Shown: positions 1-64,000 of the stretch, piece after piece
How the letters are laid out: the number at the start of each line of letters is the position of its first letter
How positions within the stretch are numbered: the first letter of the stretch is position 1
NCBI RefSeq assembly: GCF_009925085.1
Contig: NZ_JAABNR010000001.1
Location: 248,001-312,000, forward strand
Length of the DNA: 64,000 bases
Reading direction: 5' to 3'
Origin: Stagnihabitans tardus
Lineage (GTDB): Bacteria; Pseudomonadota; Alphaproteobacteria; Rhodobacterales; Rhodobacteraceae
Notes under the pieces: model-generated
Seen by the model: the letters and a program-made list of their open reading frames with translations, nothing else
Database searches by the model: none
What the model was told of the DNA's origin: nothing
Made by a program: the position numbers and the translations under genes

Positions 1-836
1 GAATTCAGATCCACCGCCCAAAGCTCATGGGCCCGGATCGTCTCGATCCCCCCCGCGCCATACCAGCGCGCCGAGAAATCCCAGCCCGACTCGCAAGCCG
101 CCCGCAGGTTCAGGAAATAGGACGCCGCCCCCCCGGTCTTCAGGTCATGGCCCAGCATCTCGACCCGGGGCGCCTGGGATTCGTCGGCATAGGCCGCAAG
201 GCCGCCCTCATGACGGCGGTCCAGGAAGAACTGGTATTCCGCCTCCATCTCGGGCGCGAACTCCCGGTAGGCCGCCGCAAGATCGCCGATGGCCCGCCCA
301 TAATCCCGCACCATCGAGGGGAAAAACGGCGGCTGGCTGCGCGTCAGGAAATAGGTCCGAAAGCCATTGGGGATCAGGCCAAAGCTCTGCACCGCCCAGG
401 CGAAATTCCGCAGCATGTCGCGGACCAGGCCATGACGCCCGGTCTTCAAGAGCCCCAGTTGCGTGAAATAGCTGTCCCAGTAATAGGCCTCCTGGAAGCG
501 CCCTCCGACCACGACATAAGGATGCGGCAGGGGCACGCGCGAGGAGCGCTCCGGCGCATCGGCCGCCCGCGTCAGATGCGGCCACAAAGCCTCCAGATGC
601 TCCAGCGGCCCATGGCGCGGATCGGTGCGATACCCCGCCTCTCCGGCCGAGACGGGGGCGAACCAGCGGTCGAAGAAGGCGCGCAGATCGGTCGGGGCCT
701 CCGCGTACCATGCCGCGACGATCTCCTCGGCCGGGGCCTTCAGCACGGCATCCGAGATCACCTTGCCATCGGGCCAAAGCCCCGACAGGTGCAGATCGGT
801 GAACAGATCGCCCAAAGACTGGTCAGGATATTCCAT
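1..836 (-). CDS. alpha,alpha-trehalase (GH37), 3'-truncated by window edge
   Basis: The reading frame is open from an ATG at 836 to the left edge and encodes the first 278 residues of a glycoside hydrolase family 37 trehalase, which splits trehalose into two glucoses. The family signature GGRFQEAYYWDSYF appears near residue 110, followed by GLIPNGFRTYF and SQPPFFPSMV, both typical of TreA/TreF. No signal peptide is obvious (the start is MEYPDQSLGDLF), so a cytoplasmic TreF-like enzyme is likelier. A GGGGAAAG ribosome site precedes the ATG. It is divergent from malate synthase, with a LacI-type palindrome between them. Full-length trehalases have about 500 residues, so roughly half is outside the window. 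Confidence 0.85.
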   Translation of the reverse strand, partial: MEYPDQSLGDLFTDLHLSGLWPDGKVISDAVLKAPAEEIVAAWYAEAPTDLRAFFDRWFAPVSAGEAGYRTDPRHGPLEHLEALWPHLTRAADAPERSSRVPLPHPYVVVGGRFQEAYYWDSYFTQLGLLKTGRHGLVRDMLRNFAWAVQSFGLIPNGFRTYFLTRSQPPFFPSMVRDYGRAIGDLAAAYREFAPEMEAEYQFFLDRRHEGGLAAYADESQAPRVEMLGHDLKTGGAASYFLNLRAACESGWDFSARWYGAGGIETIRAHELWAVDLN

Positions 837-890
837 GCTTTCCCCGAGCTCCCCCGTGATGGCGCCGCAATACCACCCAAGAGCGCCAAT

Positions 891-904
891 TCAAAGCGCT
901 TTGA
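891..904. promoter_or_regulatory. LacI-family-type operator palindrome
   Basis: TCAAAGCGCTTTGA is a perfect 14-bp palindrome with the central CG and AAAGCGCTTT core typical of LacI/GalR operators, including those of alphaproteobacterial alpha-glucoside and trehalose regulators. It lies 55 bp upstream of the trehalase start and 117 bp upstream of the malate synthase start. Control of the trehalase is the simpler reading. No lacI-type gene is in the window. Confidence 0.6.
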
Positions 905-1021
905 GGGCCAGGGCCGCCGCAATCCCCGCACTTTCCTGCAATGTTTGATACGGCTTCAGCCAAAGCCCCGGCTTGCCATGGCCGCGGCCTTCCGGTCAGA
1001 TGGCGGAAAATGGAGGTGACG

Positions 1022-3157
1022 ATGGCACGGGTAGAGCGCAATGGCCTGGCGGTGGAGGCAAGCCTCGCCACTTTCATCGAGACCCGCGCCCTGCCCGGCT
1101 CGGGCACCGAGGCGGAGGCCTTCTGGGCGGGGTTCTCTGCCCTGATCCATGAGCTTGGCCCGAAGAACCGCGCGCTTCTGGCCCGGCGCGAGGCGCTGCA
1201 ACAGGCGATCGACCAATGGCACATCAGCCAGCGCGGCAAGCCCCATGACCCCGCGGCCTATGTCTTCTTCCTGCGCCAGATCGGTTACCTGCAGCCCGAA
1301 GGCCCCGATTTCCAGATCGAGACCGAGGGCGTCGACCCCGAGATCGCCAAGATCCCCGGGCCCCAGCTCGTCGTGCCGATCACCAATGCGCGCTATGCCC
1401 TGAACGCCGCCAATGCGCGCTGGGGCAGCCTTTACGACGCGCTTTACGGCACCGACGCGATTGGCACCCCGCCCAAGGGCCCCTATGAGCGCGGCCATGG
1501 CGCCCGCGTGGTCGCCAGGGCCCGCGTCTTCCTGGACGAGGCCTTCCCGATTGCCGGCGCCAGTCACGCCGATGTCCGCCGCTATTACGTCAAGGACGGA
1601 GCGCTTCTGATCGATGACCTGCCCCTGATGCAGCCTGCGAAATTCGCGGGCTTCAAGGGCAATCCCAAGGCGCCGGATTCGGTTTTGCTCGTCAACAACG
1701 GGCTCCATGTCGAACTGGTCTTCGACCGCGCGCACCCCATCGGCGCCCGGGATCAGGCCTTGCTGGCCGATGTGGTGGTGGAAAGCGCCGTCTCGGCCAT
1801 CATGGATTGCGAGGATTCGGTGGCCTGTGTGGACGCCGAAGACAAGGTCGGCGCCTATGAGAATTGGCTGGGCCTCATGCAGGGCAGCCTGACCGCCTCT
1901 TTCGACAAGGGCGGCCACCAGGTCACCCGCCGCCTGAACGAGGACCGGACCTTCACCGCCCCCGATGGCGGGACCAAGGTGCTGAAGGGCCGCGCGCTCC
2001 TTTGGGTGCGCAATGTGGGCCACCTGATGACCAACCCCGCCATCCTGGACCGCGAGGGCCGCGAGGTCCCCGAGGGCCTGATGGATGCCGCCATCACGGT
2101 CCTGATCGCCAAGCACGACCTGCGCCGGGGCGCGGGCCTGCGCAACTCGCATCACGGCTCGGTCTATGTGGTGAAACCCAAGATGCATGGGCCGGAAGAG
2201 GTCGCCTTCGCGGTCGAGACCATGACCCGCGTCGAGGCTTTCCTGGGGCTCCCCGCCAATACGGTGAAACTCGGCATCATGGATGAGGAGCGGCGGACCT
2301 CCGTCAACCTCAAGGAATGCATCCGGGCGGCGAAGCACCGCGTGGCCTTCATCAACACGGGCTTCCTCGATCGCACGGGGGACGAGATCCACACCTCGAT
2401 GGAGGCCGGCGCCTTCAGCCGCAAGGATTTCATCAAGCGCAAGTCCTGGATCGGGGCTTATGAGAACCAGAATGTCGATATCGGCCTGGAATGTGGCCTT
2501 TCGGGCCGGGCGCAGATCGGCAAGGGCATGTGGGCGGCGCCCGACCTGATGGCCGCCATGCTGGAACAAAAGATCGACCATCCGAAAGCCGGGGCCAATT
2601 GCGCCTGGGTGCCCTCGCCCACCGCCGCCACGCTCCATGCGCTGCACTACCACCGGATCGATGTCTTTGCCGTGCAGCGCAAATTGGCTGCGGGCGGGCG
2701 GCGGAGCTATGTGGAAACCATCCTGGAAATCCCCCTCGCCTCCTATCAGAAATGGACGCCCGAACAGGTGGCGCGCGAGGTCGAGAACAATGCCCAGGGC
2801 ATCCTGGGTTACGTCGTGCGCTGGGTCGATCAGGGGGTGGGCTGCTCCAAGGTCCCCGATATCAACGACGTGGGCCTGATGGAGGACCGCGCGACCTGCC
2901 GCATCTCGGCCCAGCATATCGCGAATTGGCTGCATCACGGCGTGGTCAGCGCCCAGGATGTCGAGGCCGCCTTCCGCAAGATGGCGCTGGTGGTGGATCG
3001 CCAGAATGCGGGCGATCCGGCCTATGTCCCCATGGCGCCCGCCTATGACGGGGTCGCCTGGAACGCGGCGCGGGATTTGGTCTTCAAGGGCCGCACCCAG
3101 CCTTCGGGCTATACTGAGCCGCTGTTGCACGCTGCGCGGCTGGTGAAGAAGGGCTGA
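1022..3157 (+). CDS. glcB: malate synthase G
   Basis: Condenses glyoxylate with acetyl-CoA to malate (glyoxylate cycle and glycolate assimilation), in the cytoplasm. The 711-residue length fits the single-chain G isoform (E. coli about 723). Visible family blocks are [29 protein letters not shown] (about 258-274), [10 protein letters not shown] (about 418, metal-ligand region) and [11 protein letters not shown] (about 620), which carries the catalytic-base aspartate. The ATG at 1022 is chosen because GGAGGTGA sits just upstream; an earlier in-frame start at 941 would add residues unlike the family. It stands alone, divergent from trehalase. The next genes follow after a 230-bp repeat-containing gap. 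Confidence 0.95.
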
Positions 3158-3159
3158 GA

Positions 3160-3245
3160 CCCGGGGTATACAACGGGCTACGCAGAACGACGGTACCCCA
3201 TCCCCCCGCCGCCCCGGGCTTGAGCCCCGGGACCTCGACCCTTTC
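3160..3245. repeat. intergenic GC palindromes after glcB
   Basis: This gap holds a degenerate copy of the CCCGGGGTATAC repeat (3163-3184; intact copy at 32384-32401) and a CCCCGGGCTTGAGCCCCGGG imperfect hairpin followed by ACCTCGACC (3212-3240). The latter resembles two copies at 39483-39580. They probably act as a 3' end or processing structure of glcB; there is no clear U-run. Confidence 0.4.
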
Positions 3246-3387
3246 CGCGCGACCGTTCCGGTGATGCGTGAGATCACGCAGCCTCCCCCGCGCGAACCTG
3301 TTTACTAAAATTTTCCCCCACCCCGGAAAACGGTTGCCCTTCTGCCCCTCTCGGGGCAAAACTGCGGCCAACCAAAGGGGGGGCCTG

Positions 3388-4269
3388 ATGAACTGGATTG
3401 CTGTCGATTGGGGCACGTCGAACCTGCGCGCCTGGGCCATGGGGCCGGATGGCCCGGTGGCCCATGGCGAAAGCCCCAAGGGCATGGGCAAGCTCGCCCC
3501 GCATGAATTCGAGGCCGCCCTTCTGGAACTCGTCGAGCCCTGGCTTGACGGGAAAACCCTGGTGCTCGCCTGCGGCATGGTGGGCGCGCGGCAGGGCTGG
3601 CGCGAGGCCACCTACCGCGCCGTCCCCTGCACCCCCACCGATGCCCTTGGCCTGACAAGGGTCGAGACCACCGACCCCCGCCTCGACGTCCGCATCGCCC
3701 CCGGCCTCTCGCAGTCCCGCCCCGCCGATGTCATGCGCGGCGAAGAGACCCAGCTCGCCGGGGCGCTGGCCCTTCACCCCGCTTTCGACGGCGTCTTCTG
3801 CCTGCCCGGCACCCATTCCAAATGGGCCCAGGTCAGCGCCGGAGAGGTCACCTCCTTCCAGACCTTCATGACCGGAGAGCTCTTCGCCCTCCTCTCCACC
3901 CAGTCCGTCCTGCGCCACTCCATGGCCGAGGGCTGGGATGACGCCGCCTTCGACGAGGGCCTGTCCGAGGCCCTCTCCCGCCCCGACCGCATCGCGGCGC
4001 GCCTCTTTTCCCTGCGGGCGGAAGGGCTTCTGCACGCCCTGCCCGGCGCCTCTGCCAAGGCCCGGCTCTCGGGCCTCCTCATCGGCATCGAACTCGCAGG
4101 CGCCAAGCCCTATTGGCTGGGCCAGCAGGTCAAGCTGATCGGCGCCGAGAAGCTCTCGGCCTCCTATGCCCGCGCCTTGGCCACCCAGGGCCTCAAGGCC
4201 GACACCCTCGACGCCACCGCCTGCACCCTTGCGGGCCTCGCCTCGCTCCGCCTGAAACTGGAGAAGTAA
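3388..4269 (+). CDS. dgoK: 2-dehydro-3-deoxygalactonokinase
   Basis: Phosphorylates 2-keto-3-deoxygalactonate to KDPGal in the DeLey-Doudoroff galactose pathway. The 293-residue product (E. coli DgoK 292) starts MNWIAVDWGTSNLRAW, the phosphate-binding loop of the family, and contains GTHSKWAQV and FMTGELFALL blocks typical of DgoK. The ATG at 3388 follows AAAGGGGGGG; the longer frame from 3268 reads through repeat-like DNA. It is the first gene of an operon with dgoA, lactonase, beta-galactosidase and a SIS protein; its TAA is immediately followed by the dgoA ATG, so the two are translationally coupled. Confidence 0.92.
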   Translation: MNWIAVDWGTSNLRAWAMGPDGPVAHGESPKGMGKLAPHEFEAALLELVEPWLDGKTLVLACGMVGARQGWREATYRAVPCTPTDALGLTRVETTDPRLDVRIAPGLSQSRPADVMRGEETQLAGALALHPAFDGVFCLPGTHSKWAQVSAGEVTSFQTFMTGELFALLSTQSVLRHSMAEGWDDAAFDEGLSEALSRPDRIAARLFSLRAEGLLHALPGASAKARLSGLLIGIELAGAKPYWLGQQVKLIGAEKLSASYARALATQGLKADTLDATACTLAGLASLRLKLEK

Positions 4270-4872
4270 ATGCGCAACATCATCGCCATCCTGCGCGGAT
4301 TGACCCCGCCCGAGGCGCTGCCCATGGCCGAGGCCCTGATCGCCGCAGGCATCACCCGCATCGAAGTGCCGCTGAACTCGCCCGATCCGATGAACTCCAT
4401 CGGCCAGATGGCGCGGGCCTTTGGGTCCGAGGTCCAGATCGGCGCGGGCACCGTCCTGACGCTCGAACAAGTGGCCCAGGTCCAGGACGCAGGCGGCACG
4501 CTGATCGTCTCGCCCAACTGCGACCCGGAGGTCATCGCCGAGACCAAGCGCAGGGCCATGGCCTCCTGGCCCGGCGTCATGACGCCCACGGAATGCTTTG
4601 CAGCCTTGAAGGCCGGGGCCGACGGGCTGAAGATCTTCCCCGCCTCCCTCATCGGCCCCGACGGCGTCAAGGCGATCCGCGCCGTCCTGCCCAAGGGCAC
4701 CCAGGTTTACGCCGTAGGGGGCGCGGGGCCGCAGAACTTCGCGCAATGGATCAAGGCGGGCTGCGACGGCTTCGGCATCGGCACCTCGCTTTACACGCCG
4801 GGACTGACAGTGGCCGAGGTCGCCGCCCGCGCGCGTGAAACCGTCACCGCTTATGATGAGGCCCTGAAATGA
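4270..4872 (+). CDS. dgoA: 2-dehydro-3-deoxy-6-phosphogalactonate aldolase
   Basis: Cleaves KDPGal to pyruvate and glyceraldehyde-3-phosphate. The 200-residue class I aldolase of the KDPG/KHG family shows [10 protein letters not shown] (Glu32), [17 protein letters not shown] and the Schiff-base lysine in GLKIFPAS (Lys121). The replacement of a serine/threonine-rich KDPG pattern by PLNSPDP and SPNCD is characteristic of DgoA rather than Eda. It abuts dgoK with no gap, and its stop overlaps the lactonase start by 4 bp, indicating one operon. Confidence 0.92.
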
Positions 4873-5726
4873 TCTTCGACGACCGCATCAACGACCTGGG
4901 CGAGGGCATGCTCTGGCACCCCTCGCAAATGCGCCCCTTCTGGTTCGACATCCTGAACAAGAAGCTCCGTTCGGTCGACGGCAATGGCCCGCGCGAATGG
5001 GACCTGCCGGGCATGGGCAGCGCGCTCGGCGCCGTGGGCTATTACGTCTCGGTCGTGGCCTGCGAGGGCGGGGTTTACCTCATGTCGCTGGAAACCGGCG
5101 AGACCGAGCTCTTGGTGCCGATCGAGGCGGATCAGCCCGACCGCCGCCCGAATGACGGCAAGGTGGACCGCCAGGGCGGCTTCTGGACCTCGACCCTGGT
5201 CAAGGACCCCGCCGCGCGCAAGGGCAAGGGGGCGATCTATCGCCTGTACAAGGGCGCGACGCGCAAGCTTTACGACGGGGTCTCGATCCCCAATGCGATC
5301 TGCTTCTCGCCCGAGGGGGATATCGCCTATTTCGCCGACACCATGGCGCAAACCGTCTGGAAGGTCGCTTTGGATGCCGATGGCTGGCCCGCAGGAGAGC
5401 GCGAGGTCTTCCTCGATTTCACCGGCACCGAGATCTATCCCGATGGGGCGACTATCGACGCGGCGGGCAACTTCTGGAACGCGCAATGGGGTTTGGGCCG
5501 CGTCGCCTGCTATTCCCCCACGGGCGAATTCCTCAAGGAAGTCAAGGTGGATGCGCCCCATACTTCATGCTGCGCCTTTGGTGGGCCGGGGCTGAAGACG
5601 CTCTATGTCACCACGGCGCTGGAAGAGATGTCCCCCGAGGCCATTGCCCAATACCCGAACTCCGGCAAGGTCTTCGCCTTCGAGGGCGTGGGCGAGGGCC
5701 TGGACGAACCGAAATTCCTGCCCTGA
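4869..5726 (+). CDS. SMP-30/gluconolactonase-family lactonase (probable galactonolactonase)
   Basis: A 285-residue six-bladed propeller of the SMP-30/LRE family that hydrolyses sugar lactones using one divalent cation. Metal-site candidates visible are Glu in LGEGMLWHP (N-terminus), the Asn-Asp pair in [15 protein letters not shown], and YPDGATID in blade 5. In this operon the natural substrate would be D-galactono-1,4-lactone formed from galactose. Neither a galactose dehydrogenase nor a galactonate dehydratase is in the window, so the pathway is incomplete here. ATG overlaps the dgoA stop. Confidence 0.88.
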
Positions 5727-5733
5727 GGCGATG

Positions 5734-7659
5734 ATGAAACGTGCGCTTGGCGTCTGCTACTACCCCGAACAATGGAACGAAACGGTCTGGGAGGAAGACG
5801 CCCGCCGCATGGCCGAACTGGGCCTGACCTATGTGCGGATCGCCGAATTCGCCTGGAGCCGGATGGAGCCCGAGCCCGGCCGCTATGACTGGGACTGGCT
5901 GGACCGGTCCATCGAAACCCTGGGCCGCCATGGGCTGAAGGTGGTTCTGGGCACGCCGACCGCGACGCCGCCGCGCTGGATGCTGGACAAATGGCCCGAC
6001 ATGCTGGCGGTGGATAGCTTGGGCCATCAGCGGGGCTTTGGCTCGCGCCGCCATTATGACTTCTCGCACCGGGGCTATCGCCAGGACTGCGCGAAGATCG
6101 TGACGGAAATGGCTGTGCGCTATGGGAAAAACCCCCATGTCGCCGCCTGGCAGACCGACAATGAATATGCCTGCCACAAGACGGTGCTGAGCTATTCCGA
6201 GGCCGCCAAGAGCGCCTTCCAGGACTGGCTGGCGCAGCGTTACCAATCCATCGACGCGCTCAACCGCTCCTGGGGCAATGTCTTCTGGTCGATGGAATAC
6301 CGCGACTTCTCCGAGATCGGCCTGCCGAACCTGACCGTGACGGAACCCAACCCCGCCTGGGTCATGGACTTCCGCCGCTTTGCTTCCGAAGAGGTGGTCA
6401 GTTTCAACCGCCTGCAGACCGAGATCATCCGCAAGCACTCGCCTGCCCCCATCAGCCACAACTACATGGGCCAGGTCACCGATTTCGACCATTTCGACGT
6501 AGGTGACGACCTGGAAATCGCGACCTGGGACGCCTATCCCATCGGCTTCCTCTCCGACCGGGGTTTCGCCTCGGATGCCCACAAGCGCCACTTCCTGCGG
6601 CAGGGGGATCCCGACTTCCAGGCCTTCCACCACGACCTCTACCGTGCCGTGGGCGCGCGCCGCTCCGGCAAGGACGCGGTCGGTGGTCGCTGGTGGGTGA
6701 TGGAGCAGCAGCCCGGCCCGGTGAACTGGGCGCCCTGGAACCCCGATCCCCTGCCCGGCATGGCGCGGCTCTGGGCCTGGGAGGCCTTTGCCCATGGCGC
6801 CGAAGTGGTCAGCTATTTCCGCTGGCGCCAGGCCCCCTTCGCGCAAGAGACGATGCACGCGGGCATCCTGCGCCCCGACTCGGCCCCCGCCCCCGCCTAT
6901 GAGGAAGTGGCCCGCGTCGCCCGCGAACTGAAAGACCTGCCCGACGTGGCGGGCACCAAGGCGCATGTCGCCCTGGTCTTCGACTACAAGTCGGACTGGG
7001 CCTGGACCACGCAGCCGCAAGGCAGGGACTTCAGCTATTTCCGCCTGGCCTTCGACACCTACCGCGCCTTCCGTCGCCTCGGCCTCGATATCGACATCCT
7101 GCCGCCCGATACTTCCGACCTTACGGCGTATAAAATCGTGGCGCTCCCCGGTGTCGCCACCCTGACGCCTGCCATGAAGGCCGCATTGGCCGATTACAAG
7201 GGCCTGGTCCTTGCAGGCCCCCGGACCAATGCAAAGACCGAGGACTTCGCCACCCCCATCCCGCTGCCGCCCAACCTGCCGGGCCTTCAGGCGACCGTCG
7301 CCCGCGTCGAAAGCTTCCCGCCGGACGTCACCGTCCCCCTGGCCCTGGGCGGCCATTTCAAGCATTGGCGCGAGAAGGTGGAAAGCCCCCATACCGTCGA
7401 GATGACCCTCGACGGCTTCCCCGCGCTGATCCGCCAGGGCAATGTCCACTACCTCTGCGGCTGGGCCGATGACGAGGCTTTGGACCGCATCGTCACCTCC
7501 TTGGCCCTTGAAACTAAGCTTAAAATCCAACACATGCCGCAGGGGTTGCGACGCAGGACCTCTGGTGACTGGACCTTCCTGATCAACTACAATCCGCATG
7601 CCGTCACCCATGACGGCATCACCATCCCCGCCGCGGATGTGCATTGGAGCCGGTCATGA
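5734..7659 (+). CDS. beta-galactosidase, GH42
   Basis: Retaining beta-galactosidase of glycoside hydrolase family 42, about 641 residues. The (beta/alpha)8 domain begins GVCYYPEQWNETVWEED. The acid/base glutamate lies in TDNEYACHK (about residue 144) and the nucleophile in WWVMEQQPGPVNW (about 324). A beta-galactosidase trimerisation domain follows (AHVALVFDYKSDW onward) and then a C-terminal beta domain. There is no signal peptide, so it is cytoplasmic and acts on imported galactosides, feeding galactose to the dgo enzymes. Two adjacent ATGs (5731, 5734) are possible; 5734 has the better distance to GAGG. A long upstream in-frame extension to 5605 overlaps the lactonase and was rejected. Confidence 0.93.
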   Translation: MKRALGVCYYPEQWNETVWEEDARRMAELGLTYVRIAEFAWSRMEPEPGRYDWDWLDRSIETLGRHGLKVVLGTPTATPPRWMLDKWPDMLAVDSLGHQRGFGSRRHYDFSHRGYRQDCAKIVTEMAVRYGKNPHVAAWQTDNEYACHKTVLSYSEAAKSAFQDWLAQRYQSIDALNRSWGNVFWSMEYRDFSEIGLPNLTVTEPNPAWVMDFRRFASEEVVSFNRLQTEIIRKHSPAPISHNYMGQVTDFDHFDVGDDLEIATWDAYPIGFLSDRGFASDAHKRHFLRQGDPDFQAFHHDLYRAVGARRSGKDAVGGRWWVMEQQPGPVNWAPWNPDPLPGMARLWAWEAFAHGAEVVSYFRWRQAPFAQETMHAGILRPDSAPAPAYEEVARVARELKDLPDVAGTKAHVALVFDYKSDWAWTTQPQGRDFSYFRLAFDTYRAFRRLGLDIDILPPDTSDLTAYKIVALPGVATLTPAMKAALADYKGLVLAGPRTNAKTEDFATPIPLPPNLPGLQATVARVESFPPDVTVPLALGGHFKHWREKVESPHTVEMTLDGFPALIRQGNVHYLCGWADDEALDRIVTSLALETKLKIQHMPQGLRRRTSGDWTFLINYNPHAVTHDGITIPAADVHWSRS

Positions 7660-8213
7660 GCCTTCCCGATCTCGCAACCTCCGCCGCGATGGAGCTGGCC
7701 CAGGGGGCCGCTGCCATCTCGGCCGCAGACTTCCGCATCTTGACCGAGGTCATCGCCTCGGCCCGCAAGATCGTGGTCTATGGTTGCGGGCGCGAGGGGC
7801 TGATGATGCGGGCGCTGGCCATGCGGCTTTACCACCTGGGCTGCGATGTCCATGTGCAGGGCGACATGTCCTGCCCGCCCATCGGACGCGGCGACCTCTT
7901 GTTCGTCTCCTCCGGCCCCGGGAAACTGGCCACCGTCAACGCGCTGATCGCCCAGGCGCGGGGCGCAGGCGCCAAGGTCGCCTGCATCACCGCCGAGCCC
8001 GATGGCCCCGATGCCCGCGCCGCCGATGTCCGCATGGTCATCCCGGTGCAGACCATGGCGCGCGACCAGACCGCGCCCTCCTCGATTCTGCCCATGGGTT
8101 CGGTCTTCGAGGGCACGATGTTCCTGGCCTTCGAGCTTCTGGTCCTGACCCTGCGGGACCGCCTTCAGCAGGGCAGCGAGGACATGCGGGCCCGCCATAC
8201 GAACATGGAATAG
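7656..8213 (+). CDS. HxlB-like SIS-domain protein (6-phospho-3-hexuloisomerase family)
   Basis: A 185-residue sugar isomerase (SIS) protein. YGCGREGLMMRALAMRL (about 37-53), FVSSGPGKLATV and LPMGSVFEGTMFLAFE match the three sugar-phosphate loops of HxlB, and the C-terminus RARHTNME matches the RHANLE-type tail of that family. HxlB normally isomerises hexulose-6-phosphate in the ribulose monophosphate pathway. No hexulose-6-phosphate synthase is present, and the gene overlaps the GH42 stop by 4 bp, so the substrate here is probably a phosphosugar of galactose or ketose metabolism. ATG at 7656 is preferred over 7644 because of the ATGA overlap. Confidence 0.75.
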   Translation: MSLPDLATSAAMELAQGAAAISAADFRILTEVIASARKIVVYGCGREGLMMRALAMRLYHLGCDVHVQGDMSCPPIGRGDLLFVSSGPGKLATVNALIAQARGAGAKVACITAEPDGPDARAADVRMVIPVQTMARDQTAPSSILPMGSVFEGTMFLAFELLVLTLRDRLQQGSEDMRARHTNME

Positions 8214-8313
8214 GCAGCCTCTCTCCGGGCCGCGAAATATTCGCTTGCACAATCCCGCCGCCTTGGTTCAACTGCCTGAAACGGCAGAAACATGCCGGAC
8301 CGGGGAGTTCTGA

Positions 8314-9087
8314 ATGACATCTGCGATTTCGTCGCAGCCTGACGCTATCCGCGTGACTGGCCTGCACAAGAGCTTTGGCAGCCACGAGGTGCTGAAAGGC
8401 GTCTCGCTGACCGCCAAGGTCGGCGACGTGGTGGCCATCATCGGCGGCTCGGGTTCGGGCAAGTCGACCATGCTGCGCTGCATCAACTTCCTCGAGACCC
8501 CTTCGGGCGGCCAGATCGAGGTCGCGGGCGAGCAGGTCAAGATGAAGCCCGATGGCTCTCCGGCCGACCGCAAGCAGCTGGAGCGGATCCGGCAGTCCCT
8601 CGGCATGGTCTTCCAGAACTTCAATCTCTGGACTCACAAGACGGTCTTGGAAAACCTGATCGAGGTTCCCGTCCATGTGCTGAAAGTGCCCAAGGACGAA
8701 GCCGTGGCCCGCGCCCGCAAACTGCTTGACCGCGTGGGCCTGGCCGCCAAGGAAGACGCCTATCCCGCCTTCATGTCGGGCGGCCAGCAGCAGCGCGCCG
8801 CCATTGCCCGCGCCTTGGCCATCGACCCCAAGGCCATGCTCTTCGATGAGCCGACCTCTGCGCTTGACCCCGAACTGGTGGGCGAGGTCCTGCAAGTGAT
8901 CAAGGGCCTGGCCGACGAGGGCCGGACCATGATCCTCGTGACCCACGAGATGCGCTTTGCCCGCGATGTGGCAAGCCATGTGATCTACCTCCACAACGGG
9001 GTGATCGAAGAAGAAGGCCCGCCCGAAATGCTCTTCGGCGCGCCCAAGTCGGAACGGCTGAAGCAGTTCCTGAAAACCGTGGGCTAA
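8314..9087 (+). CDS. polar amino acid ABC transporter, ATP-binding protein
   Basis: A 257-residue ATPase of the HisP/GlnQ type. Walker A is GGSGSGKST, the signature is MSGGQQQRAAIARALA, Walker B is AMLFDEPTSALD and the switch histidine is in LVTHEM. The insert MKPDGSPADRKQLERIR between Walker A and the Q-loop is typical of the histidine/lysine/arginine/opine subfamily. It energises the two permeases downstream. It is the first gene of its operon (ATPase, binding protein, permease, permease), 100 bp after the SIS gene and preceded by GGGGAG. No promoter is evident, so partial readthrough from the galactose operon cannot be excluded. Confidence 0.93.
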   Translation: MTSAISSQPDAIRVTGLHKSFGSHEVLKGVSLTAKVGDVVAIIGGSGSGKSTMLRCINFLETPSGGQIEVAGEQVKMKPDGSPADRKQLERIRQSLGMVFQNFNLWTHKTVLENLIEVPVHVLKVPKDEAVARARKLLDRVGLAAKEDAYPAFMSGGQQQRAAIARALAIDPKAMLFDEPTSALDPELVGEVLQVIKGLADEGRTMILVTHEMRFARDVASHVIYLHNGVIEEEGPPEMLFGAPKSERLKQFLKTVG

Positions 9088-9132
9088 GGCCCCAAAATTC
9101 CGCACAAGCGGACGCTCAACAAGGAGATCCCG

Positions 9133-9900
9133 ATGAAAAAGATCCTTCTCGCCGCCGTGGCCACCATGGCCCTCGGCACCGCCGCCTTCGCCGAGCCGGT
9201 GAAGATCGGCGTCGCGGCCGAGCCCTATCCGCCCTTCACCTCGCCCGATGCCTCCGGCAACTGGGTGGGCTGGGAAGTCGATTTCATGAACGCGATCTGC
9301 AAGCAGGCGCAGATCGAATGCGTCATCACCCCCACGGCCTGGGACGGCATCATCCCCGCCCTGACCTCGGGCCAGATCGACGTCATCATGTCGTCGATGT
9401 CGATCACCGCCGAGCGCGCCCAGACCATCGACTTCTCGGACAAGTATTACAACACCCCCGCGATGATCGTCACCGCCAAGGGTTCGGGCATCACCCCGGA
9501 CGCCGCTGGCCTGACCGGCAAGATCATCGGCGTCCAGGTCTCGACCACGCATGAGGCCTATACGCAGAAGTATTTCGCCTCGGTGGCCGCCGAGGTGAAG
9601 ACCTATCAGACGCTGGACGAGCACAACCAGGACCTGGCCGCGGGCCGTGTCGATGCGGTCATGGGCGATTCCATCGCCATGGACGCCTTCCTGAAGTCGG
9701 AAGCCGGCATGGCCTGCTGCGAGTCGGTCGGTGCCGTGGCCGATGACGCCGAGATCCTCGGCGCCGGTGTGGGCTTTGGCCTGCGCAAGGGCGATCCGCT
9801 CCTGCCCAAGCTGAACGAGGCGATTGCCGCGATCCGCGCCGATGGCACCTATGACGCCATCTCGAAGAACTATTTCGACTTCGACATCTACGGCAAGTAA
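9133..9900 (+). CDS. polar amino acid ABC transporter, periplasmic binding protein
   Basis: A 255-residue family 3 solute-binding protein. A Sec signal peptide (MKKILLAAVATMALGTAAFA, cleavage before EPVK) is followed by AAEPYPPFTSPDASGNWVG and GWEVDFMNAICK, the classic lysine/arginine/glutamine-type opening. WDGIIPALTSGQIDVIMSSMS, AERAQTIDFSDKYY and GKIIGVQVSTTHE complete the ligand cleft. The acidic and aromatic cleft suits a cationic amino acid or opine, but this cannot be fixed from sequence alone. An AAGGAG site precedes the ATG. The TAA shares its last A with the next ATG. Confidence 0.92.
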   Translation: MKKILLAAVATMALGTAAFAEPVKIGVAAEPYPPFTSPDASGNWVGWEVDFMNAICKQAQIECVITPTAWDGIIPALTSGQIDVIMSSMSITAERAQTIDFSDKYYNTPAMIVTAKGSGITPDAAGLTGKIIGVQVSTTHEAYTQKYFASVAAEVKTYQTLDEHNQDLAAGRVDAVMGDSIAMDAFLKSEAGMACCESVGAVADDAEILGAGVGFGLRKGDPLLPKLNEAIAAIRADGTYDAISKNYFDFDIYGK

Positions 9901-10637
9901 TGGCCTGTCCCCCCGTCTCGCAACTCTCGTCCTTCGAGCTTCTCGGCCTTGGCGAATGCGGCTGGGGGGACACGCTTCTCCTGGGGCTTGGCAACTCGAT
10001 CCTGATTGCGCTTGGCGCCTATGCGCTTGGCTTCGGGATCGGGGTGGCCGGGGCCTTCGGCAAGCTTTACGGCGGCCCGGTCACCAAGGACCTGGCCGCC
10101 GTCTACACCACCCTGGTCCGCGCCGTGCCCGAGCTGGTGCTGATCCTGATCCTTTACTATGCCGTCCCGGGCCTGGTGAACGAGGTCCTGGTGGCCATGG
10201 GCCGCGAGACCATCGTCCTGCCGCAGTTCCTGACAGGGGTCGTCGTCCTGGCCTTCGTCCAGGGCGCCTATCAGACGGAAGTGCTGCGCGGCGCCATCCT
10301 CGCCGTGCCCCATGGCCAGATCGAGGCCGCCCGCGCCATGGGCATGTCGCCCTTCCTGGTGGCCCGCCGCATCATCTTCCCGCTGATGACCGCCAATGCC
10401 GTGCCGGGCCTCGGGAACCTCTGGCTGAACGCCACCAAGGACACCGCCCTTCTGGCCGTCATCGGTTTCGCCGAGCTGACAAAGGCGACCTACCAGGCCT
10501 CGGCCACGACCAAGGCCTTCTTCACCTTCTACCCGGCCGCCATGGCCCTGTACCTCGTGATCTCGCTGGTTTCGATCTATGGCTTCGGCCGGATCGAGAA
10601 ATGGGCGCGGCGCGGGCAACGTGACGTGAGGGGCTGA
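9900..10637 (+). CDS. polar amino acid ABC transporter, permease (HisQ-like)
   Basis: A 245-residue inner-membrane permease with five predicted hydrophobic segments and the EAA loop RGAILAVPHGQIEAARAMGMSP, which contacts the ATPase. The upstream amphipathic LGNSILIALGAYALGFGIG is the family's first helix. It starts one base inside the binding-protein stop (TAATG) and overlaps the next permease by one base. The N-terminus ACPPVSQLSSFELLGLGECGW is slightly longer than usual for HisQ. Confidence 0.92.
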   Translation: MACPPVSQLSSFELLGLGECGWGDTLLLGLGNSILIALGAYALGFGIGVAGAFGKLYGGPVTKDLAAVYTTLVRAVPELVLILILYYAVPGLVNEVLVAMGRETIVLPQFLTGVVVLAFVQGAYQTEVLRGAILAVPHGQIEAARAMGMSPFLVARRIIFPLMTANAVPGLGNLWLNATKDTALLAVIGFAELTKATYQASATTKAFFTFYPAAMALYLVISLVSIYGFGRIEKWARRGQRDVRG

Positions 10638-11410
10638 TGGAGGGGTTCTGGAAACCGCACCGGGTGGTGATGGCGGCGGTGGGCCTCGGGCTCGTTGCCC
10701 TGGCGGTGATCTATGGCCGCTGGGACTGGCTGGCCAATCCGAAATACCAATTGCTGCTGGTCAAGGGCATCTGGCTCTCGATCTGGTTGACCGTGGTGAC
10801 CATGGCCGTGGGCATGGTCCTGGCCATCCCGATCGGATTGGCCCAGGCCGTGGGCCCTTGGTATCTCGCCGCCCCCGCCCGCGTCTTCTGCACCGTGATC
10901 CGCGGCACGCCCCTGCTCATGCAGATCTGGCTCCTGTATTACGGGCTTGGGTCGCTCTTCCCCGGCACCTGGGTGCAGAAAAGCGAGCTCTGGCCCATTC
11001 TGCGCCAGGCCTGGCCCTATGCCGTCGTGGCGCTCTCGCTCTCGGTGGCGGGCTATGAGGGCGAGGTCATGCGCGGCGCCTTCAAATCCGTCCCCCATGG
11101 CCAGCTCGAGGCCGGAAAGGCCATGGGCATCCCCCGCTTCACCCTCTTCCGCCGCATCTGGCTGCCCCAGGCCCTGCAACGCGTCCTGCCCACCATCGGC
11201 GGCGAGACCGTCCTGCAGCTGAAATCGACGCCGCTCCTGTCGACCATCACGATCATGGAAACCTATGCCGTGGCCGGTCGCATCCGCCAGGACACGTTCA
11301 TCATCTACGAGCCGCTTCTGCTCCTGGCCCTGATCTACATGTGCCTGACCGGGCTGATCGTGCTCCTCTTCCGCTGGTTCGAGGCGCAAACCCCCAGCCG
11401 CACCGCCTGA
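10637..11410 (+). CDS. polar amino acid ABC transporter, permease (HisM-like)
   Basis: The 257-residue partner permease. The EAA motif MRGAFKSVPHGQLEAGKAMGI is intact, as is the RGTPLLMQIWLLYYG segment that defines HisM/OccM-like subunits. It forms a heterodimer with the preceding permease. Last gene of the operon; the stop is followed by tandem GC repeats and a factor-independent terminator at 11545-11570. Confidence 0.92.
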   Translation: MEGFWKPHRVVMAAVGLGLVALAVIYGRWDWLANPKYQLLLVKGIWLSIWLTVVTMAVGMVLAIPIGLAQAVGPWYLAAPARVFCTVIRGTPLLMQIWLLYYGLGSLFPGTWVQKSELWPILRQAWPYAVVALSLSVAGYEGEVMRGAFKSVPHGQLEAGKAMGIPRFTLFRRIWLPQALQRVLPTIGGETVLQLKSTPLLSTITIMETYAVAGRIRQDTFIIYEPLLLLALIYMCLTGLIVLLFRWFEAQTPSRTA

Positions 11411-11719
11411 GGCCGCCGGGGGACGCCGGGGCTGCCGCCCCGGACCCCGCCCAAGCCGGGGGCTGCCGCCCCGGACCCCGCCTGGAGGGACCCGCGGGGC
11501 CCCTCCAGACCTCCCCCGGGATATTTGTGCAAGTATGAAAGACGAAGGGCGCCCTGTTTGAGGCGCCCTTTGCATTTTCAACTTGGAAAAAATATCCACG
11601 GGGATTTTCAAGGGGAGCGTGCTCCCCTTGAAGCGGGGGGTCCGGGGGGCGGCAGCCCCCCGGCTTCCTCCGGGAGGGGTCAGTGGCATTTCATGCCTCT
11701 GACCCCTCCCGGACCCCGC
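11411..11719. repeat. convergent intergenic region with GC repeats and two CAAATA elements
   Basis: 309 bp between two convergent operons. It holds two near-identical copies of GGGGCTGCCGCCCCGGACCC (about 11428 and 11462) and a GGAGGGACCCGCGGGGCCCCTCC hairpin. There are two copies of the CAAATA element, one per strand (11513-11541 minus, 11575-11603 plus). The AAGGGGAGC-GT-GCTCCCCTT hairpin (11610-11629) and a second hairpin GGGGGGCGGCAGCCCCCC follow. The whole 11575-11660 block recurs at 58383-58470 and, diverged, at 50704-50785. No gene is seen. Confidence 0.7.
11545..11575. terminator. factor-independent terminator
   Basis: AAGGGCGCC (11545-11553), an 8-nt loop and GGCGCCCTT (11562-11570), followed on the plus strand by TGCATTTT. 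It ends the polar amino acid transporter operon. The minus strand lacks a run of U, so it is mainly plus-directed. Confidence 0.75.
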
Positions 11720-12559
11720 TCAGACCATTTCGGCCTCGGCCGCGCGGCGGCCTTCGGCTTCGCGGGCCGCTTCCAGGGCCGCAGCCCGGCGGCGGCGGAC
11801 TTCGTAGATCAGCGCGGCCACCAGGGTCGCGGCGATCAGGAGGAAGGCCAGGGCGTTGATCGAGGGCGTGATGCCCGAGCGCACTTTCGAGAAGACATAG
11901 ACCGTCAGCGTGTTCTGCGTGCCCCTTGTAAAGAGCGTCACGTTGAAGTTCTCGATCGACTGGAAGAAGGCAATCGCCGCCCCTGCCCCAAGCGCCGGGT
12001 AAAGATGCGGCAGAAGGATGCGCCGCAGCACCTGGTTGTGGCTCGCGCCCAGGTCCAGGGCCGCCTCTTCCAGGTTCTGGTCAAAGCTCTGCAACCGCGC
12101 CAGGACCAAAAGCATGACGAAGGAGGCGATATAGCTCACCTGGCCCAGCACGCTCAGATGCAGGCCCACCGGCACCGAGAGCTTGTTCCAGAACAGGATG
12201 GTGGAAATCCCGATCACCGCCCCCGGCGCCAGGATCGGCGCCACCATGAAGAAATACAGGAAAGACCGCGACCAGCCCGAGATCGAGTTGATCAGGATCG
12301 CTCCCGCCGCTCCCAGCGGCACCGCGATGGCCACCACTGCCAGCGCCACCCAGATCGTGTTGCCAAACGAGGTCCACATCGTCCCGTCGTTCCACAGCTC
12401 GACGAACCATTGGCTGCTGAAGCCCTTCCAGGGATAGACCGAGGGCGTCTTGTTGTTGTTGAAGGCCGCCCCGGACATGATCACCAGGGGGACGAGCAGG
12501 TAGAACAGGAAGCTGCCCATGTAGATATGATAGAGGAGCTTGCGCATCTTGTCGGTCAT
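11720..12559 (-). CDS. polyamine-type ABC transporter permease (PotC-like)
   Basis: A 279-residue inner-membrane permease of the spermidine/putrescine family. EEAALDLGASHNQVLRRILLPHL is the EAA loop (about 165-187). LTVYVFSKVRSGITPSINALAFLL is the conserved C-terminal PotC segment. The tail EVRRRRAAALEAAREAEGRRAAEAE is an unusually long charged cytoplasmic extension. It is last in the operon (binding protein, ATPase, PotB, PotC), 12 bp after potB. Substrate is not certain; PotBC-like permeases also serve 2-aminoethylphosphonate or other cations. Confidence 0.88.
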   Translation of the reverse strand: MTDKMRKLLYHIYMGSFLFYLLVPLVIMSGAAFNNNKTPSVYPWKGFSSQWFVELWNDGTMWTSFGNTIWVALAVVAIAVPLGAAGAILINSISGWSRSFLYFFMVAPILAPGAVIGISTILFWNKLSVPVGLHLSVLGQVSYIASFVMLLVLARLQSFDQNLEEAALDLGASHNQVLRRILLPHLYPALGAGAAIAFFQSIENFNVTLFTRGTQNTLTVYVFSKVRSGITPSINALAFLLIAATLVAALIYEVRRRRAAALEAAREAEGRRAAEAEMV

Positions 12560-12571
12560 GGTCTCTCCTCC

Positions 12572-13507
12572 TTACCGGGCAATGTCAGACAGCCGCACCT
12601 TGAACAGCCGCATGACGCCAAAGACGACCACGGTGCAAAGGAGCAGGTAGAGGAAGGAATAGGCGGCACCCGTGTTCCAGTCCTGGCTCTCCAGCATGGC
12701 CTGCTGGATCGTCTGGGTGAACCAGTTCGACCGGGTCGAGCCCAGCGTCGTCGGCACCAGGAGCGAGCCCGCCGCCAGCATGAAGACCATGACGGAACCG
12801 CTGGCGATCCCGGGCTTGGAATGCGGCAGGACGATGCGCAGATGGGTCTTCCACCAGGGTGCGCCCAGGTCCTGCGCCGCCTCGATCTGGTTGGTGTCCA
12901 AGGAGGACATCGCGTTGTAGATCGGGAAGAGCATGAAGAGGATATAGTTGTAAACGAGGCCAATCACGATGGCGTCGTAATTGGTGAAGACGCCCTGCTG
13001 CCAACGCACGGCCTTCTCCATGATCCCCAACCCCACCAGGGCCGCGTTCAAGGGCCCGTTCAGCGTCAGGATGATATACCAGGCGAAGGCCCGCAAAGCC
13101 TCGGAGACCCAAAGCGGGATGAAGAGCAGCAGGATCAGCGTCGGCACCGATTTGGGGCTGACGACCTTGGCCAGGTAAAAGGCGATCGGGTAAGAGAAGG
13201 CAAAGGCCACCACGGTCACCACGACGGAATAGAAGACCGTGTAAAGGAAGGTCTGCGCCCGCAGCGGCACCGCGATCTCAAACCCGAAGACCGACATGGG
13301 CCCCGGGCTTTCGAAGAACTTCACGTAATTGTCGGCCGAATAGACATCGCGCGGCCCGCCCATCTCGGCCACCGGCAGATAGGGCCGGAACGAGGTCTCG
13401 AAGAGCGCCAGGTTCGGCAGGATGATCAGCATCAAGAGCCAAAAGGCCGTGAGCAGGACGAAGGCGCCGGTCAGCGTGCCTCCATAGCGTTTCAGCAGGT
13501 CTCCCAT
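12572..13507 (-). CDS. polyamine-type ABC transporter permease (PotB-like)
   Basis: A 311-residue inner-membrane permease with six hydrophobic segments. The EAA motif is IEAAQDLGAPWWKTHLRIVLP. A periplasmic loop of about 60 residues after helix 1 (LFETSFRPYLPVAEMGGPRD) is typical of PotB. It starts 1 bp after the ATPase stop and is followed by potC after 12 bp. Confidence 0.88.
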   Translation of the reverse strand: MGDLLKRYGGTLTGAFVLLTAFWLLMLIILPNLALFETSFRPYLPVAEMGGPRDVYSADNYVKFFESPGPMSVFGFEIAVPLRAQTFLYTVFYSVVVTVVAFAFSYPIAFYLAKVVSPKSVPTLILLLFIPLWVSEALRAFAWYIILTLNGPLNAALVGLGIMEKAVRWQQGVFTNYDAIVIGLVYNYILFMLFPIYNAMSSLDTNQIEAAQDLGAPWWKTHLRIVLPHSKPGIASGSVMVFMLAAGSLLVPTTLGSTRSNWFTQTIQQAMLESQDWNTGAAYSFLYLLLCTVVVFGVMRLFKVRLSDIAR

Positions 13508-13508
13508 C

Positions 13509-14591
13509 TCACTTGGCCCTCACGATGCCATCGGGCAGGATCGAGGCGCGTTCGGCGGCAAAGGTCATGAACCCTTTCTGCCCGGTCTCGGGGATCATCT
13601 GGCCCCCGTCGTTGCGCAACTCGGCCACAAGCGAGGCGCCGCTGTCGGAATGGGCATGGACCGAGATGAAGCTGCCCTCGAAGGCCACTTCGGTGACAGT
13701 GACGGGCAGCGAGTTCTCGACCCCCGGCTCGGTTGCGAAAAGCGTGTGCTCGGGGCGGACGTAGAGCTTGACGGCGGCGCCGCCGGTCTCGCCCAGCCGG
13801 GCGCGGAACTGGCCATGGGCCGTGTCAAACCGCGCCATGCCCGAGGCGGTGGCGCCCACGGTGCCGGTGAAGATGTTGTTTTCACCCACGAAAGAGGCCA
13901 CGAAGCCGTTGACCGGGTTGTTGTAGATGTCGCGCGGGTCGGCGACCTGTTGCAACCGCCCCTGGGACATGACGCCCACGCGGTCGGACATGGCCAGGGC
14001 CTCGCCCTGGTCATGGGTGATATAGATGAAGGTCACGCCCGTCCGCTTCTGGATGGCGCGAAGCTCCGCGCGCATGTGCTGGCGCAGCTTCAGGTCCAGG
14101 GCGGACAGGGGCTCGTCCAGGAGCATCACATCGGGCTCCACCGCCAGCGCGCGGGCAATCGCCACGCGCTGCTTCTGGCCGCCCGAAAGCTGGCTCACCA
14201 TCTTGTCCGCCGCCCCCGGCAGATCGACCAGAGCCAGAAGCTCCTCGGCCTTGGCGCGGCGTTCAGCCTTGCCCACGCCGCGGACTTCGAGCCCGAAGGC
14301 GATGTTCTCCCAGATCGTCATCAGCGGGAAAAGCGCGAGGTTCTGGAAGATCAGCGCGGTCGGGCGCTGGTTCGGGCGCTGGCCCAGGGTGTCCTTGCCG
14401 CCGATGCGGATGGAGCCCGAGGTCGGGTCGTTGAAGCCCGAGATCATCCGCAGGATCGTGGTCTTGCCGCAGCCCGATGGCCCGAGGAAAGAAAAGAACT
14501 CGCCCGGCTGGATGGACACATTCACATGGTCCACCGCGCGAAAGCTGCCAAAATCGCAGACGACATTGTCAAGGTCGATCCCTGCACCCAT
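13509..14591 (-). CDS. polyamine-type ABC transporter ATP-binding protein (PotA-like)
   Basis: A 360-residue ATPase. Walker A is GPSGCGKTT, the signature is LSGGQKQRVAIARALA, Walker B is VMLLDEPLSALD and the switch is YITHDQGEALAMSDR. A C-terminal TOBE/OB regulatory domain (about 280-360, VKLYVRPEHTLF) distinguishes PotA-type importers. It is separated from the binding-protein gene by a stem-loop that would lower its expression relative to that gene. The neighbours define a PotABCD-like system. Confidence 0.9.
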   Translation of the reverse strand: MGAGIDLDNVVCDFGSFRAVDHVNVSIQPGEFFSFLGPSGCGKTTILRMISGFNDPTSGSIRIGGKDTLGQRPNQRPTALIFQNLALFPLMTIWENIAFGLEVRGVGKAERRAKAEELLALVDLPGAADKMVSQLSGGQKQRVAIARALAVEPDVMLLDEPLSALDLKLRQHMRAELRAIQKRTGVTFIYITHDQGEALAMSDRVGVMSQGRLQQVADPRDIYNNPVNGFVASFVGENNIFTGTVGATASGMARFDTAHGQFRARLGETGGAAVKLYVRPEHTLFATEPGVENSLPVTVTEVAFEGSFISVHAHSDSGASLVAELRNDGGQMIPETGQKGFMTFAAERASILPDGIVRAK

Positions 14592-14679
14592 AGGATCCGT
14601 CTCCCCGTTCCCTGCGGCCCGGGTCTATGCCCGGCCGTCGTTTCATTGCTCCGCCCGAGGCCCGGGCGGGTTCATTGAA

Positions 14680-14706
14680 AACGCCGGGCCCTGAAGACCC
14701 GGCGTT
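14680..14706 (-). terminator. intercistronic stem-loop between binding protein and ATPase genes
   Basis: AACGCCGGGCC (14680-14690) pairs with GACCCGGCGTT (14696-14706) with one mismatch. Read on the minus strand it is followed by TTTTC, the form of a leaky terminator. A second hairpin, CCGCCCG/CGGGCGG (14651-14669), follows downstream. Such structures commonly keep binding-protein mRNA in excess over permease mRNA. Confidence 0.7.
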
Positions 14707-14723
14707 CCTGGACTGTCCTGCGA

Positions 14724-15839
14724 TCAGGCAGCCTTGTACTTGTCGGCATATTCCCCGCGCTTGGCGATGAACTCGGCCGACTGGTCGGGCCACCACCACA
14801 GCTTGGACAGGGCCTCGTCGTTGAAGGTGCCCGAGTAATAGGCCGCGACATCGGGGTTCAGCTTTTCAGCCGAGCCCTTGCCGACCGGGTTCGACGAGAA
14901 GGCGGTGGCCCACATGGCCGCGCCATCGGCGGTCGAGACCCACTTGGCCAGCTCATGCGCCTGGTCGATGTTGACGGCGTTCTTCATCATGACGAAGCCC
15001 TGGTGCCAGGCGAAGGCGCCCTCGGCCGGAGCGACATAGGAATAGCCGTCGTTGCGCAGGTTGAAGCCGGTCGAATCCCAGCACAGGCCCACGGTCGCGC
15101 CGTTGGCGGTGAAGCCGGCATTGGCCTCGTTCTCGCCCGACCAGAACTGGACGACGTTGCCCTTGGCCTTGATGGCCTCGGCCAGGGCGATGTCCCAGAG
15201 CTGGGTCATCTTGGCCATGTCCGAATAGCCGTCCAGCCAGGGGAAGGGCAGCTTGCCCTGCGCATCCAGGTAACGGCCCATGGCGGCCAGGGCCGAATGC
15301 GGACGCAGCACGACCTGGTTGTCGGCCGAGAAGAGGTCACCCAGCGAGGCGGGCGACGACAGCTTGGCGCCCGCGGTGTTGACGACCAGCGCCTCGGTGC
15401 CCCAGTTCGACGGCACATAAAGCAGGGCGCCATTGGCATCCGCACTGCGCTTGCCAGCCGCGCCATCGGCGAGGCCCGGCAGGTAGTTGTCCATGGCCAG
15501 CTTGGCCGGATCGAAAGCGCCCAGAAGGCCGTTCTCGTTCCAGGCGCCGACGCGGTCGATGGTCGGCTCGATCATGTCGATCCCGCCCGATTGCAGCGCC
15601 ACCTTGGCCTGGGCGAACATCGTGTCCTGGTCGGGCAGTTCGGTGAAGTTCACCTTGATGCCGGTGGCGGCTTCGAAAGCCGGGAAGACTTCCGCCTTCA
15701 GCTTGTCGTAACCGGCCCAGCCGGTGAAGTTCAGCTCGCCCGACGAGGCCAGCGCTTTCGACGAGATGATGGCCGGAGCAGCCAGGGCAGCGGTGGCCGC
15801 CATGAAGCCGCGGCGGCTGAGAGTGATGTTCTTGGTCAA
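14724..15839 (-). CDS. polyamine-type ABC transporter periplasmic binding protein (PotD-like, Tat-exported)
   Basis: A 371-residue extracellular solute-binding protein of the PotD/PotF class. It carries a twin-arginine signal (LSRRGFMAATAALAAPAII, cleavage near SKALA-SSGE). ELNFTGWAGYDKLKAEVFPAFE and NWGTEALVVNT are class-typical. The start is TTG at 15839, preceded by GGGAG at good distance; no upstream ATG is available in frame. First gene of its operon. The conserved PotD acidic ligand residues cannot be confirmed without alignment, so the ligand is left open. Confidence 0.88.
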   Translation of the reverse strand: MTKNITLSRRGFMAATAALAAPAIISSKALASSGELNFTGWAGYDKLKAEVFPAFEAATGIKVNFTELPDQDTMFAQAKVALQSGGIDMIEPTIDRVGAWNENGLLGAFDPAKLAMDNYLPGLADGAAGKRSADANGALLYVPSNWGTEALVVNTAGAKLSSPASLGDLFSADNQVVLRPHSALAAMGRYLDAQGKLPFPWLDGYSDMAKMTQLWDIALAEAIKAKGNVVQFWSGENEANAGFTANGATVGLCWDSTGFNLRNDGYSYVAPAEGAFAWHQGFVMMKNAVNIDQAHELAKWVSTADGAAMWATAFSSNPVGKGSAEKLNPDVAAYYSGTFNDEALSKLWWWPDQSAEFIAKRGEYADKYKAA

Positions 15840-16222
15840 GTCAGTCTCCCTTTGTGAACCGCCTTGCAGCGGAATGGACCGAGGTTTGTTCCCCGTTCAT
15901 TTGGGTGTCTAGGCCGTGCAGATGACAGTTCCACGACGGCCCGGGTATCCCTGCGCGCAAGCTTACTTCGCAGGGGGGGCGACCTGTCAACGGCGCATCG
16001 CCAGCCCATGCCGCCCGCCGCCCGGTTTTTTGTCACATTTCGCGTGACAGGACATATTGCGCCGCTTTGCGGACCGAAACGACGCAAGCGCCGCGCAAAG
16101 GGGCGCCAAGTCCTGAAGGGCGCTGCCGGATTTCCGGGCGCCATGGCACGAACAAGAGAAGCCTGTTCCCCGGGGGCCGCGCGGGCGCAACCCAAGCGCG
16201 ATCCGGCACCCGCCATGAGTCG
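15840..16222. other. intergenic region upstream of the polyamine-type operon
   Basis: 383 bp downstream of the DUF1223 gene and upstream of the binding-protein gene, both on the minus strand. It contains the inverted repeat TGTCAC-N7-GTGACA at 16031-16049, preceded by a run of T, a plausible regulator site for the operon. Translations in all frames are compositionally biased and lack ribosome sites, so I see no gene here. Confidence 0.5.
16031..16049. promoter_or_regulatory. inverted repeat TGTCAC-N7-GTGACA
   Basis: Perfect 6-bp arms separated by ATTTCGC, about 190 bp upstream of the binding-protein start at 15839. The form suits a dimeric regulator. No cognate regulator gene is nearby, so the role is a guess. 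Confidence 0.35.
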
Positions 16223-16930
16223 TCAGCGGCTCAGCGCCGCCGCATGAATGGGCCCCGGCCCCTCGGCCTGGACGATCACGACCACGCCCTCCGGCCCCGG
16301 CACATCGGCCGTCAGCGCCAGGGGCGCCATGCCGTCCCATTCGCCCACCACCGCCCAGGAAGTCACGACATTGGTGTAATCCACCATCCGCCCGGCATTC
16401 TCGCCCGCCTCGATCATCACCTGGGCCTCGGGCAGAAAGCGCACGAGCTGGACCCGCATCGGGCCCAGGGCCTTTTGCGGGGCATCGGCGGCGATCCGCA
16501 TCTGGTCCCCCTCCCGCGTCAGGCGCAGCGTCAGGGGCGCAGGCTGGCCCTGCGCCTTTGCGATGGCCTCCGAGACGGCGCCGGGGTTCACCCCCTCGAT
16601 CCGCGCGCCCCCCGCCACGATCATCTGCGGCGTGTAGATCGTGTGGGACCCCTCGGCCAGGGCATAGGCCTTCTGCCGGTCGGTGAAACGGGCCTGGCCG
16701 AAACTGTCCTTCCAGCCGATGTAATCCCAGTAGTCGACATGCAGCGACAGGGCGATGACCCCCGGCTGAGCCGCCAGGTCGCGCAGGTATTCATCGGCCG
16801 GCGGGCAGGAAGAGCAGCCCTGGGAGGTGTAAAGTTCGACCACCGTGCCCAGTTGCACGGTCTCTTGCGACATCACGGGAGCGCCCATGGCGGCACAGGC
16901 CACCACGGCGCCAATCAGCGCAGATCTCAT
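16223..16930 (-). CDS. DUF1223 thioredoxin-fold exported protein
   Basis: A 235-residue protein of the DUF1223 family. A signal peptide (MRSALIGAVVACAAMGAPVMSQ) precedes VVELYTSQGCSSCPPADEYL, where the CSSC pair sits at the position of a thioredoxin active site. The remaining blocks (LHVDYWDYIGWKDSF, YTPQMIVAGG) are family-typical. The function is not established; a periplasmic thiol/disulfide role is inferred from the fold. The ATG at 16930 follows GGGGACC; the longer frame starting at 17329 crosses the aconitase promoter and was rejected. Divergent from aconitase. Confidence 0.85.
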   Translation of the reverse strand: MRSALIGAVVACAAMGAPVMSQETVQLGTVVELYTSQGCSSCPPADEYLRDLAAQPGVIALSLHVDYWDYIGWKDSFGQARFTDRQKAYALAEGSHTIYTPQMIVAGGARIEGVNPGAVSEAIAKAQGQPAPLTLRLTREGDQMRIAADAPQKALGPMRVQLVRFLPEAQVMIEAGENAGRMVDYTNVVTSWAVVGEWDGMAPLALTADVPGPEGVVVIVQAEGPGPIHAAALSR

Positions 16931-17285
16931 CGAAAGGTCCCCTAGAACTGCCTCGCTTCTAATCCCTTTCCGCCGTTGCAGCCAATCAAGGTTTTGCGAC
17001 CTCGGCGCGGGCTGGGGTATTTTCTGCCCCTGTCCGCGCCTTGACTGTCCCGGAAAGCGTCGAGCCTCCAACGGGCCTCCACCCAGGGTTGCGCCCGGGA
17101 ATGCCCCCGAGAATGCCCCCGAGAATGCGCCTGGCCCGGCCAATGCAGCGCATTTTATCCAGCCTCTGGCAATTCGGCATACAATTGCATACAATGGATG
17201 CGAGGCAGATGATTCCCGTCCCGAAGTTTCTTGCCCCATGTGCCGCATTGCGGCAAAAGGGGGCATCCCACCCATGGAGGCCATG
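16931..17285. promoter_or_regulatory. divergent promoter region of DUF1223 gene and aconitase
   Basis: 355 bp. Two tandem signals are visible. A 12-bp unit GAATGCCCCCGA occurs nearly three times (17099-17134). A 9-bp direct repeat GCATACAAT occurs with 10-bp period (17177-17195), about 95 bp upstream of the aconitase start, and each unit contains TACAAT, a good -10 hexamer. One helical turn of spacing suggests a regulator binding side by side, or duplicated start sites. No coding frame with a ribosome site is seen. Confidence 0.5.
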
Positions 17286-19967
<2,682 letters not shown>

Positions 19968-19989
19968 AGCCTCCCGAACACCCCGTTGC

Positions 19990-20022
19990 AAAGGGCGCCC
20001 CAGCGGCGCCCTTTGGCTTTTT
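19990..20022 (+). terminator. factor-independent terminator of acnA
   Basis: AAAGGGCGCC (19990-19999), loop CCAGC, GGCGCCCTTT (20005-20014), then GGCTTTTT. A perfect 10-bp stem followed by a U-run on the plus strand. Confidence 0.85.
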
Positions 20023-20093
20023 CAGGCGTTAACCTCTTTTTCATGCCCTGGTGCCACTCTCGACAGGTCCGCTGGTCAAAGGAGGCCCCGACC

Positions 20094-20240
20094 TTGCGCC
20101 ATTCGCCCTCGCCGCTTTCCCGCCAGCCCAATTCCCGCGCCCGGGCACACACCCTGGCCCGCGCCCTGCCCGCCCCGAGTTTCTGGCTGGCCGACGCCCT
20201 GATCCTGGGCCTGATCCTCGCCCTGATCCGCCTGCTGTAA
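20094..20240 (+). CDS. small putative membrane protein, 48 residues, TTG start
   Basis: A strong Shine-Dalgarno (AAAGGAGG, 20078-20085) lies 8 nt before a TTG that opens a 48-codon frame ending at TAA 20240. The first 28 residues are basic and proline-rich; the last 17 (DALILGLILALIRLL) form one hydrophobic helix, so a single-pass C-tail-anchored protein is suggested. I recognise no family. It sits between the acnA terminator and a GC-rich repeat block. The ribosome site is the main evidence; codon bias is compatible but the region is GC-biased anyway. Confidence 0.45.
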   Translation: MRHSPSPLSRQPNSRARAHTLARALPAPSFWLADALILGLILALIRLL

Positions 20241-20254
20241 CCCAAGTCCTTTGG

Positions 20255-20470
20255 CGCCCCGAGGGGGCTCCGGGGGAGGCCAAGGCCTTCGCCCCAAGCA
20301 GGGGAGCGCGAGGGGGCGGCAGCCCCCTCGCCCCCCGGAGCCCGAAGCGCCACCCCTCCCCCCAAAACCCCGCCCTCAAGCCATCCCCCCGTGGGGGTCC
20401 GGGGGAGGCCAAGGCCTCCCCAGGGCAGGGGAGCGCGAGGGGGCAGCTGCCCTCTCGCTTCGCCCCCTCG
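20255..20470. repeat. two copies of a GC-rich palindromic unit upstream of the NhaA-like gene
   Basis: A unit of about 66 bp occurs at about 20264-20330 and 20393-20458. Each copy has GGGGGAGGCCAAGGCCT (in copy 2 a perfect GGGGAGGCC-AA-GGCCTCCCC hairpin), then AGGGGAGCGCGAGGGGGC and a GC hairpin. The GGGGAGCG and GGGGGCGGCAGCCCCC submodules are shared with the repeats at 11605-11660, 50735-50785 and 58417-58470. The 340-bp gap from 20241 to 20580 holds nothing else that I recognise. Confidence 0.6.
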
Positions 20471-20580
20471 CTTCCCCCCGTTGACACCCCGCCTCGCCCG
20501 GCATCCTCTGGGGGCAAGGCGCCCGACTCGGGCGCTGCGAAGAAGGCCGAAGCGGCCCCCAACCTGACGGCGAAGGCCCC

Positions 20581-21822
20581 ATGATCCGCGTTTCTCCCCA
20601 TCTCGACCGCCTGGCCCTCGCCCTGCTCCTCGGCGCTGCCACGGCCACCCTCGCCGTCAACCTCGCCCCCGCCGCCTATTACGACGCGATCGAATACCGG
20701 CTCCTGCCCGACCTCGCGCTTTTCCCGCGCCTCACGCCCCAGACCCTCGTCACCCAGGGGCTCATGGCGCTTTTCCTCTTCGTCCTCGGCAAGGAGTTCT
20801 TCGAATCCCTGCGCCTCGAAAAGGGCATTCTCGCCGCACCGGCACAAAAGCGGCTCATCGCTCCGGCGCTCTTCGGCGCGCTCTGCCTCCCCCTGTTCCT
20901 CTGGAGCGTCACGGGCCTCCTCGGCCTCTCGGACCTGCCCGGCATCGCGGGGTGGAGCCTCTGCCTCGGCGCGGACCTGGCGCTGGCCTGGGCCTTCGGG
21001 CGCCGCATCTTCGGGCCGGGGCATCCGGCCCTGCCCCTCCTCCTCTTCCTGGCCCTCGCGCTCGACATGATCGCGGCGGGCGGCATCGCGGCCGAGCGCC
21101 TCACGCTGGCGCTCACCGCCCTCCTCCCCTCGCCCGAGGTGCCCGACAGCGCCAATCGCCTGGCCGGGGCGGCCAAGCTCCTGTGGCTTTTGCCCGCAGC
21201 CCTCGCCCCCCTGGTCTACCGCGCCCGCTTCGCCCCGACCGGCCCCAGCGAGCGCCAGCACCAGCGCGGCCAGGCCCTGGCGCCGATCCTCGTCACCGCG
21301 CTGATCACCTGGGCCTCGGTCCTGATGGCGGGCCTGCCCGCCGCCCTGGCGCTCTTGCCGCTGATCCCGCTGATCCCCCATGCCGCCCATGGCCTGGGCC
21401 TTTTTGCCGAGGCCGAGAACCGCCTTCAGGACCCGCTCAACCGGCTGGAGGCCCGGATTCTCCCGCTCTTGCCCGTGGTGGCCTTCCTCTTCGGGCTGAC
21501 GGCGGGAGGCGTCGATTTCGCGATCCTCGGCCCCGATGTGGCGCGCACGCTGGGGGCGCTGGCGCTGCGGCCGGTGGGGCTGCTGCTTGGCATCGGGCTT
21601 GGCATCGGGCTCATGGGGGCGCGCCTGCCGCCGGGTCTCCGGCTGCGCGACCTGGTGCTGGTGGCGCTTTTGCTCGCGCCGGGCCTGACCTTGCCGCTCC
21701 TGGCGCTGGATCAGGGGCTTGGCGGCGGCGGTGCCGCCGGGGGGGCGCGGGCGGGCCTCGCGCTGTCGCTCCTCTTCGGGCCCCTGGCGCTTGGCCTTGC
21801 GCGGCTGATGCGCCCGAGCTGA
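20581..21822 (+). CDS. NhaA-family Na+/H+ antiporter homologue, divergent
   Basis: A 413-residue integral membrane protein with about 11-12 hydrophobic segments. GLMALFLFVLGKEFFESLRLEKG and WSLCLGADLALAWAFGRR align with the NhaA blocks GLMAxFFxxxGLEIKRE and ATDIAFALG. The ion-binding Asp-Asp pair of NhaA helix V (IDDLGA) is replaced by ALDMIAAGG, keeping one aspartate. Transport of Na+ with the usual 2H+ stoichiometry is therefore doubtful. Long alanine/leucine-rich stretches and the Gly-rich GGGGAAGGARAG near the C-terminus are unusual. ATG at 20581 has no strong ribosome site. Confidence 0.65.
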   Translation: MIRVSPHLDRLALALLLGAATATLAVNLAPAAYYDAIEYRLLPDLALFPRLTPQTLVTQGLMALFLFVLGKEFFESLRLEKGILAAPAQKRLIAPALFGALCLPLFLWSVTGLLGLSDLPGIAGWSLCLGADLALAWAFGRRIFGPGHPALPLLLFLALALDMIAAGGIAAERLTLALTALLPSPEVPDSANRLAGAAKLLWLLPAALAPLVYRARFAPTGPSERQHQRGQALAPILVTALITWASVLMAGLPAALALLPLIPLIPHAAHGLGLFAEAENRLQDPLNRLEARILPLLPVVAFLFGLTAGGVDFAILGPDVARTLGALALRPVGLLLGIGLGIGLMGARLPPGLRLRDLVLVALLLAPGLTLPLLALDQGLGGGGAAGGARAGLALSLLFGPLALGLARLMRPS

Positions 21823-22049
21823 CGACACAAGCACGTGAACCGCTTTGTTGCGGGCCCGGGCCTTATTCCTGCCAGATTGCGCGGTATTGTATCCATTCGG
21901 GGGGAATCTCGCGATGGTGCGATTTGCCCCCCCTCCTTGACGCTCTGGCGGAAAGGATGCGTTAAGGATAATGCGCTAGGCCAGAAGGGTCGAAAGCGGC
22001 TGAGGCCGCTCCTTTCGGCGATATGGCCCTGAAAGGCGGAACGGACGGC

Positions 22050-22709
22050 ATGATCGAGTTCGAGAATGTCAGCAAGAGCTTCGCGACCAAGGCCGGTCGC
22101 AAGGTCATCCTGGACCGGGCGTCCTTTCGCGTGACGCTGGGCAATTCGCTGGGGATCCTGGCCAGGAACGGCACGGGCAAGACCACGATCATCAACATGA
22201 TGGCGGGGCTTGAGAAGCCGGATGAGGGCGTGGTCCGCCGCACCTCGCGCATCTCTTTCCCCCTGGGCTTCATGGGCGGCGTGATCCCCAAGCACACCGC
22301 CAAGGAAAACTGCCGCTACATCGCGCAGCTCTATGCGCTGGACCCCGATTATATCGAGGCCTTCTGTCGCTGGCTCTGCGGGATCGGCGCCTATTTCGAC
22401 ATGCCGGTGGGGACCTATAGCCAGGGCATGAAGTCGCGCTTCAACTTCGCGCTGATGCTGGCCCTGGAGTTCGACATCTACCTCATCGACGAGGGGATGC
22501 CGTCGTCCACCGATGTCGAGTTCAACAAGAAGGCGGGAGCGATCCTGCGCGACCGTTTGCAAAAGGCCACCGTCATCGTCGTCAGCCACCAGCCCAAGAC
22601 GCTTGAGAAATTCTGCCGCTCGGCCGCCGTGCTGAAGAACGGCCAGCTCTACCAGTTCGAAACCCTCGAAGAGGCGAAACAGCTTTATGACTATGAAGCT
22701 CAAAGTTGA
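22050..22709 (+). CDS. kpsT: capsular polysaccharide export ABC ATPase (KpsT-like)
   Basis: A 219-residue ATPase of the polysaccharide exporter class. Walker A is GILARNGTGKTT, the class-typical degenerate signature is YSQGMKSRFNFALML, and Walker B is FDIYLIDEGM; SFPLGFMGG is also characteristic of KpsT. It would energise export of a group 2-type capsule across the inner membrane. The KpsM permease partner is not adjacent. The next gene (KpsE-like) overlaps its 3' end by 23 bp. ATG 22050 gives the canonical MIEFENVSKSF; an ATG at 22023 is possible. Confidence 0.85.
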   Translation: MIEFENVSKSFATKAGRKVILDRASFRVTLGNSLGILARNGTGKTTIINMMAGLEKPDEGVVRRTSRISFPLGFMGGVIPKHTAKENCRYIAQLYALDPDYIEAFCRWLCGIGAYFDMPVGTYSQGMKSRFNFALMLALEFDIYLIDEGMPSSTDVEFNKKAGAILRDRLQKATVIVVSHQPKTLEKFCRSAAVLKNGQLYQFETLEEAKQLYDYEAQS

Positions 22710-24429
22710 CCGCTATCGCCTGAGCCCGCTGCCGGCCGAACCGGCCAGCAAGCCCCTGCCGCCGCGCCCCGTCGCGGTGCCAGTCTCGGCACAAGTCTCG
22801 GGGCCAGTCTCGGCAACGGTGGCGGCAAGCGCCGCCCCGGCCAGCGCCCCTGAACAGGCCGCCGTTGCGACGCGGCAGCCCACCGGGACGATCCCCGATG
22901 ACGCCTTCATGCCCGAGGGTGACGAGGACGGCTTCGGCAATCAAAGCTTCGTCCGCCCCGCCGCCCCCAGCGACCCCGACGCCCCCGCAGGCCCCGAGAT
23001 CGACGGCATCAGGCAAGAGGGTCTGACCGGCCGCCAGCTCCGCATCGCCCGGCGCATGGCGCAAAAGCACAACCTGCCCGCCACTTCCGATTTCGACGCC
23101 GTCAGGCTCCTGCGCCAGGCCGGCATCGACCCCTTCGGCCGCTCCGCCGTGCTGGAGCTGGTGCAGGGCGACGCCGACCCCGCGCCAGAAGCCTCCCGCG
23201 CCCTGACCGTCCCGCCCGAGGCCAACAAGCTGCCCCAGACGGTAAAGCCCGCCCCCCTGCCCTCGACCGAGGTCCGGGCCGAGGACAGCCACCTGGCCGA
23301 GGTGCGGCGCATCCAGGCCGACCTCGTCCGCCGCCGCCGCAAGCGCTATGCGCTCCTCTGGGCCAAGCTCGCGATCTTCGTCCTTCTGCCCACCATCGTC
23401 GCGGGCTGGTATTTCTTCGCCGTCGCCACGCCGATGTATACGGCGCATTCGAAATTCGTGATCCAGCAATCCACCGCCGCCTCCCAGATGGCCGGGCTCT
23501 TCTCGGGCACCTCCTTTGCCACCTCGCAGGATTCCGTCGCCGTGCAGAACTTCCTGCAATCCACCGACGCCATGCAGCGGCTGGACCAGGACAAGGGCTT
23601 CCGCGCGCATTTCTCGGACCCCAAGATCGACCCGCTGCAACGCCTGTCGCCCGAGGCGGGCAATGGCGCGGCCTATTCGCTTTACTCCAAATACGTGATC
23701 GTCAGCTATGACCCGACCGAGGGGCTGATCAACCTCGAGGTCTCTGCCGCCGACCCCAATGTCGCGGTGGAGTTCTCGACCGCGCTGATCGGCTATGCCG
23801 AAGAGCGGGTCGACCAGCTTTCGGCCAAGTTGCGCCGCGACCAGGAAAACAGCGCGAAAGAGGCTTTTGCCGATGCCACGGCCAAGCTGCAGGACGCCCA
23901 GACCAACCTCGTGAACCTGCAAACCAAGTACAAGACCCTCTCCTCCGAGGTCGAGGCCGGCCTCGTCACCAGCCAGATCGCCGCCCTCGACAGCCAGCTT
24001 CTGCAGGAACGCCTGGCCCTGGCGCAGATCCAGTCCAATGCCGAACCGAACCAGGCCCGCCTGGACCCGGTCAAGACCCGCATCGCCACGCTGGAGGCCG
24101 AGATCGCCAAGCTCCGCTCCGGCCTGACCGAGACCGAGGGCGCCGGGCCCTCGCTGGCCACCGTGCAATCCGACCTCGCCATGGCCACGGCCGAGGTCGC
24201 GACGCGGCAGATGATGCTGGCCCAGGCCACCTCTGCCATGGAAACCTCCCGGATCGAGGCGCAGCGCCAGACCCGCTACCTGGAGCTCGCGGTCCGCCCC
24301 GTCCCCCCCGACAGCGCCTCTTACCCCAAGGCGTTCGAGGATACCCTGGTCGTCATGTTGATCTTCCTGGGGCTTTACCTCATGGTCTCGATGACCGCAG
24401 CGATCCTGCGCGAACAAGTCTCGGGGTGA
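22687..24429 (+). CDS. kpsE: capsule export inner-membrane protein (KpsE/Wzc-like, PCP family)
   Basis: A 580-residue polysaccharide co-polymerase/export protein. About 220 N-terminal residues are proline- and alanine-rich and presumably cytoplasmic, a longer head than E. coli KpsE (about 380 in total). TM1 is near 222-242 (LAIFVLLPTIVAGWYFFAVA), followed by TPMYTAHSKFVIQ, a periplasmic coiled coil (about 390-530) and TM2 near 555-575. It connects the ATP-driven exporter with the outer membrane. It overlaps kpsT, and its TGA shares a base with the kdsA ATG. Confidence 0.82.
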   Translation: MTMKLKVDRYRLSPLPAEPASKPLPPRPVAVPVSAQVSGPVSATVAASAAPASAPEQAAVATRQPTGTIPDDAFMPEGDEDGFGNQSFVRPAAPSDPDAPAGPEIDGIRQEGLTGRQLRIARRMAQKHNLPATSDFDAVRLLRQAGIDPFGRSAVLELVQGDADPAPEASRALTVPPEANKLPQTVKPAPLPSTEVRAEDSHLAEVRRIQADLVRRRRKRYALLWAKLAIFVLLPTIVAGWYFFAVATPMYTAHSKFVIQQSTAASQMAGLFSGTSFATSQDSVAVQNFLQSTDAMQRLDQDKGFRAHFSDPKIDPLQRLSPEAGNGAAYSLYSKYVIVSYDPTEGLINLEVSAADPNVAVEFSTALIGYAEERVDQLSAKLRRDQENSAKEAFADATAKLQDAQTNLVNLQTKYKTLSSEVEAGLVTSQIAALDSQLLQERLALAQIQSNAEPNQARLDPVKTRIATLEAEIAKLRSGLTETEGAGPSLATVQSDLAMATAEVATRQMMLAQATSAMETSRIEAQRQTRYLELAVRPVPPDSASYPKAFEDTLVVMLIFLGLYLMVSMTAAILREQVSG

Positions 24430-25259
24430 TGATGAAAGACGTGACGATCGGCGGGCTGACCGTCGGCAACGACAGGCCGCTTTTGGTGATCGCGGGGCCC
24501 TGTCAGCTCGAAAGCCTGGACCATGCCCAGATGATCGCGGGCGTGATGGCCGAGGCCTGTGCGGCCGCGGGCGCGCAATATGTCTTCAAGGCGAGCTATG
24601 ACAAGGCCAACCGCACCTCGCTGTCGGGCAAGCGCGGTCTGGGGATCGAGGCCGGGCTGAAGGTGCTGGAGACGGTGCGCAAGACCATGCCCGTCCTGAC
24701 CGATATCCATGACGCGGCCCAGGCGGTGGAGGCCGCCCATGTGGTCGATGTCATCCAGATCCCCGCCTTTCTCTGCCGCCAGACCGACCTGCTTCTGACC
24801 GCAGGCCAGACCGGCGCCGTGGTGAATATCAAGAAGGGCCAGTTCCTTGCGCCCTGGGACATGGCCAATGTGGCCGCCAAGGTGGCCTCGACCGGCAATG
24901 AGAATATCCTTTTGACCGAGCGCGGCGCGAGCTTCGGCTATAACGCGCTGGTGGCCGACATGCGGTCTTTCCCGATCATGGCCCAGACCGGCTACCCGGT
25001 GATCATGGATGCCACCCATTCCGTCCAGGCCCCCGGCGGCCAGGGCGGCTCCTCCGGCGGCGACCGCCGCTTCGCCCCCGCCATGGCGCGGGCGGCCGTG
25101 TCCTTGGGCATCGCGGGCGTCTTCATCGAGACGCATGAAGACCCCGACCGCGCCCCCTCGGATGGGCCGAACATGATCCATCTGAAGGATATGGCCAAGC
25201 TGGTGCAGCTCTTGATGGACCTCGACCGGCTGGCCAAGGCCGATCCGGTGCGGTTGTAA
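24429..25259 (+). CDS. kdsA: 3-deoxy-8-phosphooctulonate synthase
   Basis: Condenses arabinose-5-phosphate and phosphoenolpyruvate to Kdo-8-phosphate, the precursor of Kdo in LPS and of the Kdo linker of group 2-type capsules. The 276-residue product (E. coli 284) shows IAGPCQLES, FKASYDKANRTS, DIHDAAQ, IQIPAFLCRQTDLL, MDATHSVQAPGG and SGGDRRFAP. The cysteine in IAGPCQ is the metal ligand of the metal-dependent subclass. Adjacent ATGs at 24429 and 24432 are possible. Its position in an export operon suggests Kdo supply for capsule. Confidence 0.93.
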   Translation: MMKDVTIGGLTVGNDRPLLVIAGPCQLESLDHAQMIAGVMAEACAAAGAQYVFKASYDKANRTSLSGKRGLGIEAGLKVLETVRKTMPVLTDIHDAAQAVEAAHVVDVIQIPAFLCRQTDLLLTAGQTGAVVNIKKGQFLAPWDMANVAAKVASTGNENILLTERGASFGYNALVADMRSFPIMAQTGYPVIMDATHSVQAPGGQGGSSGGDRRFAPAMARAAVSLGIAGVFIETHEDPDRAPSDGPNMIHLKDMAKLVQLLMDLDRLAKADPVRL

Positions 25260-25310
25260 GGAGGGGGCCAGCCCCCTCCACCCCCGGGATATTTCGGTCA
25301 ATGTGAAAGG
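25260..25310. repeat. GC hairpin plus CAAATA element after kdsA
   Basis: GGAGGGGGCCAGCCCCCTCC is followed by a minus-strand copy of the CAAATA element (CCCGGGATATTTCGGTCAATGTGAAAG read on plus, 25284-25309). It fills the 54-bp gap between convergent kdsA and the LprI-like gene and is probably the shared 3' end structure. Confidence 0.65.
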
Positions 25311-25313
25311 GGA

Positions 25314-26264
25314 TCAGTCCTCGATCCGCGTGGTGCGGCGGCTTCCATCCGGCGCGATGCGGGTCAGGTCGTGGTGGCAGTCCTCGCCCTCCGTGCTCCA
25401 GGCCTCGATCTCAACCAGGGCGAAGTTGCGCTCGGCGGCATAGGTGTCCGCAGAGGAACTGCAGGCGCCGCTGGAAGTCATGATGACGATCTCTCGGCGG
25501 GTCAGGTTGACTTGCGTCAGCCCGTCGATCCGGCCAAAGACCGCGTGGTCGCGGGAGAGGTCGCGCCCCTCGGGCAGCGAATAGACCCAGATCAGCGGCA
25601 CGCCGCGCTGACCTGCCCCGGCATCGGCGATCAAAGCCTCGGGGGCGCCGTCGAAATCCAGGTCTTGCAGGTCGAAGGGGCCTTCGCCGGGATAAAGACA
25701 GATGTCTTCCCCATTCTTCTCGCAGGCGCCAGAGAGGGCCCGGTCCGCCCAGGTCAGCCGCAGCGGCCGGTCCTTGGGCGGGAGATCGCGGGCCAGGGCG
25801 ATTTCCGGCGCGACCAGGACAAGGCGCGTCTCGGCCAGGGTCACCTCGAAGAGGGCCGGGCCGCGTAGGTGGCCGTCGTCGGAGGCTTCCGGCGCCCAGA
25901 GGCCCGAGACCGAGGCGCCCTCCAGCGGCGCCACCCAGCGGAATTCGGTCAGGCCAAGGTCGAACCCCGAGAGGCCGCCCAGTTCCGCGATCCGCCCACC
26001 ATAGGCCTCTCGCAGGCAGGTTGTGTCGCTGACGCAAGCGTCCCGTTCGGCCAGGAAGGCGCGCTGGCGAGGTCTTTGGCCCGGCTCCGCCGCGAGGGCC
26101 TTGCCGTAAAGCGCGGAAAGCACCCGGTCGGCCAGGGCGAGGTCGGGCGCGGCACAGATCGCAGCCTCCGGGACCGAGAGCGCGCCCGCGCAGGAAAACG
26201 CGGGCTCCCCGGCAAGCGCCGCCCCCGGCAAGGCGCAAAGCAAAAGCGGAGCCCAGGGCCTCAT
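25314..26264 (-). CDS. exported protein with LprI-like N-terminal domain
   Basis: A 316-residue protein. A signal peptide (MRPWAPLLLCALPGAALAG) precedes FSCAGALSVPEAAICAAPDL and ERDACVSDTTCLREAY, the four-cysteine pattern of the LprI/DUF1311 fold known from a lysozyme-inhibitor lipoprotein. The remaining 220 residues include DLQDLDFDGAPEALIADAG, which looks like one VCBS/FG-GAP-type calcium loop, and further cysteine pairs. The exact role is unknown; an envelope or periplasmic function is likely. ATG 26264 has AGGAG at correct distance. Confidence 0.65.
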   Translation of the reverse strand: MRPWAPLLLCALPGAALAGEPAFSCAGALSVPEAAICAAPDLALADRVLSALYGKALAAEPGQRPRQRAFLAERDACVSDTTCLREAYGGRIAELGGLSGFDLGLTEFRWVAPLEGASVSGLWAPEASDDGHLRGPALFEVTLAETRLVLVAPEIALARDLPPKDRPLRLTWADRALSGACEKNGEDICLYPGEGPFDLQDLDFDGAPEALIADAGAGQRGVPLIWVYSLPEGRDLSRDHAVFGRIDGLTQVNLTRREIVIMTSSGACSSSADTYAAERNFALVEIEAWSTEGEDCHHDLTRIAPDGSRRTTRIED

Positions 26265-26346
26265 GCTATGATCTCCTGTCAACCCGAGGCTTCCCGATCC
26301 GGGGCCCCATGTCCAGCCCCGCGCCGATATCGGGGGCCAGATGCAG

Positions 26347-26405
26347 CCCCGCCTCCCCGGTCCATGCGGGGTGGGTGGGCGGGAGCATGGACCGGGGAGG
26401 CGGGG
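26347..26405. repeat. 21-bp perfect stem with G-quadruplex loop
   Basis: Left arm 26347-26367 and right arm 26385-26405 are perfectly complementary (21 bp). The 17-nt loop (26368-26384) reads GGGGTGGGTGGGCGGGA on the plus strand: four G-tracts with one-base spacers, the most stable class of quadruplex motif. On the minus strand the loop is C-rich. It lies 83 bp upstream of the LprI-like gene and 127 bp past the BaiN-like gene stop. No following U-run is present, so it is not a simple terminator. Confidence 0.85.
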
Positions 26406-26473
26406 CGGGCCGCAAGCGCCCCGCCCAAGATCGTGACTCCGCCGTGCAAGCCCGGTTACCGAAACCTTAACGC

Positions 26474-26526
26474 AAACGGCATAACCGTTTTATATCAGCG
26501 CCTTGCACGCATTTGCACGCGTGCAA
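26474..26526. promoter_or_regulatory. palindromes AAACGG-N5-CCGTTT and TTGCACGCGTGCAA
   Basis: AAACGG-CATAA-CCGTTT (26474-26490) is followed by a direct repeat of TTGCACGC whose second copy forms the perfect 14-bp palindrome TTGCACGCGTGCAA (26513-26526). These sites are AT-richer than their surroundings and lie upstream of the LprI-like gene, at the 3' edge of the BaiN-like gene. Regulator binding is plausible but unproven. Confidence 0.4.
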
Positions 26527-26531
26527 GCGCC

Positions 26532-27704
26532 TCACAGCGCCTGCCCCGCCGCCCAGCCCGAGGACCAGGCCCATTGGAAATTATACCCCCCGAGCCAGCC
26601 CGTCACATCCACGACCTCGCCCACGAAATAAAGCCCCGGAACCCCCTTGGCCTCCATCGTGCGGGCATCGAGCGCCGCCGTATCGACGCCCCCCAGCGTC
26701 ACCTCCGCCGTCCGGTAGCCCTCCGAGCCCACCGGGGTCATCTGCCAGCCATGCAGGGCGGCCGAGATCCGCTCGACAGCGGCGTTGGAGAGGGTCGAGA
26801 TCGCAGCCTCGGGCGCAAGCCCCCCCCCGAGATGCCGCGCCAGCCGCTCGGGCATGACCCCCGCCAGCGCCGCCCCCAGGCCCTGCCGCCCATTCGCCCC
26901 CCGCGCCGCGCGCAGGACCGCAGCCACATCGACCCCCGGCAGAAGATCGACCTTCACCCCCTGCCCCTCGCGCCAATAGCTCGAGACCTGCAAGACCGCA
27001 GGCCCCGACAGCCCGCGATGGGTGAAGAGAAGCGCCTCGGGAAAGGCAGGCCCGCCCTCGGCCCGCGCCACGACCGGCAAGGAGACCCCCGACAGGGGCG
27101 CCATCCATTCCAGCTCTTGCGTGGCGAAGGTCAGGGGCACCAGCGCAGGCCGGGTCTCGGTCACGGGCAGGCCGAAGGCCTCGGCCAGCTTGTAGCCGAA
27201 GGAGGTCGCCCCCATCTTCGGGATCGACTTGCCGCCCGTGGCCACCACCAGCCTCGGCGCCGTCACATCCCCCCGGGCGGTGGCCAGGGTAAAGCCCTCG
27301 CGGACCTCACCGATGGCGCAGTCGAGCCAGAGCTCCACCCGCGCCTCGGCCATGTCGCGCAAGAGAAGCTCGACGATCTGCGTGGCCTTGCCGTCGCAAA
27401 AGAGCTGCCCCAGCGCCTTTTCGTGCCAGGTGATGCCCGCCGCATCGACCCGGGAGATGAAGTCCCAGGGCCCGAAGCGCTTCAGCGCCGAAAGCGCGAA
27501 TCGCGGGTTCTGGCCAAGAAAGCGCTCGGCGCTGACCGTCATGTTGGTGAAGTTGCACCGCCCGCCGCCCGAGATGCGAATCTTCTCTCCGGCGGATTTG
27601 GCATGGTCGATGACCAGAACGCGGCGGCCGCGCCGACCGGCCTCGATGGCGGCCATCATGCCGGCCGCGCCAGCCCCAAGGATGATTGCGTCATATGTTT
27701 TCAT
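26532..27704 (-). CDS. BaiN/HI0933-family NAD(P)/FAD-dependent oxidoreductase
   Basis: A 390-residue flavoprotein. The dinucleotide fold AIILGAGAAGMMAAIEAGRRG opens the protein; KIRISGGGRCNFTN and LVVATGGKSIPKMGATSFGYKLAEAFG are diagnostic of the HI0933 (YhiN/RdsA) family. The C-terminus carries GLYFVGEVVDVTGWLGGYNFQWAWSSG. The physiological substrate of this branch is not known. ATG 27704 matches the family start. Upstream is a 116-bp gap and then tRNA genes on the other strand. Confidence 0.88.
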   Translation of the reverse strand: MKTYDAIILGAGAAGMMAAIEAGRRGRRVLVIDHAKSAGEKIRISGGGRCNFTNMTVSAERFLGQNPRFALSALKRFGPWDFISRVDAAGITWHEKALGQLFCDGKATQIVELLLRDMAEARVELWLDCAIGEVREGFTLATARGDVTAPRLVVATGGKSIPKMGATSFGYKLAEAFGLPVTETRPALVPLTFATQELEWMAPLSGVSLPVVARAEGGPAFPEALLFTHRGLSGPAVLQVSSYWREGQGVKVDLLPGVDVAAVLRAARGANGRQGLGAALAGVMPERLARHLGGGLAPEAAISTLSNAAVERISAALHGWQMTPVGSEGYRTAEVTLGGVDTAALDARTMEAKGVPGLYFVGEVVDVTGWLGGYNFQWAWSSGWAAGQAL

Positions 27705-27820
27705 CCGGCCCTGTTAAGCCCGGCCCGGGACTTGGGCAACCGGGTAAAGAAAACGGCGCGGATTTTTCGCAGGACCCTCTTGCGGCCCCCCCGCGCTTTG
27801 GCTAAACACCCCGACACGGT

Positions 27821-27895
27821 TGGGGCGTCGCCAAGCGGTAAGGCAGCGGTTTTTGGTACCGCCATTCCTAGGTTCGATCCCTAGCGCCCCAGCCA
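27821..27895 (+). tRNA. tRNA-Gln (TTG), copy 1
   Basis: Acceptor TGGGGCG pairs with CGCCCCA, followed by discriminator G and encoded CCA. The anticodon stem GCGGT/ACCGC encloses loop TTTTGGT with anticodon TTG at 27853-27855. The T-arm is CTAGG-TTCGATC-CCTAG. All arms fold cleanly. A second copy starts 130 bp downstream. Confidence 0.97.
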
Positions 27896-28025
27896 ATCCT
27901 TCACATCACCAATGACCATCCGCCAGCAGGCGAAGTCCGCCCGCCAAAGGCCCGAAAACTCGCGCAGATTTCGCGGGCTCATGGCTTTACATCCCCCGCC
28001 CGATTGCCTAAGAGAGCCGCACGGT

Positions 28026-28100
28026 TGGGGCGTCGCCAAGCGGTAAGGCATCGGTTTTTGGTACCGACATTCCTAGGTTCGATCCCTAGCGCCCCAGCCA
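28026..28100 (+). tRNA. tRNA-Gln (TTG), copy 2
   Basis: Identical to copy 1 except in the outermost anticodon-stem pair: TCGGT/ACCGA instead of GCGGT/ACCGC, a compensated G:C to T:A change. Anticodon TTG at 28058-28060, encoded CCA. Both changes preserve pairing, so both genes appear functional. Confidence 0.97.
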
Positions 28101-28164
28101 ATCCGTCCAGCATCCCATCTTGCCAGCACAGAGGCTCCTTGCCCCTGGCGCAGGCGGTTTCCCT

Positions 28165-28178
28165 TTGACCCAGGTCAA
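28165..28178. promoter_or_regulatory. FNR/FnrL-type box
   Basis: TTGACCCAGGTCAA is a perfect dyad (TTGAC-N4-GTCAA) close to the FNR consensus TTGAT-N4-ATCAA, with the C variant seen in CRP/FNR-type sites of Rhodobacterales. It ends 59 bp before the universal stress gene start, a usual activating position. Low-oxygen induction is inferred. Confidence 0.65.
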
Positions 28179-28237
28179 GGAAACAAGGGCTTTTCCGCGC
28201 TATCCCACCATAAAGGCAACATGACAGGAGACCTCAG

Positions 28238-28657
28238 ATGTCTGCGAAGATTCTCTGCCCGACGGATGGGACCGATCACTCGATGGTTGGGGTGGCCAAG
28301 GCGGCCGAGCTGGCGCGGCTGACGGCCAAGCCCCTGCGCTTTTGCGTGGTGAACATCGCCCATGGCGGGGTCAAGGGGCCTACGATCAGCCACTGGACGC
28401 CCGAACAGGTGCGCGAGATCCTGGACCTGGCCGTCACCAAGGCCAAGGGCTGCGGGGTTGCCGATGTCGACGGCATCGAGCTGATCGCCCGTGAGCCGGG
28501 CCCGGCCATCGTGGCCTATGCCGACCAGGAGGGCTTTGACCAGATCGTCATGGGCACCGGCGACAAGCACGGGATCAAGCGGCTGGTGCTGGGCTCGGTG
28601 GCCTCGGCCGTGGCGGGATCGGCGCATTGCTCGGTCCTGGTGGCGCGGGCCTCGTGA
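28238..28657 (+). CDS. universal stress protein (UspA family)
   Basis: A 139-residue single-domain Usp. It starts MSAKILCPTDGTDHS, the first strand and ATP-contacting Asp, and has the nucleotide loop GTGDKHGIKRLVLGSVA (G-x2-G-x9-G-S type, about 108-124). An AGGAG ribosome site precedes the ATG. The FNR-type box upstream suggests induction under oxygen limitation. The neighbouring convergent gene is a truncated haemoglobin, also a micro-oxic theme. Confidence 0.9.
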   Translation: MSAKILCPTDGTDHSMVGVAKAAELARLTAKPLRFCVVNIAHGGVKGPTISHWTPEQVREILDLAVTKAKGCGVADVDGIELIAREPGPAIVAYADQEGFDQIVMGTGDKHGIKRLVLGSVASAVAGSAHCSVLVARAS

Positions 28658-28663
28658 CCGGTG

Positions 28664-28712
28664 GGTTGGCACCCACCCTACGCCATCGGGTGTAGGGTGG
28701 GTGAAACCCACC
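28664..28712. repeat. REP-like double hairpin between convergent genes
   Basis: CACCCACCCTAC (28670-28681) pairs with GTAGGGTGGGTG (28692-28703), and each arm alone can also pair with its flank (GGTGGGT-TGGC-ACCCACC and GGTGGGT-GAA-ACCCACC). This GTAGGGTGGGTG motif resembles widespread REP-type palindromes. It probably serves as the shared 3' end of the usp and haemoglobin genes. Confidence 0.65.
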
Positions 28713-28718
28713 GCTGCC

Positions 28719-29096
28719 TTACGCATTCACCAAAGCCAGGGCCGCGCGGCGGAAGGCCTGACCGATCTGCGCAGCCTCTGCCCCGGGGATGGTCTCGGCC
28801 ATGGCGCGGTCCATGAGGCCAAGCCAGGCCTCGGCATCCTCCAGCCTGATCGCGACATGGGCATGGATCTCGCGGAGATTCATGTGCCCGTGGTGTTCCA
28901 GGTAATACCGCCGCCCACCGAAGAACCCCGAGAGGAAGTCGAAGGCCTCGGGGCGGACATGGGCCAGCCCATGGCCTTCGAGATGCATCTGCATGATCCG
29001 CGCGCCTTCGGGCGCGGTTTCCATCAGGTCGTAAAACCGTGTCACCATGGCGTGAAGCGCGGCCTCTCCGCCGATCCGGTCGATCATCGGGATCAC
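28719..29096 (-). CDS. group II truncated haemoglobin
   Basis: A 125-residue 2-over-2 globin. IDRIGGEAALHAMVTRFYDLM contains the B-helix Phe-Tyr pair; REIHAHVAI carries the proximal F8 histidine; DAEAWLGLMDRAM has the G8 tryptophan typical of group II. Such proteins bind O2 or NO. A GTG start at 29096 with GAGG 8 nt upstream is chosen; an in-frame start at 29138 would overlap the tdm stop. It lies 10 bp downstream of tdm on the same strand and may be cotranscribed with it. Confidence 0.85.
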   Translation of the reverse strand: MIPMIDRIGGEAALHAMVTRFYDLMETAPEGARIMQMHLEGHGLAHVRPEAFDFLSGFFGGRRYYLEHHGHMNLREIHAHVAIRLEDAEAWLGLMDRAMAETIPGAEAAQIGQAFRRAALALVNA

Positions 29097-29106
29097 GACA
29101 GAAGCC

Positions 29107-31467
29107 TCATGATTGGGGCCGCGTCTTCTTGGGATCATAGGCCGACAGCGTGGTCAAACGCCCCGGGAGCCGCTTTTGCTGGCCGTCCAGCTTGCCGACC
29201 TCGACCTCGGTTCCGGGCTCGGCATGGGCGGCGTCCATGCGCACCAGCGCGATTTGCTTGCCCAGAAGCGGCGAGCGCATGGCCGAGCAGACCTCTCCGA
29301 CCTGGGCGCGACCGATGTGGATACAGTCGCCATGGCCGATGTCGACGCTGGCCTCGACCTCCAGCCCCATGAACTTCCGCGCGGGGGTTTCCTTGCGGCG
29401 GATCAGCGCGTCGCGGCCGATGAAATCGTCGGGCTTGGACTTCAAGGGCACGGTGAAACCGATCCCGGCCTCGAAAGGATCGGTCTGGTCGGAGAAGTCA
29501 TAGCCCGCGAAGATCAGCCCGGCCTCGATCCGCACCATGTCCAGCGCAGCGAGCCCCATGGGCGTGACGCCCTGCCCGTGCACGGCCTGCCAGACGGCCA
29601 CGGCATCCTTGGGGTGACAGAAGATCTCATAGCCCAACTCGCCCGTATAGCCCGTGCGCGAGACGACCAGCGGCGCCCCCTCCGGCCCGCCGAGGCGGGC
29701 GACGGTGAAGCGGAACCAGCCCAGCTCCTCGATGGCGGTCTGCACCGGGGCGGTCCAGATGATCCGCTTCAAGATCTCGCGGCTCTCGGGCCCCTGGACG
29801 GCGATGTTGTGCAGCTGGTCGGTCGAAGACCGCACCATGACCTTCAAGCCCAGCTTCTCGGCCTGTTCGCGGATCCAGACCCCGCCGTAATCGTCGCCCC
29901 CGATCCAGCGGAACTGGTCGCGGCCAAGGCGGAACAGCGTGCCGTCGTCGATCATGCCGCCATGGGGATAGCACATGGCCGAATAGACCACCTGCCCCAC
30001 GGCCAGTTTCTTCACATCCCGCGTCAGGACCCATTGCATCAGCGCCTCGGCATCGGGGCCGGTCACCTCGAACTTCCGCAAGGGCGAGAGGTCGATCATG
30101 GCAGACCGTTGCCGGCAGGCCCAGTATTCGTCGATCGGGCTTTGATTGGCATAGGAATTGGCCAGCCAATAGCCGCGATACTCGCTGAAATTGCGGGTGA
30201 GCTTGGAGGTCTCGGGGTGGAAGGCGGTCTCTTGGGTCATGCGGGGGGCTGCCTCTGGCGTGGGGCGATAGGCGATCTGCCGCTTGAAGGGCTCGGCGCC
30301 GTCATAGATGCGGACATGGATATCCGACAGATACCAGCCATTCGCGGGCGAGGTGTCATCGGGACAGGAGGAGTTCACGCAGACAAGGTCGGTCAGCGCC
30401 CGCAGAAGGACATAGTCGCCCGGGCGGCTCCAGGGTTCGTCGGCGTAAAGCAAGCCATGGGCGTCGATCCCGGTGTTGAAGAAGAAGTTGACCGCCATCC
30501 AACCGGGGCGGGCCTCGACGCCATGGGGCGTCAGCGCGCCGTTGAAGTTGTCGGAACAGTTGGCATGGCCGGGATAGCCGATGTCGTCGTAATATTTCGC
30601 CGCGCAGGCCATGGCGAAGGCGTCGTGGCGGCCGACCGTGTCCTGGATGACCTCGACCAGGGGCTCCCAGTCCTGGTCGTAGTATTTGGCGTGCAGACCC
30701 GGGGAGCTATAGGCATGGCCCATGAAGGTGCGCGAGGTCGTCACGTCGAGCGGGCGTTGCAGGCCCTTGTCGAGTTTACGGGCGGAAAAGCATTGGAAAT
30801 CCGTGCATTGGCGGCCATCGACGTCGATGATCTGGATATAGTCCCCCGCCTTGACGTGATAGGCCTTTGCCGTGGCCGACTTGACCCGGACATCTTGCAG
30901 CGGATCGGCCAAGGGCTCTGGCAGGTCATGCAGCGCCGCCCAACCGGGATTGGCGCGCTTCAGGGTCAGGATCAGGGGGGTCAGGGTCGCTTGCGTGGCG
31001 GGCTCCATCGCGGCGCCGGGGGCTGCGAGGATCAGCCAGCCCTTCTGCTGCGCCGTAAAGGAGGCTTCGGCCTTCGCGGGGGTCTGTGGCCCGAAGAGCC
31101 GCAGGGACTTGGCGCGCCCAAGGTCGATGCCGCGCTTGGCGATGCCCTGCCGCAGCCGCGCCATGCCCGGGCCACCTGCCGTGATCAGGGCGCGCAGACC
31201 CTCTCCCTCCTGGTCGGTCCTGACGCCGATCACCGCGCCGTCGATGCGGCCCGCATGATCGGCGGCGAGAAGCTCGGCCTCCTGGCCGCCTTCGGGGTTC
31301 ATCACGGTCACCTGGTCACCCTGGTCCAGCTCGACCATGAGAGCCCCGCCGCCGGGGATCTCGTAACGCTCCACCCCCGAGCGGCGCTGCAGGTCGCGGG
31401 GGGTCAGAATCCGGCTGGGCTTTGGCGGGCCAGCGGTTACAGTCGGAAGATCGAGCATGGCGTTCAT
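29107..31467 (-). CDS. tdm: trimethylamine N-oxide demethylase (DUF1989 + GcvT)
   Basis: Converts TMAO to dimethylamine and formaldehyde, the formaldehyde being captured on tetrahydrofolate. The 786-residue fusion has a DUF1989-type N-terminal part (to about 390) with cysteines in DGRQCTDFQC, GHANCSDNFNG and NSSCPDD, which fit the metal site of Tdm. A GcvT-type folate domain begins near 400 (YWACRQRSAMIDLSPLRKFEV; SRTGYTGELGYEIF; GLAALDMVRIEAGLIF). Length and architecture match Methylocella/roseobacter Tdm; assignment is from memory, strengthened by tmm and dmm genes nearby. ATG 31467 is chosen over the frame's 31647 start. Divergent from a DMT permease 67 bp away. Confidence 0.85.
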   Translation of the reverse strand: MNAMLDLPTVTAGPPKPSRILTPRDLQRRSGVERYEIPGGGALMVELDQGDQVTVMNPEGGQEAELLAADHAGRIDGAVIGVRTDQEGEGLRALITAGGPGMARLRQGIAKRGIDLGRAKSLRLFGPQTPAKAEASFTAQQKGWLILAAPGAAMEPATQATLTPLILTLKRANPGWAALHDLPEPLADPLQDVRVKSATAKAYHVKAGDYIQIIDVDGRQCTDFQCFSARKLDKGLQRPLDVTTSRTFMGHAYSSPGLHAKYYDQDWEPLVEVIQDTVGRHDAFAMACAAKYYDDIGYPGHANCSDNFNGALTPHGVEARPGWMAVNFFFNTGIDAHGLLYADEPWSRPGDYVLLRALTDLVCVNSSCPDDTSPANGWYLSDIHVRIYDGAEPFKRQIAYRPTPEAAPRMTQETAFHPETSKLTRNFSEYRGYWLANSYANQSPIDEYWACRQRSAMIDLSPLRKFEVTGPDAEALMQWVLTRDVKKLAVGQVVYSAMCYPHGGMIDDGTLFRLGRDQFRWIGGDDYGGVWIREQAEKLGLKVMVRSSTDQLHNIAVQGPESREILKRIIWTAPVQTAIEELGWFRFTVARLGGPEGAPLVVSRTGYTGELGYEIFCHPKDAVAVWQAVHGQGVTPMGLAALDMVRIEAGLIFAGYDFSDQTDPFEAGIGFTVPLKSKPDDFIGRDALIRRKETPARKFMGLEVEASVDIGHGDCIHIGRAQVGEVCSAMRSPLLGKQIALVRMDAAHAEPGTEVEVGKLDGQQKRLPGRLTTLSAYDPKKTRPQS

Positions 31468-31534
31468 TGACCGGAAAATATGTTCACTGATAGCATAACA
31501 CGGGGTGAAAACCGCGCAAGCACAAGGAGGGGTC

Positions 31535-32371
31535 ATGCTGTCATTTCTGCTGGGTCTGGTGGCGGCCCTGGGCTGGGGGACGCATGACCTGATGGTGCGG
31601 CGCATCTCGCCGGGGGCGCGGGTTGGCCCGCAGATCGCCAGTGTCATGACCGTGGCGGCGCTGGTCGTCCTGCCCTTCGGCCTGGCCTGGGGTGATGCCT
31701 CGCGGCTGACGCTGGGGGCGGGGCTTTTTGCGGTGGGTTCGGGGGTCGCCTATTTCGCGGCCTCGCTCTGCCTCTATCACGCCTTCGCCCGGGCGCCTGC
31801 GCGGCTGGTGGCCCCCGTGATCGGCGCCTATCCCCTGCCCGCCCTGGTCTTTGCGGCGATGGCGGGGGTCTCGCTGGGCGCCTCGGACTGGATCGCCTCG
31901 GGGCTGATCGTGGCGGGGGTGGGGATCGTGGCGATCTTTGGCCACGAGGGCGGGGCGGCGCAGAGGGGCGCCCTGCCGCTGGCGGTGCTGGCCTGCCTTG
32001 GCATGGCCACGGCCTTTGCCCTGGGCCACCAGGCGACCGAGGCCCTGGACCCTTACCTCGCCCCCACCATTGCACGTTGTGCAAGCGCAGCAACGGCCTT
32101 GGGGCTCCTGATGCTGCACCCCGCGGGGGTGCGTGCTGCACTGCGGCAATTTCCGACCCTGGCGGCGATGGGCGTGCTGGACGGCGTGGCCCTGACGGCG
32201 GTTCTTGCGGCCGGAGCCCTGCCGATGGCGATCTATGCCTCGGTGGTTTCGTCGCTGTTCGGGATGGTGACGGTGCTTTTGGCCTGGGCGGTCCTGGGCG
32301 AGAAAGTCACGCTGAAACAAGGGGCCGGGATCGGGCTGGTCTTTGCGGGACTGGGGCTCTTGTCGCTTTGA
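31535..32371 (+). CDS. EamA/DMT-superfamily permease
   Basis: A 278-residue, ten-helix drug/metabolite transporter made of two EamA repeats. MLSFLLGLVAALGWGTHDLMVRR opens repeat 1 and AVLACLGMATAFALGHQATEA opens repeat 2. The start at 31535 is set by AAGGAGG 5 nt upstream. It diverges from tdm and converges on the araC/dmm operon, so it may export or import an intermediate of methylamine metabolism, but DMT proteins cannot be assigned a substrate by sequence. Confidence 0.8.
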   Translation: MLSFLLGLVAALGWGTHDLMVRRISPGARVGPQIASVMTVAALVVLPFGLAWGDASRLTLGAGLFAVGSGVAYFAASLCLYHAFARAPARLVAPVIGAYPLPALVFAAMAGVSLGASDWIASGLIVAGVGIVAIFGHEGGAAQRGALPLAVLACLGMATAFALGHQATEALDPYLAPTIARCASAATALGLLMLHPAGVRAALRQFPTLAAMGVLDGVALTAVLAAGALPMAIYASVVSSLFGMVTVLLAWAVLGEKVTLKQGAGIGLVFAGLGLLSL

Positions 32372-32383
32372 GGGGGGCGCAAA

Positions 32384-32401
32384 CCCGGGGTATACCCCGG
32401 G
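32384..32401. repeat. CCCGGGGTATACCCCGGG palindrome
   Basis: A perfect 18-bp palindrome between convergent genes. Near copies are at 42432-42449 (centre TAAA) and 3163-3184 (degenerate), and a half copy at 43244-43257 spans the stop codons of two convergent genes. All carry GTAGCCCGGGGT or GGGCTACGC flanks, so this is one repeat family. Confidence 0.7.
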
Positions 32402-32432
32402 CTACGCGGCGGGGCGGGAGCGTCATTGGGTG

Positions 32433-33422
32433 TTACGGGGTCATCAGCCCCCGGCTGGCCAGGGCCTTGCGGTCGTCGCGCGGGCTCAGGCCGAAGACCG
32501 CCGCATAGTCCCGCGCCATCAAGTCGGCGCGCGGATAGCCCACCGAGGCCGCGATCTCGGTCAGGCTCTCGTCGGAATAGAGCACCCTTTGCCGGGCCTT
32601 GGTCAGCCGCAACTGGCGGTAATAGCGCAAGGGGCTCTGCCCGGTCTCGCGCTTGAAGAGGCGCTCGAAATGGCGCGGGCTCATGTCCAGCGCCTCGGCC
32701 ACTTGCGGAATGCGCAGCGGCTCGTCGACATGGGCATCGAAAAGCCGCAGCGCCTCGCGGATCGCACGCGGCAGCGCATCGGCGGTGGCGGGCGCCCCCT
32801 GGACGGGGACCTTCTGGCGGGCGTGATCCTCGCGCACGGAGGGGTGCTGGAACCAGCAGGCGACCTCGGTCATGACCTGGGGGCCAAGGCGCTCCTCGAC
32901 CAGCCGCAGCATCAGGTCGAAGACCGCCCCCGCGCCGGCGGCCGTGAACCGCCTGCGGTCGCGGGTGATGACGGCGGCCTCTGCCGTCACGGCGGGGAAC
33001 TCGGCCTTGAAGGCGCTGTCATAGCACCAATGGACCGAGGCGCGGTGACCGCCCATGACCCCGGCCCGGGCCAGCGGAAAGACCCCGCCCGAAAAGCCGC
33101 CCAGAACCACACCCTCGCGGTCGAGCCTGCGGATCGTGGCAGGCGTCCGGGGCGAGGCAAAGCCCGCATCGGGCGGCGCCAGGAGGTAAAGCTGGTCCAG
33201 GTCTCCGGCCCGGTCCAGCCTGCGGTCGGGCATGAAGATGACCTCGGCCGATGAGCGCACCGGGTCGCTCGTCTCGCCCAGCAGGAGCCAGCGGAAGGCG
33301 CGGCGGCCGGTGATCTCGTTGGCCGCGCGCAGGGGTTCGATGGCCTGGGTCAGGCAGGCCATGGGAAAGCCCGGGAACATCAGGAAGCCCAAGGTCAGGG
33401 GCTGGATCCCGGGCGCGTTCAT
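32433..33422 (-). CDS. GlxA-family AraC-type transcriptional regulator
   Basis: A 329-residue regulator. An N-terminal DJ-1/PfpI-like domain (LTLGFLMFPGFPMACLTQAIEPLRAAN to about 190) is followed by an AraC DNA-binding domain (RIPQVAEALDMSPRHFERLFKRE; SLTEIAASVGYPRADLMARDYA). This GlxA architecture includes GbdR and CdhR, which govern quaternary-amine catabolism. The ATG lies 1 bp past the dmmA stop, so it is cotranscribed with the dmm genes and is the likely local activator. The C-terminus FGLSPRDDRKALASRGL is conventional. Confidence 0.88.
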   Translation of the reverse strand: MNAPGIQPLTLGFLMFPGFPMACLTQAIEPLRAANEITGRRAFRWLLLGETSDPVRSSAEVIFMPDRRLDRAGDLDQLYLLAPPDAGFASPRTPATIRRLDREGVVLGGFSGGVFPLARAGVMGGHRASVHWCYDSAFKAEFPAVTAEAAVITRDRRRFTAAGAGAVFDLMLRLVEERLGPQVMTEVACWFQHPSVREDHARQKVPVQGAPATADALPRAIREALRLFDAHVDEPLRIPQVAEALDMSPRHFERLFKRETGQSPLRYYRQLRLTKARQRVLYSDESLTEIAASVGYPRADLMARDYAAVFGLSPRDDRKALASRGLMTP

Positions 33423-33423
33423 C

Positions 33424-34488
33424 TCAATCCTCGGGCCAGATGCCGGGCGAGGTCGGGGCGCCGTCGTCATATTTCGACAGCCATTCCACCATGGCATCGC
33501 GGTTGCGCAGGAAGCCCTTGTAGGCCGCGAGGTCCGGATGCAGGTCGCGCACCACGCGGTGCAGGCGGCGGCCCCATTTCGGCACGGTCACCAGGTCCTG
33601 GAAGGAGCCGAGGTAGGCGCGGATCGAAAAGGCGATGGCATTGGAGCGCGGCAGGCGGAAGAGCGATTGCAGCTCGACCCGCAGATGCTGCTTGGCGCCG
33701 AGATTGGCTTGGGTCAGCGTGGTCTTGGACGGGCCCCATTCCGGATAGGTCTCGGGCGCGGTGTCCAAGAGGGGATTGACCGTCATGGTCCAGTTGAAGC
33801 GCCGCACTGGCGCACCGTGTTGAAGTTTCAGAAGAAACTTCAAGGCGCGGTCGAAGATCCCCTTCTCATGCGCCAGGGGCACCGGGGCATGCCATTCGAA
33901 GAAGTTCATGCCGATGTCGAAATCGAGGCTCCAGTCGGCCTGGGTCGTCACCATCCCGGCATCGACCCACAGATTGCCATCCCGTTCGTCCTGCAGCGTG
34001 AAATCACCCTGCATCTGGCGGGTGATATATTCCATCGGCCCATAGGGCAGCGTCGAAGGATCGAGGAAGGTGAAGCGCTGGTCGATGCCGAGCGGCTTGT
34101 TCACCCAATGCCAGTCATTGCCCGAACGCTCCAGCGTGAACCACTGCGGATAGTCGCGGCTCAGGCTCTCCATGATGAGCTCCACGAGGTCCCAACCCGC
34201 CAGCTCCATATGCGGCAGGCTCTGGCAGCGCAGCGGATCGCGGGCCAGGACCCGCGCCCGGTCGCGCATCTCGCTGACGTAATGCTCGTCGATGTCGAAA
34301 GCGTGTTCCAGCACCGAGCCGGGGCGGGTCGGGACATGGGGCTCGATATTGACCGAATACATGTATTGGTCACGGTCGAAGGGGAAGGGAAAGCGGCGGA
34401 CGGCGCTTGGGCTGTTGGCGAAGGTGAAATCGCCGACGAAGGTCTCGTCCTTGAAGAAGCCGCCAAAGTCGGGTTTCAGATCCAGCAT
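33424..34488 (-). CDS. dmmA: dimethylamine monooxygenase, haem (DUF3445) subunit
   Basis: Catalytic haem-dependent oxidative N-demethylase subunit, which converts dimethylamine to methylamine and formaldehyde with electrons from DmmB. The 354-residue product is a DUF3445 protein: AVRRFPFPFDRDQYMYSVNI, QSLPHMELAGWDLVELIM, WVNKPLGIDQRFTF and RVELQSLFRLPRSNAIAFSIR are family blocks. It is preceded 3 bp upstream by dmmB and followed immediately by the araC gene. The assignment comes from family plus the full dmmDCBA set; order is D, C, B, A with C and B overlapping. Confidence 0.88.
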   Translation of the reverse strand: MLDLKPDFGGFFKDETFVGDFTFANSPSAVRRFPFPFDRDQYMYSVNIEPHVPTRPGSVLEHAFDIDEHYVSEMRDRARVLARDPLRCQSLPHMELAGWDLVELIMESLSRDYPQWFTLERSGNDWHWVNKPLGIDQRFTFLDPSTLPYGPMEYITRQMQGDFTLQDERDGNLWVDAGMVTTQADWSLDFDIGMNFFEWHAPVPLAHEKGIFDRALKFLLKLQHGAPVRRFNWTMTVNPLLDTAPETYPEWGPSKTTLTQANLGAKQHLRVELQSLFRLPRSNAIAFSIRAYLGSFQDLVTVPKWGRRLHRVVRDLHPDLAAYKGFLRNRDAMVEWLSKYDDGAPTSPGIWPED

Positions 34489-34491
34489 GGG

Positions 34492-35439
34492 TTACCTTTC
34501 GATCGCAAGAGAGCGGCCTTCGAAGCGGCTCACGCAGGGCATGATCTTGGAATTGCTGGCCTTTTCCTCGTCGGTCAGCCAGTGGTCGCGGTGCAGGATC
34601 TGGCCCTCGGCCTTGACGACCTGACATTCGCATTGCCCGCAGGCCCCGCCCCGGCAGAGATAGGGCGCATCGACGCCATTGGCCTCCATCGCTTCCAGGA
34701 GGCTTTGGTGGCTGGGGACATGGATCGTCTTGCCCGTCAGGGTCAGTTCCACGTCGAAGGGCGCGCCGGGCTGGGGCGCGGTGAATTCCTCGAAATGGAC
34801 GGAGTGTTCGGGCAGGCCCAGCTCGGCCGCCGTGGCGCGGACCCAGGAGAGCATCCCCTTCGGGCCGCAGCAATAGACATGGGTGCCAAGCGGCTGTCGC
34901 GCGAGCAGATCGCGCAGCGGAATGAAGGACTTGAGGTCGTCATAGTAGAAATGCACCGGCCCCTTGAGCTGGTCGCCATAGGCGCAAAGCGCGGGGTTGC
35001 GGGTGGCGTAATGCAGCTCCCACTTGGCGCCGATATGGGAAAGCTGGTGGATCATCGCCTTGAAGGGCGTGATGCCGATGCCGCCCGCCAGGAAGAGATG
35101 CTTCTTCGCCCGGCCATCCAGCGGGAAAAGGTTCACCGGGTGAGAGATCACCATCTCCATCCCCGGGGAGACGTGACGGTGCATGTATATCGACCCGCCC
35201 CGCCCGGCGTCATCGCGGCGCACGGTGATCTCATAGCCCGTCCGGTCCTCCGGGTCGCCGGAAAGCGAATAGGGGTTCATCCGGCGGGTGCCATGGTCCT
35301 CCATCTCGACGACCACATGGGCGCCGCCGGAAAAGGCGGGCAGCAAGCCGCCATCGCGGGCGACGAAACGGAAGCGGGTGATCAGGTCGTTGATCTTCTC
35401 GACCTCGGCGACCCGCACCAGAAGCTTGGCGACGCTCAT
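34492..35439 (-). CDS. dmmB: dimethylamine monooxygenase, flavin/2Fe-2S reductase subunit
   Basis: A 315-residue phthalate-dioxygenase-reductase-type protein: an FMN/FAD domain (HGTRRMNPYSLSG), an NAD domain (LFLAGGIGITPFKAMIHQL) and a C-terminal plant-type ferredoxin with cysteines in LCRGGACGQCECQV and MPCVSR. It passes electrons from NAD(P)H to DmmA. The ATG overlaps the dmmC TGA (ATGA), which rules out the longer upstream frame. Confidence 0.88.
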   Translation of the reverse strand: MSVAKLLVRVAEVEKINDLITRFRFVARDGGLLPAFSGGAHVVVEMEDHGTRRMNPYSLSGDPEDRTGYEITVRRDDAGRGGSIYMHRHVSPGMEMVISHPVNLFPLDGRAKKHLFLAGGIGITPFKAMIHQLSHIGAKWELHYATRNPALCAYGDQLKGPVHFYYDDLKSFIPLRDLLARQPLGTHVYCCGPKGMLSWVRATAAELGLPEHSVHFEEFTAPQPGAPFDVELTLTGKTIHVPSHQSLLEAMEANGVDAPYLCRGGACGQCECQVVKAEGQILHRDHWLTDEEKASNSKIMPCVSRFEGRSLAIER

Positions 35440-36035
35440 GCGAATTTCTCCACCGGCGGGGGGATGTTGCCGGGCTCTTCGGCGTCGATGCAGACGCCCT
35501 GGAAGGCCGCGAGGCGGCGCGAGTAATGGTCGCGCACGAAAAGATGCAACCCGCAATGGCTGCACTGGAAGGGATCGGTGCGCACATTCTCGGTCACGCC
35601 CTTGCAATGGACGCATTGCACGCGCCGGACGGTCGAGCCGCGATGCTCTTTCTGGATGTCCTGGTGCGGCACGCCTTGCGCCATCAGGTCGCGCTCGGCC
35701 TGACCGATCAGCCCCTCCGACCCCGCGAGATAGCACTGCGTCCCCGCCTTGGCGTCCAGAAGCACCCGCGCGAGGCGAAACAGCAGCGTCGGCACCGAGG
35801 CCGCCCTCTGCGCCTGGGCCGCGCCAAGACCCGCGATCACCGCCCAGTCATCGGTCCCATTCGGCCCCGGCGTGTAAAGCACATGGGCCCGTTCCGCGAT
35901 CCCGGGACCCGAGGCGAAGAGGTCGGCAACGGCCCCTGCCCCCTCTCCATCGGCAATGATCAGATGCGCCTGCCCCGGGCGCGGGGACAGGACACCATAG
36001 ACAGGTCGGCTCTTGATCGAGGGCGGGAAGCTCAT
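35436..36035 (-). CDS. dmmC: dimethylamine monooxygenase subunit DmmC
   Basis: A 199-residue protein matching the small third Dmm subunit. SRPVYGVLSPRPGQAHLIIA opens it; the C-terminal half carries a zinc-ribbon-like CVHCKG-x9-CSHCG (about 149-167), then VRDHYSRRLAAFQGVC. Its job in the complex is not settled; an electron-transfer or assembly role is inferred. The ATG at 36035 is preferred to a TTG at 36059, because the intervening DNA is part of a CAAATA repeat (36043-36067) also found in gene-free regions. Overlaps dmmB by 4 bp. Confidence 0.82.
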   Translation of the reverse strand: MSFPPSIKSRPVYGVLSPRPGQAHLIIADGEGAGAVADLFASGPGIAERAHVLYTPGPNGTDDWAVIAGLGAAQAQRAASVPTLLFRLARVLLDAKAGTQCYLAGSEGLIGQAERDLMAQGVPHQDIQKEHRGSTVRRVQCVHCKGVTENVRTDPFQCSHCGLHLFVRDHYSRRLAAFQGVCIDAEEPGNIPPPVEKFA

Positions 36036-36042
36036 CTTTCGT

Positions 36043-36067
36043 CTTTCATCTTGGCTCAAATACTCCC
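36043..36067 (+). repeat. CAAATA element between dmmD and dmmC
   Basis: CTTTCATCTTGGCTCAAATACTCC on the plus strand, followed by CGCCGGAGG. One of 12 copies in the window, and one of the three not between convergent genes. It would be transcribed as leader of dmmC. Confidence 0.7.
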
Positions 36068-36110
36068 GCCGGAGGCGCAGCGTCGCGCCCGCGCGCCCCC
36101 GGCAGTCTGG

Positions 36111-37244
36111 TCACTTCGCGGAACGCCGCTTCTTTTCCACGTCATAGAAGGGCAAGGAGGCGGTCTTGGCCTTGATCGGCCCATGGGTGCCGCAACGGAC
36201 CTCGACATCGGCGCCATCCACCGCGCAATCGACGGGCAAGCGGGCGATGGCCACCGTCCAGTCGTTCAGGGGCGAATACATGGCTTGCGTGACGACGCCG
36301 ACCTGCTTGCCGCCCTTGAAGACCGGGGCGCCGTTGCCGGGCACGTTCTTGCCCTCGAGCTTCAGGCCCCAGATCTTGAAGCGCTCTTTGCCCTTCAGGC
36401 GGTAATGCTCTTCCGCACCCCGGAAGCCGACCTTGCCGGAAGACACCGTGAAGTCCAGCCCCAGCTCCCAGAGCGTGTCGCCCGGGCCCTCGTTCTCGAA
36501 AGGATACATCTCGGAATTGTCGAAGGGGAAGAAGAGGAGGTAGCTCTCGGTCCGCAGCATGTCCAAGGTGGTGAAGCGGCAGGGGATGATGCCCATGTCG
36601 CGGCCCTCGGTCAGGATGCGGTCCCAGACCTCGCCCGCGTCCTGGCCGCGCACGAAGATCTCATAGCCGCGCTCGCCGGTATAGCCGGTGCGCGACAGGG
36701 TGATGGGCTTGCCGAAAAGGCTGGTCGCCATATGGGACATGTAGGGCAAAGCCCGAACGCCGGGGATGTGCTTTTCAAGGAAGTCCACCGCCAGCGGGCC
36801 CTGCAGCGAGAGGTCATGCAGGTTGTCGTCGAAGCGGATCGAGACATCGCGGCCGGTGGCGGCCATGGTCAGCTGCTCATGCCCCTGGCCCGAGCCATGG
36901 ACCACCATGAAGCTGTTCGGCCCCATGCGGTAGATGATGCAGTCATCGACGAACTTGCCCGCGTCGTTCAGCATGCAGGCATAGATCGCCTTGCCCGGCA
37001 TCAGGCGTTCGACGTTCCGCGTCGTGGCCCGCTCGATCACATGGCTGGCCGCGTGCCCCGTGATATGGACCTTCTTCAGCCCCGAGACATCCATCAGCCC
37101 GGCCTTGGTGCGGATCGCCATGTATTCGGCATCCGGGTCGCCATCATAGCTCCAGGCCGTGCCCATGCCGGACCAGTCTTCGAGCTTGGAGCCCAAGGCC
37201 CGGTGCCGGTCGCCCAAGGTCGAGAATCGCCAGGAATTCGTCAT
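36111..37244 (-). CDS. dmmD: GcvT-like tetrahydrofolate-dependent protein (DmmD)
   Basis: A 377-residue aminomethyltransferase-family protein. KAGLMDVSGLKKVHITGHAA, LSRTGYTGERGYEIF, FTTLDMLRTESYLLFFPFDNSE and WELGLDFTVSSGK are the folate-binding blocks. In dimethylamine-degrading bacteria the companion protein DmmD is proposed to capture the formaldehyde released by DmmABC as methylene-tetrahydrofolate. It is the first gene of dmmDCBA-araC, with GGGGAGG before the ATG, and a possible operator at 37279-37299. Related DmdA-type enzymes demethylate DMSP, but the context favours DmmD. Confidence 0.82.
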   Translation of the reverse strand: MTNSWRFSTLGDRHRALGSKLEDWSGMGTAWSYDGDPDAEYMAIRTKAGLMDVSGLKKVHITGHAASHVIERATTRNVERLMPGKAIYACMLNDAGKFVDDCIIYRMGPNSFMVVHGSGQGHEQLTMAATGRDVSIRFDDNLHDLSLQGPLAVDFLEKHIPGVRALPYMSHMATSLFGKPITLSRTGYTGERGYEIFVRGQDAGEVWDRILTEGRDMGIIPCRFTTLDMLRTESYLLFFPFDNSEMYPFENEGPGDTLWELGLDFTVSSGKVGFRGAEEHYRLKGKERFKIWGLKLEGKNVPGNGAPVFKGGKQVGVVTQAMYSPLNDWTVAIARLPVDCAVDGADVEVRCGTHGPIKAKTASLPFYDVEKKRRSAK

Positions 37245-37278
37245 CGTTACCTCCCCGTTATCGGTGATTTTGGCAAAG

Positions 37279-37299
37279 TCTGGCCATGTCGGGGCCAGA
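37279..37299. promoter_or_regulatory. inverted repeat TCTGGCC-N7-GGCCAGA
   Basis: Perfect 7-bp arms with a 7-nt spacer, 35-55 bp upstream of the dmmD start, inside an otherwise AT-rich stretch (37299-37360). A candidate operator for the dmm operon; the GlxA-type regulator in the operon is one possible ligand. Confidence 0.4.
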
Positions 37300-37356
37300 A
37301 ATCAACACTCAAATGCAACTTTATTTCATCATAGGGAAACATCTGCACCAGAGATG

Positions 37357-37382
37357 AAAAAGGGGGCGACCAGCGCCCCCTT
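37357..37382 (-). terminator. terminator of the APC permease gene
   Basis: On the minus strand AAGGGGGCG-CTGGT-CGCCCCCTT (37382-37360) is followed by TTTC, giving a U-run with the last stem bases. It lies 20 bp after the permease stop at 37402 and separates it from the dmm operon. Confidence 0.8.
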
Positions 37383-37401
37383 CCCCGCGATTTCAGCGAT
37401 C

Positions 37402-39165
37402 TCAGCCCGGCAGGACGAAGAACCAGTCGGCCGCAAAGACCACCACGACCCCGGCCACCAGCGCGAGATAGGGCAGGATGCCGGCCTTCTTCTCGCCGAG
37501 GTCGCCTTCCTTGAGGCCCAAGTCCTCATAAGCCTCTTTCGGGAACTTGCCGCCGTCCTGGACATAGTGGCGGAACCAGAAGACCGGGATGATGAGGGCC
37601 GCGAAGATAATCCCCGACCACAGAGCGCCGGAATAGCCCCAGACCTTGGCGCCCGCGCCGAGGAACATGGCGTTGACGAAGGCCAAAAGCGTGTTGACCG
37701 AGAGAAGCCAGGTCGGCGCCTTCCAGGGCCGCGCGATATGGGCGCTGTCGATGCGGTGGATCCAGCCGGCGTTCAGGTTCAGGAAGTTGAAGAGGATGTA
37801 ACCGACGTTCGAGATGGCGAGCACATAGAAATAGCCGCTCACATCCGAGGCCAGCGCCAGGAGGAAGACGTTGAAGGCAAAGTCCGTCCACATCGCCTTG
37901 TGCGGCGCGCCATTGGCGTTCACACCCGACAGATACTTGGGCAGCCAGCCGTCCTTCGATCCTTGGTAGAGCGTCCGCGAGGAGCCCGCCATGGCGGTCA
38001 TGATCGCGAGGAAAAGCGCCATGATCATCAGGATGACGAAGATCTGCGTGACGACCTTGCCGCCGCCGATCATGTTGCCCAGGGCCTCACCCACGCCCGT
38101 GCCATCGACGATGCCCGCCGCGAGCATGCCTTCCTGCCCCAGGACGCCCTGGAAGGCGAAGGGGACGAGGAAGAAGAAGACGATGCAGAGAAGCCCCGAG
38201 AAGAAGATCGCCTTGAACGTGTCCGTGGCGGGGTTCTTGAGCTCGGAGGTATAGCAGACTGCGGTCTCAAACCCATAGGTCGACCAGGCCGCGATATAGA
38301 GGCCGCCGATGACCAGGGTCCAGCCCCCGATGCTCCAATCGCCATCCACGCCCGAATAGGCGGCGGTGGGCGGCACCAGGCCCGTGACGTTCATATAGTC
38401 GATCTGCCCGGTGAAGAGCGGCACCAGGCCCACCAGCAGAAGCGGAACCAGCACGATGATCGCCAGCCATTTCTGCGCCGAGGCGGTCGAGGCGATGCCG
38501 CCATGCTGGATCAGCAGGATGACCGACATCAGGGCCACGCCCACGACGAAGGTCGAGTTGAAATGCAGTGTGCCCAGCCCCGGGATCGAGACGGCAGCGG
38601 CCTCCCAGACCCGGAAGGCCGGGGTCAGGGCAGCGACGCCGTCAGCGGTGGCGACGGCGGTGATGGCATCGGCAGGCGCCGTGCCCGCATTGGCCGCGAG
38701 ATAGTCGATGACCGATTGCGTCTCGGCCGTATAGCTCGCGAGATTGGCCGCGACCCAGTCCAGAACCATCTGGCTGTCGGCCGCCGGGATCGGGAAAAGC
38801 GCGTTCAGGATATAGCCCGCCGCAATCGCGCAGCCCAGGGACAGCACGGGCGACCAGGCGAACCAGTTGCACCAGACCGAGAGCGGCGCGATCAGCTTGG
38901 AATAGCGCAGCCAGGCCGTCGCCCCATAGACCGAGGTCCCCCCCGACTTGTTGCCAAACATCCCCGCCATCTCGGCATAGGTAAAGCTTTGCAGAAAGCC
39001 CATCACCATCGAGATCATCCAGACCGCAAAGGCAACCTTGCCCGTGGTCCCGGCGATCCCGCCGATGGAAAACAGCACCAGCGGCGGCACCCCCGCGGCG
39101 ACCCAGAAGGCCCCCTTCCAGTCCAGCGCCCGGACCAGTTGGCCCGAACCTCCTTCATTCGACAT
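37402..39165 (-). CDS. APC-superfamily amino acid/amine permease
   Basis: A 587-residue membrane protein with about 12 helices. Features are LDWKGAFWVAAGVPPLVLFSIGG, GGTSVYGATAWL, GWTLVIGGLYIAAWSTYGFETA and GSSRTLYQGSKDGWLPKYLS, all typical of the APC superfamily. A 75-residue insert (about 135-205, alanine-rich, VLDWVAANLASYTAETQSVID) is unusual. Placed between tmm and dmmD on the same strand, it is the best candidate for uptake of a methylated amine. No TMAO-type ABC importer is in the window. ATG 39165 has GGGAG upstream. Confidence 0.8.
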   Translation of the reverse strand: MSNEGGSGQLVRALDWKGAFWVAAGVPPLVLFSIGGIAGTTGKVAFAVWMISMVMGFLQSFTYAEMAGMFGNKSGGTSVYGATAWLRYSKLIAPLSVWCNWFAWSPVLSLGCAIAAGYILNALFPIPAADSQMVLDWVAANLASYTAETQSVIDYLAANAGTAPADAITAVATADGVAALTPAFRVWEAAAVSIPGLGTLHFNSTFVVGVALMSVILLIQHGGIASTASAQKWLAIIVLVPLLLVGLVPLFTGQIDYMNVTGLVPPTAAYSGVDGDWSIGGWTLVIGGLYIAAWSTYGFETAVCYTSELKNPATDTFKAIFFSGLLCIVFFFLVPFAFQGVLGQEGMLAAGIVDGTGVGEALGNMIGGGKVVTQIFVILMIMALFLAIMTAMAGSSRTLYQGSKDGWLPKYLSGVNANGAPHKAMWTDFAFNVFLLALASDVSGYFYVLAISNVGYILFNFLNLNAGWIHRIDSAHIARPWKAPTWLLSVNTLLAFVNAMFLGAGAKVWGYSGALWSGIIFAALIIPVFWFRHYVQDGGKFPKEAYEDLGLKEGDLGEKKAGILPYLALVAGVVVVFAADWFFVLPG

Positions 39166-39613
39166 CTGTCCACTCCCTTTTGGTGGAACCGCGATTTCCC
39201 CGTTCCCGAAGTTCGCGGTCTTTGTTGCACGCAGGCAAGGTCCCCTCGACCCCGTCGCCGCGCTGGGGCCATGCAAACATGACTTCGGGTCTGCGCCAAA
39301 GGAAATTTTCACGGTCAGGCAAAATTGTTTCCCTTTGCTGCGGATGCGAAGGGCCAAGGCCCCCGGTGCTGAAGAAAGCGGCAGGGCAACGCAATGGGCC
39401 CCGGGCGCTTGCCTCGGGGCCGATCGTGACGGCGATTGGTTAATGCGGTGTTAAGCCCAAACTGGGCCACCCAGACTGCGCCGCCCCGGGCTTGACCCAG
39501 GGCGCCTCGACCTTGTGGCGCGGGTCGTCCCGACAGGTCGAGGCCCCGGGCTTGCCCCAGGGCGGCGGGGCCTTGGGGGCGGTGGGGCGAACCCCGACCA
39601 ACCCCGGGCCCCC
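39166..39613. other. intergenic region between tmm and the APC permease gene
   Basis: 448 bp. It contains two copies of a CCCCGGGCTTGACCCAGGGCG-type palindrome with CTCGACC or GGTCGAGG flanks (about 39483-39510 and 39540-39567), also seen at 3212-3240. A GGCCCCG/CGGGGCC hairpin lies at 39397-39421. AT-richer sequence at 39280-39340 probably holds the permease promoter. No convincing gene is found; frames through it lack ribosome sites. Confidence 0.5.
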
Positions 39614-40960
39614 TCAGTTGCGCAGGTAGGCCTCCATCGAATCCTCCAGCGCGTCCTTCCAGGGCGTGTGGTGAACCGGCGCCATGGTCCCGGTCATCAC
39701 CGACCGGTAGGCATGATTGCGGAAGCCCATGATGTCCTTCTTCTTGTGCTCTTTCCATTCGAAGAAGGCCTCGCAGGCGCCGTCCACGTTGAAGCTGGGG
39801 TAATCGGTCTCGGCCACCAGCTCCTTGACGTAGTCAGCCTGGTAGTGGATCGCGTCATGGGCGTCCTGCCCCGCATCCTCGCCCGCCTCGCGGTCGGCCA
39901 CGTCCTTCAGCATGACCTGCTTGTCGGTCGGAAGCGCGATCCGCCCCATGATCGCATCGCGCACCCACCAGGCCTGGGCGTCGAACATGTTGAAGGTGAA
40001 CCACTGGTCCTGCATGCCGAGGTAGAAGAGCTTGGGATTGTGGACATAGACCACGCCCTTATACAGGTCATGCGTCGCCAGCCGGTTCGCCGTCTTCAGC
40101 CGCAGATCATCGGGCAGGAAGGGGAAATGGTGCTTGTAGCCGGTGCAGAGGATGATCGCATCGACCTTCTTCGAAGTCCCGTCCTTGAAGTAGGCCGTCG
40201 TCTCGTCGACATGATCCAGCGCCGGAACCTCTTTCCAGTTCTCCGGCCAGTCGAAGCCCATGGGCGCATTGCGATAGGCCACCGTGATCGACTTGGCGCC
40301 GTATTTCCAGCACTGCGAGCCGATGTCCTCGGCCGAATAGCTGGAGCCCAGAATCAGCAGGTCCTTGCCCTTGAACTCCATCGCGTCGCGGAAGTCATGG
40401 GCATGCAGCACGCGGCCCCCAAAGATGCCAAAGCCCGGGTATTCCGGCACATTCGGCGTCGAGAAATGGCCCGAGGCGACGATGACATGGTCAAAGACCT
40501 CATCATAGATGCTGTCCTTTACCAGGTCATGCGCGGTCACGGTGAACTTGCCCGTGGCCTCGTCATAGCGGGTGAAGCGCACCGGGTGGCGGAAGCGGAT
40601 CCAGTCGCGCACCCCGGCCTTCTTCACCCGGCCTTCGATATAGTCGAACATCACCGCACGCGGCGGATAGCTCGCGATCTGCTTGCCGAAATGCTCTTCA
40701 AAGGAATAGTCCGCGAATTCCAGACCTTCCTTCGGGCCATTGGTCCAGAGATAGCGATACATCGAGCAATGGACCGGCTCGCCATATTCATCCAAGCCCG
40801 TGCGCCAGGTATAGTTCCACAAGCCACCCCAATCGCCCTGCTTTTCAAAGCAGACGACTTCCGGGATCTCGGCGCCCTTGGCCCTGGCCGATTGAAAGGC
40901 GCGCAAAGCCGCCAGCCCCGAAGGCCCCGCCCCGATCACCGCCACACGCATCTTCGTCAT
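39614..40960 (-). CDS. tmm: trimethylamine monooxygenase
   Basis: Oxidises trimethylamine to TMAO with NADPH and O2. The 448-residue class B flavin monooxygenase has the FAD fold [16 protein letters not shown], the NADPH fold [15 protein letters not shown] and the FMO fingerprint [11 protein letters not shown]. Blocks such as [47 protein letters not shown] and [14 protein letters not shown] fit bacterial Tmm rather than Baeyer-Villiger enzymes. GGGAG precedes the ATG at 40960. Together with tdm, dmm and the putative gmaS it gives an aerobic trimethylamine pathway. Confidence 0.92.
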
Positions 40961-41271
40961 AAGTCACTCCCTGTTTCCGCACGCGGTTTTTCTTTGTGTC
41001 CAGACTAAGCGCCCTCATCCCCCTGTGTCAAATTTTCTCACTGACAGGAAACCACAGGGCAGTTTGCCGCACCATCCGGCGCCCCGGCAGCCAGCTTGCG
41101 CCCAGAACTGGGCAGAACCCCCCGCCCCTCGCCCAGAATCACGCCAGTCCCTGCGGAGGTCATCCCGACCGGTCTCACTTGGGTCATCGCCCCCAAGGCG
41201 CCCGCCCCGCGACTCGCCCGCTTGACATTCCCCGCTCCGCGCTCTCCCCTGCGGCGAAACAGGAGGCCAAG
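40961..41271. other. divergent intergenic region, tmm and FAH-family gene
   Basis: 311 bp. The left third is AT-rich with the candidate tmm promoter; the rest is GC-rich. TTGACATTC at 41222-41230 may be the -35 of the FAH-family gene, but no good -10 follows. AGGAGG at 41262 is its ribosome site. No gene is seen. Confidence 0.4.
41003..41031 (-). promoter_or_regulatory. candidate sigma-70 promoter of tmm
   Basis: On the minus strand TTGACA (41031-41026), a 17-bp spacer and TTAGTC (41008-41003), 43-71 bp upstream of the tmm start. The -10 match is modest, so this is tentative. Confidence 0.35.
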
Positions 41272-42402
41272 ATGAGCGATTTCCCCAGCACCGGAACCTT
41301 CGTCGGCCGCCTTTGGGTCGAGGGGACGGGGCCCGTCCTCGTCCATCTGCGGGCGGGCTGGCTGCATGACGTCACCACGCGGCAGGCGCCCACGATGCGC
41401 GACCTTTTGGAGCTGCCCGACCCCGTGGGTCACCTGAAGGCCCTGCCCGACCGGCCCCTGTCGGAACTGGCGCCGCTTTTGGCCGCGAGGGAGAGCACCG
41501 GCACAAGGCTCCTCTCCCCGGCCGATCTCCAGGCGATCAAGGCCTGCGGGGTGACCTTCGCCCGGTCGATGATCGAACGCGTGATCGAAGAGCGCGCGGC
41601 AGGTGACGCCGCCCGCGCCGCCGCGATCCGGGCGCGCATCGCGGGTATCCTCGGCACCTCGCTCCGCGACCTGAAACCCGGCTCGCCGGAGGCGACCGAG
41701 GTCAAGCGGCTCCTGCAGGCGGAGGGTCTCTGGAGCCAATACCTGGAAGTGGGCATCGGCCCCGATGCCGAGGTCTTCACCAAATGCCCGCCCATGGCCT
41801 CGGTCGGCCAGGGCGCCAGCGTGGGCCTCCACCCGATCAGCCAATGGAACAACCCCGAGCCCGAGGTCGTGCTGGCGCTCTCCTCGCGCGGAACGATCCT
41901 CGGCGCCACGCTCGGCAATGACGTGAACCTGCGCGATGTCGAGGGCCGCTCGGCTCTCCTCCTCGGCAAGGCCAAGGACAACAACGCCTCCGCCTCCCTC
42001 GGGCCGCTCCTGCGGCTGTTCGACGAGAGCTTCTCGCTGGACAATGTCCGCAGCCTCACCCTGACCCTGACGGTCACCGGAGAAGACGGCTTCCGCCTCG
42101 AGGGCCGCTCCTCCATGGCCGAGATTTCCCGCGACCCCGCCGATCTTGCCGCGCAAACCCTTGGCCGCCATCACCAGTATCCCGACGGCGCCTTCCTTTA
42201 CTGCGGGACGATGTTCGCGCCGATCCAGGACCGCGACGGCCCGGGCCAGGGCTTCACCCATCACCTGGGCGACGAGGTCACCATCGCCACCCCCGCGCTC
42301 GGAGCCCTCACCAACACCGTGCGCCTCGCGACCGAGGCCCCGGAATGGACCTTCGGCACCGCCGCCCTGATGCGCAACCTCGCGGGACGCGGCCTCCTCT
42401 GA
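41272..42402 (+). CDS. fumarylacetoacetate hydrolase (FAH)-family protein
   Basis: A 376-residue FAH-superfamily enzyme. After a ~130-residue N-terminal region come VGIGPDAEVFTKCPPMASVGQGASVGLH, QWNNPEPEVVLAL and GATLGNDVNLRDVEGRSALLLGKAKDNNAS; the Glu pair in PEPEVVL and the Asp of LGNDVN are the expected metal ligands. DGAFLYCGTMFAPIQDRDGPG follows. The length and the KDNNAS form resemble 2-keto-3-deoxy sugar acid dehydratases more than true FAH. Substrate unknown. ATG 41272 has AGGAGG; the frame start at 40996 lies in the tmm promoter. Confidence 0.75.
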   Translation: MSDFPSTGTFVGRLWVEGTGPVLVHLRAGWLHDVTTRQAPTMRDLLELPDPVGHLKALPDRPLSELAPLLAARESTGTRLLSPADLQAIKACGVTFARSMIERVIEERAAGDAARAAAIRARIAGILGTSLRDLKPGSPEATEVKRLLQAEGLWSQYLEVGIGPDAEVFTKCPPMASVGQGASVGLHPISQWNNPEPEVVLALSSRGTILGATLGNDVNLRDVEGRSALLLGKAKDNNASASLGPLLRLFDESFSLDNVRSLTLTLTVTGEDGFRLEGRSSMAEISRDPADLAAQTLGRHHQYPDGAFLYCGTMFAPIQDRDGPGQGFTHHLGDEVTIATPALGALTNTVRLATEAPEWTFGTAALMRNLAGRGLL

Positions 42403-42701
42403 CCCCAAAGGACTCTCGCCCCGCCGCGTAGCCCGGGGTAAACCCCGGGTCAGGCCGCACCTTCCCCCCGAACGCGCCCCTTCCCCTTTCACATTGGCAC
42501 AAATATCCTCGGGGGGTGCAGGGGGGCAGACAGCCCCCCTGCCGCTTTCCGCGCGCGACAGCCCCCATGGCCCCAAATCCCCCGGCCAAGCCCCCAGCGC
42601 GGCCCGACCCGCAATCCCCTTTGCCCTTTCACCTTGGCTCAAATACTCTCTTTGGGTGCAGGGGGCCGACAGCCCCCCTGCCGCTTTCCACAAAGGACAA
42701 G
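42403..42701. repeat. repeat-rich gap with two CAAATA elements
   Basis: 299 bp between the FAH-family and TetR genes. A GTAGCCCGGGGTAAACCCCGGG palindrome (42428-42449) is followed by two plus-strand CAAATA elements (42486-42515 and 42626-42650). Each continues into GGGTGCAGGGGG and a C-rich hairpin arm (CAGCCCCCCTGCCGCTTTCC). The two units are about 140 bp apart and look like a tandem duplication of a whole repeat cassette. No gene is seen. Confidence 0.65.
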
Positions 42702-43247
42702 ATGCCCCGCTTCACCCGCCTCTCTGCCGAAGACCGCCGCCTCATGCTGATCGAGGCCGCCTGCGCCTCCATGGCCGAGGACGGGATCGCGGGCTTCACC
42801 GTCGACCGGATCTGCGCCCGGGCCGGGGTCTCGCGCGGGCTGATCACCCATCACTTCGGTTCCATGGCGGGGCTCATGGCCGCCACCTATGCCCAGCTTT
42901 ACGACGAAGACCTCTCCGAGGCCGAGGGCAGCGGCCTTCAGGGCCTCCTTGCCATGGTCTTCGACCCCGCCCGCTTCAACCGGTCCAGGCTGAACATCTG
43001 GCTCGCCCTGTGGCAGGCCATCGCCAATACGCCCGAACTGACCGAAGAGCACCACAGCCGCTATGGCGCCTATGTGACGCGGGTGGGCCTGGCGCTGCAA
43101 GAGGCGGGCCGACCCGAGGCCCTGGCGCCGGCGCTCATCGCGCTGATCGACGGGCTGTCCTTGCAGCATTGCATCGACCCCGCATCCATGCCGCCCGAGG
43201 CCGCAAGGCAGGCCTGCGAGGCCTTCCTTGCCCTGCACAGCCCGTAG
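42702..43247 (+). CDS. TetR-family regulator (BetI-like)
   Basis: A 181-residue repressor. The helix-turn-helix is GFTVDRICARAGVSRGLITHHFGSM (about 27-51), with the GLITHHFGS recognition form of BetI-type regulators; the C-terminal BetI domain ends HCIDPASMPPEAARQACEAFLAL. BetI senses choline, so a methylated-amine signal is conceivable given the tmm/dmm island, but no choline genes are here. The stop TAG is 7 bp from the stop of convergent yqeY, both within a GTAGCCCGGGGTCAG repeat remnant. Confidence 0.8.
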   Translation: MPRFTRLSAEDRRLMLIEAACASMAEDGIAGFTVDRICARAGVSRGLITHHFGSMAGLMAATYAQLYDEDLSEAEGSGLQGLLAMVFDPARFNRSRLNIWLALWQAIANTPELTEEHHSRYGAYVTRVGLALQEAGRPEALAPALIALIDGLSLQHCIDPASMPPEAARQACEAFLALHSP

Positions 43248-43254
43248 CCCGGGG

Positions 43255-43698
43255 TCAGAACTTCGCCTTGATCAAGGCGCCGACCGCGCCGAAATCCATC
43301 TGGCCGGTATACTTGGCCTTCAAGACGCCCATGACCCGGCCCATATCCTTGACCGAGGTGGCGCCCACTTCGGCAATGGCCGCCGTAACCACCGCCTCGA
43401 CCTCCGCCGCGCCAAGCTGCTTGGGCAGGAATTCCTCGATCACCGCGATCTCGGCGGTTTCCTTGGCGGCGAGCTCGGGGCGCCCGCCCTCGAGATAGAC
43501 CTTGACCGATTCCTGGCGCTGCTTGACCATCTTGGCCAAGACTGCCAGCTCGTCGCCAGCCGCGCCATCCGTCCCCCGCGCATTGATCTCGCGCTCTTTC
43601 AAGGCATTCAGGATCAGCCGCAAGGCGCCCAGGCGCTCTGCCGCCTTGGCCTTCATCGCCTCCTTGATCTCGCCCATCAGCCTTTGCTGCAATTCCAT
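43255..43698 (-). CDS. GatB/YqeY domain protein
   Basis: A 147-residue YqeY protein, related to the C-terminal tRNA-binding tail of GatB. KAKAAERLGALRLILNALKEREI, EFLPKQLGAAEVEAVV and KDMGRVMGVLKAKYTGQMD are conserved. The cellular role is not defined; linkage to transamidation is only by homology. ATG 43698 follows GGGAGACGG. It diverges from carA, a neighbour pair that is common in alphaproteobacteria. Confidence 0.9.
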   Translation of the reverse strand: MELQQRLMGEIKEAMKAKAAERLGALRLILNALKEREINARGTDGAAGDELAVLAKMVKQRQESVKVYLEGGRPELAAKETAEIAVIEEFLPKQLGAAEVEAVVTAAIAEVGATSVKDMGRVMGVLKAKYTGQMDFGAVGALIKAKF

Positions 43699-43831
43699 GA
43701 CCGTCTCCCTTTTGCCCGCCACCTTACGCCGCCCCCCTTCCCGCCTCAACTCCCCCTCTTTCCCATTGACCCCGCCCCCCGCCCCCCCTATCAGGAGCCC
43801 GTTTATCCGCCCCCCTCACCCGGAGTTTCCC

Positions 43832-44983
43832 ATGCCGCAAGACAAACCTACCGCCTGCCTCGCCCTCGCTGACGGCACGGTGTTCTACGGTCGCGGCTTT
43901 GGCGCCACGGGAGAGACGGTGGCGGAGCTCGTCTTCAACACCGCGATGACCGGCTACCAGGAAATCATGACCGACCCTTCCTACGCGGGCCAGGTCGTGA
44001 CCTTCACCTTCCCCCATATCGGCAACACCGGGGCCACGCCCGAGGATGACGAGACGGCCACCCCCGTCGCCGCCGGCATGGTGGTGAAATGGGACCCGAC
44101 CGAGCCCTCGAACTGGCGCTCGACCGCCGACCTGCAATCCTGGATGGCATCGGTCGGCCGCATCGGCATCGGGGGCATCGACACCCGCAGGCTCACCCGC
44201 GCCATCCGCCAGCAGGGCGCGCCGCATGTGGCCCTGGCCCATGACCCGGAAGGCAAGTTCGACCTCGGCGCCCTGGTGGCCAAGGCCCGGGCCTGGAAGG
44301 GTCTCGTGGGTCTCGACCTCGCCAAGGATGTCTCCTGCGCGCAAAGCTATACCTGGGACGAGAAGACCTGGGCCTGGCCCGAGGGCTATACGCGGCGCGA
44401 GGGGCCGGGGCTGAAGGTCGTGGCGGTGGATTACGGCGCCAAGCGCAACATCCTGCGCTGCCTGGCTTTTGCGGGCTGCGAGGTCGTCGTCCTGCCCGCC
44501 AATGCCACGGCCGAGGATGTCCTGGCCCACAAGCCCGAGGGCGTCTTCCTCTCCAACGGCCCCGGAGACCCGGCGGCCACCGGCGCCTATGCCGTGCCGA
44601 TGATCCAGGGGGTGCTCAAGGCCGACCTGCCGCTCTTTGGCATCTGCCTTGGTCACCAGATGCTGGCGCTCGCCCTGGGTGCCAAGACCGTCAAGATGAA
44701 CCACGGCCACCACGGCGCCAACCATCCGGTCAAGGACCTGACCACCGGCAAGGTCGAGATCACCTCGATGAACCACGGCTTCACGGTCGACAGCCAGACC
44801 CTGCCCAAGGGCGTCTCCGAGACCCATGTTTCGCTGTTCGACGGGTCGAACTGCGGCATCGCGGTGGACGGCAAGCCGATCTTCTCGGTCCAGTATCACC
44901 CCGAGGCCTCGCCCGGGCCGCAGGACAGCTTCTACCTCTTCGAGCGCTTCGCCGCCGCCATGCGCGCCCGCCGCGCCGCCTGA
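43832..44983 (+). CDS. carA: carbamoyl-phosphate synthase small subunit
   Basis: Glutamine amidotransferase subunit that supplies ammonia to CarB for arginine and pyrimidine synthesis. The 383-residue product has the N-terminal CPSase domain (ADGTVFYGRGFGATGETVAELVF) and a class I GATase domain with nucleophile LFGICLGHQML and histidine/glutamate in VQYHPEASPGP. Length equals E. coli CarA (382). GGAG precedes the ATG at 43832. CarB is not adjacent. A strong terminator lies 20 bp after the stop. Confidence 0.95.
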   Translation: MPQDKPTACLALADGTVFYGRGFGATGETVAELVFNTAMTGYQEIMTDPSYAGQVVTFTFPHIGNTGATPEDDETATPVAAGMVVKWDPTEPSNWRSTADLQSWMASVGRIGIGGIDTRRLTRAIRQQGAPHVALAHDPEGKFDLGALVAKARAWKGLVGLDLAKDVSCAQSYTWDEKTWAWPEGYTRREGPGLKVVAVDYGAKRNILRCLAFAGCEVVVLPANATAEDVLAHKPEGVFLSNGPGDPAATGAYAVPMIQGVLKADLPLFGICLGHQMLALALGAKTVKMNHGHHGANHPVKDLTTGKVEITSMNHGFTVDSQTLPKGVSETHVSLFDGSNCGIAVDGKPIFSVQYHPEASPGPQDSFYLFERFAAAMRARRAA

Positions 44984-45002
44984 GAGATTCGCGCCTGGGT
45001 TG

Positions 45003-45034
45003 AAGGGGTCGGGTTCTCCGACCCCTTTTGCGTT
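45003..45034 (+). terminator. terminator of carA
   Basis: AAGGGGTCGG (45003-45012), loop GTTCT, CCGACCCCTT (45018-45027), then TTGCGTTG. A perfect 10-bp stem. Confidence 0.85.
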
Positions 45035-45235
45035 GTGTTAACCTTTTGATGTCAGAACAGAAAAAGAACATCCGGGGGCATTAACGCTTTTCCCGGACTT
45101 ATCCACAGGCAACCTCCCCCCGGCCCGGCTTTCCGCCGCCCCGGGGCCCGCAATGTTAAGCGCCCATTAACCATCGGCCACCGATGTTGGACTTGTAAGC
45201 CGGGCCAGAAGGCCTTGCCGCAAGGATGGGATCCC

Positions 45236-47281
45236 ATGACCGCGACATTGCGCACTTTGCCCCAGGGGACAGAAGTCCACCCGCTCCACCGCGAAATCGC
45301 CCCCGGCGGGCCGGTCGGTGGGGGCCTCATCGCGGGCCAGATCGGCGGGCCGGTCGCGGTCGCGGGGCGCGCCTTGGGCGGTCCGGTGGGCCAGGTGCAC
45401 GGCCTGACCGGCGGCCCGGTCTCTCCGGTCGGAGGGCCCCTCCGCCCTTTTGTCCATAACCCCCAGAGCTTTCCGGCTCCGGGGGCGGAACTCCCCGAGG
45501 CGGAACAGCGTCTGGCCCTTCGGCTCTTGCGCGAAGGCGTGCTGGCGCCCCATGCGCTGTTGCAGGGCCTGGCGCGGCTCTCCGAACGTCCGGGCGGGCG
45601 GCTCGTCGACCTGCTGCTCGACCAGGGCCTGGCCGAAGAGGGACCGCTTTTCGCCGCCCTGCACCGCCTGACCGGGATCGGCCCGGCCGACCCGCGCCTG
45701 ACGCCCGACCCGCGCCTGATCGACCGGCTCGAGGCCAGCTTCTGCCTGGCCGAGCGCATCCTGCCGCTCCGCCAGATCGGCGATGCCACGCTGATCGCCG
45801 CCGCCGACCCCGAAAGCTTCGCGCGCCTCGCCCCGCGGCTCCAGGCGATCTTCGGCAAGGTGCTGCCAAGCCTCGCCCCGGCCATGCGGATCGAGGCCGC
45901 GCTCCTGGCCGCACGCGGGCAGGCGCTGGCCCATTCGGCCGAGACCATGGTGCCGGTCCTGGACAGTTGCCGCACCTATCGCAAGGCCAGCCGCACGGCC
46001 CTGCGCGGGCTCGCCATCGCGGGGGCCGTGGCGCTGTTGTTCATCCAGCCGATCCTCGCCGCGCTAACGCTTTGGGCCGTGGTGACCCTGGTCCTGGCCA
46101 CCGGGATGAAGGTCGCGGCCTTCATCGCCTCGCTGAAGCCGATCCAGAGGCCCCAGCCTGCGACCCTGGCCCGCCTGCCCGTGGTCTCGGTCATGGTGGC
46201 GCTTTACCGCGAAAGCGACATTGCCTCGCGGCTGGTGGCACGGCTGGGGAAACTGGATTACCCCAAGGACCTGTTGGACATCTGCCTCGTCGTCGAGGAA
46301 GAGGACCAGATGACCCGCAAGGCCCTGGCCCGGGCCGACCTGCCGGGCTGGATGCGGGTCGTCGTGGTGCCGGGGGGGCGGGTCAAGACCAAGCCGCGCG
46401 CGCTTAACCATGGGCTGACCCAGTGTCGCGGCCAGATCATCGGGGTCTATGACGCCGAGGACATGCCCGACCCCCAGCAGATCCGCCGCGTGGTCGCGCA
46501 TTTCGCGGGCGCAGGCCCCGAGGTCGCCTGCCTGCAAGGCGCCCTGGACTTCTACAACCCGCGCAAGAACTGGCTCGCCCGCTGCTTCACCATCGAATAT
46601 GCGGGCTGGTTCCGCGTGATCCTGCCGGGGCTGGAGCGTCTGGGGATGCCCTTGCCCCTGGGCGGCACGACCCTGTTCTTCCGCCGGGATATCCTCGAAC
46701 GCCTGGGCGGTTGGGATGCCTGGAACGTGACCGAGGATGCCGACCTGGGCATGCGCCTCGCGCGGCGGGGCTATCGGACCGAGATCCTGGCCTCGACCAC
46801 GCTCGAGGAGGCCAATTGCCACGGCCTCGCCTGGGTCAAGCAGAGGTCGCGCTGGGTCAAGGGCTACATGATGACCTGGATCACCCATATGCGCCACCCG
46901 GTGACGCTCTATCGCGAGCTGGGGTTCAAGGCCTTCCTGGGCTTCCAGATCCTCTTCCTCGGCTCGCTGAGCCAGGCCCTGTTCGCGCCGCTCCTTTGGG
47001 GGATGTGGGGGCTGATGTTCGGCCTCGCCCATCCCCTGTCGCCCTGGCTCGGCGCTAGCGGGGTCCAGGCCCTGACGGCGGTCTTCATGCTCTGCGAGGT
47101 CTTGAACATCGGCATCGGGGTCCTGGGGCTGAAGCGGTCGGGGCAGAAGCTGTCCTGGCTTTGGGTGCCGACGCTGACGGCCTATTTCCCCTTGCAAACC
47201 TTCGCCGCCTACAAGGCCGCCTGGGAGATGCTGCACAAGCCCTTCTACTGGGACAAGACCACCCACGGCGCCTTCCACTGA
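45236..47281 (+). CDS. glycosyltransferase family 2 with N-terminal MshEN/GspE-N domain
   Basis: A 681-residue membrane glycosyltransferase. The first 70 residues hold five GGPV-type motifs. A GspE/MshE N-terminal domain follows (LRLLREGVLAPHALLQGLARL to about 220). Then come two helices near 255-295, a GT2 catalytic domain (VSVMVALYRESDIASRLV; YDAEDMPDP as the DxD-like site; TEDADLGMRLA; QRSRWVKGYM) and a C-terminal membrane region of 3-4 helices. QxxRW marks a processive synthase of the cellulose/XagB-like type. The MshEN domain is a known c-di-GMP binder in pilus ATPases, so signalling control is plausible. AAGGA precedes the ATG. Product unknown. Confidence 0.8.
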   Translation: MTATLRTLPQGTEVHPLHREIAPGGPVGGGLIAGQIGGPVAVAGRALGGPVGQVHGLTGGPVSPVGGPLRPFVHNPQSFPAPGAELPEAEQRLALRLLREGVLAPHALLQGLARLSERPGGRLVDLLLDQGLAEEGPLFAALHRLTGIGPADPRLTPDPRLIDRLEASFCLAERILPLRQIGDATLIAAADPESFARLAPRLQAIFGKVLPSLAPAMRIEAALLAARGQALAHSAETMVPVLDSCRTYRKASRTALRGLAIAGAVALLFIQPILAALTLWAVVTLVLATGMKVAAFIASLKPIQRPQPATLARLPVVSVMVALYRESDIASRLVARLGKLDYPKDLLDICLVVEEEDQMTRKALARADLPGWMRVVVVPGGRVKTKPRALNHGLTQCRGQIIGVYDAEDMPDPQQIRRVVAHFAGAGPEVACLQGALDFYNPRKNWLARCFTIEYAGWFRVILPGLERLGMPLPLGGTTLFFRRDILERLGGWDAWNVTEDADLGMRLARRGYRTEILASTTLEEANCHGLAWVKQRSRWVKGYMMTWITHMRHPVTLYRELGFKAFLGFQILFLGSLSQALFAPLLWGMWGLMFGLAHPLSPWLGASGVQALTAVFMLCEVLNIGIGVLGLKRSGQKLSWLWVPTLTAYFPLQTFAAYKAAWEMLHKPFYWDKTTHGAFH

Positions 47282-47341
47282 GGCTTGCGACAGGGTCACG
47301 GAGGCCCCCCCCCAAAGGGCCATCAAGAGCCATTCTCTGCG

Positions 47342-47650
47342 TGTCGGAGGGGGCCGATTTTCCGAAGGAAAATCGGCCCCCTCCGACAGGACGCGGATTT
47401 TCCTGCGGAAAATCCGCGTCCTGTCGGACCCCAGCAGCAAAACGCAAACCGCAAGCCCGCGCCGCCCGGGCCGCAGGCCAGGGCGGCGCCCTCCGCGAGG
47501 GACTGGATTTTTCAAAGAAAAATCCAGTCCCTCGCGGACCCGCTTCTTCTTCGGACATGGGGGTTGGCGGTGGCCGATCTTGCCCTTGGCAAGATCGGCC
47601 ACCGCCAACCGGTCGCGGATTTTCCTGCGGAAAATCCGCGACCGGTTGGC
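47342..47650. repeat. array of five perfect 22-23-bp-stem hairpins
   Basis: HP1 47342-47388 (22-bp arms, loop GAA), HP2 47382-47428 (22, TGC), HP3 47492-47538 (22, AAA), HP4 47562-47610 (23, CTT) and HP5 47604-47650 (22, TGC). All arms are perfectly complementary. Each arm ends toward the loop in a variant of GATTTTCC/GGAAAATC, while the outer 14 bp differ between hairpins with full compensation. HP1/HP2 share the 7-nt TCCGACA and HP4/HP5 share the 7-nt GCCAACC, so within each pair the outer stems are mutually exclusive. A sixth, shorter stem (47459-47467 with 47481-47489) lies between. The array occupies the 372-bp gap between convergent genes and ends 4 bp before the gntR stop. Confidence 0.92.
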
Positions 47651-47653
47651 CCC

Positions 47654-48289
47654 CTACCTCAGCTTCAACTCCCCCGCATCGACGCGCAACCGCGTCTCGT
47701 AGGCCCGCGAGATATGGACCTTCAAGGCCTGGTAAGCCGCCTCGCCGTCCCGCGCCTCGATCGCCGCCACGATCCGGTCATGCTCGCCGATCGCCACCCC
47801 ATCGCGCCCCTCGGCGGCAAAGGAGGTCGTGGCCATCAGGGCCATCGACCGATGCACGAGGTCCAGCTGCTGCACCAGGAAGCGGTTGTGGCTCGCCAAA
47901 TGGATCAGCCGGTGGAAGCGCTTGTTGGCCCGCGAAAGCTCGCGCGGGTCGCCGCCGACCTTGGCGCGGTCCTCCTCGACCATCGAGCGCAGAACCCGCA
48001 CCTCCTCCTCTGTCGCATGCCGCGCCGCAAGCCGCGCGGCCAGGCCCTCCAGCTCGGTGCGCACCGCATACAGTTCCGCCAACTGGTTGTGATCCAGCGA
48101 GGCCACGATCAGGCTGCGGCCATCACGGGTCACCATGGCCTGGGTCTCCAGCCGCTGCAAAGCCTCGCGCACCGGGGTCCGGCTGACGCCGAACCGCTCC
48201 GCCAGCTCTGATTCCACCAGCCGGTCGCCCGGGTGATAAAGCCCCCCCTCGATCGCCTCGAGGATCAGCGTATAGGCATCCTTCGCCAT
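47654..48289 (-). CDS. GntR-family (FCD) transcriptional regulator
   Basis: A 211-residue FadR-type regulator. The winged helix has GDRLVESELAERFGVSRTPVREALQRLE (about 21-48); the FCD ligand domain shows FHRLIHLASHNRFLVQQLD and EHDRIVAAIEARDGEAAYQALKVHI, with Asp/His residues of the metal-bound acid pocket. ATG 48289 follows GGGGGCGAG; the frame extends to 48382 but without family match. The regulated genes are not evident: it diverges from a HAD phosphatase gene. Confidence 0.88.
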   Translation of the reverse strand: MAKDAYTLILEAIEGGLYHPGDRLVESELAERFGVSRTPVREALQRLETQAMVTRDGRSLIVASLDHNQLAELYAVRTELEGLAARLAARHATEEEVRVLRSMVEEDRAKVGGDPRELSRANKRFHRLIHLASHNRFLVQQLDLVHRSMALMATTSFAAEGRDGVAIGEHDRIVAAIEARDGEAAYQALKVHISRAYETRLRVDAGELKLR

Positions 48290-48408
48290 CTCGCCCCCTT
48301 TTTCCGCCACCCTAAGCCCTGATCCGCCCCCCCGCAACCGCCCGGGCGCGCCCGGACCTCCACCAAGCCCCTTCCCAGCCACCGCCCAATCCGCTACCCC
48401 TGCGCCCC

Positions 48409-49068
48409 ATGCGCGACTTCTCCCACATCACCACCTGGGTCTTCGACCTCGACAACACGCTCTACCCGCCCGAATACCGGCTCTTCGACCAGATCGAGGT
48501 CAAGATGACGGCCTGGGTCATGCAGGCGCTGAAGGTCGGCCGCACCGAGGCCGACCGCCTGCGCCGCCACTATTGGGAGACCTATGGCACGACCCTCTCC
48601 GGCCTGATGCGCGAGCATCAGATCGACCCGGGCCCCTATCTGTCCGAGGTCCATGACATCGACTTCACCGTCCTGCCCCGCGACCCCGACCTCGCCCAGG
48701 CCCTCGCAAAGCTCCCCGGCCGCCGCATCGTCTATACCAATGGATGCATTCCCTACGCCGTAAGGGTGCTGGAGGCACGCGGCCTGACAGGTCTCTTCGA
48801 CGCGGTCTATGGCATTGAAAGCGCTGACTTCCGCCCCAAGCCCGAGGCCCAGGCCTACCAAGCGGTCTTCGCCCAGGACGGCACCGACCCTTCCCGGGCC
48901 GCCATGTTCGAAGACGACCCCCGCAACCTCGTGGCGCCCCATGAGATGGGGATGCGCACGGTCCATGTCGCCCCCAAGCCGACGCCGGCCCGCCATATCC
49001 ACCACCACACCAGCGACCTCGCGCGCTTTCTGCGGCGGCTCGGGACCGAAAAGGCCGCCTCCCGCTAG
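48409..49068 (+). CDS. HAD-family pyrimidine 5'-nucleotidase-like phosphatase
   Basis: A 219-residue HAD hydrolase. Motif I is VFDLDNTLYPPEYRLFDQIE with nucleophile Asp13 and Asp15, motif II is IVYTNGCIPYA, motif III is the lysine in RPKPEAQAY and motif IV is AAMFEDDPRNL. The DLDNTLYP start matches the SDT1/pyrimidine 5'-nucleotidase subgroup. It probably dephosphorylates nucleoside monophosphates; substrate inferred from subgroup only. Confidence 0.88.
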   Translation: MRDFSHITTWVFDLDNTLYPPEYRLFDQIEVKMTAWVMQALKVGRTEADRLRRHYWETYGTTLSGLMREHQIDPGPYLSEVHDIDFTVLPRDPDLAQALAKLPGRRIVYTNGCIPYAVRVLEARGLTGLFDAVYGIESADFRPKPEAQAYQAVFAQDGTDPSRAAMFEDDPRNLVAPHEMGMRTVHVAPKPTPARHIHHHTSDLARFLRRLGTEKAASR

Positions 49069-49222
49069 GCGCCCGGACCCCTTGAAGCCTCACCAGCGCT
49101 CCCCGGCGACCGGCCTTGCTCTTGGCCCGACCGGAGGCCAAGGGCGTCACCCCGGACAATCTGTCCACCTGACAGCGCCCTGTCGCCATGGCACCACCGC
49201 CCGGCAAACAGGAGCCGCAGCC

Positions 49223-49429
49223 ATGTCCATTCCGCTTTCCATCCCCCTTGTCGGTCCGATGACCCGCGCCATCGAGCGCGATCATTCGACGCTTTACTAC
49301 CTCCTCGTCATCCTCCTCACCGCCCTCGTTCTGGCCGTCAAGACCTGGGGCCTCGTCGCCCTGACCCTGACTGCCCTGGCCTTCGTCCCGGTGATGTTCA
49401 CCTTCCTCATCATCATCGCACGCCCCTGA
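49223..49429 (+). CDS. small two-helix membrane protein, 68 residues
   Basis: Frame MSIPLSIPLVGPMTRAIERD continuing into two hydrophobic segments separated by only KTWG (YYLLVILLTALVLAV and LVALTLTALAFVPVMFTFLI). CAGGAG sits 8 nt upstream of the ATG, a good ribosome site. No family recognised. It stands alone between the HAD gene and the ubiH-like gene. Confidence 0.65.
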   Translation: MSIPLSIPLVGPMTRAIERDHSTLYYLLVILLTALVLAVKTWGLVALTLTALAFVPVMFTFLIIIARP

Positions 49430-49494
49430 CCCGCGGCGCTTTGACCCTGTGCTTTGCCCGCCTTCCGTCCTAGATTGAGAGCATGGAGGCCGTT

Positions 49495-50703
49495 ATGCAT
49501 GAGACCGATATCCTGATTTCCGGCGGCGGCGTCGCCGGGCTCACGGCGGCGAGCGCCTTCGGAGCCGCGGGCTTCCGTGTCCTGATCGTCGAGCCCAGCC
49601 CGCCGGTCACCGATCTCGCCACGCCCGGCGCCGATCTGCGCACCACGGCGTTCCTCACGCCCTCGGTCAAGCTCCTGCAAGCCGCGGGCCTCTGGGAGCG
49701 CCTCCTGCCCTTCGCCTCTGCGTTGCAGGTCATGCGCATCGTCGACGCCGGGGGTCCCCTGTCCGAGACGGGCCAGCCCGTGGCCCGCATGACCCGCGAT
49801 TTCGTGGCGGCGGAAATCTCGGATCAGCCCTTCGGCTACAACCTGCCCAACTGGCTCCTGCGGCGCGAGATGGTAGCGCGGCTCTCCGAGCTGCCCAATG
49901 TCACCTTCCGCCCCGGCCTCGCCACGACCTCGATGACCACCCGCGCGACCGAGGCCCGTGTGACGCTCTCGGACGGCGCCCAGGTGACGGCGAGGCTGGT
50001 GATCGCCGCCGATGGCCGCAATTCCACCATGCGCCAGGCGGCCGGGATCGGGGTGAAAACCATCCGCTATGGCCAAAAGGCCGTGGTCTGCGCCGTGACC
50101 CATGACCAGCCGCATGGCAATGTCTCGACCGAGATCCACCGCTCCGGTGGCCCCTTCACACTGGTCCCCCTGCCCGATCACCAGGGACGCCCGGCCTCGG
50201 CCGTGGTCTGGATGGAGCGCGCGGCGCAGGCCCTTGGCCTGGCCACCCTGCCCGATGCGGCCTTCCAGGAGGCGCTGAACGCCCGCTCCTGCGGCGTCCT
50301 CGGCCCCCTGACCCTCGTCAGCGGCAGGGCCACCTGGCCCATCATCACGCAATGGGCGCATCGCATGTCGGGCGAGCGCCTGGCGCTGATGGCCGAGGCC
50401 GCCCATGTCGTCCCGCCGATCGGGGCCCAGGGGCTGAACATGAGCCTGAGGGACCTTGGCAGCCTTCTGGACCTTGCGACCGCCAGCCCCGCAACGCTCG
50501 GCGATGCCGCGATGCTGGACGCCTATCACAGGGCCCGCCACACCGATGTCACCGCCCGCGCCCTCGGCATCGACGCCTTGAACCGCGCCTCGATGGCCGA
50601 GGCCCAGCCGCTGCGCAACCTGCGCGCCATGGGCCTCGGCGCGCTCCACGCCATCACGCCGATCCGCCGCACCCTGATGAAAGCCGGCCTCGGCCTCGGC
50701 TGA
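49495..50703 (+). CDS. UbiH/UbiF/COQ6-family FAD monooxygenase
   Basis: A 402-residue aromatic hydroxylase of the ubiquinone-biosynthesis type. The FAD fold is ILISGGGVAGLTAASAFG, the DG motif region is LVIAADGRNSTMRQAAGI, and the second FAD motif is LMAEAAHVVPPIGAQGLNMSLRD, where the usual GDAAH is EAAH, conserved in many Ubi hydroxylases. It likely hydroxylates a polyprenylated benzene ring in ubiquinone synthesis; which position is not determinable here. ATG 49495 has GGAGG 5 nt upstream; 49483 is an alternative that contains that ribosome site. Confidence 0.88.
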   Translation: MHETDILISGGGVAGLTAASAFGAAGFRVLIVEPSPPVTDLATPGADLRTTAFLTPSVKLLQAAGLWERLLPFASALQVMRIVDAGGPLSETGQPVARMTRDFVAAEISDQPFGYNLPNWLLRREMVARLSELPNVTFRPGLATTSMTTRATEARVTLSDGAQVTARLVIAADGRNSTMRQAAGIGVKTIRYGQKAVVCAVTHDQPHGNVSTEIHRSGGPFTLVPLPDHQGRPASAVVWMERAAQALGLATLPDAAFQEALNARSCGVLGPLTLVSGRATWPIITQWAHRMSGERLALMAEAAHVVPPIGAQGLNMSLRDLGSLLDLATASPATLGDAAMLDAYHRARHTDVTARALGIDALNRASMAEAQPLRNLRAMGLGALHAITPIRRTLMKAGLGLG

Positions 50704-50860
50704 TTTCATCTTTTCCCAAATATCCACGGGGTTTCCAAAGGGGAGCGTGCTCCCCTTTGGTTGGGGGGTGCGGGGGGCGAAAGCCCCCCGCTTCCGCCGG
50801 TCGGAGGCAAGGGCGCCAGCCCGCAGCAGGCCGACCGGCAAAAGCGAGGGCTGCCGCCCC
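50704..50860. repeat. CAAATA element with AAGGGGAGC hairpin, convergent gap
   Basis: A plus-strand CAAATA element (50704-50731) is followed by the hairpin AAAGGGGAGC-GT-GCTCCCCTTT (50737-50758) and a GGGGGGCGAAAGCCCCCC hairpin (50772-50789). A GCCGGTCGG/CCGACCGGC pair lies around 50797-50834. This is the third copy of the cassette at 11575-11660 and 58383-58470. The remaining DNA to 50960 shows nothing recognisable. Confidence 0.65.
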
Positions 50861-50960
50861 CGCACCCCCGCCTCAAGAGGGTGACCATGCCCTTGGTTTC
50901 TTGAACCAATGGCGAAACCAATGGCAAACCCTTGAGAAACCCCGTGGCCCGAAGCCTTCC

Positions 50961-52085
50961 CTAAGCCAGCGCTGCGTCAAGCGCCAGGCGGAGCCGTTCC
51001 ACCGTCGCCCCCACATCCTTCAGCTTGTCGAGCCCAAAGAGCCCCAGGCGAAAGGTCCGGAACTCTGCCCCCTCGCCCACCTGCAAGGGCACACCCGCCG
51101 CGATCTGGTAGCCCTTGGCCTTGAACTTTGCGCCATTCTGCACCTCGGGATCGCTGGTGAAGCTCACCACCACCCCCGGCGCCTTGAAGCCCTCGGCCGC
51201 GACCGAGACCACACCCCGTGCCTCCAGCATCTCCCGCACGCGCGCGCCCAGCTCCCATTGCGCCGCCTTGGCCTCGGCAAAGCCCATGGCCCGGGTCTCG
51301 GCCATGGCCGAAGCAAAGCCCAGGATGGCATCGGTCGGCATGGTGGCGTGATAGGCATGCCCCCCCTTCTCATAGGCCTCCATGATCGCCCGCCACTTCT
51401 TCAGGTCCAGCGCGAAAGAGTTCGACGTGGTCGCCTGAAGCCTTTCCTCCGCCCGCGGCCCCATCATCACCAGCCCGACCGCCGGAGAGGCCGACCAGCC
51501 CTTCTGCGGCGCCGAGATCAGCACATCGACCCCAAGCGCCGCCATATCCACCCAGACACAGCCGCTGGCGATGCAATCCAGCACGAAAAGCGCCCCCACC
51601 TCATGCGCCGCCGCTGCCACTTCCGCGATATAGGCATCGGGCAGGATGATGCCGGACGAGGTCTCGACATGGGGGGCAAAGACCGCCTCGGGCCGCGTCT
51701 CGCGGATCTTCGCCACGACCTCGGCCAGGGGCGGCGGCGCGAAGCTGGCCGCCACCGTATTCCCCGCCGCCCGCGCCATGACGACCGTCACATCCGCCTG
51801 CCCCATGGCGTCGAAAATCTGGCTCCAGCGGTAAGAGAACCAGCCGTTGCGCACCACCAGCGCCCGGCCCCGCCCGAACTGCCGCGCCACGGCCTCCATC
51901 CCATAGGTCCCGCCGCCCGGCACCAGGGCCACGGCGCTGGCCCCATAGACCTCCTTCAACCCCGCCGAGACCTCGCGCATCACGCCCTGGAACCGCGCCG
52001 ACATGTGGTTCAAACTCCGGTCGGTGAAGACGACCGAAAACTCCTGAAGCCCCTCGGGGTCGATATGGTCATGCGGCAGTTTCAT
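50961..52085 (-). CDS. class V PLP-dependent aminotransferase
   Basis: A 374-residue fold-type I enzyme of the alanine/serine-glyoxylate aminotransferase group. Blocks are VPGGGTYGMEAVARQF, VFAPHVETSSGIILP, LFVLDCIASGCVWVDMAALGVDV and LISAPQKGWSASPAVGLVMM with the PLP lysine in PQKGWS. Its substrate is unknown; glyoxylate or another oxo acid as amino acceptor is the family norm. It is the last gene in the minus-strand run (btpA, M42, FGGY kinase, creatininase, this gene), though a 69-bp gap separates it from the creatininase gene. ATG 52085. Confidence 0.85.
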   Translation of the reverse strand: MKLPHDHIDPEGLQEFSVVFTDRSLNHMSARFQGVMREVSAGLKEVYGASAVALVPGGGTYGMEAVARQFGRGRALVVRNGWFSYRWSQIFDAMGQADVTVVMARAAGNTVAASFAPPPLAEVVAKIRETRPEAVFAPHVETSSGIILPDAYIAEVAAAAHEVGALFVLDCIASGCVWVDMAALGVDVLISAPQKGWSASPAVGLVMMGPRAEERLQATTSNSFALDLKKWRAIMEAYEKGGHAYHATMPTDAILGFASAMAETRAMGFAEAKAAQWELGARVREMLEARGVVSVAAEGFKAPGVVVSFTSDPEVQNGAKFKAKGYQIAAGVPLQVGEGAEFRTFRLGLFGLDKLKDVGATVERLRLALDAALA

Positions 52086-52154
52086 GGCTTCCTCCGTTGC
52101 GACCCGCAGGCCTTGTTTGCCCAAGGATAGCGCGGGGGCCTGCGGCTTGCACCC

Positions 52155-52901
52155 TCAAAGCCCCAAAAGGCCTTTCAGATGGGCCAAGATAATCGCCACA
52201 CCGGCCTCTCCCTGCGCGGCCGAGGCACGCGGCGCAGAGGCCGTATACCAGGTGTCATTCTCGGCCATCCGCGCTTGCTCCACCGTCTCGGGGGCAAGCG
52301 CCAGCATCAGCGCGGTCTCGCCCTCGCCGGCATGATCGAAGGGGAAATGCTCTGCGACCTCTGGCGGCATCAGGGGATGGATCTGCACCCAGTTGAAGGG
52401 GTTCTCACCCTGGGCATGGGCCTCGTAATAGGTCTCCATGCCCTTGGCGCCCCACCAGCCCGGGCCACGTGTCGCCTCCAGATGGGCAAAGACCGCGTTG
52501 CGGGCGGCCAGGCGGAAGGTCAGGTCGGTCGGCATGCCTTGGGCGAAATTCTCGGTCTGGTGATGGATCACGCCATGGATGTTGCGAAACCCCGCCTTTA
52601 GCAGCGCGGCAAACAGCGCCTCGGCCAGGGGCTGGAAGGCCTGGGTCGGCAGATGCAGCGTGAAGCTCTCCGCCCCCGCCACGGCATGGGAGGCCGCGCC
52701 ATAGGCGAAGCTTGGCAGGATCACCATTCGGTCAGGCGCCTCGGCCTCCAGCCGGTCGAGGCAGCGCGTGACGGCGAGGAGGTCGACGCCCAGGGGCAGA
52801 TGCTCGCCGTGATATTCCTGCACGCCAAGCGCGAGGACCAGGGGCAGGTTCTCCGCCTGGGCCTGGCGCAGCTGATGGGGGGTGCAGAGCTCGTATCTCA
52901 T
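52155..52901 (-). CDS. creatininase-family amidohydrolase-like protein
   Basis: A 248-residue protein of the creatininase fold. LVLALGVQEYHGEHLPLGVDLLAV gives the metal-ligand pattern E-x-H...D. The usual NGHGGN motif is replaced by VIHHQTENFAQG, retaining a histidine and a glutamate. Members include creatinine amidohydrolase and a ring-opening hydrolase of inositol-derived diketones; this divergent motif and the sugar-kinase context make a sugar-derived substrate more likely than creatinine. It overlaps the FGGY kinase stop by 4 bp. Confidence 0.72.
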   Translation of the reverse strand: MRYELCTPHQLRQAQAENLPLVLALGVQEYHGEHLPLGVDLLAVTRCLDRLEAEAPDRMVILPSFAYGAASHAVAGAESFTLHLPTQAFQPLAEALFAALLKAGFRNIHGVIHHQTENFAQGMPTDLTFRLAARNAVFAHLEATRGPGWWGAKGMETYYEAHAQGENPFNWVQIHPLMPPEVAEHFPFDHAGEGETALMLALAPETVEQARMAENDTWYTASAPRASAAQGEAGVAIILAHLKGLLGL

Positions 52902-54373
52902 CGGGAGCCCATCAGGTGGCGGGTGCTCGTGTAAAGCGCCTTGAAGACCTCGTATTGCTTTGCGTAACCGGGGGCGGGCGCGGGCGTCACCCGTTCCGCC
53001 ACCGGGTTCCAGCGCGCGATATCGCCGGGCTGCGCGAGCCCCACGGCCAGGGCCGCAAGGTAAGCATCGCCATAAGAGGCCCCCAAAGTGATCCCCGCCA
53101 CCTCCTGGGTCAGGCCGGTGAAATCCGAGGTCGCCTGCATCCAGGGGCCATTCTTCGTGCCTCCGCCCACCGCACGGACGAGGCGCGGCGCGGCGCCTGC
53201 CTGGGTGTAGGTCTCGGTCACATGGGCGGTGCCGGCCGCGATCCCCTCCAGCACCGCGCGGTAGAGGTCGCCGCGGCCATGGGTCAAGTCCAGGCCAAAG
53301 AAGACGCCCTTGGCCTGGGGGTCATGGATCGGCGTCCGCTCGCCCGAGAAATAGGGCAGGCAGATCAGACCCTTGGCGCCTTTGGGCGAGGCGAGCGCCT
53401 CCTGGGTCAGGGTGGCGAAGGCCTGGTCGCGCGGCAGATCGCGCGCGAAGTGGTCGCGGAACCAATGGGTCAGGGTGCCGGAGGTCGCCAGCCCCGCCAT
53501 GGCCGCGAACTGGCCCGGGAAAAGCCAGGGCGCGTGCCAGAGGCGGGGATCGGCCAGCAGATGGTCGGTCACCTCGATGATGAAGATGGTGGAGCCATAC
53601 ATCATCATCATCTCGCCGGGCGCGGCGACGCCCACCGAGACCGCCTCCGCCGCCGCATCGATCGTGCCGCAGAGGACGGGGGTGCCAGGCGCGAGGCCCG
53701 TCTCGGCGGCGGCTTTGGCCGTGACATGGCCCGCGACTTCGTGGCTCCACATCAGGCGGGGGAGCATCTCGACCGGGCAAATCTCGGTCATCGGCGCCCA
53801 GGTCTGGGCCTTGATGTCGTAAAGCGGCGCGAAATTGGCCGCCGTATAGTGGTCGATCACATGCTCTCCGGTCAGGCGCCAGGTGAGATATGTCGTCGAA
53901 GTGTCTATACGCGCAGTCTTTTCCCAAATCTCCGGGCACTGCCGCCGCAGCCAGAGGATCTTCGGCCCCACGGCCTGAGAGGTCAGGGCATTGCCGCAAT
54001 GATCCAGGATCGCGGCCTCTCCCAGTTCGGTGTTCAGAGCGTCGATCTCGGCACTGGCGCGGGTGTCGACGCCGTAGAGGACGCCGTTCATCAGGGGGCG
54101 GCCGTCGCGGTCTACCGGCAGCATGCAAGGCCCGATGGCCGAACAGGCGACGGCCTTGATCTCTTGCGGGGCAACTTTAGCATCCGCCAGCAAGGCCTTG
54201 ACGATGAAGACGAAATCGCCCCACCAATCCTCCTCCGCGCGGTGTTCGGCCCAGCCCGCTTGCGGCACGATCATCTCATGCGGACGAGAGGCCTGGGCGA
54301 TCACTCGCCCCCCGGCATCGACCAGCACGCCCTTGGATTCGAAGGTCCCGATATCGACGCCCAGGGTGACCAT
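52898..54373 (-). CDS. FGGY-family carbohydrate kinase
   Basis: A 491-residue xylulokinase-like sugar kinase. N-terminal LGVDIGTFESKGVLVDAGGRV is the phosphate-1 loop; MYGSTIFIIEV and LPYFSGERTPIHDPQAKGVFFGL are FGGY signature regions; VRAVGGGTKNGPWMQATSDF is the adenosine motif. It would phosphorylate the ketose, polyol or sugar acid degraded by this cluster; the subfamily cannot be fixed by eye. It abuts the M42 gene without a gap and overlaps the creatininase gene. Confidence 0.88.
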   Translation of the reverse strand: MVTLGVDIGTFESKGVLVDAGGRVIAQASRPHEMIVPQAGWAEHRAEEDWWGDFVFIVKALLADAKVAPQEIKAVACSAIGPCMLPVDRDGRPLMNGVLYGVDTRASAEIDALNTELGEAAILDHCGNALTSQAVGPKILWLRRQCPEIWEKTARIDTSTTYLTWRLTGEHVIDHYTAANFAPLYDIKAQTWAPMTEICPVEMLPRLMWSHEVAGHVTAKAAAETGLAPGTPVLCGTIDAAAEAVSVGVAAPGEMMMMYGSTIFIIEVTDHLLADPRLWHAPWLFPGQFAAMAGLATSGTLTHWFRDHFARDLPRDQAFATLTQEALASPKGAKGLICLPYFSGERTPIHDPQAKGVFFGLDLTHGRGDLYRAVLEGIAAGTAHVTETYTQAGAAPRLVRAVGGGTKNGPWMQATSDFTGLTQEVAGITLGASYGDAYLAALAVGLAQPGDIARWNPVAERVTPAPAPGYAKQYEVFKALYTSTRHLMGSR

Positions 54374-55456
54374 TCAACGCTCCAGCTTCATGGCCGGAGG
54401 GATGCGGTCGAGGGCGCCGTCAAGAAGGTGAACAAGCCCCTCCAAGTCCCTGATATCGCAGCATTCCACCGTCGAATGAGAGCCCCGCATCGGGAAACCC
54501 ACGTCCAAAGACGCCACGCCATCGCCCAGAAGCTGGACATAGCTCAGGTCGGTCAGAACCCCCACCTGAGCCGAGCGTTGCAGGGGGATGCCCCTGGCCT
54601 CCGCCGTCTCCTCCATCAGCGTGACCAGGGCGGGATGGGGGATCACCCCGTTCAAGGTCCCGCGCCCGTGGAAGGAGTAAAGGCTGATCCCTGGGCCCCC
54701 GCCAAGCACCATCTCGCCCCGGTCGGCCATGTCGGGCGTATCGGTGGCCAGCATAAGGTCGATCTGCAAGGCGATGTCAGGCTTCAGATTTTGCGCCGCC
54801 ACCACGGCGCCGCGCAGGTTGAACTCCTCCTGCACCGACCAGAGGAAATGCACCGTCGGCCCCTCGCGCCCGACCCGCAAAGCCGCCAGCTCCAGAAGCG
54901 CCGCACAGCCCGCCCGGTCATCGACCGAGGTGCCCGCGATCCGCTCCCCGGCCAGTTCGATCACCCGGCCCGCATAGCAGACCGGCGTGCCGATGCGTAT
55001 CCCCGCTGCCTCCACTGCCGCCTTCGACCCATGCCCGGTGTCGATGCGGATCTCCGGCGCGGTCAGAACGCGGTATTTCTCCTCCGGCGTGGTCGCGTGA
55101 TGGGCCTTGTTCAGGATCACCCCCGGCACGTCGCCCCTCGCCCCACAGAGAACCACCTCCTGCGCCGCCATGGCCCGCTCTGACACGCCGCCCATGCGTT
55201 CGACCCGGATCAGCCCATCGGCCTCGATCTTGCGGACGAAGAAACCAAGCTGATCCATATGGGTGAAGATCAGCACCGAAGGCTTTGACAGATCACCCGG
55301 AATCGTCGCAATCAGGTTGCCGAGCCGGTCCGTCCGGTTCCCGATCCCCAAAGCGTCAAGCCGAGCCCTCAGCCAGGCCGCCACCCGCTCCTCATGCCCC
55401 GAGAGCCCCGGGATGACCATCAACTGCCTGAGGCTGTCGCGCAGCCGCGCCCTCAT
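54374..55456 (-). CDS. M42-family metallopeptidase homologue (FrvX/SgcX-like)
   Basis: A 360-residue M42 glutamyl-aminopeptidase-like protein. Metal ligands appear in FTHMDQLGF, SVDDRAGCAALLE and VQEEFNLRGAV (catalytic Glu pair), followed by the late histidine in MRGSHSTVE. E. coli relatives FrvX and SgcX also sit in sugar operons beside phosphotransferase or SgcQ genes, so a carbohydrate-linked amide or glycosidic substrate is possible. Overlaps the btpA-like gene by 4 bp (ATGA). Confidence 0.85.
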   Translation of the reverse strand: MRARLRDSLRQLMVIPGLSGHEERVAAWLRARLDALGIGNRTDRLGNLIATIPGDLSKPSVLIFTHMDQLGFFVRKIEADGLIRVERMGGVSERAMAAQEVVLCGARGDVPGVILNKAHHATTPEEKYRVLTAPEIRIDTGHGSKAAVEAAGIRIGTPVCYAGRVIELAGERIAGTSVDDRAGCAALLELAALRVGREGPTVHFLWSVQEEFNLRGAVVAAQNLKPDIALQIDLMLATDTPDMADRGEMVLGGGPGISLYSFHGRGTLNGVIPHPALVTLMEETAEARGIPLQRSAQVGVLTDLSYVQLLGDGVASLDVGFPMRGSHSTVECCDIRDLEGLVHLLDGALDRIPPAMKLER

Positions 55457-56256
55457 CGCGTGGCCCTCACCCGCGCCATGAAATCCTTCGCCCGCTCCGG
55501 GTCCACCGCATTCCAGGTATGCCCATCGACCTTCAGGGCCGAGCCCACGATGCAGCCATCGGCCACCGCCAGCACATCGGCCACGGTCGCATGTTTGACC
55601 CCGGTATTGGCCAGCACCGGCACATCCGGGAGCACCCGCTTGACGCCCTCCAGGTCCTCCATCCGCGCGGCCTCTCCGGTGATCGCGCCCGAGACCAGGA
55701 CCGCATCCGGCACCGAGGAAAACACCGCCGAGCGCGCGCGGTCGGGCAAGGGCCGACGGTCGAGGCTGTCGGCGAACTCCGCGCTGACGTTATACAGCAT
55801 CGCCAGATCGCGCCGCCCCAACCTATTGCGATAGCGCATCGCCTCCCCGGCATTGGGCGTCCAGGGGCCCATGTCACTGGCATAGGTCCCGGTGAAAATC
55901 TCGCGCACAAACCCCGCCCCCGTGGCCGCAGCCAGGGCCACCGAGGCCATCGGGTCCCAGAGCACGTTCACCCCGAAGGGCACCGTGATCTCCCCCCGCA
56001 GCCGCCCGATCACCATGGCCATGGTCGCGGTCGAGGCCACATCGACCTTGAATTCATAGGGCCTGTCGTTCTCATTCCCGAACATCACGGCATCACACCC
56101 CGCCGCCTGAAGGGCGCGGAGGTCGGCCCTTGCACCCTCCACCAGCCCCTCGATCCCCGCGCTTTCGTCGTACAAAGGCGAGCCCGGCAGCGCCCCCAGA
56201 TGGACCATCGCGATGACGGGCTTGCCCGCCCCGAACACTCTGCGGAAATTCTGCAT
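55453..56256 (-). CDS. BtpA/SgcQ-family TIM-barrel protein
   Basis: A 267-residue protein. PVIAMVHLGALPGSPLYDE, DAVMFGNENDRPYEF, FGVNVLWDPMASVALAAATGAGFVRE and VLANTGVKHATVADVLAVADGCIVGSALK match the BtpA/SgcQ family. BtpA is known for photosystem I biogenesis in cyanobacteria; SgcQ-type members in sugar operons have no settled activity. First gene of the minus-strand run, with AGGGGGG before ATG 56256. Divergent from an aldose dehydrogenase gene across a predicted GntR operator. Confidence 0.85.
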   Translation of the reverse strand: MQNFRRVFGAGKPVIAMVHLGALPGSPLYDESAGIEGLVEGARADLRALQAAGCDAVMFGNENDRPYEFKVDVASTATMAMVIGRLRGEITVPFGVNVLWDPMASVALAAATGAGFVREIFTGTYASDMGPWTPNAGEAMRYRNRLGRRDLAMLYNVSAEFADSLDRRPLPDRARSAVFSSVPDAVLVSGAITGEAARMEDLEGVKRVLPDVPVLANTGVKHATVADVLAVADGCIVGSALKVDGHTWNAVDPERAKDFMARVRATR

Positions 56257-56279
56257 ATCCCCCCCTGACATGACTCGCA

Positions 56280-56291
56280 CTGGCATGTTAG
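56280..56291. promoter_or_regulatory. GntR operator, imperfect copy
   Basis: CTGGCATGTTAG matches the perfect palindrome CTAACATGTTAG at 60226-60237 in 10 of 12 bases. It lies between the divergent btpA-like gene (start 56256) and aldose dehydrogenase gene (start 56313), in an AT-rich stretch. It suggests that both operons belong to the regulon of the GntR protein encoded at 59469-60209. Confidence 0.55.
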
Positions 56292-56312
56292 TCATATCAG
56301 TGGAGGCACGCA

Positions 56313-57335
56313 ATGAAGACAAGAACATGGGACCGGGGCGGGCGCGGGACGCTGAGCTTCACCGAATTGGGCTTTGGCACGGCGCCGATCGCAGGGCTTT
56401 ACCGCGAGGTGCTGGAGGAGGAATCCGACGCCACCTTCGCCGCCGCCTGGGAGGTGGGGATCCGCTATTACGACACGGCGCCCTTGTATGGCCTGGGGCT
56501 CTCGGAAACCCGGCTGAACCGGGCCTTACGGGGTAAGGAGGGCTTCGTCGTCTCCTCCAAGGTCGGGCGGATCTTGAAGCCCGCTAGCCCCGAAACCCGC
56601 GACGGCATCGGCAAATGGTTCGGCGTGCCCAATCGGCGCGAGGTCTATGACTACTCCTATGACGGCACGCTGCGGAGCCTGGAGTTCACGCTGGAGCGCA
56701 CCGGGCTTGACCGGATCGACGTGGTCTATGCCCATGACCTGGATATCTTCAACCATGGCACGGTGGCGGCGCTTCAGGCCCGGCTCGATGAGTTCATGGC
56801 GGGCGGCTACCGGGCGCTTTTGGAGCTTCGCGACCAGGGCGTGATCCGGGCCTTTGGCGCGGGCGTCAACGAATGGCAACCCGCCCAGTGGCTGACCGAG
56901 CGCGGCGACTTCGACATCTTTCTCCTGGCGGGCCGCTATACGCTCTTGGAGCAAGAGGCGCTCACCTCCTTCCTGCCGCTTTGCACGCAACGCGGCATCG
57001 GGGTCGTGGTGGGAGGGCCCTATAACTCCGGCGTGCTGGCGACCGGCGCGCGGCCCGGGGCCTTTTACAATTACGACCCGGCGCCGGATTGGGTGCTGGC
57101 CAAGGTGGCGCGGATCGAGGCGATCTGCACCGAACATGGGGTGAGGCTGGTCGATGCGGCCTTCCAGTTCCCGCTTTGCCATCCCGCCGTGGTCTCGGTC
57201 ATCCCCGGGGGTGTCGGGCCCGACCAGGTCCAGGCCAATGCAAGGGCGGCGGGGGCCGTGATCCCCGGGGCGCTCTGGGCCGCGTTGAAATCCGAGGGCC
57301 TGTTGCGCGAGGATGCGCCAGTGGAGGTGCCATGA
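56313..57335 (+). CDS. aldo/keto reductase (aldose/L-fucose 1-dehydrogenase-like)
   Basis: A 340-residue AKR. LGFGTAPIAGLYREV opens the barrel; catalytic Asp-Tyr are in YYDTAPLYGLGLSE and Lys in FVVSSKVGRIL; the expected histidine is in DVVYAHDLDIF. This form matches D-threo-aldose 1-dehydrogenase / L-fucose dehydrogenase and pyridoxal dehydrogenase subgroups, which oxidise an aldose to its lactone. The next gene is a lactone hydrolase starting 4 bp inside its stop, which supports sugar oxidation. GGAGG precedes the ATG. Confidence 0.87.
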   Translation: MKTRTWDRGGRGTLSFTELGFGTAPIAGLYREVLEEESDATFAAAWEVGIRYYDTAPLYGLGLSETRLNRALRGKEGFVVSSKVGRILKPASPETRDGIGKWFGVPNRREVYDYSYDGTLRSLEFTLERTGLDRIDVVYAHDLDIFNHGTVAALQARLDEFMAGGYRALLELRDQGVIRAFGAGVNEWQPAQWLTERGDFDIFLLAGRYTLLEQEALTSFLPLCTQRGIGVVVGGPYNSGVLATGARPGAFYNYDPAPDWVLAKVARIEAICTEHGVRLVDAAFQFPLCHPAVVSVIPGGVGPDQVQANARAAGAVIPGALWAALKSEGLLREDAPVEVP

Positions 57336-58159
57336 TCATCGACAGCCATCAACATTTCTGGAACCCCGCGCGCGGGGACCATGACTGGATGCCGAAAGGA
57401 GACCCGGTGCTGGACCGGGTCTATGGCCCGGCCGACCTGGTGGGGACGCTGGTGCAGAACCAGGTCGACGGCACGGTCCTCGTGCAGGCGGCGGCAACGG
57501 TGAACGAGACCGAATACATGCTGGGCCTCGCCGATGCTTCGGATTTCGTGAAGGGTGTCGTGGGCTGGGTGGATTTCGAGAACCCCTCCGACCGGCGCAC
57601 GCTCGAACGCCTGCGCCATCACCCCAAGTTCAAGGGCGTGCGGCCGATGATCCAGGACATTCCGGACGTCGACTGGATGCTGAGGGAGGACGTGCAATGG
57701 GGCTTTGCCGCTTTGGCGGACCTGGGGCTGACCTTCGACGCGCTCGGCTTCCCGCGCCACATGGCGAATTTCCTGACCGTGCTGAAGCGCTATCCGGGCA
57801 TGCGCACGGTGCTGGACCATTGCCTTAAGCCCGAGATCCGCAACCCCGAGCAGTTCTCTTTCTGGGCCGAGGGGATGAGCCGTCTGGCGGGAGAAACCTC
57901 GGCCTGCATCAAGTTCTCGGCCCTGGTGACCGAAGACAGGCCCGAATGGTCGGTCGAGCGTCTGCATCCTTATGTCGATCATATTGTCAAGGAATTCGGG
58001 CCGCAGCGGATCATGTGGGGCAGCGATTGGCCCGTGGTGCGGCTGCGCTGCGAATACGACCGCTGGTTCCATGCGGCGCGCCACCTGACCGCAAGCCTTT
58101 CGCTGCCCGATCAATGGCGCATCTATGGCGGTACGGCGGTGGAGTTCTATGACCTCTAG
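57332..58159 (+). CDS. amidohydrolase-family sugar lactonase (fuconolactonase-like)
   Basis: A 275-residue member of the amidohydrolase_2 family. MIIDSHQHFWNPARGDHDWM is the start typical of L-fucono- and L-rhamnono-lactonases. FKGVRPMIQDI, VLDHCLKPEI and RIMWGSDWPVV provide the remaining metal-site residues. It would open the lactone produced by the upstream dehydrogenase. Overlaps that gene by 4 bp. Confidence 0.87.
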   Translation: MIIDSHQHFWNPARGDHDWMPKGDPVLDRVYGPADLVGTLVQNQVDGTVLVQAAATVNETEYMLGLADASDFVKGVVGWVDFENPSDRRTLERLRHHPKFKGVRPMIQDIPDVDWMLREDVQWGFAALADLGLTFDALGFPRHMANFLTVLKRYPGMRTVLDHCLKPEIRNPEQFSFWAEGMSRLAGETSACIKFSALVTEDRPEWSVERLHPYVDHIVKEFGPQRIMWGSDWPVVRLRCEYDRWFHAARHLTASLSLPDQWRIYGGTAVEFYDL

Positions 58160-58503
58160 TCGGTCGCGGGTGGAGAGGCGGGGGCGCTGCCCCCGTGCCC
58201 CCGGGATATTTGTGCAAGTATGAAATCAGGAAGCACAGCGCCAAGCTGAGCGCGGCTTGTCCTTCATACTTGCCCAAATACTCACAAAAGGCGCATCGCC
58301 CAGGCTCGCGGTTTACCTTTCAATTTGGCCCAAATACTCACTGCCCTTTTCGACCACAGCCCCTCCCCCAGACGCGCCCAGCCTTTCAACTGGCCCAGAT
58401 ATCCACGGGGATTTTCAAGGGGAGCGTGCTCCCCTTGAAGCGGGGGGTGCGGGGGGCGGCAGCCCCCCGATTGCGGGGGTGCGGGGGCGGCAGCCCCCGC
58501 TTC
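58160..58503. repeat. convergent gap with four CAAATA elements
   Basis: 344 bp. A GGGGGCGCTGCCCCC hairpin precedes a minus-strand CAAATA element (58200-58225). Three plus-strand elements follow (58262-58283, 58317-58341, 58383-58410). The last continues into ATTTTCAAGGGGAGCG-TGCTCCCCTTGAAGC and a GGGGGGCGGCAGCCCCCC hairpin, nearly identical to 11590-11660. A final GGGGGCGGCAGCCCCC copy lies at 58482-58498. This is the densest repeat cluster of the window; no gene is seen. Confidence 0.75.
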
Positions 58504-59469
58504 CTACCGGTAAAGCTCGGCGGCGACTGCGCGGAGGGCTCCGGCTGCGTCCTGGGTCTCGCGGGCGGCCTTGAGCGCGGGGTTCGCGGCCAAGCGCTTG
58601 GCGCAGGCGCGCAGGCGGTCGGTCATTTCGACATTGGCCGCCGCCTCGGCCTGGGGGTTCAGGCCTGCGTGATCGGGGAAAGTGTCGAAATAGATCACGC
58701 CGTCAAAGCCTTGGGCGTCGAGCTCCATGAAAAGCTCCACCGTCTGCATCGGGTGGACGGCGCCGACCATGAGGCCGTCGTCGCGCTTGCCATAGCCGTC
58801 GTTCAGGTGGACGCCGAGGATGCGCGCGTAACGGGCGGCGAGTTGGGCGCTCTGGGCGGGGATTTCTCCGGCAAAGAGGACATGGCAGAAATCCAGGGTA
58901 ATTCCAGTGTTTGCACGACCAAGTTCACGCAAGGCGAGAAGATTGGTTGCAAGGTCGGGCATGAGGGAAAAGGCGCGGGGCTCGTTGGGTTTGTATTCCA
59001 GCGAGATATCCAGGGCGGGGTTGTGGTCGCAGACCTGGGCGAGGCACTCCAGCGTCGTCTCCCACATGGTGGTGTAATCGCCCTGGAAGGCATAATCGAC
59101 GCCGTCCTGGCCCATCCAGAGCGTCATCACCTGCCCGCCCATCTCGGCCAGGGCGTCCAATCCGCGCTTGGTTATATCGACCGCCGCTTGCCGGACCTGC
59201 GGCGAGGGGTTGGTGAAAGCCCCAAGCCGAAACCCCGGGTCGGTGTAATAGCGCATGGCCAGCCCGTTCAGCGCCAAGCCATGGCCCTCCATCACCTTGG
59301 CCATTTCGGCGGGCGAATGATGCGCGAAATGGTCGGGGTAGTTCAGGTCGGCGGCGCCGATCCCCGGGACCTCGGCGATGCGGGCCAGAAGGTCGGCGGC
59401 GGTCGGATTCTTCAGCCCCAGTTTGAAGGCATTCAAACGGGCGGCATATTTCGGCTTGTTCGGGATCAT
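58504..59469 (-). CDS. sugar phosphate isomerase/epimerase-like TIM-barrel protein
   Basis: A 321-residue xylose-isomerase-like barrel (AP endonuclease 2 superfamily). Metal-ligand candidates are Glu in DISLEYKPNEPR, Asp-His in GITLDFCHVLFAGE, His-Asp in GVHLNDGYGKRDDG and Asp in VIYFDTFPDH, the arrangement of ketose epimerases and of L-rhamnose isomerase-like enzymes. Substrate unknown. The ATG at 59469 overlaps the gntR stop (TGATG), so the two genes are cotranscribed. Confidence 0.8.
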   Translation of the reverse strand: MIPNKPKYAARLNAFKLGLKNPTAADLLARIAEVPGIGAADLNYPDHFAHHSPAEMAKVMEGHGLALNGLAMRYYTDPGFRLGAFTNPSPQVRQAAVDITKRGLDALAEMGGQVMTLWMGQDGVDYAFQGDYTTMWETTLECLAQVCDHNPALDISLEYKPNEPRAFSLMPDLATNLLALRELGRANTGITLDFCHVLFAGEIPAQSAQLAARYARILGVHLNDGYGKRDDGLMVGAVHPMQTVELFMELDAQGFDGVIYFDTFPDHAGLNPQAEAAANVEMTDRLRACAKRLAANPALKAARETQDAAGALRAVAAELYR

Positions 59470-60209
59470 CAATCGGGCTCGAAAAGGTCGGGATGGGTGA
59501 GCGCAAGCGGCTCGAGGAAGCCCACGAGCTTGCCCAGGTGGCTCCGCGTCGCTTCGCGGGCGGCGGCGGGGTCGCGGGCCTCGATGGCGGCGATGATGGC
59601 GCGGTGTTCGTCAAGGGTGGCCTGGACGCGGCCCTTGGCCGGCAAAAGCAGTTGGCGCGCGCGGTTGACATGGACCCAGGCCGAGTCCGCCAAGGAGGCC
59701 ACGCGGCGGAAGCCGGTCAGCGACAGGATCAGCTCATGCATGGCGGCGTCGGTCTGGTAGAAGCCCGCGATGTCCAGATCCTCGACCAGGGCCTCTTGCA
59801 GACGCAGGTTGCGGCGCAAGAGCACCAGCTGCTCATCCGTCACGGTCGAGGCGACACGTTCGACGGCGGCCAACTCCAGGGCCTCGCGCAGGAAGGCGCC
59901 CTCGCGGACCTCGTCCAGCGAAAACCGCGCCACATAGGTCCCGGCCTGGGGCACGATGCGCACCAGGTGCTCGACCGCCAGGCGCGCCACGGCCTCTGAC
60001 ACCGGCGAACGCGACACGCCAAGGGTCTCGCAGATCTCGGGCTTGCGGACGATATCGCCCGGGCGCAGCGACATGGAGAGGATCGCCTCGCGCAAGGAGG
60101 CATGGACGCGCTGCGCCAGGGTGCCCTGGAACTGGTCCAGGGGGCGCAGCGGCCTGCGCGGCGGCAGTTGCACCTCGGCAGCAGGTGGGGGGTCTTGATG
60201 TTCTGTCAT
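59469..60209 (-). CDS. GntR-family (FCD) regulator of the sugar-acid cluster
   Basis: A 246-residue FadR-type regulator. The winged helix shows IVRKPEICETLGVSRSPVSEAVARL (about 53-77); the FCD domain has FLREALELAAVERVAS, DAAMHELILSLTGFRRV and EHRAIIAAIEARDPAAAREATRSHL. Two in-frame ATGs are possible (60224, 60209); 60209 leaves the CTAACATGTTAG palindrome clear in the promoter. It diverges from the UxaA-family gene and probably represses both itself and the neighbouring operons until a sugar acid binds. Confidence 0.87.
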   Translation of the reverse strand: MTEHQDPPPAAEVQLPPRRPLRPLDQFQGTLAQRVHASLREAILSMSLRPGDIVRKPEICETLGVSRSPVSEAVARLAVEHLVRIVPQAGTYVARFSLDEVREGAFLREALELAAVERVASTVTDEQLVLLRRNLRLQEALVEDLDIAGFYQTDAAMHELILSLTGFRRVASLADSAWVHVNRARQLLLPAKGRVQATLDEHRAIIAAIEARDPAAAREATRSHLGKLVGFLEPLALTHPDLFEPD

Positions 60210-60225
60210 ATCCGGCTGTAGCATA

Positions 60226-60237
60226 CTAACATGTTAG
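60226..60237. promoter_or_regulatory. GntR operator palindrome CTAACATGTTAG
   Basis: A perfect 12-bp palindrome in the 74-bp divergent promoter between gntR and the UxaA-family gene. A 10/12 match lies at 56280-56291 in the other divergent promoter of this cluster. Location and size fit an FCD-type GntR site. Confidence 0.65.
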
Positions 60238-60283
60238 CGGGGTCGCGCCCGCAGTCAACTGCCCCGATAGCAAAGGTAAGCCC

Positions 60284-61786
60284 ATGGCTCAATTCATCCG
60301 CCTGCATCCCGCCGATAATGTGGTCATTGCGCTGTCGGATCTTGGCGCGGGGGCAGTGGTCGAGGGCGTCACCCTGCCCCGCCCGGTGCCGCGCGGCCAC
60401 AAGATCGCGGTGCGGGAGATCGGGGCCGGAGAGAATGTGATCCGCTATGGCCAGATCATCGGGGCGGCCTTGGGGGCGATCGGGCCGGGGGATCATGTGC
60501 ATGTCCATAACCTTGGCATGGGGGCGCATACGCAGGACTATGCCTTTGCCTCCGAACGTCACCCCCAGCCCGCAGGCGGAGAGCGCCAGTTCATGGGCTA
60601 TCATCGCTTCGACGGCAAGGTGGGGACGCGGAATTACCTGGGGATTCTGACCTCGGTCAACTGCTCGGGCTCGGTGGCGAAGTTCATTGCCGAAGCGGTC
60701 GAAAAGGCCGGTTGGCTGGAGGATTTCCCGAATATCGACGGGGTGGTGCCCATCGTCCATGGCACGGGCTGCGGCATGAGCGGCAAGGATGAGGGCTATG
60801 AGACCCTGCACCGCACCCTGCAGGGCTGGGCACGGAACCCGAATTTCGGCGGGGTGATCATGGCGGGCCTGGGGTGTGAGGTCATGCAGGTGGCAAGCCT
60901 GGTGGGCCCCGACAAGCTGCGCGGCGACGGGAATTTCCGCCATATGACGATCCAGGACATGGGGGGCACGCGCAAGTCGGTGGAGCGTGGGGTCGCCATG
61001 CTGAAAGAGCTGGCGGTGGATGTGAACAAGATCTCCCGCAAGCCTGCGGGGCTGGAGCACCTGGTCGTGGGGATGCAATGTGGCGGGTCGGATGGCTATT
61101 CCGGCATCACCGCCAACCCTGCCTTGGGTCATGCGTCGGATTTGCTGGTGGCCCATGGCGGGACGACGATCCTGTCCGAGACCTCGGAGATTTACGGCGC
61201 CGAGCACCTGCTGACCCGCCGTGCGGTCTCGGAAGAGGTCGGCCAGAAGATCATCGAACGCATCCGCTGGTGGGAGGATTACACCGCCAAGCTGGGCGGC
61301 GAGATGGACAACAACCCCTCCCCCGGCAACAAGCGCGGCGGGCTGACGACGATCCTGGAGAAGTCGCTCGGCGCCGTCGCCAAAGGCGGCACCGCCCCCC
61401 TGACCCAGGTCTACAAATTCGCCGAACCCGTGACCGAGCGCGGTTTCGTCTTCATGGACAGCCCGGGCTATGACCCCTGCTCGGTCACGGGCCAGGTGGC
61501 TTCGGGCTCGAACCTGATCGTCTTTACCACGGGTCGCGGCTCGGTCTCGGGCTATAAGCCCGTGCCCTGCATCAAGGTCGCGACCAACACGGAAATGTAC
61601 ACCCGCATGTCCGAGGACATGGACATCAACGCGGGCGACATCATCACCGGCGTCTCGCTGGAGGAGAAGGGCCGCGAGATCTTCGAGAGCTTCATCGCCA
61701 CCGCGTCGGGCGCCAAGACCAAGAGCGAAGAACTGGGTTTTGGCGGGGCGGAATTCGTGCCCTGGGCCATGGGCGCGGTGATGTAA
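60284..61786 (+). CDS. altronate dehydratase (UxaA) family protein
   Basis: A 500-residue sugar-acid dehydratase. An N-terminal SAF domain (about 1-95, ending HVHNLGMGAH) precedes the UxaA core with GYHRFDGKVGTRNYLGILTSVNCSG, VPIVHGTGCGMS, MAGLGCEVMQV and GMQCGGSDGYSGITANP. The cysteines could hold the iron site of the family. Possible substrates are altronate, galactarate, or a 6-deoxy sugar acid such as fuconate made by the neighbouring lactonase; the family alone does not decide. Its promoter carries the GntR palindrome. Confidence 0.88.
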   Translation: MAQFIRLHPADNVVIALSDLGAGAVVEGVTLPRPVPRGHKIAVREIGAGENVIRYGQIIGAALGAIGPGDHVHVHNLGMGAHTQDYAFASERHPQPAGGERQFMGYHRFDGKVGTRNYLGILTSVNCSGSVAKFIAEAVEKAGWLEDFPNIDGVVPIVHGTGCGMSGKDEGYETLHRTLQGWARNPNFGGVIMAGLGCEVMQVASLVGPDKLRGDGNFRHMTIQDMGGTRKSVERGVAMLKELAVDVNKISRKPAGLEHLVVGMQCGGSDGYSGITANPALGHASDLLVAHGGTTILSETSEIYGAEHLLTRRAVSEEVGQKIIERIRWWEDYTAKLGGEMDNNPSPGNKRGGLTTILEKSLGAVAKGGTAPLTQVYKFAEPVTERGFVFMDSPGYDPCSVTGQVASGSNLIVFTTGRGSVSGYKPVPCIKVATNTEMYTRMSEDMDINAGDIITGVSLEEKGREIFESFIATASGAKTKSEELGFGGAEFVPWAMGAVM

Positions 61787-61855
61787 GGGCTGGACCGAAT
61801 CTCCTCCCCCGCCTATTTTTCAGTCGCTGAAATTAATCAGCCGGAGGAGGAGCCG

Positions 61856-62506
61856 ATGACATCACATAATCTGCAAGACGCCTATCTGGTGCAGGACGAG
61901 GCCGCCCTGCGCGCGCTTATCCCCGCGACCCATGCCATCGCGCTGCAAAAGTCGCTGGCGCGGCTGGACCCCCATGCCTTGGCCTTCATCGCCCGCGCGC
62001 CCTTTGTCTGCATCGGCACCCAGTCGCCCGAGGGCCGCGCCGATGTCAGCCCGCGCGGCGATGCGCCCGGCTTCGTGCAGGTGCTGGACGAGCGGACCCT
62101 GCTGATCCCCGACCGGCCCGGAAACAACCGGCTGGATACTTTGTCCAATATCATCGCCAACCCCTCCGTCGGGCTGATTTTCATGGTCCCGGGCTTTGAC
62201 GACACTTTGCGGGTGAATGGCCGCGCCCATGTCACCCGCGACCCTGCCCTTCTCGCGCGGCTGGCCGTCCAGGGCCGCCAACCCACCGTCGCCATCGTGG
62301 TCACCATCGAAGAGGCCTTCCTGCACTGCGCCAAGGCCTTCCGCCGCTCCCGCCTCTGGGACCCCGAGGCGCGGCAGGACCGGCGCGAAATGCCCTCGCT
62401 GGTCAAGATGATCCTCGACCAGACCACCGGCGCGCCCGAAGATGCGGCCGAACAAAAGCGGCTGGATGACCAACTCGAGGTCGATTACCGCAACTCGATG
62501 TACTAG
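61856..62506 (+). CDS. pyridoxamine 5'-phosphate oxidase-like FMN protein (MSMEG_1061 type)
   Basis: A 216-residue split-barrel flavoprotein. FVCIGTQSPEGRADVSPRGDAPGF, LLIPDRPGNNRLDTLSNIIANPSVGLIFMVPG and the late FLHCAKAFRRSRLWDPE define the subgroup sometimes named MSMEG_1061-like. Function unknown; FMN or F420 binding is inferred from the fold. GGAGGAGGAG lies just before the ATG. It follows the UxaA gene by 69 bp and may be in the same transcript. Confidence 0.85.
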   Translation: MTSHNLQDAYLVQDEAALRALIPATHAIALQKSLARLDPHALAFIARAPFVCIGTQSPEGRADVSPRGDAPGFVQVLDERTLLIPDRPGNNRLDTLSNIIANPSVGLIFMVPGFDDTLRVNGRAHVTRDPALLARLAVQGRQPTVAIVVTIEEAFLHCAKAFRRSRLWDPEARQDRREMPSLVKMILDQTTGAPEDAAEQKRLDDQLEVDYRNSMY

Positions 62507-62510
62507 GCCC

Positions 62511-62567
62511 CTTTCAGCTTGACCCAAATATCCCGCGGGAGGTCCGGAGGGGGCGAGCCCCTCCGGG
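62511..62567. repeat. CAAATA element plus hairpin in convergent gap
   Basis: A plus-strand CAAATA element (62511-62535) starts 5 bp past the upstream stop, then GCGGGAGGT and the hairpin CCGGAGGGGGCGAGCCCCTCCGG (62544-62566). Confidence 0.65.
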
Positions 62568-62575
62568 CGTGCCAC

Positions 62576-62606
62576 AAGAAAAAGCCCCGGCCGTGACAGC
62601 CGGGGC
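62576..62606 (-). terminator. terminator of the glutamine synthetase-like gene
   Basis: GCCCCGGC (62584-62591) pairs with GCCGGGGC (62599-62606) over a 7-nt loop. On the minus strand the hairpin is followed by TTTTTCTTG. It lies 29 bp after the stop at 62635. Confidence 0.85.
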
Positions 62607-62634
62607 AGAAGAGGAGCCGGGGGAGAATGGCCCC

Positions 62635-63942
62635 TTAGATATCCAGCGTGTTCTCATGCTCCCAGGCCGAGAAATGGCTGGCGTAGCTGTTCCATTCCTG
62701 GGTCTTCAGCTTGATATAGGCGCTCGAGAAGTCCTCGCCCATCATCGCCTTCAGGGTCTTGTCCTTGTCGTATTCGCGCAGCGCATCCAGGAGGTTCAAG
62801 GGCAGCTTCGGCGCGCCCTTGACCGTATGGCCCTGGGAATACATGTCGATGTCATAGCGCCGGCCCGGATCGGCATTGGTCCGCACGCCATCCAGCCCCG
62901 CCGCGATGATGACGGCCTGAAGCAGATAGGGGTTGGCCGCGCCATCGGGCAGGCGCAGTTCAAAGCGGCCAGGGCCGGGGACGCGCACCATGTGGGTGCG
63001 GTTGTTGCCGGTCCAGGTCACGGTATTGGGCGCCCAGGTCGCGCCCGAGGAAGTCCGGGGCGCGTTGATCCGCTTGTAGCTGTTCACCGTCGGGTTGCAG
63101 ATCGCGGCCAGGGCGCTGGCGTGCTTCATGATCCCGCCCAGGAAGCTGCGGCCCTGATCGGAGAGCGAGAGCTCCTTCGACGGGTCCGAGAAGGCGTTCT
63201 TCTTGCCATCCAGGCTCCAGACCGAGATATGGGCATGGCAGCCCGAGCCCGTCAGGCCCTTGAAGGGCTTGGGCATGAAGGTCGCCTTGAAGCCGTGCTT
63301 TTCCGCCACCGACTTCATCATGAACTTGAAGAAGCTGTGCTTGTCGGCGGTTTGCAGCGCGTCGTCGTATTTCCAGTTCATCTCGAACTGGCCGATCGCG
63401 TCCTCGTGGTCGTTCTGGTAAGCCTCCCAGCCGAGCTCCAGCATATAGTCGCAGACCTCGGCGATGACGTCATAGCGGCGCATCACGGCTTGCTGGTCGT
63501 AGCAGGGCTTTTCGGCATTATCCAAGGGGTCGCTGACGGCGGTCCCATTGGCGTTGAGGATGAAGAACTCGGGCTCGACGCCGGTCTTGACGCGCAGACC
63601 CTCCTTGGCGGCCTCGCCGATCAGGCGCTCCAGCACATTGCGCGGGGCCTGGGCGAGAAGCTTGTTCTCCATCGTGGCGCGGGCGGCGACCCAGGCGACC
63701 TCTTTCTTCCAGGGAAGCTGGATGGCCGAGTCCGGATCGGGAACGGCCATCATGTCGGGATGGGCGGGGGTCAGGTCCAGCCAGGTGGCAAAGCCTGCAA
63801 AGCCCGCGCCCTCCTCGGCCATGTCGTTGATCGCTTGCGTCGGGACCAGCTTGGCACGTTGCCCACCGAACAGGTCGGTATAGCTGATCATGAAATACTT
63901 GACGCCTTTTTCCTTGGCCCATTTGGCAAGGTCTCTGGCCAT
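62635..63942 (-). CDS. gmaS: glutamine synthetase-family ligase, probable gamma-glutamylmethylamide synthetase
   Basis: ATP-dependent ligation of methylamine (or ammonia) to glutamate, giving gamma-glutamylmethylamide. The 435-residue product begins YFMISYTDLFGGQRAKLVPTQAI. It has GVEPEFFILN and DHEDAIGQFEMNWKYDDA (metal glutamates), GSGCHAHISVW and NSYKRINAPRTSSGATWAPN. These blocks match, from memory, roseobacter GmaS and the closely related GlnT group; classic GlnA features such as the adenylylation loop are absent. With tmm, tdm and dmm in the window a methylamine substrate is favoured. AGGAG precedes the ATG. The expected mgs and mgd genes would lie beyond the right edge. GlnT is the main alternative. 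Confidence 0.75.
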   Translation of the reverse strand: MARDLAKWAKEKGVKYFMISYTDLFGGQRAKLVPTQAINDMAEEGAGFAGFATWLDLTPAHPDMMAVPDPDSAIQLPWKKEVAWVAARATMENKLLAQAPRNVLERLIGEAAKEGLRVKTGVEPEFFILNANGTAVSDPLDNAEKPCYDQQAVMRRYDVIAEVCDYMLELGWEAYQNDHEDAIGQFEMNWKYDDALQTADKHSFFKFMMKSVAEKHGFKATFMPKPFKGLTGSGCHAHISVWSLDGKKNAFSDPSKELSLSDQGRSFLGGIMKHASALAAICNPTVNSYKRINAPRTSSGATWAPNTVTWTGNNRTHMVRVPGPGRFELRLPDGAANPYLLQAVIIAAGLDGVRTNADPGRRYDIDMYSQGHTVKGAPKLPLNLLDALREYDKDKTLKAMMGEDFSSAYIKLKTQEWNSYASHFSAWEHENTLDI

Positions 63943-63971
63943 GGTCTTACTCCTGTTGGATTTTTTGAATG

Positions 63972-63991
63972 CCGGGGCTTGGATGCCCCGG
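63972..63991. terminator. hairpin upstream of the gmaS-like gene
   Basis: CCGGGGC (63972-63978) and GCCCCGG (63985-63991) with a 6-nt loop; on the minus strand it is followed by CATTCAAAAAA rather than a U-run. It may be a processing or attenuation structure between an upstream gene outside the window and the ligase gene. Confidence 0.4.
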
Positions 63992-64000
63992 TCTGTTTCA

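What the first reader, a model, noticed from the sequence alone, without database searches (positions are those of the whole stretch)
47342..47650. Five-hairpin array with fixed geometry and pairwise 7-nt overlap
Seen directly: five perfect inverted repeats with arms of 22, 22, 22, 23 and 22 bp and 3-nt loops. The loop-proximal 8 bp are conserved (GATTTTCC/GGAAAATC and variants), but the outer 14 bp differ completely while staying fully paired. HP1/HP2 and HP4/HP5 each share exactly 7 nt, so their outer stems compete. Compensated variation argues for selection on structure, or for a replication mechanism that copies one arm from the other. Ordinary terminators do not come in such series, and perfect 47-nt palindromes are normally unstable. 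Possibilities: a strong bidirectional transcription barrier between convergent genes, substrates of a structure-specific nuclease, ssDNA-templated mobile palindromes, or a family of long double-stranded RNA stems.
Basis: seen in the sequence. Interest (0 to 1): 0.88.

Follow-up and report, generated by a model that had tools for sequence, protein, structure and literature searches.

The report
Self-copying hairpins at gene ends
Three double hairpins sit just after a gene's stop codon in a Rhodobacter-like bacterium, and they belong to a small family in which the two arms of each hairpin change together, apparently because one arm serves as the template for rewriting the other.

Summary
The five perfect 22-23 bp, 3-nt-loop hairpins at 47342-47650 are real. 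They form three tandem units, each a 22-bp stem followed by a second stem, all in sense with the GntR/FCD gene, whose stop codon ends 3 nt before the first unit. They belong to a dispersed family for which my paper searches found no description: 31 full-length places in this genome, 28 in sister species Rhodobacter sp. KR11, none in the 99 other genomes of that search (strict filters). Of 65 members read, 42 have an in-frame gene end within 60 nt upstream in sense (33 at 0-7 nt); none has one within 60 nt on the other side. Stem sequences vary but stay Watson-Crick paired (1320 WC, 15 G-U). In 19 orthologous stems 52 base pairs changed on both sides, 20 on one side. At the divergence measured in neighbouring genes, a pair-evolution model needs arm-to-arm copying (lnL -290.6 versus -351.7). 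Best reading: sense-strand 3'-end hairpins whose palindromy is maintained by quasipalindrome template switching; the 7-nt overlaps look like fold-back extension of the second stem. The RNA function is inferred.

The parts
47604..47650 (-). Unit A, stem 1 (HP5): 22-bp perfect stem, loop 3; begins 3 nt after the TAG stop of the GntR/FCD gene
   Evidence: R1 hit 55.5 bits
47562..47610 (-). Unit A, stem 2 (HP4): 23-bp perfect stem; its outer arm is the neighbour's arm (7-nt overlap 47604-47610)
47492..47538 (-). Unit B, stem 1 (HP3): 22-bp perfect stem, loop 3
   Evidence: R1 hit 50.5 bits
47459..47489 (-).
   Evidence: (I9)
47382..47428 (-). Unit C, stem 1 (HP2): 22-bp perfect stem, loop 3
   Evidence: R1 hit 59.6 bits
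47342..47388 (-). Unit C, stem 2 (HP1): 22-bp perfect stem; shares 47382-47388 with unit C stem 1
47654..48382 (-). GntR/FCD-family regulator gene (start codon uncertain) whose stop precedes unit A
45215..47281 (+). Family-2 glycosyltransferase gene with an MshEN domain (start uncertain), convergent with the GntR gene
11663..11717 (-). Second family member in the window: 21-bp stem 1 with one A.A mismatch, 6 nt after a stop codon, followed by the common stem 2 and stem 3
   Evidence: R1 hit 74 bits

Best explanation
The array is three copies of a 3'-end element. Each copy is GGG(G) + stem 1 (TCC...GGA, 21-22 bp, 3-nt loop, sequence free) + GG + stem 2. It lies in sense in the 3' untranslated region and as a rule starts a few nt after a stop codon. 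Shown: the family, its sense orientation and position, its restriction to two sister species in the genomes searched, and arm changes that are mirrored in the other arm. Inferred: (a) when a point mutation makes the palindrome imperfect, the replication fork copies one arm from the other (quasipalindrome template switching), so the two arms evolve together at close to the neutral rate; (b) the same fold-back synthesis, overshooting in stem 2, copied the neighbouring arm and left the 7-nt overlaps in units A and C; (c) selection keeps a stable hairpin after the stop codon because it shapes or protects the transcript's 3' end.
For: Position: 42 of 65 members have an in-frame gene end within 60 nt upstream in sense (33 at 0-7 nt), 0 of 65 within 60 nt on the other side, random positions 175 of 4000. 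Shared sites: 19 one-to-one ortholog pairs used. Pairing: 13-member alignment, 20 of 21 pairs change on both sides, 0 on one side only, 97.4% of cells paired, 0 of 500 shuffles as high; 9-member alignment, 19 of 22, 98.0%. 15 G-U of 1335 pairs in the folds. Orthologs: of 380 pair positions 305 same, 52 changed on both sides and still WC (41 transversion-type, 11 transition-type), 8 WC<->G-U, 12 WC<->mismatch, 3 mismatch<->mismatch. Fourfold sites in genes beside these loci: 53 transitions, 191 transversions of 789 sites, d about 0.40, the same spectrum. Model at d 0.3-0.5: lnL -351.7 without copying, -290.6 with copying at 20 times the site rate. Private arm sequences in 14 of 14 ortholog pairs that differ at positions 4-12. 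Loop TTC in L335 against GAA in its ortholog L348, the spacer inversion described for template switching (passages of PMC8604942). KR11 keeps an imperfect version of unit C (by eye).
Against: The model has a simple form (single steps, no double mutants, no site variation); without copying it reaches a similar fit if the true divergence were about 2 (lnL -294.5), so codon constraint at fourfold sites would weaken the case. G-U (15) and A.C/C.A (11) mismatches are about equally frequent, which gives no support for selection on the sense RNA in particular. A mismatch near positions 14-16 is kept in many members, which pure copying would erase. 23 of 65 members have no gene end called within 60 nt (2 of them with short flank). 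Terminator-like sites in 47100-47900: 4 against 1.2 +/- 1.2 in shuffles, weak. No transcript data.
Confidence: 0.6

Rival explanations
1. Ordinary RNA selection: two independent mutations per pair, with selection on the RNA stem, and no arm copying.
For: Strong covariation is what RNA selection gives too; the position after stop codons in sense fits an RNA role; a conserved internal mismatch looks selected.
Against: G-U pairs are 15 of 1335; 52 two-sided against 20 one-sided changes at a fourfold divergence of about 0.40; the no-copy model is 61 log units worse at that divergence.
Confidence: 0.2
2. Mobile palindrome (REP/RAYT, IS200-like or MITE) that inserts after stop codons.
For: Dispersed copies; presence/absence at two sites (G000 L280:8259 and L109:8875 have it, the KR11 orthologs do not).
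Against: Y1_Tnp absent in 4 of 4 genomes while the control rings in 5 of 14; most arm sequences are distinct (50 distinct 9-mers among 65), unlike fresh copies; many sites are shared between the two species. Other transposase types were not searched.
Confidence: 0.07
3. Bidirectional intrinsic terminator for the convergent gene pair.
For: Convergent gap; the subfamily TCCAAGAGAAAAGCC... carries A-tract, GC stem and T-tract (by eye).
Against: Terminator scan weak; in other subfamilies the T-tract is in the 5' arm; many members lie in tandem gene pairs.
Confidence: 0.1
4. Source of small dsRNAs that act on other genes.
For: 22-bp perfect stems suit double-strand-specific RNases (recalled, not tested).
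Against: Arms match little else: 3 and 10 places of 14 nt or more against 30 and 22 for random control 21-mers, in 864 kb and 1.15 Mb.
Confidence: 0.02
5. Assembly or fold-back artefact.
For: Perfect palindromes are a classic artefact.
Against: Inside a 424-kb contig; the orthologous gap of KR11, another assembly, holds related hairpins.
Confidence: 0.01

Closest known systems
Quasipalindrome-associated template-switch mutation (E. coli; PMC7202029, abstract and introduction seen; PMC8794818, abstract and passages seen; PMC8604942, passages seen)
   Same: Arms of imperfect inverted repeats made perfect; loop (spacer) inversion; two-sided changes without intermediates.
   Different: Described there at single hot spots, in yeast coding genes and in RNA genes; here a dispersed 3'-end family with arms of 21-22 bp. 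In the rRNA data 61.0% of instantaneous compensatory changes were of the transition type (passage); here 11 of 52, in line with this lineage's fourfold sites.
REP / GTAG- and CGTC-tagged palindromic repeats (PMC3733652 and PMC12306157, passages seen)
   Same: Short extragenic palindromes, high copy, often paired or grouped.
   Different: REP stems mostly 6-13 bp with a conserved tag and frequent G-T pairs (passages); here 21-22 bp, arms not conserved in sequence, few G-U, no Y1_Tnp.
Intrinsic terminators / 3'-UTR stabilising hairpins
   Same: Stable hairpin right after the stop codon, sense orientation.
   Different: No consistent U-tract behind the stem; two stems in a fixed order; perfect long stems.
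Short GATTTT...AAAATC gene-end hairpins of the same genus (seen here)
   Same: Same core as in four of the five hairpins; near gene 3' ends; often in pairs.
   Different: Arms of about 8-10 bp in the relatives read; much wider distribution (14 of 16 genomes of the genus).

Membership tests
REP element with RAYT transposase | Y1_Tnp (PF01797) gene in the genome | tested here: not met
   0 of 4 genomes; control rings in 5 of 14
REP element with RAYT transposase | conserved GTAG/CGTC tag beside the stem | tested here: not met
   flanks are GGG(G)-TCC and GGA-GG (by eye)
Intrinsic terminator | GC-rich stem followed at once by a U-tract | tested here: inconclusive
   4 sites against 1.2 +/- 1.2 in shuffles; one subfamily has the arrangement inside the stem
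Intrinsic terminator | transcripts end there | not testable with these tools
   no RNA data
Template-switch (quasipalindrome) evolution | two-sided changes outnumber one-sided ones beyond what point mutation allows | tested here: met
   52 against 20; model lnL -290.6 against -351.7 at d 0.3-0.5, but -294.5 without copying if d were 2
Template-switch (quasipalindrome) evolution | loop inversion between orthologs | tested here: inconclusive
   one case, L335 TTC and L348 GAA
Rfam RNA family | match above gathering score | tested here: not met
   only two tRNAs in the window; sub-threshold hits are microRNA-like chance matches

The most novel reading that the evidence does not exclude
A gene-end element whose inherited trait is self-complementarity and not sequence: the host actively rewrites one arm from the other at these sites (by a process more efficient than ordinary quasipalindrome correction), so that each gene keeps a perfect double-stranded tail while its letters drift freely.
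Probability: 0.15. Interest if true: 0.85.

Novelty: new variant of a known kind. Interest (0 to 1): 0.6.

Why it matters
Whether compensatory changes in stems come from selection on RNA or from templated mutation in DNA is an open question. A family of about 30 long, nearly perfect palindromes per genome, with orthologs in a sister species and a measurable neutral rate beside each, makes that question countable in nature and testable in a culturable, non-pathogenic genus. It also warns that strong covariation alone does not prove selection on RNA structure. The 3'-end position gives a defined set of genes in which to look for an effect on transcript ends or stability.

Tried and rejected
Rejected or weak: RAYT/IS200 mobility; trans-targets of the arms; Rfam families; an origin of the arm changes by conversion from other members (14 of 14 differing ortholog pairs have a private arm 9-mer; this does not exclude donors outside the 65 members). 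A search with the array region (47200-47720) in the plasmid collection gave one weak match to the glycosyltransferase end only; the member at 11540-11725 matched two Paracoccus plasmids over its stem 2/3 part only, so that part is wider spread than stem 1. My first model run allowed only transition-biased mutation in its restricted comparison; the fourfold sites then showed a transversion-rich spectrum and I reran it. Paper searches: motif letters (3 unrelated papers); none lists a paper that describes this family, within an open-licence library only.

Limits: members were first found by eye in hairpin lists and 13 of them built model R1, so the 65 are not independent of it. Of 66 full-length rows I dropped one weak one (L352:221-276, 25.6 bits); 26 further rows were opposite-strand duplicates. 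The genome counts used strict filters and scored only 56 or 19 candidates per genome. Ortholog pairs: 19 were used; array loci with unclear one-to-one relations (window 47342-47650 with L260, L323 with L259, L354 with L352) were left out; three pairs of unequal length were read over the outer 14 positions only. Gene calls are my own simple ORF and GC3 rule.

Full report
What is there. The five inverted repeats are exactly as reported, and a sixth, slightly imperfect one at 47459-47489 completes a regular pattern: three units of stem 1 (22 bp) plus stem 2 (14-23 bp), at a spacing of about 110 nt (D1). Read on the minus strand, the sense of the GntR/FCD gene, unit A begins 3 nt after the TAG stop; units B and C follow. 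Ten Markov sequences gave no perfect arm above 13 bp, and both strands fold with z of -15.0 and -19.3.

The core. GATTTTN{3,9}AAAATC occurs at 15 places in the 4.59-Mb genome, with 0 for the reversed control. In the genus it is found in 14 of 16 genomes, at up to 63 places, with controls of 0 in 15 of the 16. In the relatives read its arms are about 8-10 bp, and by a simple gene rule most of the 48 loci with both neighbours called lie in convergent (29) or tandem (16) gaps. So four of the five hairpins combine a genus-wide gene-end core with much longer arms.

The long-arm family. In the sister species Rhodobacter sp. KR11 the same GntR/glycosyltransferase gap holds a 21-bp and a 14-bp perfect hairpin with other arms, and an imperfect unit that looks homologous to unit C, with the same TGTCGGA. 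Of the 80 orthologous GntR loci fetched, the gene end was found in 75; besides KR11, one (L199) had a perfect arm of 14 bp or more in the next 500 nt or less, of unrelated sequence. Hairpin lists over 864 kb of this genome and 1.15 Mb of KR11 gave more members of one form: GGG(G)-TCC-stem-loop-stem-GGA-GG followed by a second stem. A scan for the flanks alone, without asking for pairing, gave a separate group with 17-18 of 18 outer pairs in both species (5 in G000, 11 in KR11) and none above 14 in 400 kb of G009. A covariance model built from 13 members found 40 matches in this genome (31 full-length places, 9 opposite-strand duplicates), 34 in KR11 (28 and 6), and none in the other 99 genomes of that search. 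A search of one genome for nearly every genus of the family found only this genome (1 of 295). Both used strict filters and scored few candidates per genome.

Position. Of 65 full-length members read (34 and 31), 42 have an in-frame gene end within 60 nt upstream in sense, 33 of them at 0-7 nt; none has one within 60 nt on the other side; random positions give 175 of 4000. Two members had too little flank to test. Neighbours of an earlier set of 27: 13 convergent, 8 tandem, 4 other, 2 not called. In KR11 one hairpin (L258:14687) carries the gene's stop codon in its loop.

Arms change together. In the 13-member alignment 20 of 21 pairs vary on both sides and none on one side only; 97.4% of cells pair; 0 of 500 shuffles reach this. 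In the 9-member one it is 19 of 22 and 98.0%. Folding all 65 gives 1320 Watson-Crick and 15 G-U pairs; 29 of 65 are perfect when paired from the ends; a mismatch around positions 14-16 recurs. Nineteen one-to-one ortholog pairs cover 380 pair positions: 305 same, 52 changed on both sides, 8 Watson-Crick to G-U, 12 to a mismatch, 3 between mismatches. Of the 52, 41 are transversion-type and 11 transition-type. Fourfold sites in genes beside these loci show 191 transversions and 53 transitions of 789, divergence about 0.40: the pairs change with the same spectrum as neutral-like sites. A 16-state pair model fits at that divergence only with arm-to-arm copying (lnL -290.6 against -351.7); without copying it needs a divergence of about 2 (lnL -294.5). 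Arm sequences are mostly private (50 distinct 9-mers of 65; a private one in 14 of 14 differing ortholog pairs), which speaks against overwriting by other members. One ortholog pair has loops TTC and GAA, an inversion.

Turnover. One orthologous pair is identical (L280:82 and L294:10248); two sites of this genome have no hairpin in KR11 (L280:8259, L109:8875); at one site KR11 is perfect and this genome imperfect (L258 and L108).

Mechanism. Template switching at imperfect palindromes makes arms perfect and can invert the loop (PMC7202029 abstract and introduction; PMC8604942 passages; PMC8794818 abstract and passages). It explains mirrored changes, few G-U pairs and perfect arms. Unit B and most KR11 units lack the third copy (by eye), so the overlap is an extra and not part of the element. 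What keeps the element after stop codons is inferred: a stable 3' end of the transcript. Equal numbers of G-U (15) and A.C (11) mismatches and the weak terminator scan do not prove it.

Known or new. The mutation mechanism is known, and so is the general kind (gene-end palindromes). The family, its sense position after stop codons, its long free-sequence stems and the ortholog record of two-sided changes were not found in my paper searches. I file it as a new variant of a known kind.

Noticed in passing
window 11607-11632, 50735-50760, 58414-58439: Another repeated hairpin, (TTCAA/CCAAA)GGGGAG-CGTG-CTCCCC(TTGAA/TTTGG); it is stem 3 behind several family members and also occurs alone.
   Followed up: partly
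L098:762-992 and L098:13288-13512: Tandem copies of CTGGAGAGGGG-TCG/CGC-type hairpins (three at 102-nt spacing; two at 200), another gene-end hairpin repeat of this genome.
   Followed up: no
L097:4682, L106:17542, L267:12131, L271:4956, L273:16989, L278:4298: A family of near-perfect hairpins with GTAGGGTG(C/G)G motifs in this genome (one also in KR11 L250:13790), distinct from the family studied; GTAG recalls REP tags, not tested.
   Followed up: no
L258:14687-14733 (KR11): The hairpin overlaps the end of an open reading frame and its loop supplies the stop codon TAG.
   Followed up: partly
fourfold sites, this genome against KR11: Transversions outnumber transitions 191 to 53, mostly expected from GC-rich third positions, but worth a look.
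   Followed up: no
L061/L062 (G003): Four short hairpins with TTTTC(TGC/GCA)GAAAA cores in a row with 7-9 nt linkers.
   Followed up: no
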